Part shown: positions 1 through 64,000 of the stretch, in pieces | How positions within the stretch are numbered: position 1 is the stretch's first letter | Layout of the letters: each line of letters opens with the position of its first letter | DNA from: Bolinopsis microptera | Lineage: Eukaryota; Ctenophora; Tentaculata; Lobata; Bolinopsidae | Direction of reading: 5' to 3' | NCBI RefSeq assembly: GCF_026151205.1 | Contig: NC_087074.1 | Span: forward strand, 19,833,240-19,897,239 | Length of the DNA stretch: 64,000 bases | Position numbers and translations under genes: made by a program | Notes under the pieces: model-generated | Told to the model about the DNA's origin: nothing | What the model saw: the letters and a program-made list of their open reading frames with translations, nothing else | Databases searched by the model: none

Positions 1-17
1 AGCCGTTTTTATTACGT

Positions 18-308
18 AAATGTGGCACTATGGCACTTGTGGCACTAACATGTGGCACTTGCGGCACTGGGCACTAACATGTGGCACTTGTGGCACTTTC
101 ATATGTAACATGTGGCACTTGTGGCACTAACATGTGGCACTTTCATATGTAACATGTGGCACTTGCGGCACTAACATGTGGCACTTGTGGCACTTTCATA
201 TGTAACATGCGGCACTTGCAGCACTCACATGTGGCACTTGCAGCACTTTCATATGTAACATGCGGCACTTGCAGCACTCACATGTGGCACTTGCAGCACT
301 ATTTTATG
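18..308. repeat. GGCACT minisatellite, left array
   Basis: Imperfect tandem units combine GTGGCACTTG(T/C)GGCACT with a CATATGTAACATG spacer and run to about 308. The same unit appears at 2428-2515 and, inverted, at 4190-4412. Confidence 0.85.
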
Positions 309-484
309 GAGGAGGTGTTCTAGCAAATGTGTGGGCGAAATTGCGATTATGTCGCTTTATGTCGCGCGAGGTTTATTTCTCAGAATTGTGGGTATGTCGC
401 TTTTATTCGGATCCATAAATAACGAAAAGTTACTTGCGTGCGCGTATTTTTATATAGATTATAGAGTTACATATTGTAAATCTG

Positions 485-780
485 TTGAGCCTGTAGTAGC
501 ATGGCGGCTAAGGCGGCTTATGTTATTGAGCTCATCCCGGTTCGAGCCTCGTCAGAGGTCATTTTTTGGCATTTATTTGTATCTTACTGGGCCGCGCTCA
601 GCCTGTCATTCCGCCAAATCTTTATTCGGTATGTTAATGAACATAATAGCCTGGGGTCCTCAGGTAATTTGTATCACGTTGCGACCCCCACGGTCGTTTC
701 ACTATGGTATCGTCCTGACGATACAGGGGGAGCCGCGCACTTCGTGCGCGGCGGGTCATACAACGTATGTGTATGACAAG
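485..780 (+). repeat. Dispersed repeat (family D) with tRNA-like head and GC hairpin
   Basis: The left part has a Pol III B-box-like GGTTCGAGCC at about 539. The right part has the hairpin CCGCGCACTTCGTGCGCGG (about 733-751). The right part matches the minus strand of about 21530-21650, including GTTTCACTATGGTA, CAGGGGGAGC and GTGCGCGGCGGGTCAT. A family A element has inserted between the two parts, at 584-666. It may be a tRNA-derived SINE, but the head is seen only in this copy. Confidence 0.45.
584..666 (+). mobile_element. Family A short element, copy 1
   Basis: 83 bp from TTACTGGGCCGCGCTCAGCC to CCTCAGGTA. It is flanked by a perfect 9 bp TSD, ATTTGTATC, at 575-583 and 667-675. The ends are imperfect inverted repeats (TTACTGGG against TTACCTGGG read from the other end). 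It lies inside family D. Confidence 0.85.
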
Positions 781-1556
781 CATTTATTGATTACTTTACT
801 ACAATTATCAATATCAGCAGAAAGTAAAATACAATTTTTAAGTAAAATACAATTTTTATTTTCCACAGAAGAATCAATACATATTGAATTATAAATATCC
901 GATAATTCCAATAATAATCATTAAAAGTTGCTTTGTCATTTGTAAAATCAAAAACGAAAATTCGCACGCTGAACGCGCGCGGCATCTTTTCTGCAGCTGC
1001 CTAACTTGTAGCCGCTAGCATCAAAGCCGCCGCGCGCGCCGAGTGCTGGGGTGCACCTTAGTAATACACTATCAAATAAATTATACTGTTTGGACTTCAG
1101 CTAGAGAAGACTTGCCTTCAAGAATTTGTCCGGAGAAGGCCTCGTTCAAACTGGAACATGTCAAATGGTAAACGGAGTTATCTGTTAATGGTTTTTTTGT
1201 TGTTTATGGTTAGAATTTAGAATGGAATCAATTTGATGAGGATCCAGAGTTAATTACCTGCTAGGATTAATGAGTCAGTTCTACAGTTGAAGAGGTCACT
1301 TTTTCAAACTTTTAATGGCGAAATTGGCTCGGAACTTCATTCCTAGATTCATCACTTTCAGTTAGTAACTACGGTGTACCATGAAACCAGTTATAAAACT
1401 GTATAGAAAGACCGATCCACCGGCAATAAATGAACCACATACTATATACCGACTCAATTTGAGTAAAAGTATAACCATTTTAAAAGGTTTGAGTCGAACA
1501 TTTTTTGTGTCTGCAAAAATATATACAAGGAATACAAGGAATAAAAGGAATATAAA

Positions 1557-2114
1557 TCACCCATTTTCCCAATTGTGCCAATCCTGGAGTTCGACTACGA
1601 GTTTTATAAAAGTGTACTTGAAGCAGTATATTATAGAATATAGAGTGTCAATCGCAATTTTGATTAGAATTTTCAATGCAAAGAAAGTGGCCAACGATGG
1701 TTCAGTTCGTTGTCTTTTTGAAGAGTTAGTTCTTGTAGTCGGTATCAAAATGTGGTGTGCTGAAAGCAGATTAGAAAACAATCCTTTGGTTGATCCACCA
1801 CTGGTCTTTAGAACTTTCGAACAGTGTTTACTTGGGTCCATGTCCCTTTTTGAACTGCTGCCAAGCAGCAAAACATTTTGAAGAAAAAGGAACTTCTGAA
1901 AAGAATTGTTTGGTGTTGTTGGTTTCAGTTTCACTATGAGTCACAGAAAGTGAAGAAGAATAATCTTGAGAGTGATCTTGAACCTCAAGAACTTCTACAT
2001 CGTCACTTACCTGAGGACCCCAGGCTTTAATGTTGGTAATAGAGATTAGGCGGAATGACAGGCTGAGCGCGGCCCAGTAACATCGTCACCTGAATTCGAA
2101 TTAGACTCGGACAT
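1557..2114 (-). pseudogene. hAT-like transposase remnant (BED zinc finger end)
   Basis: Read on the minus strand from an ATG at 2114, the sequence encodes an acidic, Ser-rich leader and then a BED-finger-like stretch: HCSKVLKTSGGSTKGLF followed by NLLSAH. The next part, PSLATFF, is typical of the region after the BED finger in hAT transposases. A family A element interrupts codon 11 or so (2007-2079), and at least one frameshift separates the AAWQQFKKG segment from the BED segment. The rest of the transposase is not recognisable. This is a dead transposase. The hAT call rests on the BED motif only. Confidence 0.55.
2007..2079 (-). mobile_element. Family A short element, copy 2
   Basis: 73 bp in reverse orientation, inserted in the reading frame of the hAT-like remnant. 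A perfect 10 bp TSD, ACATCGTCAC, flanks it at 1997-2006 and 2080-2089. Removing the element and one TSD restores an open frame across the site. Confidence 0.9.
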
Positions 2115-2764
2115 CTAGCTTTGTTGCAAAAAGTAATAAAGTCGGAATGATCAATTGACGTGTAAACGAAACCAACTCTCGCGCAGCAAAGCAACCACAC
2201 TCCACAGAATTTAAGACATGCAACTAGCTGTTAGATGCGCACATATTTTACAACACGTGCAACATCGACATCTTGATTGACTTCACTACTCCAGACAGTA
2301 TTGATTATCTATGTAAACCCGCGCACGCACCTACCTTTTTGCAATATTTAGGATCAAATTTGTGCGCATAACCATAGTTTTGAAAAGCGACATACCCACA
2401 CTTTGAGAAGAAAACATCTACTGATCTTATGTAACATGCGGCACTAACATGTGGCACTTTTGGCACTATCATTTGTAACATGCGGCACTTTTGGCACTAA
2501 AATGCGCACTTGCGAAACTAAATTATACCTTATCGGACCTTATTTGGACGGACATTACTTGAACGGACATAATTATGAACGGACATTAATATGAACGCTA
2601 GAAGGCAATCAAAACCATCAAAAATCCGAATTTTTTTCATCTTTTTTTACGTTTTTTTTATTTAAGCATATGATTTTTAAATCAATTTTTCATACAGTAA
2701 GCAAGAAAAGCAATCCTTAATCAGTTAACGTGTTAAAATATGTGTACATGATTATTGTCTAATA

Positions 2765-3830
2765 TCACATATCATCTTCATCAAATGGGTTTTTGTGCAT
2801 TAAAAATTCCATGCTTAAAGCATCAGTAATACCCGCTTTTTGGAAACCTTTTTTTATCAAACTACCTCGGTCCTTTCAGTGTAAACTTTTACTAGCCATT
2901 CGGCGTTAAGTGGTTTTATCTTAGATAACTTTAGGTTAACCTTAACATCACGTGGATCTTTCCCAGCACTTATCTGTTTCATTACCTCCCCTGAGTAATA
3001 TGAACTATAACAATGTCGGACAATAATCTTGGCAACACGATCTGGAAAAGGTGACAGACTTTGTTTACCTTGGAGCTTGGATAGCAACAACAGAGAGGGA
3101 CCTGCGGGTCAGAAAAGCTAAGGCTTGGGCAGCCTGCCACAAGCTAAAGAAGATGTGGAAGTCTGACCTTAGAAGAGGACTAAAGATCCGTCTATTTGTT
3201 GCTACTGTGGAGTCAATACTTCTTTATGGTTCTGAAACGTGGACGTTGACAGAACAATTGAAGAAACGCATTGATGGCTGCTACACTAGAATGCTAAGGA
3301 TGGCACTTAATGTGGATTGGAAGCAGCGAAAAACCAACAAAGAAGTCTATGGCAAGCTACCGAGAGCAACCATGAAGATCCAAGAGCGCAGGATGCGACT
3401 AGCAGGCCATATCCACCGGCACCCAGAACTAGTCGCAAACCGCTTGCTACTCTGGGAACCAACTCATGGGGTGCGGAGTAGGGGGAGACCAGCCATGACC
3501 TATGTTGATAGCCTATGAGCTGACACGGGTCTCAACGACACTGGAGAAATGGGCGGACTTATGGCGGATAGAGTTTTATGGAGACAGCGCATCAATACTC
3601 GGACGCTGAAGCCGCCTTAAGTCAGTCAAGTAAGTCAACACGATTTACCGTAATATTTAGAGGCTGAAATGTGAAACAAGTTTGTCATGTTGGTGGGGAC
3701 TAGCTCATGAACTATGTTGTTGAGTGCCATAATTTCGTTGACTTTTTCCGTCAAGTGACCCTTGAAAACATCATATACTAGAAAAGTTTTCTGTGCCTCC
3801 GGCAGACCAAAGAGAACCTCAGAACCTTTC
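2765..3830 (-). pseudogene. Pogo/DDE_1-type transposase remnant
   Basis: On the minus strand, before the LINE insertion, the sequence encodes LVYDVFKGHLTEKVNEI and VHELVPTNMTNLF, then in a shifted frame QPLNITVNRV. After the insertion come AKIIVRHCYSSYY, LKLSKIKPLNAEWLVKVY and, after another shift, IKKGFQKAGI. This order (FDVFRG-like Asp motif, VPxNxT, QPLD-like, KPLxAxWxV, NGFxxAGI) is that of the C-terminal half of pogo-superfamily DDE transposases. Two frameshifts and a 594 bp LINE insertion make it non-functional. The N-terminal DNA-binding part was not found. Confidence 0.65.
3042..3635 (+). mobile_element. 5'-truncated LINE (RTE-like C-terminal end)
   Basis: The open frame 3051-3518 encodes the end of a reverse transcriptase polyprotein: FVYLGAW, LYGSETWTL, RRMRLAGHIHRHPE and RSRGRPAMTYVD, the pattern of RTE-related LINE tails. 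It stops at 3518 and a tail ending GTCAAGTAAGT follows. The 9 bp TSD CAACACGAT at 3033-3041 and 3636-3644 fixes the insertion limits. The host is the pogo-like remnant. Confidence 0.8.
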
Positions 3831-4189
3831 CGTCGTTAACTTACGGTACAATAAAGTTCTCATAGTTGTCATATTCTAGACAAAAAGTTGGAATTGGAAA
3901 CATTTTTGAAAAAATTCAACGGACTTTAACTTGGACGGACATGATATATATAATAAGAACACTGATCAATTCAAGCTTAACAAGCCATATTATGATTGCA
4001 ATCATTAAACAAATTAATATCGTCTTTAGCGTTATTTATGATTGCTGAATCGCAGTATGAATTGGGCAGAATTAGATTTCACGATATTATTGTAAAAATC
4101 AATTTTATAACTTATAGTTGAAGTTGCAACCAGTTCAGTTGATGATTCTTGCAAAAAAAGCAGTATTGTACCTAACTATGCAGCATATT

Positions 4190-4412
4190 GGAGCCGTAAG
4201 TGCCACATGTGAGTGCCACTAGTGCCGCATGTTACATATGATAGTGCTGCAAGTGCCACAGGTGAGTGCCACTAGTGCCGCATGCTACATATGATAGTGC
4301 CGCAAGTTCCACATGTGAGTGCCACTAGTGCCACATGCTACATATGATAGTGCCGCAAGTGCCACATGTGAGTGCCACATGCTACATATGATAGTGCCAC
4401 AGTGCCACATTT
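4190..4412. repeat. GGCACT minisatellite, right inverted array
   Basis: Tandem AGTGCCAC(A/T) units with the spacer CATGTTACATATG are the reverse complement of the array at 18-308. They form the other arm of the 4.4 kb inverted structure. Confidence 0.85.
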
Positions 4413-4425
4413 ACGTTATAAGGTT

Positions 4426-4880
4426 GTCTGGAATGATCAGGGTAGCATGAAACATGAACAAAAGTAATTTCCAGAAAAACTTTGAGGGGGTGTAGCTTCC
4501 TACACCCCTGTATAGATGGCTATAGATAGCTACAGTAATGTGATCCAATAACAAGGCGCTTCACCCCTTGTAACACTAACTATACTTAAGTCGAAGATAA
4601 TATGATTATAGATGAAAAGAGAAGAGCACAATACCCACCAATAGTCATGAGGGTATAGCTCCTAGCAATGGTGACCACTCCAAAACCCAAACAACACATT
4701 CAACAGGAGATATAGAGGCGATCAGGATCTCAGGTATATTTGCCATTTTCATGAAGGGAACCTAGGGACACTTAAGCCACGGTTAAAAAATAATCCTGGT
4801 CAAGTTGGAGAAGTTTATGATTTTATGACAACAGGGCTAGGATTGTGGTCAGAGTCATGGTTAGCCCCGGCCGGGTTATG
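4426..4880. other. No gene recognised
   Basis: AT-rich sequence with no long open frame, no splice-consistent exon and no recognisable repeat. Confidence 0.5.
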
Positions 4881-4884
4881 GTTG

Positions 4885-6690
4885 GGGTTAAGTGTTTATT
4901 TAAAACCTTTTTTTTAGTCTTTGGGCGATCGAAATAATAATATGAGTTGGCTGATCCGGTCATCGACGTTTCAATATAACCCAACTTTCAGCGGTTTAAG
5001 ACCTCCTCACCCTCCATCAGACACTAATCAGTTGCACAGCTATTATACAAGAATTACGTTATTCACAATAGCTATGAAGATATCCACCCACAGTGTTAGA
5101 TCATTTTGCACAAGGCTTTCTTCCCCCGGTCCCAGTGAACCTCTAGGCTCTGACTCAGATTTGATTTGATTTAGACTTATGACATTAGTATTAGCATCAA
5201 ACAATTCTCCGTTTAATGTCTAAATATAATTTCTTGAGACAAATTATATTGAAATAAACAGGATGAATATTATTAGTAGAATAATTACTACATCGCTAGT
5301 CCTGCTACATCGCTAGACGCAAAAGCTTCAAACTGTGAAGATCAAATAGAAATTTATCTGAAAATATTGCCAAAGTAGATGTTTTGTGCGTACCAGGATA
5401 TCAGCATCTTTGTACTACATACACTAGTCATTGTCACATTTTTTTTAAATGTTTAAAAATTTGATCGCTGGTATGAACTTAAAGTAGATTGGCGAAAAAC
5501 ATCTGTTAGTGCTTGTAAGCATAAAGTAAGCATTAAGTATTGGATATGGAACAAAGTCAAAGAGAGCTTGAAAGCTCTGGTGGCGTCATAGTCACGTGAC
5601 CTCAGGCTCATAATCACGTGACCTCAGACCCAATCAATTGGGTTCTGGCCTGGTCAGCCCCCTGTCACCCGATCTTGAGGTGACGTACGACACCTTGCTA
5701 ACCCAATACATGTCTGGAAGGCTGCTAATTTTCACATGCCAAACTCACGAGGTTCTTAAAGAGTTGTGCGAGATGACGATCCATGGTTGGGGGATAAGTG
5801 TTTATTTAAAACCTTTTTTTTAGTCTTTGGGCGATCGAAATAATAATATGAGTTTGCTGATCCAGTCATCGACGTTTCAATATAACCCAACTTTCAGCCG
5901 TTTAAGACCCCCTCACCCTCCATCAGACACTAATCAGTTGCACAGCTATTATACAAGAATTACGTTATTCACAATAGCTATGAAGATATCCACCCACAGT
6001 GTTAGATCATTTTGCACAAGGCTTTCTTCCCCCGGTCCCAGTGAACCTCTAGGCTCTGACTCAGATTTGATTTGATTTAGACTTATGACATTAGTATTAG
6101 CATCAAACAATTCTCCGTTTAATGTCTAAATATAATTTCTTGAGACAAATTATATTGAAATAAACAGGATGAATATTATTAGTAGAATAATTACTACATC
6201 GCTAGTCCTGATACATCGCTAGACGCAAAAGCTTCAAACTGTGAAGATCAAATAGAAATTTATCTGAAAATATTGCCAAAGTAGATGTTTTGTGCGTACC
6301 AGGATATCAGCATCTTTGTACTACATACACTAGTCATTGTCACATTTTTTTTAAATGTTTAAAAATTTGATCGCTGGTATGAACTTAAAGTAGATTGGCG
6401 AAAAACATCTGTTAGTGCTTGTAAGCATAAAGTAAGCATTAAGTATTGGATATGGAACAAAGTCAAAGAGAGCTTGAAAGCTCTGGTGGCGTCATAGTCA
6501 CGTGACCTCAGGCTCATAATCACGTGACCTCAGACCCAATCAATTGGGTTCTGGCCTGGTCAGCCCCCTGTCACCCGATTTTGAGGTGACGTACGACACC
6601 TTGCTAACCCAATACATGTCTGGAAGGCTGCTAATTTTCACATGCCAAACTCACAAGGTTCTTAAAGAGTTGTGCGAGATGACGATCCAA
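4885..6690. repeat. Tandem duplication, two 906 bp units
   Basis: The sequence from about 4890 is repeated almost base for base 906 bp later (compare GGGCGATCGAAATAATAAT at 4923 and 5829). Each unit contains an 82-codon open frame and a paired CACGTGACCTCAG motif. Differences are scattered single bases, so the duplication is fairly recent. The 82-codon frames look like by-products of the repeat: they have no recognisable domain or splice context. Confidence 0.9.
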
Positions 6691-6775
6691 TATCCATAGA
6701 GGCCGCAGAATTATGAGGACTACCAGATCCTCGTGGAACTTAAGCGATCCATGATATCATGACAGGCCCTATAGT
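6530..6775. repeat. Left arm of a large inverted repeat
   Basis: The end of the second 906 bp unit and its unique extension (GGCCGCAGAATTATGAGGAC and onwards) recur as reverse complement at 8568-8870. The two arms enclose about 1.8 kb that holds the (GA)n tract, a LINE fragment and the heptamer array. Confidence 0.8.
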
Positions 6776-7141
6776 AGAAGATACATTTTAGGAAAGGAAA
6801 TTCTATTGCAATTATCGACTTAAAAAATGTTGGTGAATTTATATCTGGAAGATAACCAAGTAAAACAAGTAAAAAAGGATATGGTAACATAGTGTATTCA
6901 ATGTGAACAACAACATGAATAAATTATCATAGCGAAAGTCCGTTTACCCTAAGTAAGGCGGCGGCGGTTGTATGGAAGGCGATTAATAGGGACTACTGGT
7001 TAGGACAGAACTTTGACCTATAGAGCTAAATATAATGAACTAATCTTAACATCATCATATTGGTACGGTTGAAGGGATGAAAATAATACGGTCAAGAATT
7101 TTACTAAGAACTACAAACCTAATGGAACTGGTAAGCATGCG

Positions 7142-7284
<143 letters not shown>

Positions 7285-7905
7285 AAGCGGAGCACAACCC
7301 CGGGCCGATGACTGGAAAAAGGCCCCGAGTAGATGGTGCGCTCGCCTTTTGTAGTGAGTCTTTACAGCGGTAGTTCCGTGGAGATGGCAGTGTTCTTCGC
7401 ACTTGCATCATTGCAAATAAAAAATAGCAGTTACATTAAAATACTGGCAGTTACATTAAAATACTGGTTTACAATACCGGTTATCAAATTACATTATAGA
7501 TAATTGTAAAGAACTTATTCATTTTAATCAAATCCAAAATCTTAACACAAACGCAACAAATTTTACCGGAGACTTCATGCTTCTGATAAATCTAATTTAG
7601 TGCGCGAGAATTCTGGGTCTGCTGAATTTATTTGCGAATAATTTACTGTTATCAATAAAAATTCTATTCGCACGCCAGTCGGTCTCGTGCACAGATATTT
7701 TAAATTTAACTTTGATCTGGCAGCTATAAGAATATAATTGTTACTTCCAATTAACTTCTAAATGCTACACGTGTGCTTAACACCAACCACTAGGTCCCAT
7801 GAGATCCGGGGTCTCACGGTGATCTGCAGATCACGTCACCTAATCAGTGACGAATAATATACAGAATTGGATTGATAAGTAGGTGAGTTGATCAGCTGTC
7901 AGTAC

Positions 7906-8232
7906 TTACTTACTTGAAAAGGTCTCCTCCTAGTCGTTGGAGTGGCCTGCACCACATAGTAACTCCTTTCTCCGGTGTATTAGACCTCTCCAGTGAACCC
8001 TGTCTGTAGCTTGTTGTTCTGCATCTTCTATCGTGATGTTATACTTATCGACACCTGTGAAGATTGCTGCATCCTCCCGGACACATGACAACCAGTTTTT
8101 CCGAGGTCTACCTCTTGACCTTTTACTATGCTTTGGGATCCAGTGCAGAAGATAGTTGGGTATTCTTTCTTCTGGCATCCTCACCACATGGCCAAACCAT
8201 CGGAGTCTAGCTGCTCGTACGAAAGTATCAAC
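7906..8232 (-). mobile_element. 5'-truncated LINE tail with 15 bp target-site duplication
   Basis: The minus strand encodes LRWFGHVVRMPEERIPNY, then KRSRGRPRKNWL, the C-terminal signature of RTE-like LINE proteins. The 15 bp direct repeat ATCAGCTGTCAGTAC at 7891-7905 and 8233-8247 is a textbook TSD. The 3' end reads TCAAGTAAGTAA, like the tail of the LINE at 3042-3635, so both are probably the same family. Only about 327 bp inserted. Confidence 0.85.
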
Positions 8233-8358
8233 ATCAGCTGTCAGTACACAACCATAATGTTGCGAGATAATAAATAACATGACTATCTAACATCCCTGAA
8301 TAAGAAGGAAAGAAAAGGAAGTTGCAATGAGAGTAAATACCTGATACAGCCATATGAA

Positions 8359-8535
8359 ATCTGAAATCTGAAATCTGAAATCTGAAATCTGAAATCTGAA
8401 ATCTAAAATCTAAAATCTGAAATCTGAAATCTGAAATCTGAAATCTGAAATCTGAAATCTGAAATCTGAAATCTGAAATCTGAAATCTGAAATCTGAAAT
8501 CTGAAATCTGAAATCTGAAATCTGAAATCTGAAAT
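8359..8535. repeat. (TGAAATC)n heptamer array
   Basis: About 25 copies of a 7 bp unit, with a few TAAAATC variants near 8401-8415. Confidence 0.97.
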
Positions 8536-8567
8536 CAGCAGCTGCCCGTAGTACTTGTATTATAGTA

Positions 8568-8870
8568 TGGCCTGTCGTGATATCATGGATCGCTTAAGTT
8601 CCACGAGTCTGGTAGTCCTCATAATTCTGCGGCCTCTATGTATCGTCATCTTGCACAACTCCTTAAGAATCTTAAGTGCTGGGCATGTTAAAATTTGCAG
8701 CTATCCAGACATTTATAAAATTAACGAGGTGTCGTACGTCACCTCAATTAAGATCAGGCAACAGGGAGCTGACCAGGACAGAACCCAATTGATCGGGTCG
8801 AAGGTCACGTGATTATGCGCCTGAGGTCACGTGACTGTAACGTCACCAGAGCTTCATGTTCTCCGTTTCC
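8568..8870. repeat. Right arm of the inverted repeat
   Basis: Reverse complement of about 5560-5810 and 6530-6775, more diverged than the two tandem copies are from each other. It includes the CACGTGA motifs. Confidence 0.75.
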
Positions 8871-9269
8871 CGCTCATTGGACCAGGTGATCTCGCATGCT
8901 TTTTATCTAAATCTGAGAATGTGAATGTAAGTGTAATTCTAATTACCTCCCATAGAAAGCCAGATTCATTTTCTGAGAGAAAGCTACAAATTTACCAAAA
9001 TATAATCGACCTTGTTACAAACTCATTTTGATGACCGTTCCTGAACTAAAAGTAAAATAAATATTTCAGAATATTCTACTTCTAGAAGGTTATGGATTAT
9101 TCTAATTCTACAAGTACAGGGTAGCCAAGCCTGCAGCCTTACAATTATAATGAATAATTCGTCGCAACTTTATTTTTAGCTAAAAATTCCAAGATTTATC
9201 GAATTTGCATTTTTATTGTTGCATATATGTTCATTTTCCACTCTATTGCAAGTTAATTATTATTATTAT

Positions 9270-9437
9270 TTGGACCGGACCCCTTGCACAAACTAATAAT
9301 TGAGGATAAGACCGAGTTTGTTTGTCTATTTCTTGCTTCTCCAATCAAATTAGATGCGGTGCTTTATTGAAATAATGATCCCTGGAGGTCCAGTATAAAT
9401 GTCTTGGGTCGCAGACTGACATTAACCATAAAATTGT
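9270..9437. repeat. Dispersed repeat, copy 1
   Basis: The stretch from TTGCACAAACTAATAATTGA to TGACATTAACCATAAAAT recurs in direct orientation at about 16652-16807. There is no coding potential. Confidence 0.85.
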
Positions 9438-9529
9438 CTTCGAAAATTTCATCTTATAGATCATTTGGCTTGAAAATATGATCTTACGCGACATAAACAG
9501 GATTTTCTGCAGCTCAGCCTCCTATATTT

Positions 9530-10056
9530 ACATTGTTTAATTTACGTTGTTTTATTTACGTTTTTTATTTACGTTGTTTTATTTACAATTTACGTTGTTT
9601 TATTTACGTTGTTTTACTTACGTTGTTTTATTTACGTTGTTTTATTTACGTTGTTAAACAACGTAAATAAAACAACTTGTTTTATTTACGTTGTTTTATT
9701 GACGTTGTTTTATTTACGTTGTTTTATTTACGTTGTTTTATTTACGTTGTTTTATTTACGTTGTTTTATTTACGTTGTTTTATTTATGTTGTTTTATTTA
9801 CGTTGTTTTATTTACGTTGTTTTATATACGTTGTTTTATTTACGTTGTTTTATTTACGTTGTTTTATTTACGTTGTTTTATTTACGCTGTTTTATTTACA
9901 TTGTTTTATTTACGTTGTTTTATATACGTTGCTTTATTTACGTTGTTTTATTTACGTTGTTTTATTTACGTTGTTTTATTTATGTTATTTTATTTACGTT
10001 GTTTTATCTACGTTGTTTTATTTACGTTGTTTTATTTACGTTGTTTTATTTACGTC
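9530..10056. repeat. 14 bp tandem array, TTTTATTTACGTTG
   Basis: About 36 copies of a 14 bp unit with point variants. A small piece near 9652-9677 is in the opposite orientation (AACAACGTAAATAAAACAAC). Because 14 is not a multiple of 3, all three forward frames stay open for long distances and yield meaningless FYLRCFIYVVL-type peptides. Confidence 0.97.
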
Positions 10057-10338
10057 TGCTAAAGCACATTCAATTTAATACATGTAAAAAATTACTTAAC
10101 TTGCTTGATTCTGCACTAGTTTGACGATCTTAGACCCGAAATTGAACGGGAGAATCGACTTAAAATATACTAAAATTTCCAGAAATATGTTAAGATTTCC
10201 CTGATATAAATGATTAAACATAACTTTTTATTATTCTTATACTAGTGTATAAAATAATAAGTACATTATAAATGATAAATAACGATAACATATTAGTTGT
10301 TTCATTTTTATCAAGTTGTAAGTGAGTGGTAAAACGTC

Positions 10339-13300
10339 ATGACGATAACGATCATCATTTTGACGATCCTACTGTGGTCATCAGTCAAAGGTAACATTTT
10401 ATATGGTAAAATCTTTACTAGTCATATTATAATTATGGACACGGGAGGCTAAACGTTACCACCCAAACGTTTCAGTTAACAATTGATTTATTATTTAAAT
10501 ACTTTTTCTGATATGACTTACTAATCGATTACTAAGCAATCGCTATAAAAGTACAACCACTGATTGAATAATAAGCTAATTGATTAATTTGCTTATTATC
10601 CTAGTAGCAACCAATTTTTCGATTATAATAAAAATGAAACCTCCTACCATCCTCACCTCACAACTGGGGATGTATCAAAATTAGTAATTACTAGTTGGTA
10701 TTCATGAAAACCAAATTTCCCCACTTTTTATGAAAACGACTTACTGTCATAACTTTATCGGCGTGTACATCAAATTTAATTAAATTATTTCAATTTTTTT
10801 TCGAATCAACGTTCAATATCGCATATTTTAGTTATTACTTATTCGAAATAATTGGATCAAGTCCAATTATAGTGCAAAGTGATTTAATTTAATAATTGGC
10901 CTTTCAAATTACAGTTTTCCTGAAAGGAAAGTGAGCTCTAGCTAAACTCTAATGATTGAGATATCCAAGACGAGTTCGTTAGTGTTCTCTTTGTTCATTT
11001 CATGTTTAATTCCTGTTTAATTCCTGTTTAATGTTTAATTCCTGTTTATCAAGTAAAAATACTTTGACAATTGGGATAGAATAGTAAAAAGTGAGTGCTG
11101 TCACGTCGGCCGGGTGGTTTAGTGGTTTTAATACATTTGCTTCTCACGCGGACGACTGGGGTTTGATTCCCAATGGGGACCAATTCGGTATGATGCGGTT
11201 CGGCAACCAAACCATGGTCTGAGCTTCGAAAAAACTTATAAAAAATTACATTTTAAAATTTTCAAAATTTTGTCAAGTCTCAAAAAATGTCTAAGTGAAA
11301 AATTTTCAAAAAATTCTCGAGCCAATACGTAAACATTTTTATAATTTTTGGTAATTAGATAATTAGCTAATTAGTAATTATACAATTATCTGATTGTCTG
11401 ACGTGAACATTTTTCGGACAAAAGTTCTTCTCGTCGATAAGATAAACACCCTCGATTAATTTGTAACCTTCTACGATGTTCATAGCTGAAGATATTTGAC
11501 AAACAAGAAAGGTGGTAAGAAGTGGCAAAAGTAGCAAAAGTGGCTTTAAGACATGTGGAAAATTTTGGAACAGTTAGTCAGCCTAATAACGTCATAAATC
11601 CTTTGGAAGCTTTTTGTGTTCGTAGATCGATTTTTCAGACGATCTGTAGCTGTACTATAGTACTATCTTTGCACTCTGCGCTGCCAATATCCATATCACG
11701 CAAAATATAGACCTTATTAGGTAATCGTGACGTCACGTTATCCATGACAGTTGGCACGAGTACTGAATAGACTGTGCAGTGTGCCTGCAGTCACGTCAGG
11801 CACGGATTTTTGGCTAGGCACGGCTTTTGAAAAGCCACGCGCGACGTGCCTGAGGAGTTGTCACGTATCCTTGGCACGCCCTATAAACACACTACGCACC
11901 TATGGTCATTACATCTGACCGCACCATGACAACAGTCATGGTGACAACAGTCATAGTATGGTCGGGCCCTTAAATTCTGAGAATAAACTATGGGCGACAT
12001 TCTTACAATTCCTTTATAGTCAAGTTAAACATACAATTAACAGGTGAGTTACCAGTCAAACGTGACGTGGAAATAGAGTGGGATCTTGAGTCGACACCTT
12101 TAGAAATTAGGACTGATAGTGTGCTGGGGAGTGACGATCAGGTGTATGTGCACTTCTACTCTGCTTCTGGAATTTATGCAGGAGCAGTCCGGCTCGAATT
12201 CACCTCTACTCCACAATACTGGCTCAGATACTGCTCCTCATCATTGGCTAACTTCCCTGTTAAACTCCTCTCTACTGCTGACAAGGTGTGGCGTTTCACT
12301 CTAACCAGGACTGCAGGTGTCAGACTAGTGATACACTGTAACGACGAGGAGGTGGTCAACACAGTGCTCTCTGAATCAACGTGCGGTGATAGCGCTTGGG
12401 CCTGGACCTGGACCAGAGACGTGGGAAAGATAAAGTTCTGGTCCGGCGACACAGCATCTGATTACTACGGAACACAATTACAATTACCAGGTGACTAATA
12501 AAAACAAGCATTGGTTTAACAAAGTAACAATTTTTTTAATCAATAAACTTTCAAATTGTTACACAAATACATCATTTTATTTCAAAGAAAATATCGCCGA
12601 ATGACCTTACATGCCTTGACAAGTGACCGAGTGTAAACAAAATAAGGGACACCGAAACACCAGTTGACCAGTAAACTGATCATAGCAATTACATCGGGCC
12701 CTAAATGCACCTATAAGTGAAGCGATGCTGCAACCAAGGCATGCTAGGTTTATTCCATTGAACTAATAAGGTTACAGCCTAAAATATAAATATAATAAAT
12801 AACAATGTACCATAAATCATAATTATAAACACACTTTATTTAACATATTTTATTAATTATACTTTTTATCAATTTATATTTAGACAATATAGTTACATTA
12901 AGGTAAATTGTTTAACTGTCAGAGGATGTTATATGGTCGTTTAGAACTGTCCAGAGGTACTTAATTAAATGGGTTTTAAACACGGATGGCCTTGAGATTT
13001 CCCTTAATTCATAAGGGAGTTTATTCCAAAGAATGTGTGCTCTGTAAAAGTAAGACTTAGATATGCCTGAACATCTGGTCTGGCTTGACGTAAGGTTTTG
13101 TGGAACTTGAGGAGAAATGTCACTAATCATACTGAGATCGTCTAGATGTGATCGCCTTAACCTACTTCCCATGAAACGTCGTAAGTAAGGTGGAAATGTC
13201 ACAACTGACATGTCATAAAAATATTATGAAAATATAATATATCCTTGTAATCAAACCTTACCGAGAGTGGAAGGATATTTAGTTCCTTACACGCTATGAA

Positions 13301-16300
13301 ATACCTTATTTTGTCCCTAAGGCTCAAGTAAATATCATTAAGGATCCACTTGATACCTCTTTTTTGTATCGATTCAAGTTTCTCCACCGAGGTTTCTGAA
13401 TGAGGCCGCCAGACAATTGTGCAGTGTTCGAAATGACTTCTAACCTGAGATAGATAGAAGGCCCGACTTTTTTTAGTGTTCTTGGTGAAGTAACATGTTC
13501 TTTTTAGAAGGCCTAACCTCTGACTAGCCTTAGAGTATATCATATCACAGTGATGTGACCAATCTAACTTACTATTGATATGTACTCCAAGATCTTTTTC
13601 AATGTCTGTGTATTCGATAGCCGTTTCATTCATTGAGTACACAAAAGTAACACTACGATTCATAGAATATGCTCGGGTAATAGAAAGAACGTGACTTTTT
13701 GAAGGGTGAAACACCATCTTATTATGATGAGCCCAATTTTGAAGACTGTTAATATCCCGCTGGAGCAGCCAATGGTCATCCTGGGACGTGATTCTACGCC
13801 ATATTTTTGTATCATCAGCATACATGGTTATATTTGTTTCCGGTGACAAATCCTCTGTAATGTCATTAAGAAAAAGTATAAATAAAGTAGGCCCTAAAAT
13901 TGAGCCCTGGGGGACACCTGATCTAACCTGACAGGGAGCAGACATTTTATTTCCAATGACAACCCTTTGGTATCTGTTTTCAAGGTAGCACTTGAAGAAT
14001 CTCAGTAGAGATGCATCAATGTTATATTGTTCTTTGAGCTTCAACAGAATTATGTCGTGGTTGACAGAATCAAAAGCTTTTTGGAAATCAAAGTATATTA
14101 TGTCAGTGCGAACATTGTCATTGAGAGATAGGGCTAAGCTGTCACAGAAATTTACTAGCTGAGTTGTACATGATTTCCTACTCATAAAACCATGTTGACG
14201 TTGATCAATAAGATGTTCACATCGATTGAGCAATTCATCCCGGATTACTTTTTCGTAAACTTTCATAATAATGCTTGACAGAGAAATTGGCCTATAGTTG
14301 TTAACTTCAATTTTAGAGCCTTTTTTATGAACTGGAACAACGTTTGCCATTTTCCAATCTGCTGGAATACATCCAGTTTTATAAGAGGCTTCAAAAAGGA
14401 TAGCAAGAGGCTTATAGACAGGCTCACTGAACAGTACTTTAAAATTCTTCCATGGATATTGTCGGCCCCTTGCGCTTTACTTGGATCAATATTTTCAAGT
14501 AAACCTTTGATTTTACAAGTGTCGAAATTGACCTGAAAATCACGGTCACTGGAAAAGTCGATATCTATATCATAATCACTACCCACTGTAAACTGTTCGT
14601 TAAAATATTTATTGAATAACTCACACTGTCCTTGCGGATCGGACCGTAGGCAACCATTGTAGCTGACTGTTTCAGGAATGCGATTAGACTTTGATTTAGA
14701 TTTCACAAAAGACCAGAACTTTTTGTTAATGAGATTTCTGTTATCATCATCTTCAAAGTTTGCGTCCAATTTTGCATCAACGAGATTTTTAAAATCCCTC
14801 CTAGCTTTGGAAAATTTTAAATATTTTTTTGGATTAGAAGACTGTTTCCATTCGTCATGTAGTCGCTCCTTTTTTCTACATAAATCAAAGACATCTGAGT
14901 CAAACCATGGGGGTTGAAATTCATCGGAGACAGATATCTTAGGAATATGTGAATTACAATGAGAAGTGAAAATAGTATTGAAAACTGACCAGGCCTCTTC
15001 GACTGGTTTACCACTAAGTAGATGTTCCCAGTTTTCAGAATTCAGTGCATTATTTAAATTGGTCCAATTGGCCCTTTTGAAGCTATAGATTTTTCGTTTG
15101 GTAGACTTTTTCTTTCTAGCGTTAAGTCGTATGTCAAATCTTATCGCATAGTGATCCGACTCACAAATACCATGTTTACTGTCAACAATTAATTCTGATA
15201 TAATTTCTGGCTTATCCGTCAAAACTACATCTAGAACATTTCCCCTGTAATGTGTAGGGTCTGTTACCAGCCGCTGTAAAGATAAATCATTAAACGTATC
15301 AATGAATGCTTGTTCAATAGGAACAGAGGAGGAGCCCTCATCCCATCTGACCTGGGGCATATTCAAATCACCAACCAAGGTAATGCTCTGTACTCTTCTA
15401 CGCCTACGGATGTTATTTAGGTATTGCTTGACTCTATCATGGTTATCATTGCCAAGTGTGCCAACTCTGTAGAACGAGCTAAATATGGATTTTCTTCCTA
15501 ACTTGTCAGAAAGCTCAATACTCAAAATCTCGGCTCTACATTTGACAGGAATGATTTTAGATTCTATGTCAAGACAATGTTTTATGGCAATAAGGACACC
15601 ACCCCCATTTACTCTGAATTTCCGACTATTCTGGGGGTCCGGGGGATGAGTAAAGCTAGAACGGTCAAGTCTAAATACTTTGTAATCAGCTGTCGAGATG
15701 ATTTCACTATCATGGATATTGTCCTTTAACCATGTTTCATTATAAACTACAATATCTGGTTTATTGATATAAATAAAATGGTTTAGTTCGTGAATTTTTG
15801 TAGAGTGGAGAGTGGGATTTGCATCTCCAAGTTCACCAAAAGGGATCAAGCCCTGAACGTTACAATAAAAAACTGAGCAGTTTCCCGGGGGTCCTGGATT
15901 TTTCATGCTAGGGTTACAAATAAAGATAAGGAGAAAGTTTATGAGTAGTATCCAAAGGTAAAGTGATGCAGTTATATTTTGTAGATATGGGATTAAGCAG
16001 TTAAGCCTCGTTTGGGAATAACTTTAATTTATAAATAAACCACCTTGCTGATTTTCTCGTAAGCTCGTGATTACGTGTTTTCTGTCTAAATTTCAAGTGT
16101 GTTATTTAACATTATGGTACGGCACAAGCACGTGGTAGTCGAGTGACGTAGTCACGAGACATGCCCCCGTGACACAGCACTCTGCTGTAATGGCCATTCA
16201 CAAGCGTCTCAGAGTAAAACCGGTTTTTCTGAATATTTATGTGAGATTAGATTCACATCCTTATAGTTCTAGAGAACAGCACGGGTCAAGTATGAAGTAT

Positions 16301-19300
16301 CATTTTAAACGTTTTAAATTAGAGTAGATCGGAAAGGAACTACTTTCATAAACTAATATATTCAAGTTTTATTTATCAAAACTACCTGGTAAAGCGGATT
16401 TAAATAAAGCGCTTTTTTCACTCCTAATAATTAAGGCGACTAATCATTTCTTAAGAACAAGAACCATCAACACACTGTTTGATGCAGGTGTAACGGAAAC
16501 TGACATAATTAAGAGGACCATACACAGGAGCGCAGTCACGAGACATAAGTGATGAGACATCAAAATAAATGAAAATTCCTGGCACAAAAAGATCAAATAG
16601 GACCGGGTCCTTGCACGCTCATCCTCTCAATCTCCTCTCAATAGTTAGTTGCACAAACTAATCATTGAGGTTAAGACCGAGTTGGTTTGTCTATTTCTTG
16701 CTTTTCCAATTATCAAATTAGATTATAGCGGTGCTTTATTGAAATAATGATTCCTGGAGGTCCAGTATAAATGTCTTGGGTCGCAGACTGACATTAACCA
16801 TAAAATCGGACCGGGTCCTTGCACGCTCATCCTCTCAATCTCACCTCTAAACTCAATTTAAAGATCTGCCAAAAAATGCGTTACTCAATAAGTTGTTTGG
16901 AGTATACAAACAACTTATTGAGTAACTAAAAACCGGTTTTACACGTGCCCACAAGTAAGCATCCAATGAAATAGAGGAAATCTTTCACGTGACACGCAAG
17001 ACTGATCATGCTATAGGCCATGTGGATCGTCTCTGATTGGTCAGCGTTACGGAAGAAAATATAAAAAAGTGTTTTTTAAATTGTTAATTAAGTCCAAATT
17101 TTTTTTTTTTGTCGCAAATTGTAGCCTTATCTATCTTGATGTGCTGTACCATAAGTAAGTTGTGGAACAGCTGTCGGAACTCGTGCCTTCGGCACTCGTT
17201 GCTCCAGCAGTTCCATAACCTACCTAATATAACACATATATAGGATATGGGATATAGGATAGTTAGCATATTGTTATTTATAACTTACTAAAGTGGTCAT
17301 AATTTTATCAATTACTGTTCTCCGAATGAGATAGAATCACACTCTTTCAATGAAGGCAGAGTTATAATCATATTGGCGATAGCGGATTACAAAATAGCAA
17401 ACTATAATTTATAAATCTTGTATATTTTCAATTTTGTAGTAGACATGATGGAGACAAGCCATTTTCAGTTACTAAAGGTTGAAACAATTATCAATTGAAA
17501 ACTGATGTTTTTATAAAATATCTTGAAAATAAGCAGTAATTACGTATTTTACCAAACAAACTCAAAACTGTTTTGGTTCAAGATTTATTTTGCAGAGTTT
17601 ACACAGTATAAAAGCATGTGCATTGTGCTTCATTATAGTTTGTTGATGAGGCGTATTTTTAGCGTTAACCCTGGTGACTGAAGGTCTTAAATCATCCATG
17701 TCTTTCGGTTAGGCCCATAATTATCACTCCTGTTTTCTTTCCAATGAGCTCCTCCCTCGACAATCGATATCACGTGTTCCTTTCTGCCTCAGCTCGGTGA
17801 ATTGTCTCCTTCATCTGGTTGATATTCGTTTTCTCGAACATGAGATAGTAATTCCTGTGATTGCTCTGGTCATTTCTCGACAGTTGTTACCAGAAGGACT
17901 TTCAGCATCCATGTTCCTGATAAGGCCTATATATAATTTATCGTCTCTACACAGTACACTCTATTTTCCGCTTTATGAGTTCCTTCTCTCCTTTTGTCAT
18001 GACGAAAGCACACCACGTGACCTGTCCCGTAGCTTGTAGGCTGTGAAATAGTTCTAGTATTGTCTCGTGGACCAGGATATTTATTTCGCCTTCACCCTAG
18101 CCACACCTGGCTAGTCGTAAATAGGATCGTAACAGACTTGATCTGTTATACTACATAGAATCGTAAAAATCAAATGTCAAATTTCATCTCAGAACCATAA
18201 ATAAAGAAATGATAATGAGTAAAACACATTGCTTAAATTACTACGACAGTTATCATGGATTAATCTAGATGTTCTGATGCGGTTTCTTAAGACTTGGTGG
18301 GTATTTATAACTGCCCATAAATGATGCTCTGCTGTTTTAACTTTATTATTATATCTAAGATAACTTGTTACATCCTACTGTTAAAACAAAATTAAACTTA
18401 TCATAGGATCCAGTGAATTTAGTTTAGAAAGTTCAATCATTCAGTTCCTGTACAATGCTAGAACGTGTTTCTTGGTTATTATTAATTATATAATTTACTG
18501 ATTGCAACATAATACTATGACATAATGACATCGCTACATCTGACACTGGAAACACGGATCATACTCGCCAAAGACAATTTTTCAGTCGAGTAGATATACC
18601 AAATAAGTTATGATGTTCATCGACGGGTGGAGGGGGAATTGTCGGTAGTTTCGTGCAAAACTGCCGGGTAGCCAGGACTTTCTATTTTTATTAATGGACA
18701 TGTTCATTTGAAGTTGAGATTATTTCTATATATACAAAAATATTAACCAAGCATGTTCAGTAGTTCTCAACACAGAAACTTTATTGTTATTATGCACTAT
18801 AATGTTACAACTACAAGTTTGCATTTTTGTGAATCTGTTAACTATAGCTGCCTTTACTGGGCCGCGCTCAGCCTGTCATTCCGCCTATTCCTAATCTCTA
18901 TTCGTTTATGAACATGATAGCCTGAGGTCCCCAGGTAATAGCTGCCTATAGTTAACTGTATAGTATTCCTTATTCTGAAATGTAGTAGGTTACTAATTAG
19001 ATCAATTTAACAATCATAAAACATCATTGGTTAAAGAGCAGGGATTCGACGGTTATAAGGCAAGATTTGGTCAACTTTGTCGCACACTCTGAATCTGATA
19101 CCTATTTTCTACTGTGTACGTCCTAAAAACTTAATTATATCAGGCTCCACCTATGAATAGAAGAATCGTCCATCAGGATGATGAATAATTTTTCAGTGCC
19201 AGTATTTTGACGGTTGCACTCGATTATATCTTACCCATTTAATTAAATTTGTTAACATTGAAAGACAAATGAACAGTTTAACGTACGGGAGTCAAGCGAA

Positions 19301-19606
19301 CTAGGATAATCGAATAGTTGTATTTGTAATTACTTGTTTATAGTTCCTAAATATGAATATGAGATTTGTGTCTGTTCGTGGTCTTGCAATAATTAGTCAA
19401 AGCCATATAAAATAGATCATGCCGATATCTTTCCAGAATGAAGGTATCTTTTACTAAATTAAATTTCCCCTTCAGAAGAAGATACAAGCGAAGAAGAAGA
19501 TGAAAGTGAACAGGGAGACAACCAGAACTACTCTGATGCAGCAGCCCTGAAAGTCAGCTTAATTTTGCTCGTCGTTCTCCTGTTTGCTGTTGATATGAGA
19601 ATCTAA
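10339..19606 (+). CDS. Secreted or membrane-anchored protein of unknown function, three exons
   Basis: Exons 10339-10390, 12044-12490 and 19476-19606 join with both introns in phase 1 and give 209 residues. Exon 1 encodes a signal peptide (MTITIIILTILLWSSVK). Exon 2 is one compact module of about 149 residues with three cysteines and aromatic motifs (VYVHFYSASGIYAG, KVWRFTLTRTAGVRLVIHC, KFWSGDTASDYYG). Exon 3 encodes an acidic linker (EEDTSEEEDESEQGD) and a hydrophobic C-terminus ending VDMRI, which could be a membrane segment or a GPI-attachment signal. A symmetric 1-1 module between signal peptide and anchor is typical of shuffled extracellular domains. I do not recognise the module with certainty; it recalls domains of uncharacterised invertebrate surface proteins. 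Further exons could lie in the 7 kb second intron. AATAAA follows at 19789. Confidence 0.7.
11103..11190 (+). repeat. tRNA-like sequence (degenerate tRNA or SINE head)
   Basis: A-box-like TGGTTTAGTGG and B-box-like GGTTTGATTCC are correctly ordered and spaced. The T stem has a mismatch and the acceptor stem does not pair well, so this is not a functional tRNA. It lies in intron 1 of the secreted-protein gene. Confidence 0.45.
12800..15906 (-). mobile_element. LINE (endonuclease plus reverse transcriptase), broken by frameshifts
   Basis: The frame 15906-14263 encodes an APE-type endonuclease: VYNETWLKDN, GGGVLIAI, VGDLNMPQVRWD and a final SDHYAIRFDI. The next frame (14350-13199) encodes the reverse transcriptase: VHKKGSKIEVNNYRPISLSS, FDFQKAFDSVNH, GVPQGSILGPTLFILFLNDI and the catalytic YADD at 13811-13822. 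A third frame (13211-12912) encodes the C-terminal tail (FYRAHILWNKLPYELRE). The overlaps at 14263-14350 and 13199-13211 mark two frameshifts, so the copy is dead. It sits antisense in intron 2 of the secreted-protein gene. The motif order fits the Jockey/CR1/L2 group. The 3' limit near 12800 is estimated. Confidence 0.9.
16601..16845. repeat. Dispersed repeat copy 2 between 35 bp direct repeats
   Basis: GACCGGGTCCTTGCACGCTC and its continuation occur at 16601 and again at 16807. Between them lies the dispersed repeat also seen at 9270-9437. The arrangement suggests an insertion with a long TSD, or a partial tandem duplication. Confidence 0.7.
16880..16926. repeat. Perfect 20 bp inverted repeat, 7 nt loop
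   Basis: GTTACTCAATAAGTTGTTTG at 880-899 of this kilobase is exactly repeated in reverse complement at 907-926, with loop GAGTATA. It would form a strong cruciform or RNA hairpin. It lies in intron 2 of the secreted-protein gene. No run of T follows, so it does not look like a terminator. Confidence 0.9.
17152..17226. repeat. Imperfect hairpin of about 75 nt
   Basis: The arm TAAGTTGTGGAACAGCTG and following bases pairs with CAGCAGTTCCATAACCTA. The loop is at CTCGTGCCTTCGGCACTCG. It could be a small palindromic element or a pre-miRNA-like hairpin; the sequence alone does not decide. Confidence 0.6.
18854..18937 (+). mobile_element. Family A short element, copy 3
   Basis: 84 bp from TTACTGGGCC to CCCCAGGTA. 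A perfect 10 bp TSD, ATAGCTGCCT, lies at 18844-18853 and 18938-18947. Confidence 0.92.
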
Positions 19607-19788
19607 ACTTGTTGTGTAGTGGACTGGAATGGTTCTACGGTACAAAACACTATCTTAACATGGTGTTTTATCGGGATGTGATAGAAAAAATAACAACTCA
19701 AAAACCCGGACGAATCTATAAATTTATAATCTATAATTCAACTTTTGATATTTAAAATTTTAATATTTTAGACAACTTTCAATGTTTT

Positions 19789-19794
19789 AATAAA
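19789..19794 (+). terminator. Poly(A) signal of the secreted-protein gene
   Basis: AATAAA 183 bp after the stop codon at 19604-19606, with a second AATAAA-like run just after it. Confidence 0.6.
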
Positions 19795-20017
19795 AAATAA
19801 AAGAAAGAGACTGCGATTCAGTAATTATTGATATTCATTGTATGTTTTTTCAGAATACCTATTATATTTATTGTAATATACATTTTTTTCCCCGATCCAT
19901 GACTTTTGTGTCAGGACTAGGAACGTGAATGAAGCTTTTTTATTTGGACCAAGTTAAATTGTTATGCATTGTTATGAGATGTGTCTCCATCACAGTTATA
20001 GCTTACACCAAATCATT

Positions 20018-20113
20018 TAACGCGTGATACTCGTAAAATATTTGTTTCAAATATCAGGGACCGTCGCAACGAGTCCAACTCGGCGCGCGTCCTGGTAGGT
20101 TATAAACCTACAA
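20018..20113 (+). mobile_element. Family C short element, copy 1
   Basis: 96 bp from TAACGCGTGATACTCGTAAA to AAACCTACAA. The 9 bp flanks CAAATCATT (20009-20017) and CAAATCATC (20114-20122) are a TSD with one change. The right end contains a small palindrome, GTAGGTT-AAACCTAC. Confidence 0.85.
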
Positions 20114-20354
20114 CAAATCATCAACCACTGAGCCATGGACCAATCTGAACCGTCACCAAATTAACCGACACAAAAGATTAAAGTTTCCAACTGGAGGAAA
20201 AAATATCGAATGATGATTAATTGATTAGAAGCAAAGTAAAAGACTGGTATCATGATAATTGATTAAGAATGATATTAATTGATTTGAATCAACCATATTA
20301 GTATTAGTATCAATTCATAACAATTTTACAGAAATTTGTACAGATGTCTTTTCA

Positions 20355-20675
<321 letters not shown>

Positions 20676-20721
20676 TCAAGCCTCAGCGGTGGCGGTGGTG
20701 TTGGACAACATGCACACAGCC

Positions 20722-20832
20722 TTGCTCTATCCAGAGCCCTTGCGCTTGCAGTAGCGCGCGCCCGCCTCACGGCGGTAAAAACTTGTGAAACAAGCGCGCC
20801 CGCAGTGGCGCGAAAGCACATGGTTAGGTGAA
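20722..20832 (+). mobile_element. Family B short element, copy 1
   Basis: 111 bp from TTGCTCTATCCAGAGCCC to GGTTAGGTGAA, inserted in the tubulin pseudogene after the QRAV codons. Perfect 9 bp TSD CACACAGCC at 20713-20721 and 20833-20841. The ends are weak inverted repeats (TTGCTCTATCC against TTCACCTAACC). The interior is GC-rich with many GCGC steps. Confidence 0.93.
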
Positions 20833-21319
20833 CACACAGCCCTCTGTACCTTGGCAAGATCACTTCCGGGAACAATTGTTGGTGGCTGGTACTGGTAGTT
20901 GATACAAACCTTGAATCCAGTGGGACACCAGTCAACAAACAGGATGGTTCTCTTGGTCTTGATGGTGGCAATAGGTAGTGCGCCATTGACAGTGAGCCGC
21001 CGCGCGTGTGCCGACTGTAGGATGGTTTTTTAGCGCTAATTTCGGCCAGCGCCAAGCGCTAATTTCAAATTTCGGCCAGCACAAATTTCTTCAAACAAAT
21101 CTTGCAGATGATCTGATGATTATCAATCACTCTACACTCGACTGTCACGTGACTTCAATCCGTTCTCTAGCTGGTAGTGGTCCCGAACGACCATTCGAAA
21201 GCCCAACCCTCTAATCTGATCCCAACCATAACCCTAATCTAATCCTTAACAAAAGCATTTGTTGAAACTCTAACCCTAACGAGAAATTAAACTAACTTCC
21301 TTGTACGGTCATTTCAAAT

Positions 21320-21402
21320 TTACTGGGCCGCGCTCAGCCTGTCATTCCGCTGAATCTCTATGTTTATAAACATAATAGCCTGTCGCCTGAGGTCCCCAGG
21401 TA
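21320..21402 (+). mobile_element. Family A short element, copy 5
   Basis: 83 bp from TTACTGGGCC to CCCCAGGTA. Flanks ATTTCAAAT (21311-21319) and ATTTCACAT (21403-21411) form a 9 bp TSD with one change. Confidence 0.88.
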
Positions 21403-21411
21403 ATTTCACAT

Positions 21412-21810
21412 AGCCAATAGCCATGTGTATACGCGTACTGCGCTTGTTTCACGTCACAAGTAGAATATACTTGTATATTCTTGTATATTCTTGTATATAT
21501 ATTCTTGCCATACCACATACGTTCCTTGATGCGCGCGAAAAGTGGCATGCAACGTATGTCAATACGTTGCATGACCCGCCGCGCACGAGTTCGCAGCTCC
21601 CCCTGTATTGTAGAAACTCTACCATAGTGAAACGTTACGACGTGATACAAGTATATTCTTAACGGGTGATACTCGTAAAATATCTGTTCCATATATTGGA
21701 CCGTCGACGAGTCCAACTCGGCGCGCGTCCTGGTAGGTTGTAAACCTACAAGTATATTCTACTTCGGCGGTCGCGCGCTACTGCATGCGAGAGGGCTCTG
21801 GCTAGAGCAA
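21412..21810 (-). repeat. Nested cluster: family B-related copy carrying family D and family C insertions
   Basis: The right end, read in reverse complement, starts TTGCTCTAGCCAGAGCCCTC and matches family B. The left part (GCGCTTGTTTCAC, then CACAAGT) also resembles the family B interior. Between them lie a family D copy (about 21530-21650, minus orientation) and a family C element (21660-21751). The nesting order suggests family B is older here than family C. Confidence 0.5.
21660..21751 (+). mobile_element. Family C short element, copy 2
   Basis: 92 bp from TAACGGGTGATACTCGTAAA to AAACCTACAA, with a perfect 9 bp TSD GTATATTCT at 21651-21659 and 21752-21760. Confidence 0.9.
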
Positions 21811-21874
21811 TACGGTCATATCACGTGATCGAGACAGTTTTTCGCCAATATCTTGTCGAGGGAGCATTTTAACC

Positions 21875-21945
21875 TTGTAGGATTACAACCTACTAGGACA
21901 CGTTCCAATATATGGAACAGATATTTTACGAGTATCACCCGTTAA
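21875..21945 (-). mobile_element. Family C short element, copy 3
   Basis: 71 bp in reverse orientation (TTGTAGGATTACAACCTAC to CACCCGTTAA), shorter internally than the other copies. Perfect 9 bp TSD ATTTTAACC at 21866-21874 and 21946-21954. The host resembles the dispersed sequence at about 51177-51280. Confidence 0.88.
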
Positions 21946-22437
21946 ATTTTAACCCTATGTCATTGGGTGGTGATTCGGAATTGGGGGTGAATCGGAATCA
22001 GCGTCCGAAAATACATCGATTGAAGTTGGTTTCAACTGTCAGAGGCCGGCCTTTTAGAACAATCTCGAAGATCGACTGTAAAGTGATTTAGCACGCTCGA
22101 CAAATCTTATTGAGTAACTTTATTTTCCACATAGCCATGTGCAATGTGTATACGCGTTGTCACACGATGGGACCACGTTGAATAGAGCCTCGCTATTTTC
22201 TATTCCGTTTGGCGCTGCTAGTCGCGCTTGCGTCCGCGCGTTACGCGTACGTCATGTAAAATATTGAAATCACAAATGCGACCTTATTGTTGCGCGCGCG
22301 ACCATGCGCTATACTACCCGTTTCCATGTTTTGAATTAAAAAATCGACATGTTTTGAATTAAAAAATCGACGACCACAGTACATAAATTTTGAAACAATT
22401 AATTATTCAGTAATTGATGCATCTAGAGTCATTTTAA

Positions 22438-22974
22438 CAGGAGGTGACCGGGATTGGCAATTTTGAGCTATCCCGGTCCCGGTCCCGGTCAAATGCTGAT
22501 TTATTTATTTATGATCCCGGTCCCGGTCCCGGTTAATTCGGGATTTTTGGTCCCGGTCCCGGTCAATCACTCAAATTTGCCGGGATTTTGACCGGGATCT
22601 TTTACATAATTTCATTCACTGTGATTTTAAGTTTTTCCTTTCATTCATTGTGAATTTCGTCTTGCTCTATCCAGAGCCCTTGCGCGTGCAGTAGCGCGCG
22701 CCCGCCTCACGGCAAGCGCGCCCGCAGTGGTGCGAAAGCACATGGTTAGGTGAAAATTTCATCTTTAAAAGTTTAAACATCCTCTGAGCCAAATACAACA
22801 ATGTTTAAAATTGCACATTTTTCATCCCGGTCCCGGTCCCGGTAAATTGATAATCTCAGCGAATTTCAGTCCCGGTCCCGGTCCCGGTCAAGTCACATTT
22901 TGTATCCCGGTCCCGGTCCCGGTCCCGGTCCCGGTCAGGCCTGAAATCATGTCCCGCCTCCCGGTCACCTCCTG
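22438..22974. mobile_element. hAT-type non-autonomous element rich in CCCGGT hexamers
   Basis: A perfect 16 bp terminal inverted repeat, CAGGAGGTGACCGGGA, lies at both ends. An 8 bp TSD, CATTTTAA, is at 22430-22437 and 22975-22982. A CAGG(A/G)GTG-like end with an 8 bp TSD is the hAT signature. The interior has repeated (CCCGGT)2-5 clusters on both sides and no coding frame. A family B element is nested at 22662-22754, so the original element was about 435 bp. Confidence 0.93.
22662..22754 (+). mobile_element. Family B short element, copy 2
   Basis: 93 bp inside the hAT-type element, from TTGCTCTATCCAGAGCCC to GGTTAGGTGAA. Flanks AATTTCGTC (22653-22661) and AATTTCATC (22755-22763) form a 9 bp TSD with one change. 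Compared with copy 1 it lacks about 18 bp of the interior. Confidence 0.88.
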
Positions 22975-22982
22975 CATTTTAA

Positions 22983-24010
22983 TATAGCTTGTATACATTG
23001 TTATTGTTATGCATAGATAGATAGCCTGATGATTCGAGCGCTAATTCTAATGCAGAAGAATTGACTACTTATGAGTAAAACAAATTTTTTTTAGTAAAAC
23101 AAATTTTATTTTATACCCACAATCAATTCATATTTAGTTCAAATATTTAAAGTCAAAATAACCATTTCACATAAGTGGTTATATTATAATAAAATAATTT
23201 GTGATAAATTAATAAATTGATTTACTCTCAAAAATGAACAAAATATACACAATTTTTACCTAGTGCAACACTGGTTCAGCGCGCGGCTGATCGAAAAAGT
23301 TTGATTTGATTTACTAACTACAGTGTACAGCGTACATGAAAAAATTACTTACTGAATCTTTTAATACTAGACACATTTTAATTCAGATGTTGTTCAATGA
23401 GTTAGCCACAAAAATGTTCAAATTATGTAGGAGGGTAAAGGACACAATTGCTAGTAGTGCTTCTTTGTGCCCGTTGACTACAATGAACATTTTGCGGAGT
23501 TTCTCCAGACGGCTTTTATCGGAGTGCGTGTGATTTACTTGGTTATGCACAAGCCAGGCCAACATTTTGTTTTTGTGTCAGCCGTGCTACCAGGTTGCAG
23601 AGTATCATAAACACTAAACAATTATACACTATACAAATTTGCTAATACAATATCATGCAGAGTCCGATCTAGCTGCAAACGTCAGACACCACAGCTCAGC
23701 CGCCAAGTACCGTTTAAGTGAACACCGAAACACGAGGTTTAGGTGTCATTTTGTAAATCACTTTATGGATGGATAATTCAGTAATTGTTGAAGAAAATTA
23801 CAGTCACTGCCACCTGTAGCGTTATGTCATGGGTCTGATTAACGGCCAAGAATAAACGTACGTGCGCGCTTAAGAAACCCGCGCAAATGTTGAGGTAGGG
23901 AGTAGCTGCGGCGCGCTTTTAACATATATTACGTATAGCGCCGTACGGAAACGGCAATATTTAAGTAATTAAGTATTTGTTTACATAAATTCCACGTTTT
24001 TATCAATAAT
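22983..24010. other. No gene recognised
   Basis: AT-rich sequence with short frames only (the 60-65 codon frames at 23336-23565 lie on opposite strands over the same DNA and show no motif). Confidence 0.5.
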
Positions 24011-24919
24011 CTAGCATGGTCCAAAACTGTTAAAGTTGTCATTATGCCACTCATTATCGAACCTGCTTTGGGCATCTAGAAGAGATCGGTTTAGCCTTGA
24101 TTTGATTGAGTTACAGGATGTGTTCACAAAGTCAGGTTTATTCTGTGGATTGGAGTCCTTGAATTGATTCCAAAGCCAATAAGATTTATAAATAAAGTTA
24201 TGGCTTGGCTTTGGTGGTATTAGACGGTCATCCCTCAGTTCAGACATGTTAAGTAAAGAGTAGAGAGATATGGGTACCCTATATTTCACTATTTTAAAAA
24301 GTTCAGTTATAGTACGAAGTTTGTAAAGATTATGAACAGTAAGGAGTTTATGACTGTTAAATAATGGTTTGGTTGATTCCTTGGAATAGAATTCAGCTCC
24401 TAGTTTTTGACAACATAAGGGTCTAACAAGTTTATTATGAACTACCGATTTAGAGCGGACACACTTTGCACATGGTTTAATACGTGGATTAACAGAGTTA
24501 TTAACATTAGACTCATATTTACCCAGTATTTTACATTGAATAGGTCTAGAACGAGCACATGTTTTGAATTTGTTTTGGTATGAGTTTGCATCTCCAAAAA
24601 TTATTCTAATACATCTCTTCTGTGTTAAGAATACAGGGTTGATAACTTGGTTAGAGACACCACCCCATACTGAGATGGCGAACGTAAGGTGTGATTCAAA
24701 TAGTGTGTGGTATATCTGCTTGTGCAGTTTTATAGGTAGACAGTTTTTTATGCGGTAAATACGTCCACAAGCACTTCTTAGTTTCTTATTTAGTGATTCG
24801 ATGTGAGATTTCCAGTTCAGTTTATCATCAATCAGCACACCTAGAAACTTAGTTGTTTTAACACATATTATTATGGAGCCGTCTATGGAGAGATTTAAAT
24901 CATCGGGTGTACTGAGCAA
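24011..24919 (-). mobile_element. 5'-truncated LINE, C-terminal part with an extra Cys-rich segment
   Basis: A single open frame of 302 codons starts after the catalytic RT motif: KTTKFLGVLIDDKLNWKSHI, LFESHLTFAISVWG, TQKRCIRIIFGD, NLYKLRTITELFKIVKYRVP. It is closely related to the fragment at 32094-32825 but carries about 42 additional residues (plus positions about 24392-24517) with the pattern CAKC and LCC. The frame is intact to its own stop, so the copy may be young, although the 5' two-thirds is missing. Confidence 0.88.
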
Positions 24920-26800
24920 ACAAACCGCCTAGTTTGATGTTAACTTTCGTATTTTTTACTATTTAAGCAAATTGTATTGTTAGCTGATTTTTTTCAGCTT
25001 TAAATTTGATATCGTCCACAAGTTTCGGGAAATGATGTTTGTAGACTGTATGCTCACGACCTTTCGTAAATACATATATGAAGAACATCATATCACCTAT
25101 TCTTTGATATAAAGTGAAAATCTCCAAATGAGATTTCATTGAAACTTCGATCTGACACTTTCGAAGATATTTAAATCATTGGTAACATATTGATTGTTGT
25201 AGATCGCAGGTCTATGAATTCTCACATACCATCTCTATGACGAAGCACACAATTTTTCCTTTACTTAAATTTTGTTTTACTTAGTCTAGATCTTTACTTG
25301 GAGCCACAAGGCCAAGGGTAATTTTCGATTGTTTAGGAAACTTTTTTAATTCTTACACCTGGGTAGATTTTATATAGGGTCATTGCTATATTATGTGTAT
25401 ATTGTTTGAATAATTTATCAAATATTTTTCCTACTTGAGGCTGTACAGTGAGTTCTCATGGCTTGTCCCAAATACATCAATGTGCTTGACTTCTATAACT
25501 TAACATTATGAGCCTTTAATCTTATGTCCCAACTCCCATCGTATAGATGATGAATTATCGCTTAAATTTAAATAAGTATTTAAACAAAAACTATCATGTG
25601 CCGTTAAGCAGCAGGGCGCGGCTCATCTGGGCCACAGCAAATCGGCGAAAATGGGTTCGAAAAAGCCACTATTGGCACTCGAGTCCTTGATCTTTCCGAT
25701 GGTTCACTGGGGCTTTTGAGCTGCCGTCCTTCAGCTTCTGTAAACTGAAATTACTACCAATCCAAGTTGAGGCAATCAGCCTACGGCTTTTATGGTTATA
25801 TATGATATGTTTAACTGTAATAAAGATCAAAATTCAAATTTGTTTCTCTAAAATTTGTTTCTCTATTTCTTACAAGCGCACACAAGCAGAATTTCTTCTA
25901 TAGGCCTCTTTTGAAAATTTATTTGTTGTCATTTTGAACCAAGAATATATTGCTTTATGAGAAAATGCCATTTTCGAGAGATTCGAAGATAAATGTTTGT
26001 TAGTGGGCTACAAAATCCTGCCACTCATCATTGCCTATTTGTAAAGTAAAATTATTTCTTGGAGCACTTAAATCAACCACCTGCCACAATAAAAATTCTC
26101 TCATTCCAATAAATGTTATATGTTTATTGTTTCTTTTTACCCATATTTTGACCAATTGTTAAAAAAATATATGCTCAAATGGATATTCTTTTAAATAAGT
26201 ACCGGGGAAAGAAAGTGGACACCAAACATGAGATCCATCTAATAGAACTCATATACGTAGTAATATGTAGTAATGAAAAGCACAATCAATTATATTTTAC
26301 TTGGTCTTTGTACTTAAGCGTTTTAGTTCAATTCAAAAACGTTTGCTGAGATATTTTTGATGACGTGTGATGATGTTAGTGTCATTATTATTGGATTTGA
26401 TGTGATTTTCTTATCATAATTTAAGTAGTTTTTTTTGGTGATTGATTGGGGGACTGGTCCGTAGTACCAGCCAATGTTTACTCAAAAGTAATATATAATT
26501 GAAATAAGTTAAATATTCATCCCCGAGGGGCACGCAGATTATAATTGTGATGTTATCTATTAAAACTATTCGATTAAAATTTTATTGGTCGAGTCGACTG
26601 GCCCTGATCTGCAAACATATTTGATATTGGTAACTTTATGATGCTGCCTCACCGCAATTAGGTGTGTTATCAGTGTAGATATGCGCTATGTGGCAGTGAA
26701 ATAAGGAATGTTTTGTTAGAATGGCAGGTGGTTTGAAATGTTGTCCTGATTCAGATTGTTTAATTTGAGCTGTATGAGTTTGGTTTTGAGTGATTATTGA
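24920..26800. other. No gene recognised
   Basis: No frame of meaningful length. The part next to 26801 is presumably the 3' untranslated region of the LINE, but its end cannot be fixed. Confidence 0.45.
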
Positions 26801-29800
26801 CTATGTTCTTTGTGATTTACGTAATCCAGGTAGGTTGTGGAGTAAAAATGGTGGCCATTCGTCGTTGCAGCCAGCACTTTGCAAGTCTAGTAGTACTTTT
26901 TTTGACGAATTCTTATATATGTTGATAGAAAATATACTGGATGGGCATGTAATGCGAGTGTTATGCTCTGAAATAGCGAGCATTGGGCCTTTATAAAAGA
27001 TGCTAGATCTCAGGTCAGTCTGTGAGTAAATTGATAACCAGTCTAAGTTTTGTTCGTGTGTCGTTCCTTGTTTGGGTGTGTTAGGAGGGAAAAGTTCTGA
27101 AATCGATTTAGGTAACAAACTAGACATATTTCGAACTTTGTGCAGTAAAATAAGTGCGTTTTTAACGATAACCCCTTGAACGGTTAAGACCTCGTGTTCT
27201 TTAAATGCTAGTTTTGTGTGCTCTGGCAGTTTTCCGTCCTTGTAGTAGTAGTTCACATTTCCGGCCATAACTGCCCTCATACCTTGTTTTTGTTTAGCAA
27301 AAAGAGATTCTATAAGAGATTTTGAAGCAAATCCCCAGACAAGTGAGCAGAAGTTTAAATGGGACTGAACAAAACTTTGGAAAATCTGTAAACGGGCCTT
27401 CATTGGCAATTTATGTTTTATCCTGTACATCACCCCAATAAATCTTGACATCTTGCTCCTCAGTGCTTTTATGTGGCTACTCCAGTTAAGCTTTTCATCT
27501 ACAATTACACCAAGAAACCGGGCTTCAGTTTTACGTTCTAATACTGTATTTTCTATTTGTACTTTAATCAATGATGGTTCTATGCGCTTTTTCGAGAAAA
27601 TCATATAACACGTCTTTTTTAGATTTAGTGCTAATCCGTTGCTATTAACCCACCGTGATAATGTTTCCGTTAGTTGGTTGACCCTTAGCATTAGTTCTTG
27701 GACATTGGAACCGTTAATAATGATATTTGCATCGTCTGCATAAAGTATGAATTTTACCATCATGTTAGAAATACCGGGAAGATCGTTGATGTATATGACG
27801 AAAAGTAAGGGACCTAGTATGCTCCCTTGTGGAACACCATGCACAATAGGCTTGTGGGACGAATGTGAATTGTTTATTGCTACATATTGGCTTCTATCAC
27901 TTAGGTATGACTCAAACCACTTTAGAGCTATTCCCCGGATGCCGTAATGCTGTAATTTATTTAGCAGTGTAGCATGATCCAGGACGTCAAACGCTTTACT
28001 GTAATCTAATAATAGCAGTAGTGAAATTTGGTTTTTGCTAAGAGAGTGTAAAATTGTACTTTGTGCATTAAGAAGAGCATGTTCACATGACCTTCCTGGA
28101 CGGAACCCATACTGATTTTCGAATAAAGAACTATTTTTGTTGAGAAATTCTAAGACACGTCGGTGCATCAGTTTTTCGTAGATTTTTGAGAAGGAACCTA
28201 AGAGAGAGATGGGTCTATAATTTTCAACGTCAAGTTTAGAGCCTCCTTTATGGATGGGAGTTACTTTGGCAATTTTAAGGGCCTGTGGAAATATGCCTGT
28301 ACTTAAGGATTCGTTGATAACTTTTGCTAATATAGCAAGGAAACTATCACTGGAACTGGCTACTTTTAGTGGTTCAATTTTTGTGTCAAGAGTCGCTTTG
28401 TTCTTCAAACCAATAATAATTCTTTGAATTTCGATCGTTTCAGCAGGCTGGAGATAGATTGATTGAGAACAGGATGTGGGCAGATATTCCTGGAACCCCC
28501 CAGGGTCAAAGGTCTGACGGGCACTTATCTGAGTTTTGATGTTCGTAGCAATGTTCGAGAAATAGTCATTAAACCTTTCAGCCACGGTATCTTCAGAACT
28601 CAAAATCGACCCGTCCGAACCTTTAAGTCTTAACTGCTCTGTTTTCCTGCTTCTACCAAGTAAACCGTTGATTATTTGCCATTGTTTTTTGGAGCAGTCC
28701 TGGTATTTTTCGAATTGTTTTTTATAGTATCGTTGTTTGGCAATGTTGACATGTTTTTTACAGAAAAGTTTTAGCTTTTTATAGGCCTCTATATTATTCA
28801 TTGTAGGTTCAAGTACTTTACTATGATAACTTTCTTGTTTCCGCGCACATGCTTCTTCAAGCCAGGGTAATATCCAGGGTTTAGTATTAGAACGCTCATG
28901 TTCACGGCGAATATGATTGATTTTTAGTGGATAGGCAGTGTTATAGTGCTTGGTGTATATATCTGCAAGTTTTCCGTATTGCAGACTAGCGTCGTCTGTA
29001 CTTAATATCTCGTCCCACGTTTCCCCATCGATGAGTTCCCTAAAAGCAGCATTGTTGGCTTCATTTAAGACACGTGTTTCATAACTAAGTTTAGGTTGTG
29101 TGTTAGTGGGTAGCCTGAGATGTTGTTGCGAAGAGTTACTTAGTTTAAAAGTGGTAACGATAGCAAGATGATCCGATAAATCCACCGTTACAACGTTACT
29201 GCTTACTGTGTTATTTATATTATTTGTGTAGACATGATCAATTAAGGTAGCACTATGATCGGTGACTCGTGTCGGCCTTGAAACCGTCTGAACAAATCCA
29301 TACTTGGCAAGGAGGTCTATGAGGTTCTGTCCAGAAATATCAGTTTTGAATTTTATAAGATCAATGTTCGCGTCCCCAAAAAACATGATATGCTTGCGAG
29401 AATGTCTTTCAAGACCTCGTAGCACCTTTTCCAACGAATTTAAGAAGTTCTGAGTACCTTTAGATGGGGACCTGTAAAAGTTTATCAATACTTTTGTTTG
29501 GTTTGTGCCTTTGCAATTATGCACCTTAACTAATTGAAATTCAGCGCATGTGTCTTCAGGATCTGTGGTTGCCTCAAGATTTTCTATATTTTCGGGATCA
29601 CAAACCCTCTTATTAATGTAAATTACAAGGCCACCACCTTTTCCTGATTTGCGAAATGGTTCCTGAACAATAGGCTCGTGAAACCCTTCGATTTTAATGT
29701 CAGAGATTCCGTTTGGTAATTTATCTAACTTCAAATTGGTTTCGTTAAGACACAAAACGTCATACTTAGTATAACTGTCGATTTCTTCACGGAAGTATGT

Positions 29801-30474
29801 GATGTTCTTTACTAATGATCGCACATTAAGAGAAAACACTTTCAGTTCATCACGGGAGGAACTTTTAATGTTCGATGGCTGCTGATACTTACAATTGGTT
29901 AGTATATCGCTGATTTCGTTCCAGTATTGGTAACTTTCATCGTTATCCTGATCTAAAGCGTTACCGATCAAATCTAAACCATGTGAGCGGTCGTATGGAT
30001 TGAAAAGAGCAGTGATTCGGCTGCTACAGTTCATAAAAAGATCATAAGATGTCACATAATAACCTGGGATTAACGACTCACAGCACTTTATGCAGCCTAA
30101 ATTATCTCTAAAACACTTTTTATGAATGTACTCATCGCACCATGGACAAAACCTAATGTTTAATCTAGAATAACAAAACCCGTTACAGGCCATGCACTTT
30201 GTTTTAAAATTAGTTTTGTTAACACTACTTTTTTATTCGTCGGGACATCAGAGGCATTGATTGGGAGAATTGAGCTTATGCATTCATAGCAGAACCATGG
30301 GTTCCCAGAATTTATAATGTGCCGGGCATCGTTTTTTGATAGTTTCTGGCATTTTAAATGTTTACGTTCAGCACATAGGTCACAAATTAGGTCAGGAGAA
30401 CTTTTAGGGATACGAATATAGCATTTGTCGCAATTGGGCTGTGAGCCGTGTTGCCTATGATTACTTCGCTCCAC
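26801..30474 (-). mobile_element. Near-intact LINE with PHD finger, endonuclease and reverse transcriptase
   Basis: The frame 30193-26801 is 1130 codons without interruption. It begins with a Cys-rich zinc segment (FCPWCDEYIHKKC, CIKCC), followed by an APE-type endonuclease (LCLNETNLKLD, GGGLVIYI, MFFGDANIDLIKF, LSDHLAIVTTF). The reverse transcriptase follows (HKGGSKLDVENYRPISLLGS, LLLLDYSKAFDVLDH, GVPQGSILGPLLFVIYINDL, YADD at about residue 818) and then a C-terminal tail (FLGVIVDEKLNWSSHIKAL). Upstream, 30474-30160 encodes a C4HC3 PHD finger (CDKCYIRIP, ICDLC, WFCYEC) in the overlapping frame. The two frames meet at a run of six A (30229-30234), where a -1 shift would fuse them. CR1/L2-like by architecture. 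It could be an active element. Confidence 0.92.
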
Positions 30475-32080
30475 TTTCAGTGACAGAATAAAGTAAGAGT
30501 TGAAAACAGATTAAATAAATGAAATAAAAACTGAATAAAGAAAAATTGATATTAATATATAATCTGATGGGTGTAGACAGTAGGCTGGTCAGATCCGTTT
30601 GCAAGAACTTTCAGTTCTGTGTGCAAGACAAGATCGTGACGGTTGTGCCTATTTACTACTTAAAAACTACAGATTATTGTCTGCTCAATATCAACAGGCT
30701 CAGCAACTAGTTCTCTTAAAGAATTTGATAATAAATAACAGAAAAGATTGACTAATGCGAGGGGCGCACGGACTGTGGATCAGTCATAGTCTGTCAGAAG
30801 TCGGTAGTTGGGTAGATTGTCGATGTGATTTGTCGTTTTCTGTATCATGAGTATTGTGTACAATGTAATAAGATGTAATAATATACAGTAGGCCTCGTAT
30901 TTTGTTTTATGAATGGAGTATTAAACGTTGCGATTAAGGGACTGTTATTAGAATGACTGATAAGTGTAAAGCCGAGATTACTATGGGCAATGTATTTTAT
31001 TGTGTAGATAGTGTATCAAAATTTCGATTTTAATTTTAAGTGTTTAAGTGTTTATTACCAATAATGTTACATAGGGGACTGTAATTACTGATTAGGATGA
31101 CTGATAAGCTTTATTTAGATTACTGATAAGACGGGTTATAGTATGAAAGGTGTGAGCGTGTAACTTGTTAAGATACGACTTGTTTTAAGGTTTTAAATTT
31201 GCCGTGCTACGTTGACTTGGTTTGAAATATGTTTGCAGATCAGTCTTTTTGTTTAGTATTGGTATTGACAATAGTTTAATTTATTCAATTCTCATCCGAA
31301 ACCGAAACCGAAACTGTTCATATAGTCATAGTATAAATCTAAAAATGGACGTCTTAGGGGTAATGATCCTTTACGAAACCCTAGGCTTATTAGAATAGTT
31401 GAAACGATTGAAATGCTATAATTTATTTCAATTATTTTTAATTGAGATTGTTTCTGCATTATAAAAAGGAAAATAGAGTACATATCAGTGGGACAATTTT
31501 GCAACAAGAAAACAAGAAAACAACAATTTTATTTAGTATCAGTTAAAGCAGACAAAAACATATTTTATATATATAACTAGTGCAAACTTTAGACCATATA
31601 TCTTAGGGGACTTGGAGTAGCAAGAGAGTGACCAGAAAGTATATGTATACTTTTACCAAGAATACGTCGAAATGAATCCAGGGTGATACAGGATCTGAGA
31701 GTGCAGACCATAAAGTTTACGCACCCACCCTTGCCTCCTGAATTCTTGGTTGGAAAGACAATTATGCAAAATTGGTCGTTTATACTCCAAGTCCCTTTGT
31801 TAATAGAAGTAGTATTATTTATGTCTGGAGTTAGCTTCATTCAATAATAACAATATCAATATAATCAATATTAATATCAATATCAGACTAAACTATCAAA
31901 TAAATAAATTATCAAATATCAATTATTAATTCACTCTGATTAAAAAGTTATAAATTAGGATATCTAATATTTAAGAATTACAACTACAAGTTGTTAAAAA
32001 CGCCCAAAATAGATCTGAGATATTTTCAGTCTGTAGTACAATAATGATAGCAATAGTTTAAATTATGTTATGTGCCGCTG
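30475..32080. other. LINE 5' region and unassigned sequence
   Basis: Directly upstream of the near-intact LINE; part of it is probably its 5' untranslated region. The short frames at 31292-31507 and 31589-31840 show no motif. Confidence 0.4.
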
Positions 32081-32093
32081 CAATTAGATTAAA

Positions 32094-32825
32094 TTACTGT
32101 AACTTAAAATTGTTTGGAGTCCAAGTCTCTTTTAAGTCAGCAGCCTGTGATTGTATTAATAGTGCTTTCGTTCTCAATTTTATCAAGTTAATGGAAGTTT
32201 CTAGACAATTGCTTGAAGTTAAAATTTTTTTATGAACAGTGTTCCAAAGCTTGGCTGCATTAAACAAAAAGGTATTTGATTTATTTAGAAGAATAACTGT
32301 TAGACTCGTTGCACGGTTTGAAATGTTGATAGCCTCATAAAGGGAGAATGGGCAGTGGTACTTGATAATCTTAGAGAATTCTAAAATACAGTGATATTTG
32401 TACAAGTTTTGAGCCGTAAGAATTTTTAACCTGTTAAAAATGGGTTTCGTATGCTCCTTTTCGAAATGTTTATGGCCTAGTATTTGCATGCCATATGGTC
32501 TAGTTCTTGCACATGTTGATTGTTTATCTAGATATGAATCGAGATCACCAAAAAGGATTCTTATACAGTGCTTCTGTGTGATAAAAAGACTATCATTTGA
32601 CCGTTCTTTGAGGACAACTCCCCAAACACTTATACCATAACTTAGATGTGATTCAAATAGAGCATTATATATTTTTAAATATAGTTCAGCAGGTATCGAG
32701 TGCCGAATTCTACAGATTGCACCAGTCATGGACCTCAGTTTTTTACGGATGTAGTGCATGTGGGCAGACCAGTTTAGCTTACTATCTATAACAACACCTA
32801 AGAATTTGGTATCCTTGACCTGCAA
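32094..32825 (-). mobile_element. 5'-truncated LINE, C-terminal part
   Basis: A 243-codon open frame encodes DTKFLGVVIDSKLNWSAHM, LFESHLSYGISVWG, TQKHCIRILFGDLDSYLDK and NLYKYHCILEFSKIIKYHCP. It aligns along its length with the fragment at 24011-24919 but lacks the Cys-rich insertion. Just upstream of 32825 the frame is lost, although residual RT-like sequence may continue to about 32900. Confidence 0.88.
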
Positions 32826-33418
32826 CTTTACACCACTATTATAATGTATATATCTGTCAGCTGTGGAACAAAGTTTCTTCCGATTTTTCTCTTACACTTC
32901 TAATCCAATGCCACATTTATCAACATTCGATCCATCGGATGGTGATAACGGAGACCTACAAGTTTATTTACTAGAGCTATCTATAATAATTGATGTGGCA
33001 GTCATCAAGTCATCAAGAGTCAGAGATTCTCTTGTAAGAGCGTAATTGAACTATAAAATGATACATTAAATCAAATCAAGTGATGCAATTGGCCGAGCAC
33101 AATAGAAAGGTAACAGATGCTCAAGCTTGGAACTTTTTGATTAACAAATTTTAAACTCACTCCCTGGCCTTGAGGAATTGCGCACAAATTATGTGTTTTA
33201 TAATTTTTCTCTAGTATTATTTCACCTTATCGCACCACATTTATTGTACAACTCTCACAGTTGCTCTCTATGATTTCCCATTTTTCATTTTGATACCTCA
33301 GTCCCAAAACTCCACTCATGTTCAAAGTGCGCTACATGGCCACTGCTCCAATATTAACTCCTTGTTAATTTTCATACTTGTCTCTTGTACCTAGTTACAC
33401 AACTTCATTTTTAAGGTA

Positions 33419-36400
33419 ATGGATTTACCTGATATAGGAGTTGATGCTTTACCAGATGATGGTGAAAAACCAGGCTATCTACACCAACTCAGGTCTAACC
33501 AGTTCTTTGCTGCTGGTTTTGGCTTGGGTGCTCTAGGAGCAGCTACTACAGCTTTAAAGAAACTCAGTGTTGTTGGAATGGGCATCGCCAGACGAAAGTA
33601 GGTAACTCAAATTCGATATTTTATAATTACTTGTTTATATCAGCAATAACAATAATGCAGAGCATTATTGGCTAATATAATCAATGGAATTCATTTCATC
33701 AAAATTTCAGGCTTTTTGTGTCAGTTGAACTAAACTCAAGAGACCCATCTTATGAGTGGTTCCTCAACTGGATGGCACGCAATGTAAATCACACTCAACA
33801 TCTGAGTGTTTCGACTGACTTGATAAAACACGATAATGGAACAGTTACCACTAGTTTTGGGTTCTTGCCAAGTACAGGTATTTGCAGCTTATTGTTGTTT
33901 TTTTTATTCCACGTAACTGGAAAGCCATAACTAAAATAACGTTTTCAATATCAACTTTCAAATTATCGTTTACGTGAACCTTCTATTCAGGGAGACATTA
34001 TTTTCGATATAAACGAACTTTCATGTCATGTGAACGAGTAAGAGAGACTAACACACTTGCTAGATCGGGCCAGTTGTGGGAGAGTGTGGTTATAACTATG
34101 TTGGGGTACAACCGACACAAATTACTGGGTAATCATACTTCTCAAGAACCAATCTGAACTATTGTTGTTTTCTTAGGGGGGGGGGGGGGGGGGGGCAATG
34201 GGTATTTTTTGTGAAACTTGATTTCGAGATAGCAGTTGACCAACAAACTAGGACCAGTGACCGAACTTTTGAGGGGGTCTCAGACCCGAACCGCCAAACG
34301 GTGCCCGCGGGGCAGCCACGCCCATATTTGGTCTAATATAGGTCCAATTCAGCCAAATACCCTGAACATGCCCAAAACCCAGGTATAAGGTGCTCTTCTT
34401 GTAGCTAGTGGTCTCCTAAACTCGTAAATGAAATTTCATCAAGATTGGACAAAAAATGACTGAGTTATGAGCCAAAAACCATATGCCCATATTTGGGCAT
34501 ACGCATCAAATTTGGTAGATTTCGTCCCATAAATTGGTCAAATATCAATATTTTTGAATGAGACTTACTTTATATGAAAGGTAATATAAGCCTAAACTAC
34601 ATATTCTCTCTAAGTTATTGTCTTATATCTGTTTAAATGTGGATGCTAAGGCGAAAATACCCCAAAAAATGAACAAAATTGCTGGTATCTTCGTTCGCGA
34701 TATTCGCGGAATTAATTTCATTAATTTGAAAATAACTCAATCAGTTTTCAAAATTTTTGCATGAAATTTTCGGAATCGACTCTAAATCGTATTTCCACCT
34801 TATTGTAGGAAGCCGATTTTTGATTTAGGCCAAAATATGGGCATATGGTTTTTGGCTCATAACTCAGTCATTTTTTGTCCAATCTTGATGAAATTTCATT
34901 TACGAGTTCAGGAGACCACTAGCTACAAGTAGAGCACATTCAACCTGGATTTTGGGCATGTTCAGGGTATTTGGCTAATTTGGGCCAAATATGGGCGTGG
35001 CTCCCCTGCGGGCACCGTCTGGCGGTTCGGGTCCCGGACCCCCTCAAAAGTTCGGTCACTGGTCCTAGTTTGTTGGTCAACTGCTATCTCGAAATCAAGT
35101 TTCACAGAAAAATACCCATTGGCCCCCCCCCCCACCCCCGCCCCCGCCCCCCTTAATTCTGATATTCTGCTATACACTAATTCAATGTCAGTTACTAATC
35201 TTAACAATCAACATGTATATTCAATGTGTAATGTGTATTTAGGTTATCTCTGAATTAGTAATAGGACCACACTTCTATAATACATGATAGATGATTCATC
35301 CCAATTTGAACCGTCCAGAGTTGATGGAAGAAGCAAAATTTGAAGCAGTTCAAAAGATAGAAGGAAGAACAATCGTATATTCTGCGATGGGTAAGAATTA
35401 AGATTTTCATTCCATTTATAATATTTCTGTTATAAATATATAATACAGACCATAAATATTACTTTCCACACGTTTTGGTGCTTTATTTTACACTGAATTG
35501 ATTAATGTAAGTTATTGGTAATTCATTGTGTCAGGCCACGAATGGAGACAGTTTGGTAATCCCCTTCGACAGCGTCCAGTTAGCAGCATATACCTACCAT
35601 CTCAAGTCAGCAGCAGAGTCCTTAATGACATTCAGGAATTTCTGTCATCACAGGAGTGGTGGGTAAGCATCAGCTTTCATACTTATAACTGAATTCTTGT
35701 TAGTTGTTGATTGAATCATTGATTTTGAAATTTAATAACCCCCTTTGTTAAATAAATTGTCATTATTTTACCAAATATTACTACCAGGTATGTAGACCAC
35801 GGAGTTCCCTACCGACGAGGATACCTGTTTTATGGTGAACCAGGATCTGGTAAAACCAGTTTCATCCACTCTCTGGCAGGTACACTGAGTCTATTGTAAC
35901 TAATCTCCTTATATGGGCATCACGTGTAAAAGTGTATTGTAACTAATCTCCTTATATGGGCATCACGAGGATACCTGTTTTATGGTGAACCAGGATCTGG
36001 TAAAACCAGTTTCATCCACTCTTTGGCAGGTACACCGGGGGGGGGGTGCAGGTACTTTTTTGATGGAACATAACCCTAAAAGTACCCTAGGGGTGGGTGG
36101 GTGTTTTATGAAATTTTCGAAAAGTATCATGGTACTTTTTTTGTCCCAAAAAAAAGAAGGGGTACACCAAAACATGATTATAAAAGTACATGGTACTTTT
36201 TCATTACCAAAATGTTAGAATTGGGGTTTTCACCACTCTCTGGCAGGTACACTGAGATTCTTTTTGAGCCCCATCTTCACCTGCCTTCACTCTCCCAAAA
36301 AAGCTGCTCGAATTATGAGAACTAATTAATACTTTCAACACTACTATGTAAGATATAATTTGAGACTCTCATGATGTATCAAGCCTCATATTGTGGGTTT

Positions 36401-38312
36401 CCCTTCGTATCCAAATAAAACATATAAGAACTAATTATATAATGTTGTAAACGCAGGAGCGATCGGTTACAATATCTGTGTAGTGAATCTGTCGGAGAAG
36501 ACGTGGACAGATGATAGATTACAGTACTTGTTTGCGAACTGTCCTGATCGCAGGTCTGCCATTCTAACGTCAAATATAAATGCTATGCTTTTAACATTAT
36601 AACGTCAAATATAAATGCTATGCTTTTAATCTTAATTCTTCTCCAGAGGACTCAGAAAATAATGAGCATGGTCCATTTTTGAATTTTAATCTAGTACTAT
36701 CTCCCCAGTATATTGCTTCTAGAAGATGTGGACGCAGCGTTTATAGACAGACAAGCGGAGATACCACGTGGTTACACACGTGCTGATGCTCATCTGTTGT
36801 TATCATACAGTGGCCTGCTTAACGCCCTGGACGGGGTGATGAGCAGTGATGCACAGCTAGTCTTTATGACCACTAATCACAAACAGCTCCTCGACCCAGC
36901 TCTCATTCGACCGGGCAGGGTGGACGTGCAGGTACATTTATCAAAACACATTTACCGGGCAGGGTGGACGTGCAGGTACATTTCTCAAAACACATTTACC
37001 GTGCGATATGAGTTTTAAAATTCTCGAATTTAAGGTATTGTAATTGGGGTTATATCGTTGAAAGTTCTTATTTTATCAATCCTCCGCATAACTAATGAAA
37101 TTTGCCCGGCAGGAATATTTCGGAAATGCTGTTTCAGAACAGGTTATATCAATGTTGAAACACTTCTTCCCCGACGTCACCGAGGAAGCATGCTCGATAT
37201 TCTCCAGTCTCGTTCCTGACAATTCTATGAGTATGGCAGAACTACAGGGCATGTTTTTATTGCACAAGGATGACCTAGATTCTCTCATTAATGCTGTTAA
37301 GGAGTTAAACTTAAATAACATCGACCCAGCTCTCATTCAACCGGGCCAGGTACGTTCCTGAAGATCTAAATAAATAATAAATAAATAATGGTCTATCTTT
37401 TTTTGGGTAGTTTTGAGAAAATGGCAGTCAAATTTTGTTACTATAAGTAGCTTTTGAGTCTATGATCTTGTTTATAGCATATTGAAACATGCTTAATATG
37501 AACATTTGTGTTTGTGCGCATCATGTCCACTTACTTTACCAAAATGTAAGTCATTGCAGTGCTCACAGTGATGTACTTTCCTACATAGACCATTATTGCA
37601 CAAGATGATAACTGACTTAGACCAAAAATCAACTGTAATATAGACCATTGTTGCACCAGCTTTTTATTTACTTACATCACTAAATGATGACATAGACTAT
37701 TTTTGCACCTTGTATCGATTGATTTCTGAACAACAAAATTATGAAATAGACCATTCTTGAACCCAATAATGTCAAATTGGCCAAATAATTGGGATCTACC
37801 GTGATTTTAAAAGGCCGATTTTGTCTAAGAGGCGTTGGACTATTCTTCCAAGCTGGAATTTTAAGATTTTTTCCATGCACTATCATGGATCACTGTGATA
37901 TATACCTCATGAGATAGCCCATTTTTCACTGAGTTCAAAAATGTAAAAATTTCAAAAACGGTCTATCTCCTGTTAGACCAGTATTGCAGCTGGTCTCACA
38001 AATGCACAAAGTAATTTTTGTTTTGTTATAGTAACCTATAATTTCATCAATCTTCAACATGAATTAACAAAATTCCTTCATCAGGAGTATTTCGGGAATG
38101 CCGTTTCAGAACATGTTATATCAATGTTGAAACACTTCTTCCCTGACGTCACCGAGGAAGCATGCTCGATATTCTCCAGTCTGGTTCCTGACAATTCTAT
38201 TAGTATGGCGGAACTACAGGGCATGTTTTTATTGCACAAGGATGACCTAGATTCTCTTGTTAATGCTGTTAATGACTTGAACCTAAATCAAATTAATGAT
38301 TCTGATAGTTGA
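33419..38312 (+). CDS. BCS1L: Mitochondrial chaperone BCS1 (AAA ATPase for complex III assembly)
   Basis: BCS1 moves the folded Rieske Fe-S protein across the inner mitochondrial membrane into complex III. Exons: 33419-33597, 33711-33877, 33991-34128, 35319-35390, 35535-35658, 35788-35879, 36457-36553, 36709-36931, optional 37113-37349, and 38085-38312. Without the optional exon this gives 439 residues (human about 419). Visible features: an N-terminal segment with a Gly/Ala-rich hydrophobic helix ([16 protein letters not shown]), the BCS1 N domain ([19 protein letters not shown]), Walker A GEPGSGKT at residues 243-250, Walker B ILLLED at 291-296, [10 protein letters not shown], and [20 protein letters not shown]. 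Reading phase agrees at every junction. The donor of the fifth coding exon is GTGGGT; the stronger GTAAGC four bases on would break the frame. The optional exon duplicates the last exon. Confidence 0.93.
34176..35152. mobile_element. Foldback element with G-run and C-run ends, in BCS1 intron 3
   Basis: A run of 20 G at 34176-34195 and a C-rich run at about 35122-35152 bound two inverted arms of about 300 bp, which share CTATCTCGAAATCAAGTTTC and ACTCAGTCATTTTTTGTCCA in opposite orientation. There is no open frame. Related cores (CATATGCCCATATTTGGGCA) occur at 42134-42832 and about 50365-50548. Confidence 0.85.
35935..36032 (+). repeat. Partial tandem duplication of BCS1 Walker A exon
   Basis: The stretch from GGATACCTGTTTTATGGTGA through the end of the sixth coding exon and its GT donor is repeated here with one base change. 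It has no acceptor site: the 32 bp in front (ATTGTAACTAATCTCCTTAT and onwards) repeats intron sequence from about 35934. A skipped, non-coding copy is expected. Another fragment (CACTCTCTGGCAGGTACACT) appears at about 36230. Confidence 0.88.
36912..36998 (+). repeat. Tandem repeat across the BCS1 exon 8 donor
   Basis: CCGGGCAGGGTGGACGTGCA, the donor GTACATTT and the following bases (to CACATTTACC) occur twice in a row. The duplication supplies a second possible donor about 46 bp downstream. Use of the second donor would add codons out of frame. Confidence 0.85.
37113..37349 (+). other. Duplicated BCS1 last exon turned into a cassette exon
   Basis: 79 codons, phase 0 at both ends. The first 68 residues match the terminal exon (38085-38312) with five differences ([20 protein letters not shown] against [20 protein letters not shown]). 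The last residues, DPALIQPGQ, match the end of exon 8 (DPALIRPGR), and a GTACGT donor follows. If included, the protein would have two C-terminal AAA lid segments in tandem (518 residues). If the donor is not used, translation stops after three more codons. Confidence 0.75.
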
Positions 38313-38798
38313 TAGGTGAAAATATACATAGGTGACCTAAAGAGCGAAAATTGCAGTTTTATTTTGTTTTTGAGAAATTTGATACGTTAATTTATTACTG
38401 AATACAGATTGTTATTTGATACTTTTTCTTGTTTTCCTGCTATAAACTTCATTGATCAACATATTTTAAGGAAGAAGCTTTTGGCATATCATTATAATAA
38501 TATATAATAATAATATATATAAAAATATAAGGATATCAAAGTTTTCATATTTCTCAGATAGTAACCTTAGGACTTCCAAAATTTAACTACTCAATTAAAA
38601 AACAACTGTATCACACGATTTTTCAGTCTGGTAGTGTTGAGTCTCATAAATATTTTTCCAGCTCTCTTTTTCCATGTTTTTGCCTCACAGGAGATATTGT
38701 GGTCTTTTCTATTGAATATAACTGTAATACATTGATGTAAAGTTTATTTGAATTTTGAAATTAAATAAATTACTAACCAATAACTTAATTACAATAGT

Positions 38799-41700
38799 AT
38801 GGTGGAGCAAGTTATTAACAAAGTAAGGGAACCTCCCAATCCTAAGAAGATCTACAGAGCCGCGCTAGAACTGTCCCACCAATGTGACAACGTTTTGAAA
38901 TCTACTCAGATTCTTGGTGAGCTCCTCACTTCTTACAAAACTGTTATTTCGTGATTCATTTTAATTTAAACTTGAAAATATCAGGAAAATTATATATTGT
39001 GGCCTATGTCTTTTGATGACTTGGTGTAAATTGTAAAATGACGAGAAAGGATTAACACTAACTAAGTTTTCTTCCCAGATGAAACAAATAAGTTTTCCTT
39101 CCCAGAACTGTTCTCCCCTGATAATGCTGCAATCAGAGACAAATTGCGAACATATGCTGAGCGTCTCATTATTCCGTCCTCTCAATTCTCCAGAAAAGGA
39201 GAAGATTTGATTTGGAAGAAAGTATTCTACGATGTTATAACCAGTTGTAGGGCGACTAAAGCTCATTTGGTGAGCGTCATTTCAAGATACTGTCTAGAAA
39301 ATTTTACAGATGAAAGAAGTTGGAAAATATTTACTAACCTTGCTGATCATTCATATAAACGCTTATTTATTTTTTACAATCTTCTGTAAAACCTTTCTTT
39401 CAGTCAAGTCCGGCGAAGCTACCATATAGGGCACATCTCATGTCAGCTGTTGGTTACTATCAACATCTCCTCCTCAAACTTCAGCAACAATACCATCTAA
39501 ACTTATGTGGGGTTGTTGACTTTGCTCACGACTTTTCCTCTAGCGACACGGTTTGTTTGTTTTTTTGCTCGTTCACATTAGTTGGAGTTTACCACTATTT
39601 GTTTGTGACAATTTCCCGAATCTCTTTATTCTGATAAATGTTCATGCAGTCAGCTACCACTATTCTAACAGTAATGTTTTTAGCAGGTTCCAGATGCCAT
39701 ATTAGAGGAAGGAATATCGGCAGTACACAGATGTTTGTTATACCTGGGTGACCTAGCTCGCTATCAAGCTGAAACAGAAGGGATTAATTACAAGTCTATA
39801 TCAGCTCGATTTTATCACCAGGTACCTATTGTATTAGTTGTTTTTAGTTTTTTATTGTTGTATATGACGTGTATACAACCAATGTTTGTCATCTAACACA
39901 AAATTTCGGATTGTTTCTTAATAGACTCAACGATGAGAATGTTCTAATGAAGGCAAATAGATAAATCACTTATCGAAATTTCTACGTCATTCTCATATTC
40001 TCAAATTATTTGTTATATAGTAGTGTTGACAACATCGTCTTGTTTAACTTTTAACCTGTTTTCTCTCCAGGCACTGTTAATCTGTCCGAAGGAGGGGCGG
40101 CCACATAACCAGTTAGGCACACTCGCTGGTATTAATTATGAGGGATTGGAAGCTGCATACCATTACATGAAGTGTCTCTCCAGCAAGGTGAACTGTTTTA
40201 TTTTTAAATATTTTAACAACTACCATAGTCAACTAGCATAGTCAACCATTTATCTGTTTATTTCGATCGACCAAAGTTAGTATTATAAGTTTGACCAATT
40301 GATGAAAAAACAATTTATTGATTAATTAACTAATTTAAAACAGATTAATTAACTAATTTAAAACAGATCCCGTTTCCCGGAGCTGGTGATAATCTGAAAG
40401 GAATATTCAACAAGACCGTCTCCGTATCTAAGGATGTCATGTGCAGTCCTGAATCTTACCCTCCCACACGACGATTTCTAATCTGTTTCCTTCTATTGGC
40501 TGATAAATTGTCCGGACCTGTTTCCATGTCAGAGGTTAGTAATTATTTACTACAACTATATACTAGTTACTATATACTAGTTACTACAACTAGTTACTAC
40601 AACTAGTTACTTGTGAATTTTATCCGAATCCACATTTTTGATTAGGTCTTATGATGGAAAACACACATACTTGTAATTGGATGGATATTATTATCTGTAG
40701 CAATGAATAGTAAATCCAAATCCTCAGTGAATAACAAGTTAATTGTGAGTGTGATGGTTACCTCTAGGCTCTACGTAGTTTCGTGTTCATGAAGCGGCTG
40801 ATTTGAGAGTTCCCGTCGGTCACAGCCATAAAATCACTTGAGCGTAGCGCGCATAACCTTTTTCTTGAACTAATGCCGTTAAAAAGCATTTAGTTTCCTC
40901 ACATGTTGCGGCGCGCGGACCAAACTAGGCGACCAACGAACCTGAAGCTTAAAGTTCCATATCATTTCAAAATGTTCGATCCAAATTTTTTCCATTTCAC
41001 CCTTTTGTAAAAAGGCAATAGTGAAAGGTTACGAATGGTCGTTTTTGCAGAAAGACGTGGATTTTGGAGATTGCGGTAGGTGGGTCAAATATATGTCGTG
41101 TTCCTTCCGTATGTTACCAAGCAACGAAAAATTTGCGCGCGCGAGGATTGCTTGCGGAAATGTGATGTATAGATAGCCTGTGATCTATGGATGCGCGGCG
41201 CGACTGTGTTTTAATGTATACGATGTAATTATAATGTATTAATATTATGTTATAAGCCCAATTTGTACGTGGTACGCGTAGTGTATTGATGTGTAAACAA
41301 GTTTAGTTTACCTTTGCTTACAATTTCTTGAATTACAAATGCAAGTTAACGGCAATTGAACTAAATTTCAAATGTTTCCCGTATTTAATGCATAATTTAT
41401 CAATATTATTATCATGAAGATTGAAGTGAGCTTATTGGAGGTTATACTTAAATTTATAGTAAATGTGGAATGGAAATCTATCGTCCGCCAAAACGAAACA
41501 ACGGGCGCAATTCTTGTTCTTGTATGTAATAAAACTGAATTACAGGTTGATCAACTTGTTCGTGGTTTGGGCGGAGATTTTGCCGATTGTTACACTGATA
41601 ACAGACAACCATTTCCTCCGGCACTCGTTTTGAAGGTATGCTATTGAACTTACTTCGTTTGTAAAATTTCCAATGTACACATAATAAATTCACTATTAAG

Positions 41701-44700
41701 TAATTCCAACTCCTTTTGCAGCACTGAACGTCAAAGATTTGAATAAAGTATTATATTTGTAAACAAGGTTACTTCAGATAGTGACAATGGCAATCATGTT
41801 GGCGGAGAACGCACTGGCACCCGGCGTAGACACAGTGCAACCCAAACTTATCCCAGCTCTGGTTATAGAATTGATGACGACAATACTAACGGTCACAATA
41901 CAGCAGCTAGGGGAGAAGTTATCGTCCCCCGATAACCAGTTCCAGAGTTTACAAATCAGCGGGAATGTCGAGGAGGAGAGGAGCGTTGTTATGCTTCATG
42001 TTATTTCTACTCAGTCCCTTCTTCTCCCTCTTAAAATTCTAGGTATTCAATCGATATTTCGCTATTTGTATTTGATGTGTTAAAAGCTAGAAAATTCTAT
42101 TACTGAGTGAGGAACTGTCTCGGATCAAGGGAATGGGGGGGGGGCCAACCATATTAAAGTATATTAAAGTATATCCCCGGGTCAAAATCGGAAAAAATCC
42201 TACATTTTAATATACTTTAATATACCTACAATTAGAAGATTTATATTCTTCGTTAAGATTTACATGATGAACTATATTTTTCACTCAGATTCGCAAGATA
42301 AGCCTGTTTTAGGACTAGTACATGAATTTCCATCCAGATTGGTCAAAAATTGGCTGAGCTATGAGCTTTAAAAAATATGCCCATATTTGGGCATACGCTT
42401 TTGTCCAAATTCGCTTTTGCCCAAATTCGATAAAATTTCAATATTTTTTAATGAGACTAACTCTATGTGAAAGATATAACTCAGTGTTTGTTGGATATAG
42501 TGGATACTAAGTAAAAAGACCTCCATGAACAAAATTGGGAAAATTGCACATAATATCTCGGTTCAGAATACTAGCCAAAATAACTTCATTAAAATTGAAA
42601 TAACTCCATCAGTTTTCAATATTTTTTCAAGAACTTTTTGGAATCGATTAAGGATTGCATTTCAAGCTTATTTTGGGCAACAATTTTTGATGCAGGCCTC
42701 CAAGGAGATAGGGATATATTAAAGTATATTAAAGTATATTAAAGTATATTAAAGTATATCCCCGGGTCAAAATCGGGAAAAATCCTACATTTTAATATAC
42801 TTTAATATGGTTGGCCCCCCCCCCCCCCCCCCAGGGAATGTTCTAGTGCCAAAACTCTTATCGAATTAAAACAAAAAATGTATTACGTCACAAAAAGCGT
42901 CAAGTTTCATAAATCGTAAGATTCCTGTCTGTACTAACCGGAACTATTGCAGGTGATTGGATAAAAGCTCGTCACCAGTTGATAGCACAAGATCTGACGG
43001 GTACATTCTGGGCCCAGTTCGGTGATCTGCTCAACCTGTTCCCTCACACACGTGATTTAGAGCGGATTGTAAAGGAAGGATTCAGTCAGTCACAACAGCA
43101 ACAGAAGATAGCCCTACCTGAAGACGTGGCTTTGCGGGGTCTTGCTCCGTTGTCAACTCTTCATAGTCAGCTGGAGTTCCCTCCCATGTCACCAGGTTAG
43201 CAAATAGAAGTCAGTTATTTTATTTTGAAAGTTATGATTTTTAAACTTAAACTCGAATGCCTTTATTAATTATTTCTTTAATATTTCCCTCGTCATCTTG
43301 TTTTATCATTGGAAATCCCAAAAATGGATTCCGTGAATTTTTAAAAGTCCTGGATTGACAGTATCCTAGTTCTGAAATTTACATTCATTAAACCTGCAGA
43401 TTTGAATCTACTCGACGAGTTCGCCCTGAGATTATTGTGTTTAAAATCTGTTGGTCAGTTTGCTGCTCAACTCAGACCTCGACCAGGACTTCAGTACGAT
43501 CTCAACAGTGATCTCTACTCTTCTCTCCTCGCTAAACCTCAGTTAGTTTAATTTACTGTGCTCTTTCGCCTCGCTAAACCTCAGTCAGTTTAATTTACTG
43601 TGCTCTTTCGCCTCGCTAAACCTCAGTCAGTTTAATTTACTGTGCTCTTTCGCCTCGCTAAACCTCAGCAAGGTTACGTCTGGTTATTTATAAGGATTTA
43701 TAATGATCTATATACCCAGGGTGCGGTCTATGATAACAGACCGTGAACGAACAATGAAAGCGATGGCACACAGACGTTTACAATCAGAAATAAAGGGGCT
43801 AGAGTACTCAGGTAGGAATTAAATCTCATTGTTTTGGGTTTTATTAATTTAAAAGTAACAGCAATATTTCCACAACTAATTTCTTCTATAATAGCTAGAT
43901 AACGAAATTTCCCTCTGAAATATACAGTTTCGAATTTTGAAACGTAACATGAGATTAATACTATACTAGACTTTTTATTTATATCACAGTCCTAGACACC
44001 AACCCAAAGAATTGAGATGTGTATATAATCTTTGGGGCGACCATTATTGTGTCCGTATGGTGACAGGTACTGTACAAGCCTGTTGCTCTCACAAAACTGG
44101 AATATTTTGAGTGTTTTGTAAGCCTCGTCTGGATCACAGTAGAGAGGAACTCGTGTAGTTTTACTGACGGAGTTCTGACCTACATGAACAACGTTCCAAG
44201 CATAAACGTAAGTCTGGTAGTGGTAGTTACGATATAAGGGCTTGTCACAAAATACCTCTGGCATTTTGTTCTGAAACAGCTTGACTGTGAACTTTAATTC
44301 TGTCGCGGGATTTCGATGTCGAGCGTCTGTTACAGGGGGTGGTAAGATCGTCGCCTTACCTGTGAGCACTATTTCTGAATCCTCGAATACAACCTCAGCC
44401 AGGCTCAGATATAAATTCGAGTTGTCATTTTGGATTTGGCGGTTAAAAGTATTTTGGAGTGTTGGGGACAGATTGGATAGAACGGTCAGCACGTAGTTCG
44501 AGTAGTAACCATTTAAATTCATATTCTCCGGTCCTTTTGAGAAATTAGAAATAACCTGTGAAACAAATTTTTCAACAAAGTCCATGTCAAATGATGGTTT
44601 GTTGGCAGTGAGCCAAGAAAGAAGACACTCGATAACACAGAACTGGTCTGATTTATCTGTAAATCCTGTAGAAAGCACAGACATTCCATCTGCCTCTAGG

Positions 44701-47700
44701 ATCTTCCAGCAAAAGTAAAGACTGCCATTTTCTTTCATGAATTTTAACGACTGAAGCACGGTTATCTTCTCGTTTATGTTCATTTTGTACCTGTTTAAAC
44801 GCTTGTACTCTTGCAATGTGATATTTTCGAATTCTTCCATTTTCTCGAATAGACCCTCGAATTGAGCACGAGGACACAAACACATTGCAGTTGAGATTTC
44901 AGGCATATCCTAGAGAATTGAGAAAAATGTTGTAGCTTGACTGGTTTATGATCATCTTAACCCACGGAATATAATTAGGGATGAGATGCTGGTGAAGCAG
45001 TATAGCTAGTAGTTCCTTCTTGTCTGCTACTTCTGAGATAACACATTCCATAGCCCTTTCGAGGTCCTGGTATCTTGTATCAGTGCTATCAGAGTGTATT
45101 AGACGGACTAGATGTTCTCCAATAAACAGTCTACTTGGTTTATAAACCTCTTCTTTGAGGGATTCTATAGAGGTTGTCTTTGTAGGTGTCTTACCACCAA
45201 ATGCTTTGACTGCAACTATAGAACTATCAACAAGCCTACATTGTCCAAATTCCATTTATTTTCGGACATCCAATCCAAGATTTGTTTTCGAGCTCCGGGA
45301 ATATCAAAAGCAACCATGAACTTTAGAATATCTTGAAAGTTTTCTTCAGTAAGCTTAACCGATCCACCGTGAAGGATAGACAAACATTCTCGCACATGTT
45401 TATTATCTGCTAGCAATAATTGATTGTCCTCCTTTATGAATTGTCTGAGCACAGGACTGTGTTGAACTAACAACGCTGCATTGCATTTAATGGTTCCTGA
45501 TTCTGTGATAACTTCAACTGGATCATCAAATTCATTGTTTTCAAGGAAGAAAGTGAAGTCAGTGTTGAAATCAAGCTTAACAGTCATTTGCATCTCTGCA
45601 AATGCTTTATTTTCAGCGATTTACTTGAATGGGTTTTATTTATATGGGGATATAATGATTGAGACTCCTTAGGACTTCTAAGGAAAACCCAACGGTAAAT
45701 TTATTTTTGAGTTTGCACTTCATCCCCACAGCCCCTTATACACCACGACTAATATTTTAGTCCTAATTAAATTCGGCTCATTCACTAATATTACGATGCT
45801 TGAAAAGAAAAATAAACCCAAGGAAAAAATACGCAAACTGCTCCAATTCTAGTGGTGAAACACTCCACATCATCCGATACTAGCTCACCGATGCCCATCC
45901 TATAGATCCGTTACAAACTTACAAAATGCACATATACAAGCACTGTTCACTCATCTAGATTTTGCCTTAAGCTCAATATATTTGACTGTCAATAAAAACT
46001 TGTGAGTAGTATTAAGTCTATTAACCGACGCGAAAATTCGTGATTTGATTTGTCCGTCCGCGTCACCGTGTTGTGACTTGACTGCCATTTTATATATCCA
46101 AGTCATTCCAGCATTATTTTAACGTGATTTGTTTATATAACTTGTTCATTTATAACCAATCTAAAACAGACAATGACTCGATGGTATAAATTACATGCTG
46201 CTAGAATACTAGTGCTGCTAGATCCCCGATTATTACATTGCTTCTAGAAAGAAAGACTCTCAGGTCAATGATCGGGGCTTCACGACAACTATATGTTTTA
46301 AACCTAAGGAGACTAAGCTATGATGAGAAAGCGTTCTATAACAGTCCAGTTCACTGCACTGTGGATGATAACGTCTTGTGATACGAATTGCACTTCATAC
46401 TCCAGTAGGTATCAAGATCTTTCTTCATCACGTATGTAACCCTCATAATGTTTATAAACAACTAATTTCAGTGTCCGCTAACCAGTACGATTCCCCTATA
46501 ATGTTTATAAACAACTAATTTCAGTGTCCGCTAACCAGTACGATTCCCCTATAATGTTTATAAACAACTAATTTCAGTGTCCGCTAACCAGTACGATTCC
46601 CCTATATGTTTATAAACAACTAATTCAGTGTTCGCTAACCAGTACGTAAACCCAATATTGTCTTATAAACAACTAATTTCAGTGTCCGCTAACCAGGACG
46701 ATTTCCCCTATAAATGTTATAAACACTATTTCAGTGGTCCGCTAAACAGTACGATTCCCCTATAATGGTTTTATTAACAACTAATTTCAGTGTCCGCTAA
46801 CAGTACGAGTCCCTATAATGTTATAAACAAGCTATTTCAGTGTCCGCTTAACCAGTACGAGTCCCTATTAAGGTTTATAAACAAAACTAATTTCAGTGTC
46901 CGCTAACCAGTACGATTCAACCATATCAGCATGATGCCTGTTATAAACAAACTAATTTCAGTGTCCACTAACCAGTACGTAACCCCTACAATGTTTATTA
47001 ACAACTAATTTCAGTGTCCGCTAACCAGTACGATTCCCCTATAATGTTTATAAACAAAACTAATTTCAGTGTTCCCGCTCACCAGTACGGGGGATTCCCC
47101 TATAATGTTTATAAACAACTAATTTCAGTGTCCGCTAACCAGTACGTAACCCCTATAATGTTTTATAAACACAATATTTCAGTGTCCGCTCTAACCAGTA
47201 CCGTAACCCCTATAATGTTTATAAACAACTTAATTTCAGAGTCGCTAACCAGTACGTTCCCTATAATGTTTATAAACAAATGTTTCAGTGTTCCGCTACT
47301 AAACCAGTACGTAACCCCTTTATGTTTTAGAAACAATAATTTCAGTGTCCGCTAAACCAGTACGTAACCCCCTATAATGATTTATATAAACAACTAATTT
47401 CAGTGTTCCCGCTAACAGTACGAGTCCCCTATAATGTTTATAAACAACTAATTTCAGTGTCCGCTAACCAGTACGTAACCCCTATAATGTTTATAAACAA
47501 CTAATTTCAGTGTCCGCTAACCAGTACGTTACCCCTATAATGTTTATAAACAACTAATTTCAGTGTCCGCTAACCAGTACGATTCCCCTAGAATTGTTTT
47601 ATAAACAACCTAATTTCCGTGTCCGCAACCAGTACGATTCCCTGTCTCCATTCCTAGTACCAGTTACCAGTACCGTGTGTCTTCATCTTAGAACTGTGAA

Positions 47701-48957
47701 ACTACTGGTAGCTACTCAGCGCAGTGTTATCATAATCCCCAAACAGGTTACTAATGAAAGATATGGATAATCTTCTTTTTATAGTCTTCTTTTCAATTGT
47801 TGGCAATCGTTTTTTTACTTAATAGGGACAAACCTGGGTATTTCTATAATTTTAGCCTAGAATTGAAATTCGGCCACAATGAAGATGTAATTAAACGTAG
47901 TGTAACATGGGGGTTTAAAAAAATAAAAAACAAACTTTTTTTTTTAGTAGTAACACATCACCACCATTCCGCAGGTGATACAAGATCTTGACAGTTTGAA
48001 AAAGAGCCGCGAGAACCATTACGCCAGAGATGCTATAAAATATTTCGAGAGCATGTTCAAGAATGGGAACTGGTGGCTGCGAGGGCAGGGTGACCAAGAG
48101 TTTATGTCGGTCAGTTCGGGCGCTGTGATTCTTGCGGGACGATGTAGCTACAATACTTTTAGATACAACATCATCCTTGAACTTAGCTTCACATTTGCGA
48201 TTCCAGATAAATGACTATGTTCCCCCAGATAAAATATCAAGCTCCAACTAACCTCTCCTCCATTCCAGGTAAAAGAACCAGCTCCAAGCCCGGAAATGGC
48301 GGGGTTCCTGTCCGTGTTGTCCTGTTGTCTGTACCTGGCTAACAAGAGTCAGGGTATTGTTACGCTGCTGGTTCCTGATGACGCTGTCTCCGCTGCTAAA
48401 AACCACAAAAACTGCAATGCTCCTAACAATTATACTGGTTTGTAGTTTCGTAACTTGATTTACTAATAATCTGTTAAACATTAATATGGAGCTACCTTAT
48501 CGGACTTTATTTGAATGGACATTAAGTGGGCGCTGAAGTCCCTTCCGTTCATAATTATGACCGTTCAAATAAAGTCTGTCGACGGTCCGTTTACGTCCAA
48601 GTCAAACTCCTTTCAATTATTTTCCCAAAAAGTATTCCATTACAAACTTATTATCCAGGAAATGTATAATTTCCGTCTATTTTGATTTCTTTCGGACTAT
48701 GATATCATTGGATCATTGAATAGAAACAAGTTATTATAAAAAATGTTGTATGTAAAGTAAAGTAATGTATTAATACAGGAAGTTTACCGGTGGGGAGGGA
48801 AACACTGATGGAGCTAGCCAAAAGTTTACGGTATCAGAGTCCGAGGGTAGCCCTGGAGTTCTACAGCAAATGGCTAATGAGCAACAGCATGTGGAAAGAT
48901 CTGGTCGCGGGGCAAAATGATGGCACTGATAGCTCTTTAGTATTTAAAATTATTTGA
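38799..48957 (+). CDS. SMG5: SMG5, nonsense-mediated mRNA decay factor (EST1 and PIN domains)
   Basis: SMG5 with SMG7 binds phosphorylated UPF1 and triggers decay of aberrant mRNA. Exons: 38799-38916, 39079-39269, 39404-39550, 39687-39821, 40071-40187, 40367-40534, 41546-41635, 41778-42042, 42953-43195, 43400-43541, 43720-43811, 47658-47746, 47975-48109, 48269-48437 and 48779-48957. All phases agree and give 759 residues (human SMG5 about 1016). N-terminal EST1/14-3-3-like and helical repeats: YYQHLLLKLQQQYHLNLCG, CLLYLGDLARYQAE, HNQLGTLAGINYEGLEAAYH, FPGAGDNLKGIFNKTV. C-terminal PIN-like domain from about residue 575: SVIIIPKQVIQDLDSLKKS, ARDAIKYFESMFKNGNWWLR, GIVTLLVPDDA. The PIN domain of SMG5 is known to lack the full acidic catalytic set. 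The start ATG lies 486 bp after BCS1. ATTAAA at 48989 is a likely poly(A) signal. Confidence 0.93.
42134..42832. mobile_element. Foldback element with G-run and C-run ends, in an SMG5 intron
   Basis: Begins with a G run followed by CCAACCATATTAAAGTATAT and ends GGTTGG followed by a C run. The 8 bp flank AGGGAATG is repeated directly on both sides. Internal TATTAAAGTA repeats adjoin a GATATCC-free CCCCGGGTCAAAATCGG motif at both ends. The core shares the GCCCATATTTGGGCATACGC palindrome with the BCS1 intron element. Confidence 0.85.
43527..43670. repeat. 42 bp tandem repeat spanning the SMG5 exon 10 donor
   Basis: CCTCGCTAAACCTCAG plus TTTAATTTACTGTGCTCTTT repeats about three times and is followed by a partial copy. 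The first copy contains the end of exon 10 and its donor GTTAGT; later copies carry GTCAGT at the same place. Only the first donor keeps the reading phase directly. Confidence 0.9.
43974..43979 (-). terminator. Poly(A) signal of the nested BTB gene
   Basis: AATAAA on the minus strand, about 12 bases after the TAG stop of the BTB frame. Confidence 0.65.
43992..45593 (-). CDS. BTB/POZ-domain protein nested antisense in an SMG5 intron (frame broken once)
   Basis: Coding parts: 45593-44962 and 44909-43992, separated by a 52 nt intron (GTTAAG donor; CTACAAC branch-like motif; TTCTCTAG acceptor) that joins in phase 0. The N-terminus is BTB-like: VEVITESGTIKCNAALLVQH, SPVLRQFI, ECLSILHGGSVKLTEENFQD, ILKFMVAFDIPGARKQ, DWMSENKWNLDNVGLLI. 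The remaining roughly 400 residues are unrecognised. At about 45205-45225 the frame shifts by one base (one base missing or two extra) and no GT-AG intron repairs it. This is either a young pseudogene or a sequence error. A poly(A) signal follows directly (43974-43979). Expected length is about 515 residues. Confidence 0.65.
46440..47640. repeat. 53 bp minisatellite in an SMG5 intron
   Basis: About 22 copies of a unit with CCCCTATAATGTTTATAAAC, AACTAATTTCAG and TGTCCGCTAACCAGTACG. Outer copies are nearly identical; the middle (46640-47400) is full of single-base insertions and deletions. The array ends just before the acceptor of the exon at 47658. Confidence 0.95.
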
Positions 48958-49700
48958 AACAAGCCTGCTTAACAAAAGACTGATATTTATTAAAGATGGG
49001 TGTGAGACTCAATTTTATTACAGTAACTTTTAACACTCTCCGATTGAATGATTTAGCGAATATGATACAGCTGAAGACTTGAATCTTAAACTTATGTTCT
49101 TAGTTTGACATAGATATTTTAAAACTTTTGTGATATTTTTTTTGAAGATGCAGTCAAATTGTTATTGCTGTAAAAATTAATTACATTTCTGGTTTCCACT
49201 TTTCAATCGATGTTTTATCGTTAAAAAAAAGTATGCTTATTAACTGGTCCGAAATTGTAACGTAATAGGGGAACGGGGACAATTTTGGTCATTATATGCA
49301 AGCCTCTTGATTTATAACATCAGCGCAAGCGTATCCAAAATGAAATCCACTGGCTTACCTACAAGGCTTACCGAATCACAAAATATTATTCGGTCAACCG
49401 GACACAAATTTTACAGTTTTGATTGAATTTCTCACCTGTTACCAATTAGTCAATCAAGTATAGTATTGAAGCTAAAATTACTACTACTACTACTACTACT
49501 ACTATGTCGGAACTAAGTCGATCTAGCAGATAACCCTCCATTATATCCCGGTACGCATCTCAGGTTCGCAGTTCCTCTTTTAGGTGTTTGTCCCAACTTC
49601 ACTTCAGTAACATAGACAAAGTAGCACTAGCTTTGTCTTGGTCGGCCTTGCTGTGCTTCATCCCATGAATTAGGTTCCATAATACTAAATCACTGGCAAG
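48958..49700. other. SMG5 3' flank, no gene recognised
   Basis: Includes a dispersed 80 bp segment (CAGCGCAAGCGTATCCAAAA at about 49321) that recurs at about 50861, and an (ACT)n stretch at about 49480-49502. Confidence 0.55.
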
Positions 49701-49734
49701 TAGCTCAGGGTGTCAGCTGCAGTGTCCCGCCATT

Positions 49735-52700
49735 TTTTCGTCTCCTGCCTTCGTACTTGTTTGACAGCCCTTCAGCCTTTGTTAAGACTACCATACAAAG
49801 TTCTATTGCTAACCCACTATCAGTCCACAGCAGAAAGCTTAAAACAAACGAAAAGTTTGCATTTTCAAAAGGCTGGTCCCATTTTCAATATGAAATTATT
49901 CCGAACACAATTTGACGGACTGGATGACATTTTTGCCACAAATCAATTAGTCAGTTATCAATGTGATATGAAACCAAATTAGGAACAGGAGTCAAAATCC
50001 AGCATGAAATGGACAAAAATCATATGTCCAATCTCTGTCCAATTTTCAGTTTTTGAAGATGAAATTTCCGGACCGAAATTTTAAACTTTTGACTGGATTT
50101 TTTGACCTTGCAAAATAAGTAAGTCAACTATAACTGGCATTGACAGATGAGGGTGCTGGAAGTTGATTTGGTTCGGACAGAAGCCCACAGCAGAAAGCTT
50201 AATCAAAACGAAAAGTAGCATTTTCAAAAGTCTGTCCCATTTCGAAATATGAAATTTCTGAACACAATTTGACAGATTGGATAAAATTTTGCCCACAACA
50301 TTTAGTCAGTTATTGCTGATGGTATGGAAACCAAAGTGAGGTACTGGGAGTTAAAATCCCGCACCCCCCCCCCCCCCCCCCCAACCTTGCCCCAAATCCA
50401 ATATGAATTTTTATCCAGATTAAACTAAAAATGACTGAGTTATGAGCCAAAACCTATATGCCCATATTCAGGCATGTGATAAATTTTGGCCCATAAATTG
50501 GTCAAATATCAATATTTTGAATGATACTAACGTTATATGAAAGGTAAGCCTAAACTACATATTCTCTGTGAGTTATAGCTTTATATCATATGAACATGAA
50601 ATTAGGTCGGTCCGACCTAATTATATTTTCGTGACAGTAAGAATCATTTGTTCGGGTTCGGGACTCTACGGCGTAAGACTCATTTGTTCACCGCGATCCA
50701 ACCACATTGTTACCTACGCACACCCAGAACTCGCCCAAAGTATTTATTAAGCAGTAAAACAATAAAACAAATAAAACTCAAACTGTCCTCCTATACTAAG
50801 GATACTAAGGATCCTTCACATTATATATCGCATAAGCCATATTTTGACCTTGAGTACATCAGCGCAAGCGTATCCAAAATGAAATCCACTGGCTTACCTA
50901 CTAGGCTTACCGAATCACAAAATATTAATTCGACAAATATTATTCGGTCAAACGGGGCTCTTACTAATTCGCTCGCCCAAAAATTTCACGTGACTTTGGT
51001 TTTTATGGTTTTGCAGCTGTACAAAACGGCTTTACATAAACCCTAATCCCAACACTAACCCTAACCATAACCCCGAAGCTATCCATAACCCTTATTCTTA
51101 ACTGTAACACAACTCTAAGTCTAGGCCTAACCCTAACCCGAGCCATAAACGATCGAACTCATGTTTTACTAGCATGTCACGTGACCAAAACGGTTTTTTG
51201 CCCATAACTCTCCAGGGAAGTATTTTTACCTTACGTCATCAGGGGTGATTCGAAATCAGCGTCCAAAAATACATACACAATTTCATACCCAAGGGGCCTT
51301 TTCACAAGAATTTTCTTAAAATTTGGGAGAGCGATTTTGGGACACAAATTTTACAGTTTTGACTGAATTTCTCGCCTGTTACCAATTAGTCACTCAAGTA
51401 TTATAGGTGGCATATAACACGATTGAGGTGCTGGAAGTATGATTGAGGTCGGAGGAAGCCCACAGCAGAAAGCTTAACGAAAAGAAAAGTTGTATTTTCA
51501 AAAGTATTGGAAAATTCACATTTTCCAAATTCTGTCCCATTTTCAAATATGAAAATTTCCGAACACAAATTAGACAGATTGGATGGTTTTTTTGCCCAGA
51601 TACCAATTAGTCTGTAAATTGATGATGGTATGAAACGAAATTGAGGTACTGAAAGTGAAAATCCCGAAGAAAATTGAAAAATCATATTTTCCCATTTTCG
51701 GTTTTTGAAGATGAAATTTCCAGGACCTAAATTTTACAGTTTTGACTGATTTTTTCACCCGCAACCAATTAGTAAGTCAACTATAGATGGCATATGACAC
51801 GATTGAGGTGCTGGAAGTTTGATTCCGGTCGGAAGAAGCCCACAGCAGAAAGCTTAACAAAACGAAAAGTTGCATTTTCAAAAGTCTGTCCCAATTTCAT
51901 ATACGAAATTTTCTGAACACAAATTTGACAGATTGGATGAAATTTTTGCCAACAAACCAATTAGTCAGTTTTTTAAATAATTGATGATGGTATGAAACCA
52001 AATTGAGGTACTGGGAGTCAAAATCCCGCATAAAATTGCAAAATCATATTGGCCCAATTTCTGTCCCATTTTCAGTTTTTGAAGATGAAATTTCCAGGAC
52101 CGAAATTTTACAGTTTTTACTGTTTTTTTGACCTGCAACCAATTAGTAAGTCAACTATAAATGGCATATGACACGATTGAGGTGCTGGAAGTTTGATTTC
52201 GGTCGGAAGAAGCCCACAGCAGAAAGCTTAACAAAACGAAAAGTTGCATTTTCAAAAAGCTGTCCCATTTTCAAATATGAAAGTTTCTGAACCCAAATTT
52301 GACAGATTGGATAAAATTTTTGCCCACAAACCAATTAGTCAGTTAATTGATGATGGTATGAAACCAAATTGAGGTACTGGGAGTCAAAATCCCGCACAAA
52401 ATTGCAAAATCATATATTGGCCCAATTTCTGTCCCATTTTCAGTTTTTGAAGATGAAATTTCCAGGACCGAAATTTTACAGTTTTTACTGTTTTTTTGAC
52501 CTGCAACCAATTAGTAAGTCAACTATAATTGGCATATGAAACGATTGAGGTGCTGGAAGTTTGATTTCGGTCGGAAGAAGCCCACAGCAGAAAGCTTAAC
52601 AAAACGAAAAGTTGCATTTTCAAAAGGCTGTCCCATTTTCAAATATGAAATTTTCTGAACCCAAATTTGACAAACTGGATGACATTTTTGCCCACAAACC

Positions 52701-53375
52701 AATAAGTCAGTTAATTGATGATGGTATGAAACCAAATTGAGGTACTGGGAGTCAAAATCCCGCATAAAATTGCAAAATCATGTTGTCCCAATCTCTGTCC
52801 CATTTTCAGTTTTTGAAGATGAAATTTCCAGGACCGAAATTTTACAGTATTTACTGTTTTTTTTTACCTGCAACCAATTAGTAAGTCAACTATAAATGGC
52901 ATATGACACGATTGAGGTGCTGGAAGTTTGATTCCGGTCGGAAGAAGCCCACAGCAGAAAGCTTAACAAAACGAAAAGTTGCATTTTCAAAAGCTGTCCC
53001 ATTTTCAAATATGAAATTTTCTGAACCCAAATTTGACAAACTGGATGACATTTTTGCCCACAAACCAATAAGTCAGTTAATTGATGATGGTATGAAATTG
53101 AAACCAAATTGAGGTACTGGGAGTCAAAATCCCGCATAAAATTGCAAAATCATATTGTCCCAATCTCTGTCCCATTTTCAGTTTTTGAAGATGAAATTTC
53201 CAGGACCGAAGATTTACAGTTTTTACTGATTTTTTCACCTGCAACCAATAACTAATAAGTAAGTCAAATATAAATAACATATGATTATGACACGATTGGG
53301 GTGCCCAAATTTGACAGACTGGATGACATTTTTGCCCACAAACCAGTCAGTTAATTGATGATGGTATGAAACCAA
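49735..53375. repeat. Satellite array of about 363 bp units, left block
   Basis: Units contain GGAAGAAGCCCACAGCAGAA, AGTTGCATTTTCAAAAG, CAATTAGTCAGTTAATTGAT and AATTTCCAGGACCGAAATTT. Adjacent units are 363-366 bp apart. The array is interrupted at about 50364-51350 by a C-run foldback-like piece and other repeats. The recurring minus-strand 70-83 codon frames are by-products of the repeat. Confidence 0.93.
50364..51350. repeat. Insertion inside the satellite (foldback-like core plus dispersed repeats)
   Basis: Starts with a run of C, then a core related to the BCS1 intron foldback (ACTGAGTTATGAGCCAAAAC). A 21 bp palindrome centred near 50613 (arms ATTAGGTCGG and CCGACCTAAT) follows, then a degenerate (CCCTAA)-like stretch at 51041-51150, then the segment CACGTGACCAAAACGG also related to about 21820. 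Confidence 0.6.
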
Positions 53376-54480
53376 ATTGATGTGCCACACGTTTTGTGGC
53401 ATACTGATAGAATAAACTATTTCATTTATTATGATCTTTTGAAAATGTCCCCAGAATAGACTCGCCAGTCGCCACCCGACTACCATCAGCCTTACTTTTC
53501 TTTGTTTTCAATTATGAAAGAAATGTAAACTGTTTGAAACGCGACGTTCGATTGTTTAAAGCATCGCTATTGGACTCATAGTTGTGCCACATCGGCTTTA
53601 TGAATCTGTGATACTGTGCATCTATTTTTACTATAGCGGTTGAGAACATTTCATCCATACCTCATATAAGCCTTATATGATAGTAATAAGGACCCATACC
53701 ATCATCTAAGGACCGGTTTTAACCGTTTTGGAGACAAAATTGTAGTTGTATCGCGTAAACTGCCGCAGTAAGGAAATCTTCTTATGCCTAAAAAGTCACC
53801 GGCTACTACTAGCCTACATTTACTTTGCCTTAGACCGCAATACAAGCAGGAATTACAGATAAACGGTAAATAATTTGAAAAGCGAACCCACTCCCAGGTT
53901 TCGAGAGCCTAGTAATTCTCTGTGCGCTTATACTTATAGTTATAGTTATTTGGCGCAATGCACAATGAGCAACCGATCTCGTTTACAGAGGTAAACCCTT
54001 ATTTTATCCCACGTGATTTGGCTGGCTAGCTTCTATGTGCGTATTTCTGAAAGGAAGAAGTTGTAGTACTAGTAATAGTATAGATTAACAAGAATGCCAC
54101 CATTTCCATCGTAACTTACACGGTTTTCATCTTTTTAAATACGTTTTACTTAAACACTGTTAAAGACTATGCTTAAAATAGCCCTCAATAATGTAGCCAG
54201 GAAAACAAGTTAAATATCCAGGATATTTGTTATCTGCTAATCAGAATACCATGGCTATCATGTGGTACATGGTAGGATTTCAACGACATTTATTATTTTG
54301 TGTTTTAATCAGATGGTTTTAATAAAGGTGTCAGATATATTATGGATACAATATTCCTATATGTATCAACCAGAGTGTTACCGTTAGCATTCCATCGAGA
54401 GGCTTTTCCATGATTTCAAGAATTTATTTTAATTTTAACTAATAGTACAAGTGCTACCTACGATCGAAATAAAACTATTC
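53376..54480. repeat. Flank duplicated with 63200-64000, copy 1
   Basis: From GATGTGCCACACGTTTTGTG onwards the sequence matches the end of the window nearly base for base. About 200 bp (54060-54262) is present here and absent from the other copy. There is no recognisable coding sequence. Confidence 0.9.
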
Positions 54481-55083
54481 ATATAATGATAATAAAACGA
54501 AATTCGTAAGAATCCAATTTTATTAGTATCAAAAGAAGGGGCAGGTTAAAACTAAAAAGTGGGTTATTAAAAATCATGAAGCAAAAGCATGCACAAGTGC
54601 AGTGGCTACCGCCTGGTCTAATGATATCTCCATCTCTACCACCACCGTACAAAATTAAAATATAAAACATCGCCTTGGTTATTCGTGTGTGTGGCAAACC
54701 AAAATTCCGAATTCTAGGCTTTTCTCTCCGCTTCACTGCTTGATTTGAAAGCCAAGGGGTGAGTTAAAAACACAATAAATAAAACAAATGATACTGATAT
54801 AGTGGACAAAAACAGCAGAAAATATACGTGACCCATTTTACATACCATTGTTATCATATACATTAGCACTCTGCACTTATTGTTATAATCATCATGGTAA
54901 GATCTGACGCTCTATACAACAGAAATATCACACAAATATTCTTCGTTTGCAGCGTTTGAGGTGCACGTGCTCAAAACTTGGTGCACGTGCAGAGCCGCGC
55001 GCAGCGCGCACATCCTGCACTGTCTGAAACTTGCAGCCCTTGGGTAACATATAACCACAGTCATTTGGTGTTATTAACGTACG
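54481..55083. other. ARID1-like gene 3' flank
   Basis: No second gene seen. A minus-strand AATAAA at 54518-54523, about 560 bp after the stop codon, may be the poly(A) signal. The 85-codon frame at 54479-54736 has no recognisable motif. Confidence 0.4.
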
Positions 55084-58000
55084 TCACGTCAACTTCCAGT
55101 CACTCTCCATGTGATATAATAAGTTAGCGATCATGGCTCCGATCCTAGGGTGGGTAAACCGGGACATGGCCAGGTTGAGGACCCGGTGTTGGTGGGTCAG
55201 GAAGAGTTTCTTGTTGTCCGAATACTTGGCCAAGTGTATCAGAGTGAGCGCAGCACGTCGTAACATGTCGATACTGGTTCCCCCGCACAGTTCTTCCTGT
55301 GATATGTTAGACGGTAACGAGCTGTGCCCCGCCATGTGGGCGTTCAGCGCGAAATTAGCCGCCGAAGCTTCTGCGTCCTCCAGGAACTTAAGGAGAAGTG
55401 AAATGACTTGGGTGAAGTTAGCGAGTTGGTGTGCCACCTCGACACCCTCGTTCCCACCAGTCTGTGATAAGTTAGACATGATAACCAAGGCGAATTCTCG
55501 GGCGACCTGCTGCGTTCTGTCCCCTAACAATAAGACAAGAGCTTTAAACAACGCGGGAATCTGGTCTTTTATACTCCGAACTATCGGCTGGAGATTGGAT
55601 GATAATATTGACATTTTTGACAGAGCTTCAAGCATGAGTCTCTGAGGGGTAATGGTAGAAAGATAGGCGGGAGGGAACGGGTCAACTGCTTCCGATGACG
55701 AGCATGTGACCCAGTGAACTACTGATTGAATCAACGGTGTATACAAAGACTGATTAAAGTTACTGAAGTCCAGCTGCCCGCTTATATTTGCCATTATACA
55801 AAACGATGATTCTCTGAGAGAGTCCAGAGTTTTCGAAAAGCACCAGCCGCTCGGAAGTCCCAATGCTTCTTTTTCTTTGATAGAGCGCTTGCTAGTGCGT
55901 TCGAACGATTGATTGCAATCCTGTGACTCCAGTTCACTGTAATGGACATGATGAAGAGACAACAACTGAGAAATCATAAGGAGAAATCCGGGATGATGTG
56001 AGAGGATCATGTCATTACCCGGGATGAAGGAGAGACTCCGAAAGATGTTCATCACGGACGAGCACCTGCTGCTAAGATGACGGTCCTGGTCCGACTGGAT
56101 GAACAGGAACTCGTCCTCAATCTTCACACTCTCGTTTTCTACTCGTTTTTCGTTGGAACTTCGCAAGCGTTTCCACAGAGCCCTCAGCGATTCTTCGCTG
56201 ATGTTTTCGTAGTCAATAGCTTTCGCTGCGACTTTGGGGTCTTCTTTCTTGCCGTCAGTTACTACTGCAACTGTCTCAGGTTTGACACCGTTGACTCCAT
56301 TCATTTGCGGTATTATAGGATCCTTTATCTGAAGATTATATTAATTAGTTGCTAATTAGGAGATATGATAAGTAGATATTTGATATTGATAAGGTTTTGA
56401 TTAAGTCAAGACTGCGCTGAAATCACGAATAATTTGAGTGGTATCGTGGCACTGTACAAAAATGACAAACTAGTTTGACCTTCTATTACAAAAAACATGA
56501 GGCCCTTACCTTGCTAAGTTCCTCCTTGAGTTCCTCTGATGGAATACTTGGAAGATCTGGCTCCATCTTTAGAACAGGCTCGTTCTCCTTGTCGGCCCCA
56601 ACCTCCAACGGTTTAGAGTCACCGAACTTCTGGTCAAGTTCCGACAGATTCACGGGGTATGACGGTGTTAACTTTAACTTGCTGTTGATTTCGTGCATGG
56701 TGTCGATGTAGTCCAGGGATTTGAGACAGTTGTGTTCGATGGTGGGGTAAGGGTCCGCAGACTCCTTAATGGCTGGGTCTATCACAAGAGTGACAGGAGC
56801 AACGTCTTTGTATTTCTTGGTACTCGGCTGTAGGCCGACCAGCTTAGCATCGCTGTACAGCTTACTACCAACTACCTTCTCTCCGAATATATCCACTAAT
56901 ACCTGATGATGAACGCAATGTTACACATCGCACAGCTATTGGAAATGTTTATAAAAATGTAAGATGTTTAATTAATAGTTATATTACTTGTATCATCCAT
57001 ATTTCATGCCTCGTTAAAGGTCAAGTCATAGATCCATACGGCACTCAAATACGGGATTACGGAAATGTTTGTTTACCTTTTGGAAGTGGTCCAATAGTCT
57101 ATCCAGCATCCTGAGCAGGTTGGGATGGTGTCCGAGGTAGAAGTAAGCAACCATTGTGTTATCACACAACAGTATGTTCAGCACGTTAACTACCCACGTA
57201 GACTCAGTTAGCAGCCCCGACTTCAGGGACATTACCAGTCTGATAGTCTCTACATATCCTGGGGTGGGTTAGGTAATAGAAAACAGTACGGTATTTGGGA
57301 ATTCTACACGTCCCACGGTACAAGTCACAACATGAAATACAACACGAAATCTTAGAGGATTTCCATTACAGTCGTCCCTTAGTATTATAGAAAGTTGGCG
57401 ATGTTCTTATACAAAATTAGGGAAATCGGGGGATTAGGTTCGGCCACAATACGGCCAAACATGATCTCCCAATTTCCCCGAAAATCAAATGCACGTGACT
57501 GTATATTAAAGTGTATTATATATAAAGTGTATATTAAAGTGACTAACCGAGCTCTTTAGAGGTGAGTTTCCTTCTCTTACTGATGTTGGGGGTCGCCTGT
57601 TCGATTGTGGGCGGACCGGAAGGAGGAGCAGGTCGCTCTGAAGGGTGCATCCGAACTGGAGCGAGATGGGAGGAAGCTGAGGTGGGCATACTGCTGATGG
57701 ACGGAGTAGTCACGGTAGGGCTGATGTGAATTGGTTGTGAGGATACTTGTAGGGCCGCTGTTGGGGGCGCTGGGGCAGAGGAGGAGCTCTTTTTCTTGCT
57801 TGAATCGGACTGATTCTGCGGTAAGGTTCAGGTTTAATCGTGGTAAGGGGTAAATGATCTGTTTTCAATTTTTAATGAGCAGAGGAACGTCTATTTTTAA
57901 ACTGTTTAATTAGTCAAAATATATCCTGGTTAAAGCCGTAACAGCAAATAGGGCCCCAAATACATAGCAAAATAAAAACCTTGGCTCTTTCATTGCTTCT

Positions 58001-59429
58001 GCCTAAATTGCTCATTTTGGTTGGGGCTGGAGCGACCTGCAAAAAAGTGCTTTAAAACTCAGCCAGCCGATACCCATGGAGTGTCTAATATGAGTGAGAT
58101 CTAAAATGTAAAATGTTGAGATACTCAACTGTTTAAAGCATGAAAAATGATTTGTTTGCAATTTTTCCGGCTGTTGAAGTTGATGGTGATGATAGCAGTG
58201 AAACTCTGGCTACACTCACCTGTAGCCTTGGAGCGGGACTGGGTTGGTAAGGAGGTTGGACTGCGTTAGCCGGGTACCGATGTATCGTCTGTTCCCCGTA
58301 TATAGTCGGGCCTGGAGGTGGTTGGTTGCCGGGGTACGGCTGTCTGAATCTCCAGCTATCAGGCCCATGAGGGGACATGTGGTCCGGCTGATAAGGTGGT
58401 CTCATGTACCCCATGTGGGAGGGGTGGTGTCCAGGATGCCCAGGTGGGTACTGGCCTGGATAATACATGGGAGGTCTGTACCCAGGGTGGTCAGAAGGTG
58501 GGGGTGGTCCTGTAGGAGGAGGACCGTGGAACCCAGACGTCATATTTGGGGGTGGGCCCCCATTGTGAATGTCAGGAGCAGGATGAGGTCCACCAGGATG
58601 GGGTCCAGGGTGGGAGGAGGGAGGGTAGTAGCTGTTATAGTATGTGTTGGGTGGAGCGTACCTCTCCGGCTGCACACTTGTTGGTCCCTGTGGGGGTTCT
58701 CTGTCAGTACATCCAGACTGTTAACTCTGTTAACACATTGCTTACTTAACGACATGTCAGGACCTAACTTGGCTAAAGAGTACCAGGTGTTGACCTAAAC
58801 TAAACCTTACAAAACGGCCAACATATATATCTCACGTTAGTGGTCGCTTGACGTTTTGGAGCGGGCTGTTTGTCCATGTCAGGACCTCGTCTCATCTCAT
58901 GGTTTAATCTGAGTGGCTCAGGACCGTGGTCACTCAGGAAGTCCAAACTGTGGTCGAACTTGCATTCAAATGCAAACAAATACTTGATGTACTGCTTCCT
59001 GAGGAAGCTCACGGCACTCTTGTCGTCTTTAATATTGAGGGCTTTAGCTACTTCGTTCCAAGACTTGTTCTTGTTGACCTGGGAGATGGGAGAATTACAT
59101 TCTCAGAAAAATGTTAATAATGGCTTCATCGCCTATTATTGAAACTACTGATAAGTAGTGTTAATACTAGAAGCATGCTCAAAGGAGTTTCATAAGCGAA
59201 TGACAGCGGCAAACGCAGTTTTGTATCCCAAGGGAACCAATAACTAACTGAAGGACCCTGCATTAAGTCTGCACTATACACACTACACAGCGCACTATAC
59301 ACACTACACAGCGCACTATACACACTACACAGTTTTACCATTTACTCAGTTTTTGAAAATGTACAATTTAACCTGGTTTGATGCATCTAATTTATCGTTT
59401 TGTTGTTGTTGCATATTGTTTGCATCCAT
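55084..59429 (-). CDS. ARID1: ARID1/BAF250-like SWI/SNF subunit with a half ARID domain
   Basis: BAF250 proteins are DNA-binding and scaffold subunits of the BAF chromatin remodelling complex. Exons in coding order: 59429-59373, 59078-58836, 58717-58220, 58036-57980, 57815-57548, 57258-57077, 56902-56510 and 56328-55084. Phases agree and give 980 residues (human ARID1A about 2285). Exon 1 is [19 protein letters not shown] with an in-frame TGA 9 bases upstream of the ATG. Exon 2 opens inside the ARID ([36 protein letters not shown]). A Pro/Gly/Tyr-rich region follows, then BAF250_[71 protein letters not shown] and [20 protein letters not shown]. The first ARID helices and the long N-terminus of other ARID1 proteins are missing. 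Confidence 0.92.
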
Positions 59430-61790
59430 GGTAGCTTGTCAATTGTATAGAGTTTCATTGGTGTGTAATCCGAATTATAAATATCATTAACATTAATTGT
59501 TTACTTTTATTTTAATTTATCCTTGTATGATACAACTATTATTGACCACGCAGCTGTGAATCTTAACTAATTAAAGTAGCTGAATAGGTCGCATATTTTT
59601 GCGGTTTTAAATGGCGCATTTCAATTCTCCGCTATTTAATCTGGGTTTTTATTTTTCTTTATTTATTTGATGCCACGTTTAAGTTCTTACTCAAAGTTAA
59701 ACTTATTAATGTGGAAAAAATCTTGATTTTTCAGTTAATTCTTATCAGCATATTCTTGACTCAATAATGAATAACACGGACCACCGTTTGTTATCACGAT
59801 CAAGTTTTTCAATTTCCATTCCTTTTTGGATGACGAACTTACCGTGATAAAATATTTATTCTTATATAGCATGATTTAAACTTATTAAAGTTACCGGTTA
59901 CATATCTTCACGAACTATTATTTCAGGTTATAATAGGAATATTTATTTTTGCCATCGTCTTAAATGATTTAACTTCAATATTTCTTCTCTCACATCATTG
60001 TTACATATCATTTTGAACGGAATTGTATGATGTATTGCATGTTAATATAATACGATAACAAAATTTTGTGTTATTTTAAAATTAGATGAAATAACATCGT
60101 TTTATTATATATTTGGGTGGGAATAATGTACACGTTAGAGTTAGACAGAAATTAATTTAAGGGTTAAGACGACCTGGTCACTATACGGTCTGAAAATAAC
60201 TGCGAAATAACTTTCGTGTTTTGATGAATAAGGTCAAAGTGAGAATTGTAAATTATAATTTCATCGCATAATTACCACGTCAACCTCTAATTTAATGATA
60301 ATTAATTCCAGAAAACCTTGCATGAAATGAAACTTACTTGATCGCGCTCAGACTGCCAAAAAAGCGCTTATTAGGCGATTATTATTGCAGAATAGAATAT
60401 ATCCTTCAGGATTTAACACACAGTTAATTGTATAACAATCTCGAAGATCGACTGTATTGGAAGATATGGAACAGTCGACTAACTATAGTAGAGTGTAGAA
60501 CTAGACTGACTAATTGGTTGCGGGTCAGAAATTTGGTCAAAACTGTAAAATGTCGGGCCGGCCCTTGACTTCCAGTACTTAAGCTAATTCCCATATTATA
60601 ATCCCTAAAGTAACTTTACATTCATTAGAGTCTTCCTCTGAAGGAAGGCTCGCCAGAACATGTGAAGCCGGAAGCGTGCTCTTCTCCTGGGAGAAAATGC
60701 ACACCTGAGCTGCTGCACTAGATCGATTTCCTGCTCCACCGTCAACTATTAGAGTTGAAATAGAACTTAAATTCGACTGCAGAATGAGAGGGTTCTTGCC
60801 TATTTCATGCTCAAACTAGCATTTTCCTAGTTTCCGTCACACACAGAGAACTTCCTTTAATCGGTCACGTGAGGGTCACGAGATAGCGATTCAGCGCGCT
60901 TAGTGGCGGCATATAGCACGTGATATTTGCACAGGTAATTACACGCCATATAAGTCATAATTAACAGGGGGACTGTTGAGCTAGCTCTCGGTGTATCACT
61001 TGCAGGGTATCTCTTGCTGGCTGCATCTAGCACGTGATATTTGCACACCTAATTACACGCCATGTATGGGAGGAGCTAGGGGTAGCCGTACGTACAAGTA
61101 AATGTTCCGCGTAAACTATGTTGGTATAAAAGTAACTTTGGTTTAATGAAAGTGTGTGAGGACCGTGTACAGTTGGCAGTGCACTGGTTTGTCGTTCAAG
61201 TGGTTAGAACGTGGGTCTGTCCGAACTATCCGAAATCGTTGTTACGTTGAAAGCTGTACCTCAGTTCGATTATCATGTTACCTAGCTAGTAACTTGGTGA
61301 TTGAACAGAGAGTGGAAAACCAGACGAAAGTAAAGATGAAGTCTCGGGGACTGGGGTAGCGGCTGATGATGGGCATGATTAATTAAAGAGCCCTAGGTCG
61401 CTCCCCAAACCGGTCCAATAACACATTTTCTAAAAATTTTTACTAGCCTGTCACGTGACCAAAATAGACGCTGCTGTTGTCAGCTATATTCGTCTAGTCC
61501 AGTGCACATTTCTAAAAGCTCTAGTTCCATGAATCAAGCTGATGTTTATGTGTTTGCTACCAGCCAATGGTCCAATATTCTTTTTAATATCGTAGTTTTG
61601 CTATTGCAGCTCATCATATGTATTTTAGCAAATTTTGTTTTATCATAATCGTAGTTATCCAAATTTATCAGCCGGATTTATTTGGCAAAAATTAGAGAAA
61701 GATAAGCAAATATTGAACCTGAAATTCCCAATTCGGCTGCTTACTCTTGACAGGCACGTAGCCAGGGTGCCTCACTCTTGAATTACTTGG
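59430..61790. other. ARID1-like upstream region, no gene recognised
   Basis: Searched by eye on the minus strand for the missing ARID helices (L-Y-x-x-V-x-x-x-G-G pattern); none found. It contains two diverged copies of a short repeat (GCACGTGATATTTGCACA at about 60917 and 61031). At 60436 it contains ACAATCTCGAAGATCGACTG, also present at 22059. Confidence 0.5.
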
Positions 61791-61799
61791 GGTGGCCGC

Positions 61800-63200
61800 T
61801 AACGTTAATTGATGATGGTATGAAACCAAATTGAGGTACTGGGAGTCAAAATCCCGGATAAAATTGCAAAATCATATTGTCCCAATCTCTGTCCCATTTT
61901 CAGTTTTTGAAGATGAAATTCCAGGACCGAAATTTTACAGTTTTGACTGAATTTTTGACCTGCAACCAATTAGTAAGTCAACTATAAATGGCATATGACA
62001 CGATTGAGGTGCTGGAAGTTTGATTTCGGTCGGAAGAAGCCCACAGCAGAAAGCTTAACAAAACGAAAAGTTGCATTTTCAAAAAGCTGTCCCATTTTCA
62101 AATATGAAATGTTCTGAACCCAAATTTGACAGATTGGATAACATTTTTGCCCACAAACCAATATGTCAGTTAATTGATGATGGTATGAAACCAAATTGAG
62201 GTACTGGGAGTCAAAATCCCGGATAAAATTGCAAAATCATATTGTCCCAATCTCTGTCCCATTTTCAGTTTTTGAAGATGAAATTTCCAGGACCGAAATT
62301 TTACAGTTTTGACTGAATTTTTGACCTGCAACCAATTAGTAAGTCAACTATAAATGGCATATGACACGATTGAGGTGCTGGAAATTTGATTTCGGTCGGA
62401 AGAAGCCCACAGCAGAAAGCTTAACAAAACAAAAAGTTGCATTTTCAAAAAGCTGTCCCATTTTCAAATATGAAATTTTCTGAACCCAAATTTGACAGAT
62501 TGGATAACATTTTTGCCCACAAACCAATTAGTCAGTTAATTGATGATGGTATGAAACCAAATTGAGGTACTGGGAGTCAAAATCCCGCATAAAATTGCAA
62601 AATCATATTGGCCCAATTTCTGTCCCATTTTCAGTTTTTGAAGATGAAATTTCCAGGAGAGAAATTTTACAGTTTTGATTGAATTTTTGACCTGCAACCA
62701 ATTAGTAAGTCAACTATAAATGGCATATGACACGATTGAGGTGCTGGAAGTTTGATTCCGGTCGGAAGAAGCCCACAGCAGAAATCTTAACAAAACGAAA
62801 AGTTGCATTTTCAAAAGGCTGTCCCATTTTCAAATATGAAATTTTCTGAACCCAAATTTGACAAACTGGATGACATTTTTGCCCACAAACTAATAAGTCA
62901 GTTAATTGATGATGGTATGAAACCAAATTGAGGTACTGGGAGTCAAAATCCCGCATAAAATTGCAAAATCATATTGTCCCAATCTCTGTCCCATTTTCAG
63001 TTTTTGAAGATGAAATTTCCAGGACCGAAGATTTACAGTTTTTACTGATTTTTTCACCTGCAACCAATAACTAATAAGTAAGTCAAATATAAATAACATA
63101 TGATTATGACACGATTGGGGTGCCCAAATTTGACAGACTGGATGACATTTTTGCCCACAAACCAATAAGTCAGTTAATTGATGATGGTATGAAACCAAAT
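61800..63200. repeat. Satellite array of about 363 bp units, right block
   Basis: About four units of the same satellite as 49735-53375, in the same orientation. The last unit has the same truncation (GATTATGACACGATTGGGGT) before the duplicated flank, so the two blocks share a breakpoint. Confidence 0.93.
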
Positions 63201-64000
63201 TGATGTGCCCCACGTTTTGTGGCATATTGATAGAATAAACTATTTCATTTATTATGATCTTTTGAAAATGTCCCCAGAATAGACTCGCCAGTCGCCACCC
63301 GACTACCATCAGCCTTACTTTTCTTTGTTTTCAATTATGAAAGAAATGTAAACTGTTTGAAACGCGACGTTCGATTGTTTAAAGCATCGCTATTGGACTC
63401 ATAGTTGTGCCACATCGGCTTTATGAATCTGTGATACTGTGCATCTATTTTTACTATAGCGGTTGAGAACATTTCATCCATACCTCATATAAGCCTTATA
63501 TGATAGTAATAATGACCCATATACCATCATCTAAGGACCGGTTTTAACCGTTTTGGAGACAAAATTGTAGTTGTATCGCGTAAACTGCCGCAGTAAGGAA
63601 ATCTTCTTATGACTAAAAAGTCACCGGCTACTACTAGCCTACATTTACTTTGCCTTAGACCGCAATACAAGCAGGAATTACAGATAAACGGTAAATAATT
63701 TGAAAAGCGAACCCACTCCCAGGTTTCGAGAGCCTAGTAATTCTCTGTGCGCTTATACTAATACTTATAGTTATTTGGCGCAATGCACAATGAGCAACCG
63801 ATCTCGTTTACAGAGGTAAACCCTTATTTTATCCACGTGATTTGACTGGTTTCAGCTTCTATGTGCGTATTTCTGAAAGGAAGATGTGGTACATGGTAGG
63901 ATGGTGAAAAATCGATTTCAACGACACTTATTATTTTGTGTTTTAATCAGATGGTTTTAATAAAGGTGTCAGATATATTATGGATACAATATTCATATAT
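63201..64000. repeat. Flank duplicated with 53376-54480, copy 2
   Basis: Near-identical to copy 1 in direct orientation, minus about 200 bp near 63884. It continues past the window end. Confidence 0.9.

Follow-up and report, generated by a model that had tools for sequence, protein, structure and literature searches.

A second, intact copy of the lid-encoding last exon in a BCS1 gene of Bolinopsis microptera, a candidate in-frame cassette

BCS1 gene model

The window, i.e. the whole stretch of 64,000 nucleotides of Bolinopsis microptera DNA that was analysed, carries on its forward strand a predicted BCS1 gene whose last coding exon is found twice. Both copies are located on the same chromosome-scale contig (C3, 21.28 Mb). 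The features of the gene are listed below in positions of the window.

33419-36931, + strand: BCS1 exons 1-8, 364 codons, open spliced translation
33419-33597, 33711-33877, 33991-34128 and 35319-35390, + strand: exons 1-4
35535-35658, 35788-35879, 36457-36553 and 36709-36931, + strand: exons 5-8
36709-36931, + strand: exon 8, phase 0, donor CAG/GTACAT
36932-37112, + strand: intron 8, 181 nt
37113-37349, + strand: extra lid-encoding exon, 237 nt, 79 codons, phase 0 at both ends, donor CAG/GTACGT
37321-37349, + strand: tail of the extra exon, copied from exon 8 (36891-36931) and 12 bp shorter, with both arginines of RPGR now glutamine
37350-37385, + strand: read-through end VRS with its stop codon (TGA, 37359-37361) and AATAAA at 37369, 37376 and 37380
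37384-38003, + strand: dispersed repeat within the intron after the extra exon, with related copies on two other contigs (C10 and C8)
38041-38084, + strand: 3' end of the intron after the extra exon, with its homologue in intron 8 at 37070-37112
38085-38312, + strand: normal terminal coding exon (exon 9), 75 codons and TGA (38310-38312)

The exon ends were placed by hand, with human BCS1L as a guide. Joining exons 1-8 to the terminal exon gives a protein of 439 AA, of which residues 22-429 matched the PDB chains 6uko (E 6e-112) and 6sh3 (E 2e-110). Both chains are named mitochondrial chaperone BCS1, and we take them to be the mouse and the yeast protein, respectively. The Pfam domains BCS1_N (PF08740, 123.6 bits), AAA (PF00004, 66.1 bits) and BCS1 lid (PF25426, 44.8 bits) were found in this order, all above the cut-off. 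Judged by this combination of BCS1_N, AAA and a BCS1-type lid, the gene is identified as a BCS1 AAA chaperone. It resembles the mitochondrial chaperones BCS1/BCS1L in its domain order and differs from them by a possible second lid. In the similarity search, each of five PDB sequences named BCS1 aligned with the one-lid query as one stretch.

When the 264.65-Mb assembly was searched with the 75-AA protein of the terminal exon and three first-look candidates were scored, the extra exon and the terminal exon were the only places matched (E <= 0.001), and the description as a single locus refers to this one search. Relatives were also sought with 253 AA, and none was confirmed among the genome contigs (16 pattern matches) or the viral contigs (one pattern match).

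The last coding exon and its copy

The extra exon is preceded by CAG at 37110-37112 and followed by GT at 37350. Over the first 68 codons it differs from the terminal exon at 14 of 204 bases (6.9%). Five of the differing codons change the residue (Q/H, M/I, I/V, K/N and E/D), and nine are synonymous. The extra exon is open across its 79 codons, with neither a stop codon nor a frameshift, and does not have the marks of a pseudogenic exon. Each copy matches the Pfam BCS1 lid domain. In a BLAST self-comparison of 12 kb, the exon copy was found with an E-value of 1.7e-88 and the tail with 1.9e-5, which excludes chance, and the alignment of the exon copies together with some intron sequence reached 88.7% over 248 columns.

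The last part of the extra exon comes from elsewhere in the gene. Since 25 of the 26 bases at 37321-37346 are identical to exon 8 at 36891-36916, the terminal residues DPALIQPGQ derive from the end of exon 8, which reads DPALIRPGR. This tail runs directly into the donor, and may have arisen from the exon 8 sequence through one loss of 12 bp, or through a gain of one base and a loss of two. Because both arginines of RPGR have been replaced by glutamine, the piece has not been kept as a working motif. A preliminary description of this locus had given the coordinates, residue counts and phases of exon 8 and of both copies, the number of residue changes, the copied tail with its GT donor, and phase 0 on both sides. 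On recounting, all of these were correct, and the spliced frames are open.

Further short duplications of exon ends are found within the gene. The end of exon 8 and its donor are duplicated in tandem over 44 bp (36910-36953 and 36954-36997), reaching into intron 8. At 36976 it creates another donor with the same score; splicing from there would lengthen the transcript by 44 nt and put it out of frame. The 3' end of the Walker A exon is repeated with its donor in the following intron (35815-35885 and 35965-36035, 71 bp, 99%), and a third fragment of 29 bp lies at 36228-36256. By eye, the Walker A copies look inert and lack an acceptor, and none of the other small duplications of exon end and donor in this gene resembles a usable exon.

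Origin of the extra exon

A single tandem duplication could account for this arrangement. It would have started inside exon 8 (at about 36891), run through intron 8 and ended just before the stop codon of exon 9. In its product, the body of exon 9, the tail of exon 8 and the donor would form one fused exon, behind which lie another copy of intron 8 and then the original exon 9. As the start of the duplication lay in the exon upstream, the copied terminal exon would have become internal. In this mechanism, the intron behind the extra exon would descend from intron 8 and would since have diverged from it and grown by the dispersed repeat of about 620 bp.

Such a duplication would leave behind a fused exon and two introns that are homologous. 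The two introns were compared after removal of the dispersed repeat (37384-38003) and of one 44-bp repeat copy of intron 8. Their global alignment scored 16, compared with a mean of -0.6 (sd 4.3, maximum 13) for 500 shuffles. The local alignment was less striking, with a score of 21 against a shuffled mean of 14.2 (sd 2.5, maximum 26, 1000 shuffles). The best local alignment pairs 63 sites with one gap, and a count derived from its score gives about 43 matches and 20 mismatches, i.e. about 32% divergence. Adjacent homologous exons in the same orientation, compatible phases (0/0) and related introns support a tandem duplication as the probable origin of the extra exon. The breakpoint proposed in the preliminary description, between the end of exon 9 and the end of exon 8, is borne out by the tail copy and the intron homology.

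The dispersed repeat is MITE-like, since in another copy (locus L004) the two termini form inverted repeats that agree at 28 of 30 bases. At the BCS1 locus its left end appears to be cut short.

The presence of two copies could also be an assembly artefact in which two alleles or haplotypes were placed in tandem. We regard this as very improbable. At the junction, exon 9 runs into the tail of exon 8, only one of the two introns holds the extra repeat, and instead of near-identity extending through the introns, the divergence rises from 6.9% in the exon to about 32% over the 63 intron sites.

Constraint on the extra exon

Local duplication is ordinary in this genome. In 20 control loci, each 10 kb long and two of them flanking the window, 37 clusters of direct repeats were counted; 16 of the 20 loci had at least one cluster, and 9.5% of the bases were covered. 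It is the upkeep of the extra exon which stands out against this background. The alternative is a young decaying or cryptic exon that is rarely or never used and is intact by chance. Pseudogenic exon copies have been described in mammals (PMC2718932), and both the frequency of local duplications and the inert-looking exon-end copies in the same gene speak for such an exon.

The substitutions point in the other direction. The synonymous and non-synonymous differences between the copies, whose comparison the preliminary description had proposed, gave a dN of 0.02-0.04 against a dS of 0.17-0.25 (four methods), which fits constraint. In simulations with a neutral extra exon, a constrained terminal exon and nine synonymous codons, about 17-20 codons were changed on average, and five or fewer in only 0.6-2.1% of the matched runs. 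This range covers six settings, combining two transition biases with three levels of constraint on the terminal exon, with the terminal exon sequence as the start and without indels. With a constraint of 0.1 or 0.2 on both copies, a count like that observed was ordinary (35-87% of runs). By symmetry, the observed total of five changed codons, set against these runs with a neutral extra exon, also argues against neutral drift of the terminal exon. This constraint test comprises 14 substitutions in one species.

The fit to the Pfam lid profile agrees with this pattern. Over the 68 shared residues, the extra exon scored 51.0 bits and the terminal exon 49.6. Eight stop-free neutral simulations, the first eight of ten made, scored 46.4, 42.8, 37.2, 36.2, 33.7, 28.9 and 22.9 bits and, in one case, had no match, so that the extra exon exceeds all eight. 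Two of the five residue changes could be polarised against the BCS1 sequences in PDB. At lid residue 10, the extra exon has glutamine, as do 6uko and 6sh3, and the terminal exon has histidine. At lid residue 39, the terminal exon has isoleucine as in 6uko (valine in 6sh3), and it is the extra exon that departs, with methionine.

Taken together, these tests support the view that the extra exon is under constraint and is not decaying. Decay is considered unlikely given the lack of stop codons and frameshifts, too few residue changes relative to synonymous ones, an undiminished lid score and an exon that is more alike than the flanking intron. The preliminary description had also pointed to selection, but on the grounds of the conserved frame. 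That argument is weak, as an in-frame join is expected by chance in one of three cases, and it is the substitution pattern and the lid score that support the claim. Past gene conversion between the copies is possible in view of the long identical stretches of the exon. Such conversion would reset synonymous and residue-changing differences alike.

Predicted transcripts

Three spliced products are open, each with one stop codon. Joining exon 8 directly to the terminal exon gives the normal BCS1 of 439 AA, so the earlier statement that skipping yields the normal protein is right at the sequence level. Exon 8, the extra exon and the terminal exon in tandem give 518 AA with two Pfam lid matches. 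Reading through the donor of the extra exon gives 446 AA ending in QPGQVRS, with the in-frame TGA beginning 10 nt into the intron.

On a scale of generic frequencies, the donor of the extra exon ranks first of the nine in the gene model, with 6.0 bits compared with at most 4.4 for the others, which favours splicing on to the terminal exon. The acceptor is modest without being the weakest, with 8 of 16 pyrimidines compared with 7 to 11 for the other eight acceptors. When 36920-37120 was folded as RNA, its structure did not stand out: the z-score was 1.69, and 194 of 200 shuffled sequences folded equally well or better.

Because of this donor, we tentatively place first the possibility, raised in the preliminary description, that the extra exon is a cassette, included in frame in some transcripts (518 AA, two lids) and skipped in others (439 AA). 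It would then function as an exon that encodes a further BCS1 lid domain in full. In the two-lid form its lid would adjoin the ATPase core, and the lid of the terminal exon would be a C-terminal extra. This use as a cassette is in line with the exon copy, its tail and phase, the open frames, the two lid matches in the joined protein and the glutamine kept at lid residue 10. The modest acceptor, the loss of RPGR in the tail and the methionine at lid residue 39 count against it, as does a poly(A)-like site right behind the extra exon, for which a cassette has no need. The exon anatomy and the open frames are plain observations; the transcription of the extra exon, its inclusion and any effect on the protein are inferred.

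This poly(A)-like site could instead be explained by an alternative last exon, an option absent from the preliminary description. The donor would then remain unused, the protein would end after VRS (446 AA), and cleavage would occur at the site behind. Transcripts that skip the extra exon would end with the terminal exon, and the two isoforms would swap one lid for the other. By its sequence features, the extra exon is a fair candidate, with an AG acceptor, the stop codon after VRS, and the AATAAA cluster with a U/GU-rich stretch behind it. AATAAA or ATTAAA followed by a U/GU-rich stretch occurred in 93 of 10,000 random control stretches, the hexamer alone in 800, and three AATAAA within 45 nt in one, in a control that was framed after the site had been seen. 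The cluster is also a short AT-rich simple repeat at the edge of the inserted element, and one of ten stretches tested behind the terminal exon has a similar hexamer with a U/GU-rich site (38594, ATTAAA). A swap would explain the upkeep of both lids, each being the sole lid of its own isoform. It has parallels in humans, where 77 of 236 substitution events of tandem-duplicated exons swap C-terminal regions, about 15 being expected (PMC9741552). Yet the best donor of the gene on the scale used would not be needed. This option is ranked second and is, in our view, somewhat unlikely.

The extra exon might also be a composite exon with three regulated outcomes, being skipped, polyadenylated behind, or spliced to the terminal exon. 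We consider this less likely again. The polyadenylated outcome would be a one-lid BCS1 carrying the lid of the extra exon. BCS1 forms a heptamer, and the spliced outcome would have two complete lids per subunit and fourteen per heptamer, as a form of this AAA protein that is made and selected. A cassette with skipping, alternative last exons that are swapped, or a composite exon that combines the two would each explain why both lids are retained.

The retention of two lids is poorly explained by constitutive inclusion, with the two-lid protein as the only or main BCS1, because one lid should then drift freely. The simulations disfavour neutral drift of the extra exon and, by symmetry, of the terminal exon. 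Both splice sites of the extra exon are intact, its donor is strong and its acceptor is the nearest to exon 8, which speaks for constitutive inclusion. We nevertheless hold it to be improbable.

Comparison with known systems

The secreted/membrane switch of the IgM heavy chain uses a composite terminal exon, in which either a donor within the exon is used or the transcript reads on to a stop codon and poly(A) site. The extra exon of BCS1 resembles this arrangement in sequence only, with a donor or else a stop codon and a poly(A)-like site, and differs in that it would add a duplicate folded domain instead of a membrane tail.

Tandemly duplicated exons occur in about 10% of animal genes, as cited in PMC9013439, where mutually exclusive terminal exons are also described. 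The BCS1 locus is like tandem exon duplication with alternative splicing in having neighbouring homologous exons in the same orientation and compatible phase. Unlike the usual case, a terminal exon has become internal, and joint inclusion of both copies keeps the frame. The copies are not a strict internal mutually exclusive pair, since exon 9 is terminal and carries the stop codon, and with joint inclusion open the reading frame does not enforce exclusion. As in the human C-terminal substitutions of PMC9741552, one gene has two coding ends for the C-terminus that are homologous to each other. In contrast to that set, the predicted extra exon has both a good in-frame donor and a stop codon behind it, making swap and tandem inclusion both possible. 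The copy of the BCS1 last exon is thus a variant of known tandem exon duplication in which a simple step leads from a terminal exon to an internal one. A literature search on BCS1 and exon duplication, with most subscription papers outside its scope, found no report of a two-lid BCS1.

If the extra exon is used, one duplication would have been enough to supply a terminal exon with the donor of the exon upstream and so make it an in-frame domain cassette. A conserved mitochondrial chaperone would then exist naturally with two lids, or with two versions of its lid. A true two-lid subunit would be a natural test of the role of the lid in Bcs1. If it is unused, the locus would be a tidy case of an exon copy that is kept intact.

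Neighbouring features

From 38800, less than 500 bp past the BCS1 stop codon, what seems to be a further gene begins on the same strand; it may be SMG5/7-like. Intron 3 of BCS1 contains an inverted repeat (34177-34501 and 34826-35139) with two pairs of arms of 161 and 165 nt, which are 93% and 88% complementary and flanked by G- and C-runs. On the minus strand, the translations of two long ORFs (13199-16023 and 26801-30232) read as LINE-type endonuclease/reverse transcriptase-like. A 907-bp tandem duplication with 99% identity lies at 4878-6689. Tandem arrays are located at 46440-47642 (53-bp units), 51519-53249 (368-bp units) and 61804-63068 (366-bp units), and the consensus units of the 368-bp and 366-bp arrays have sequence in common.
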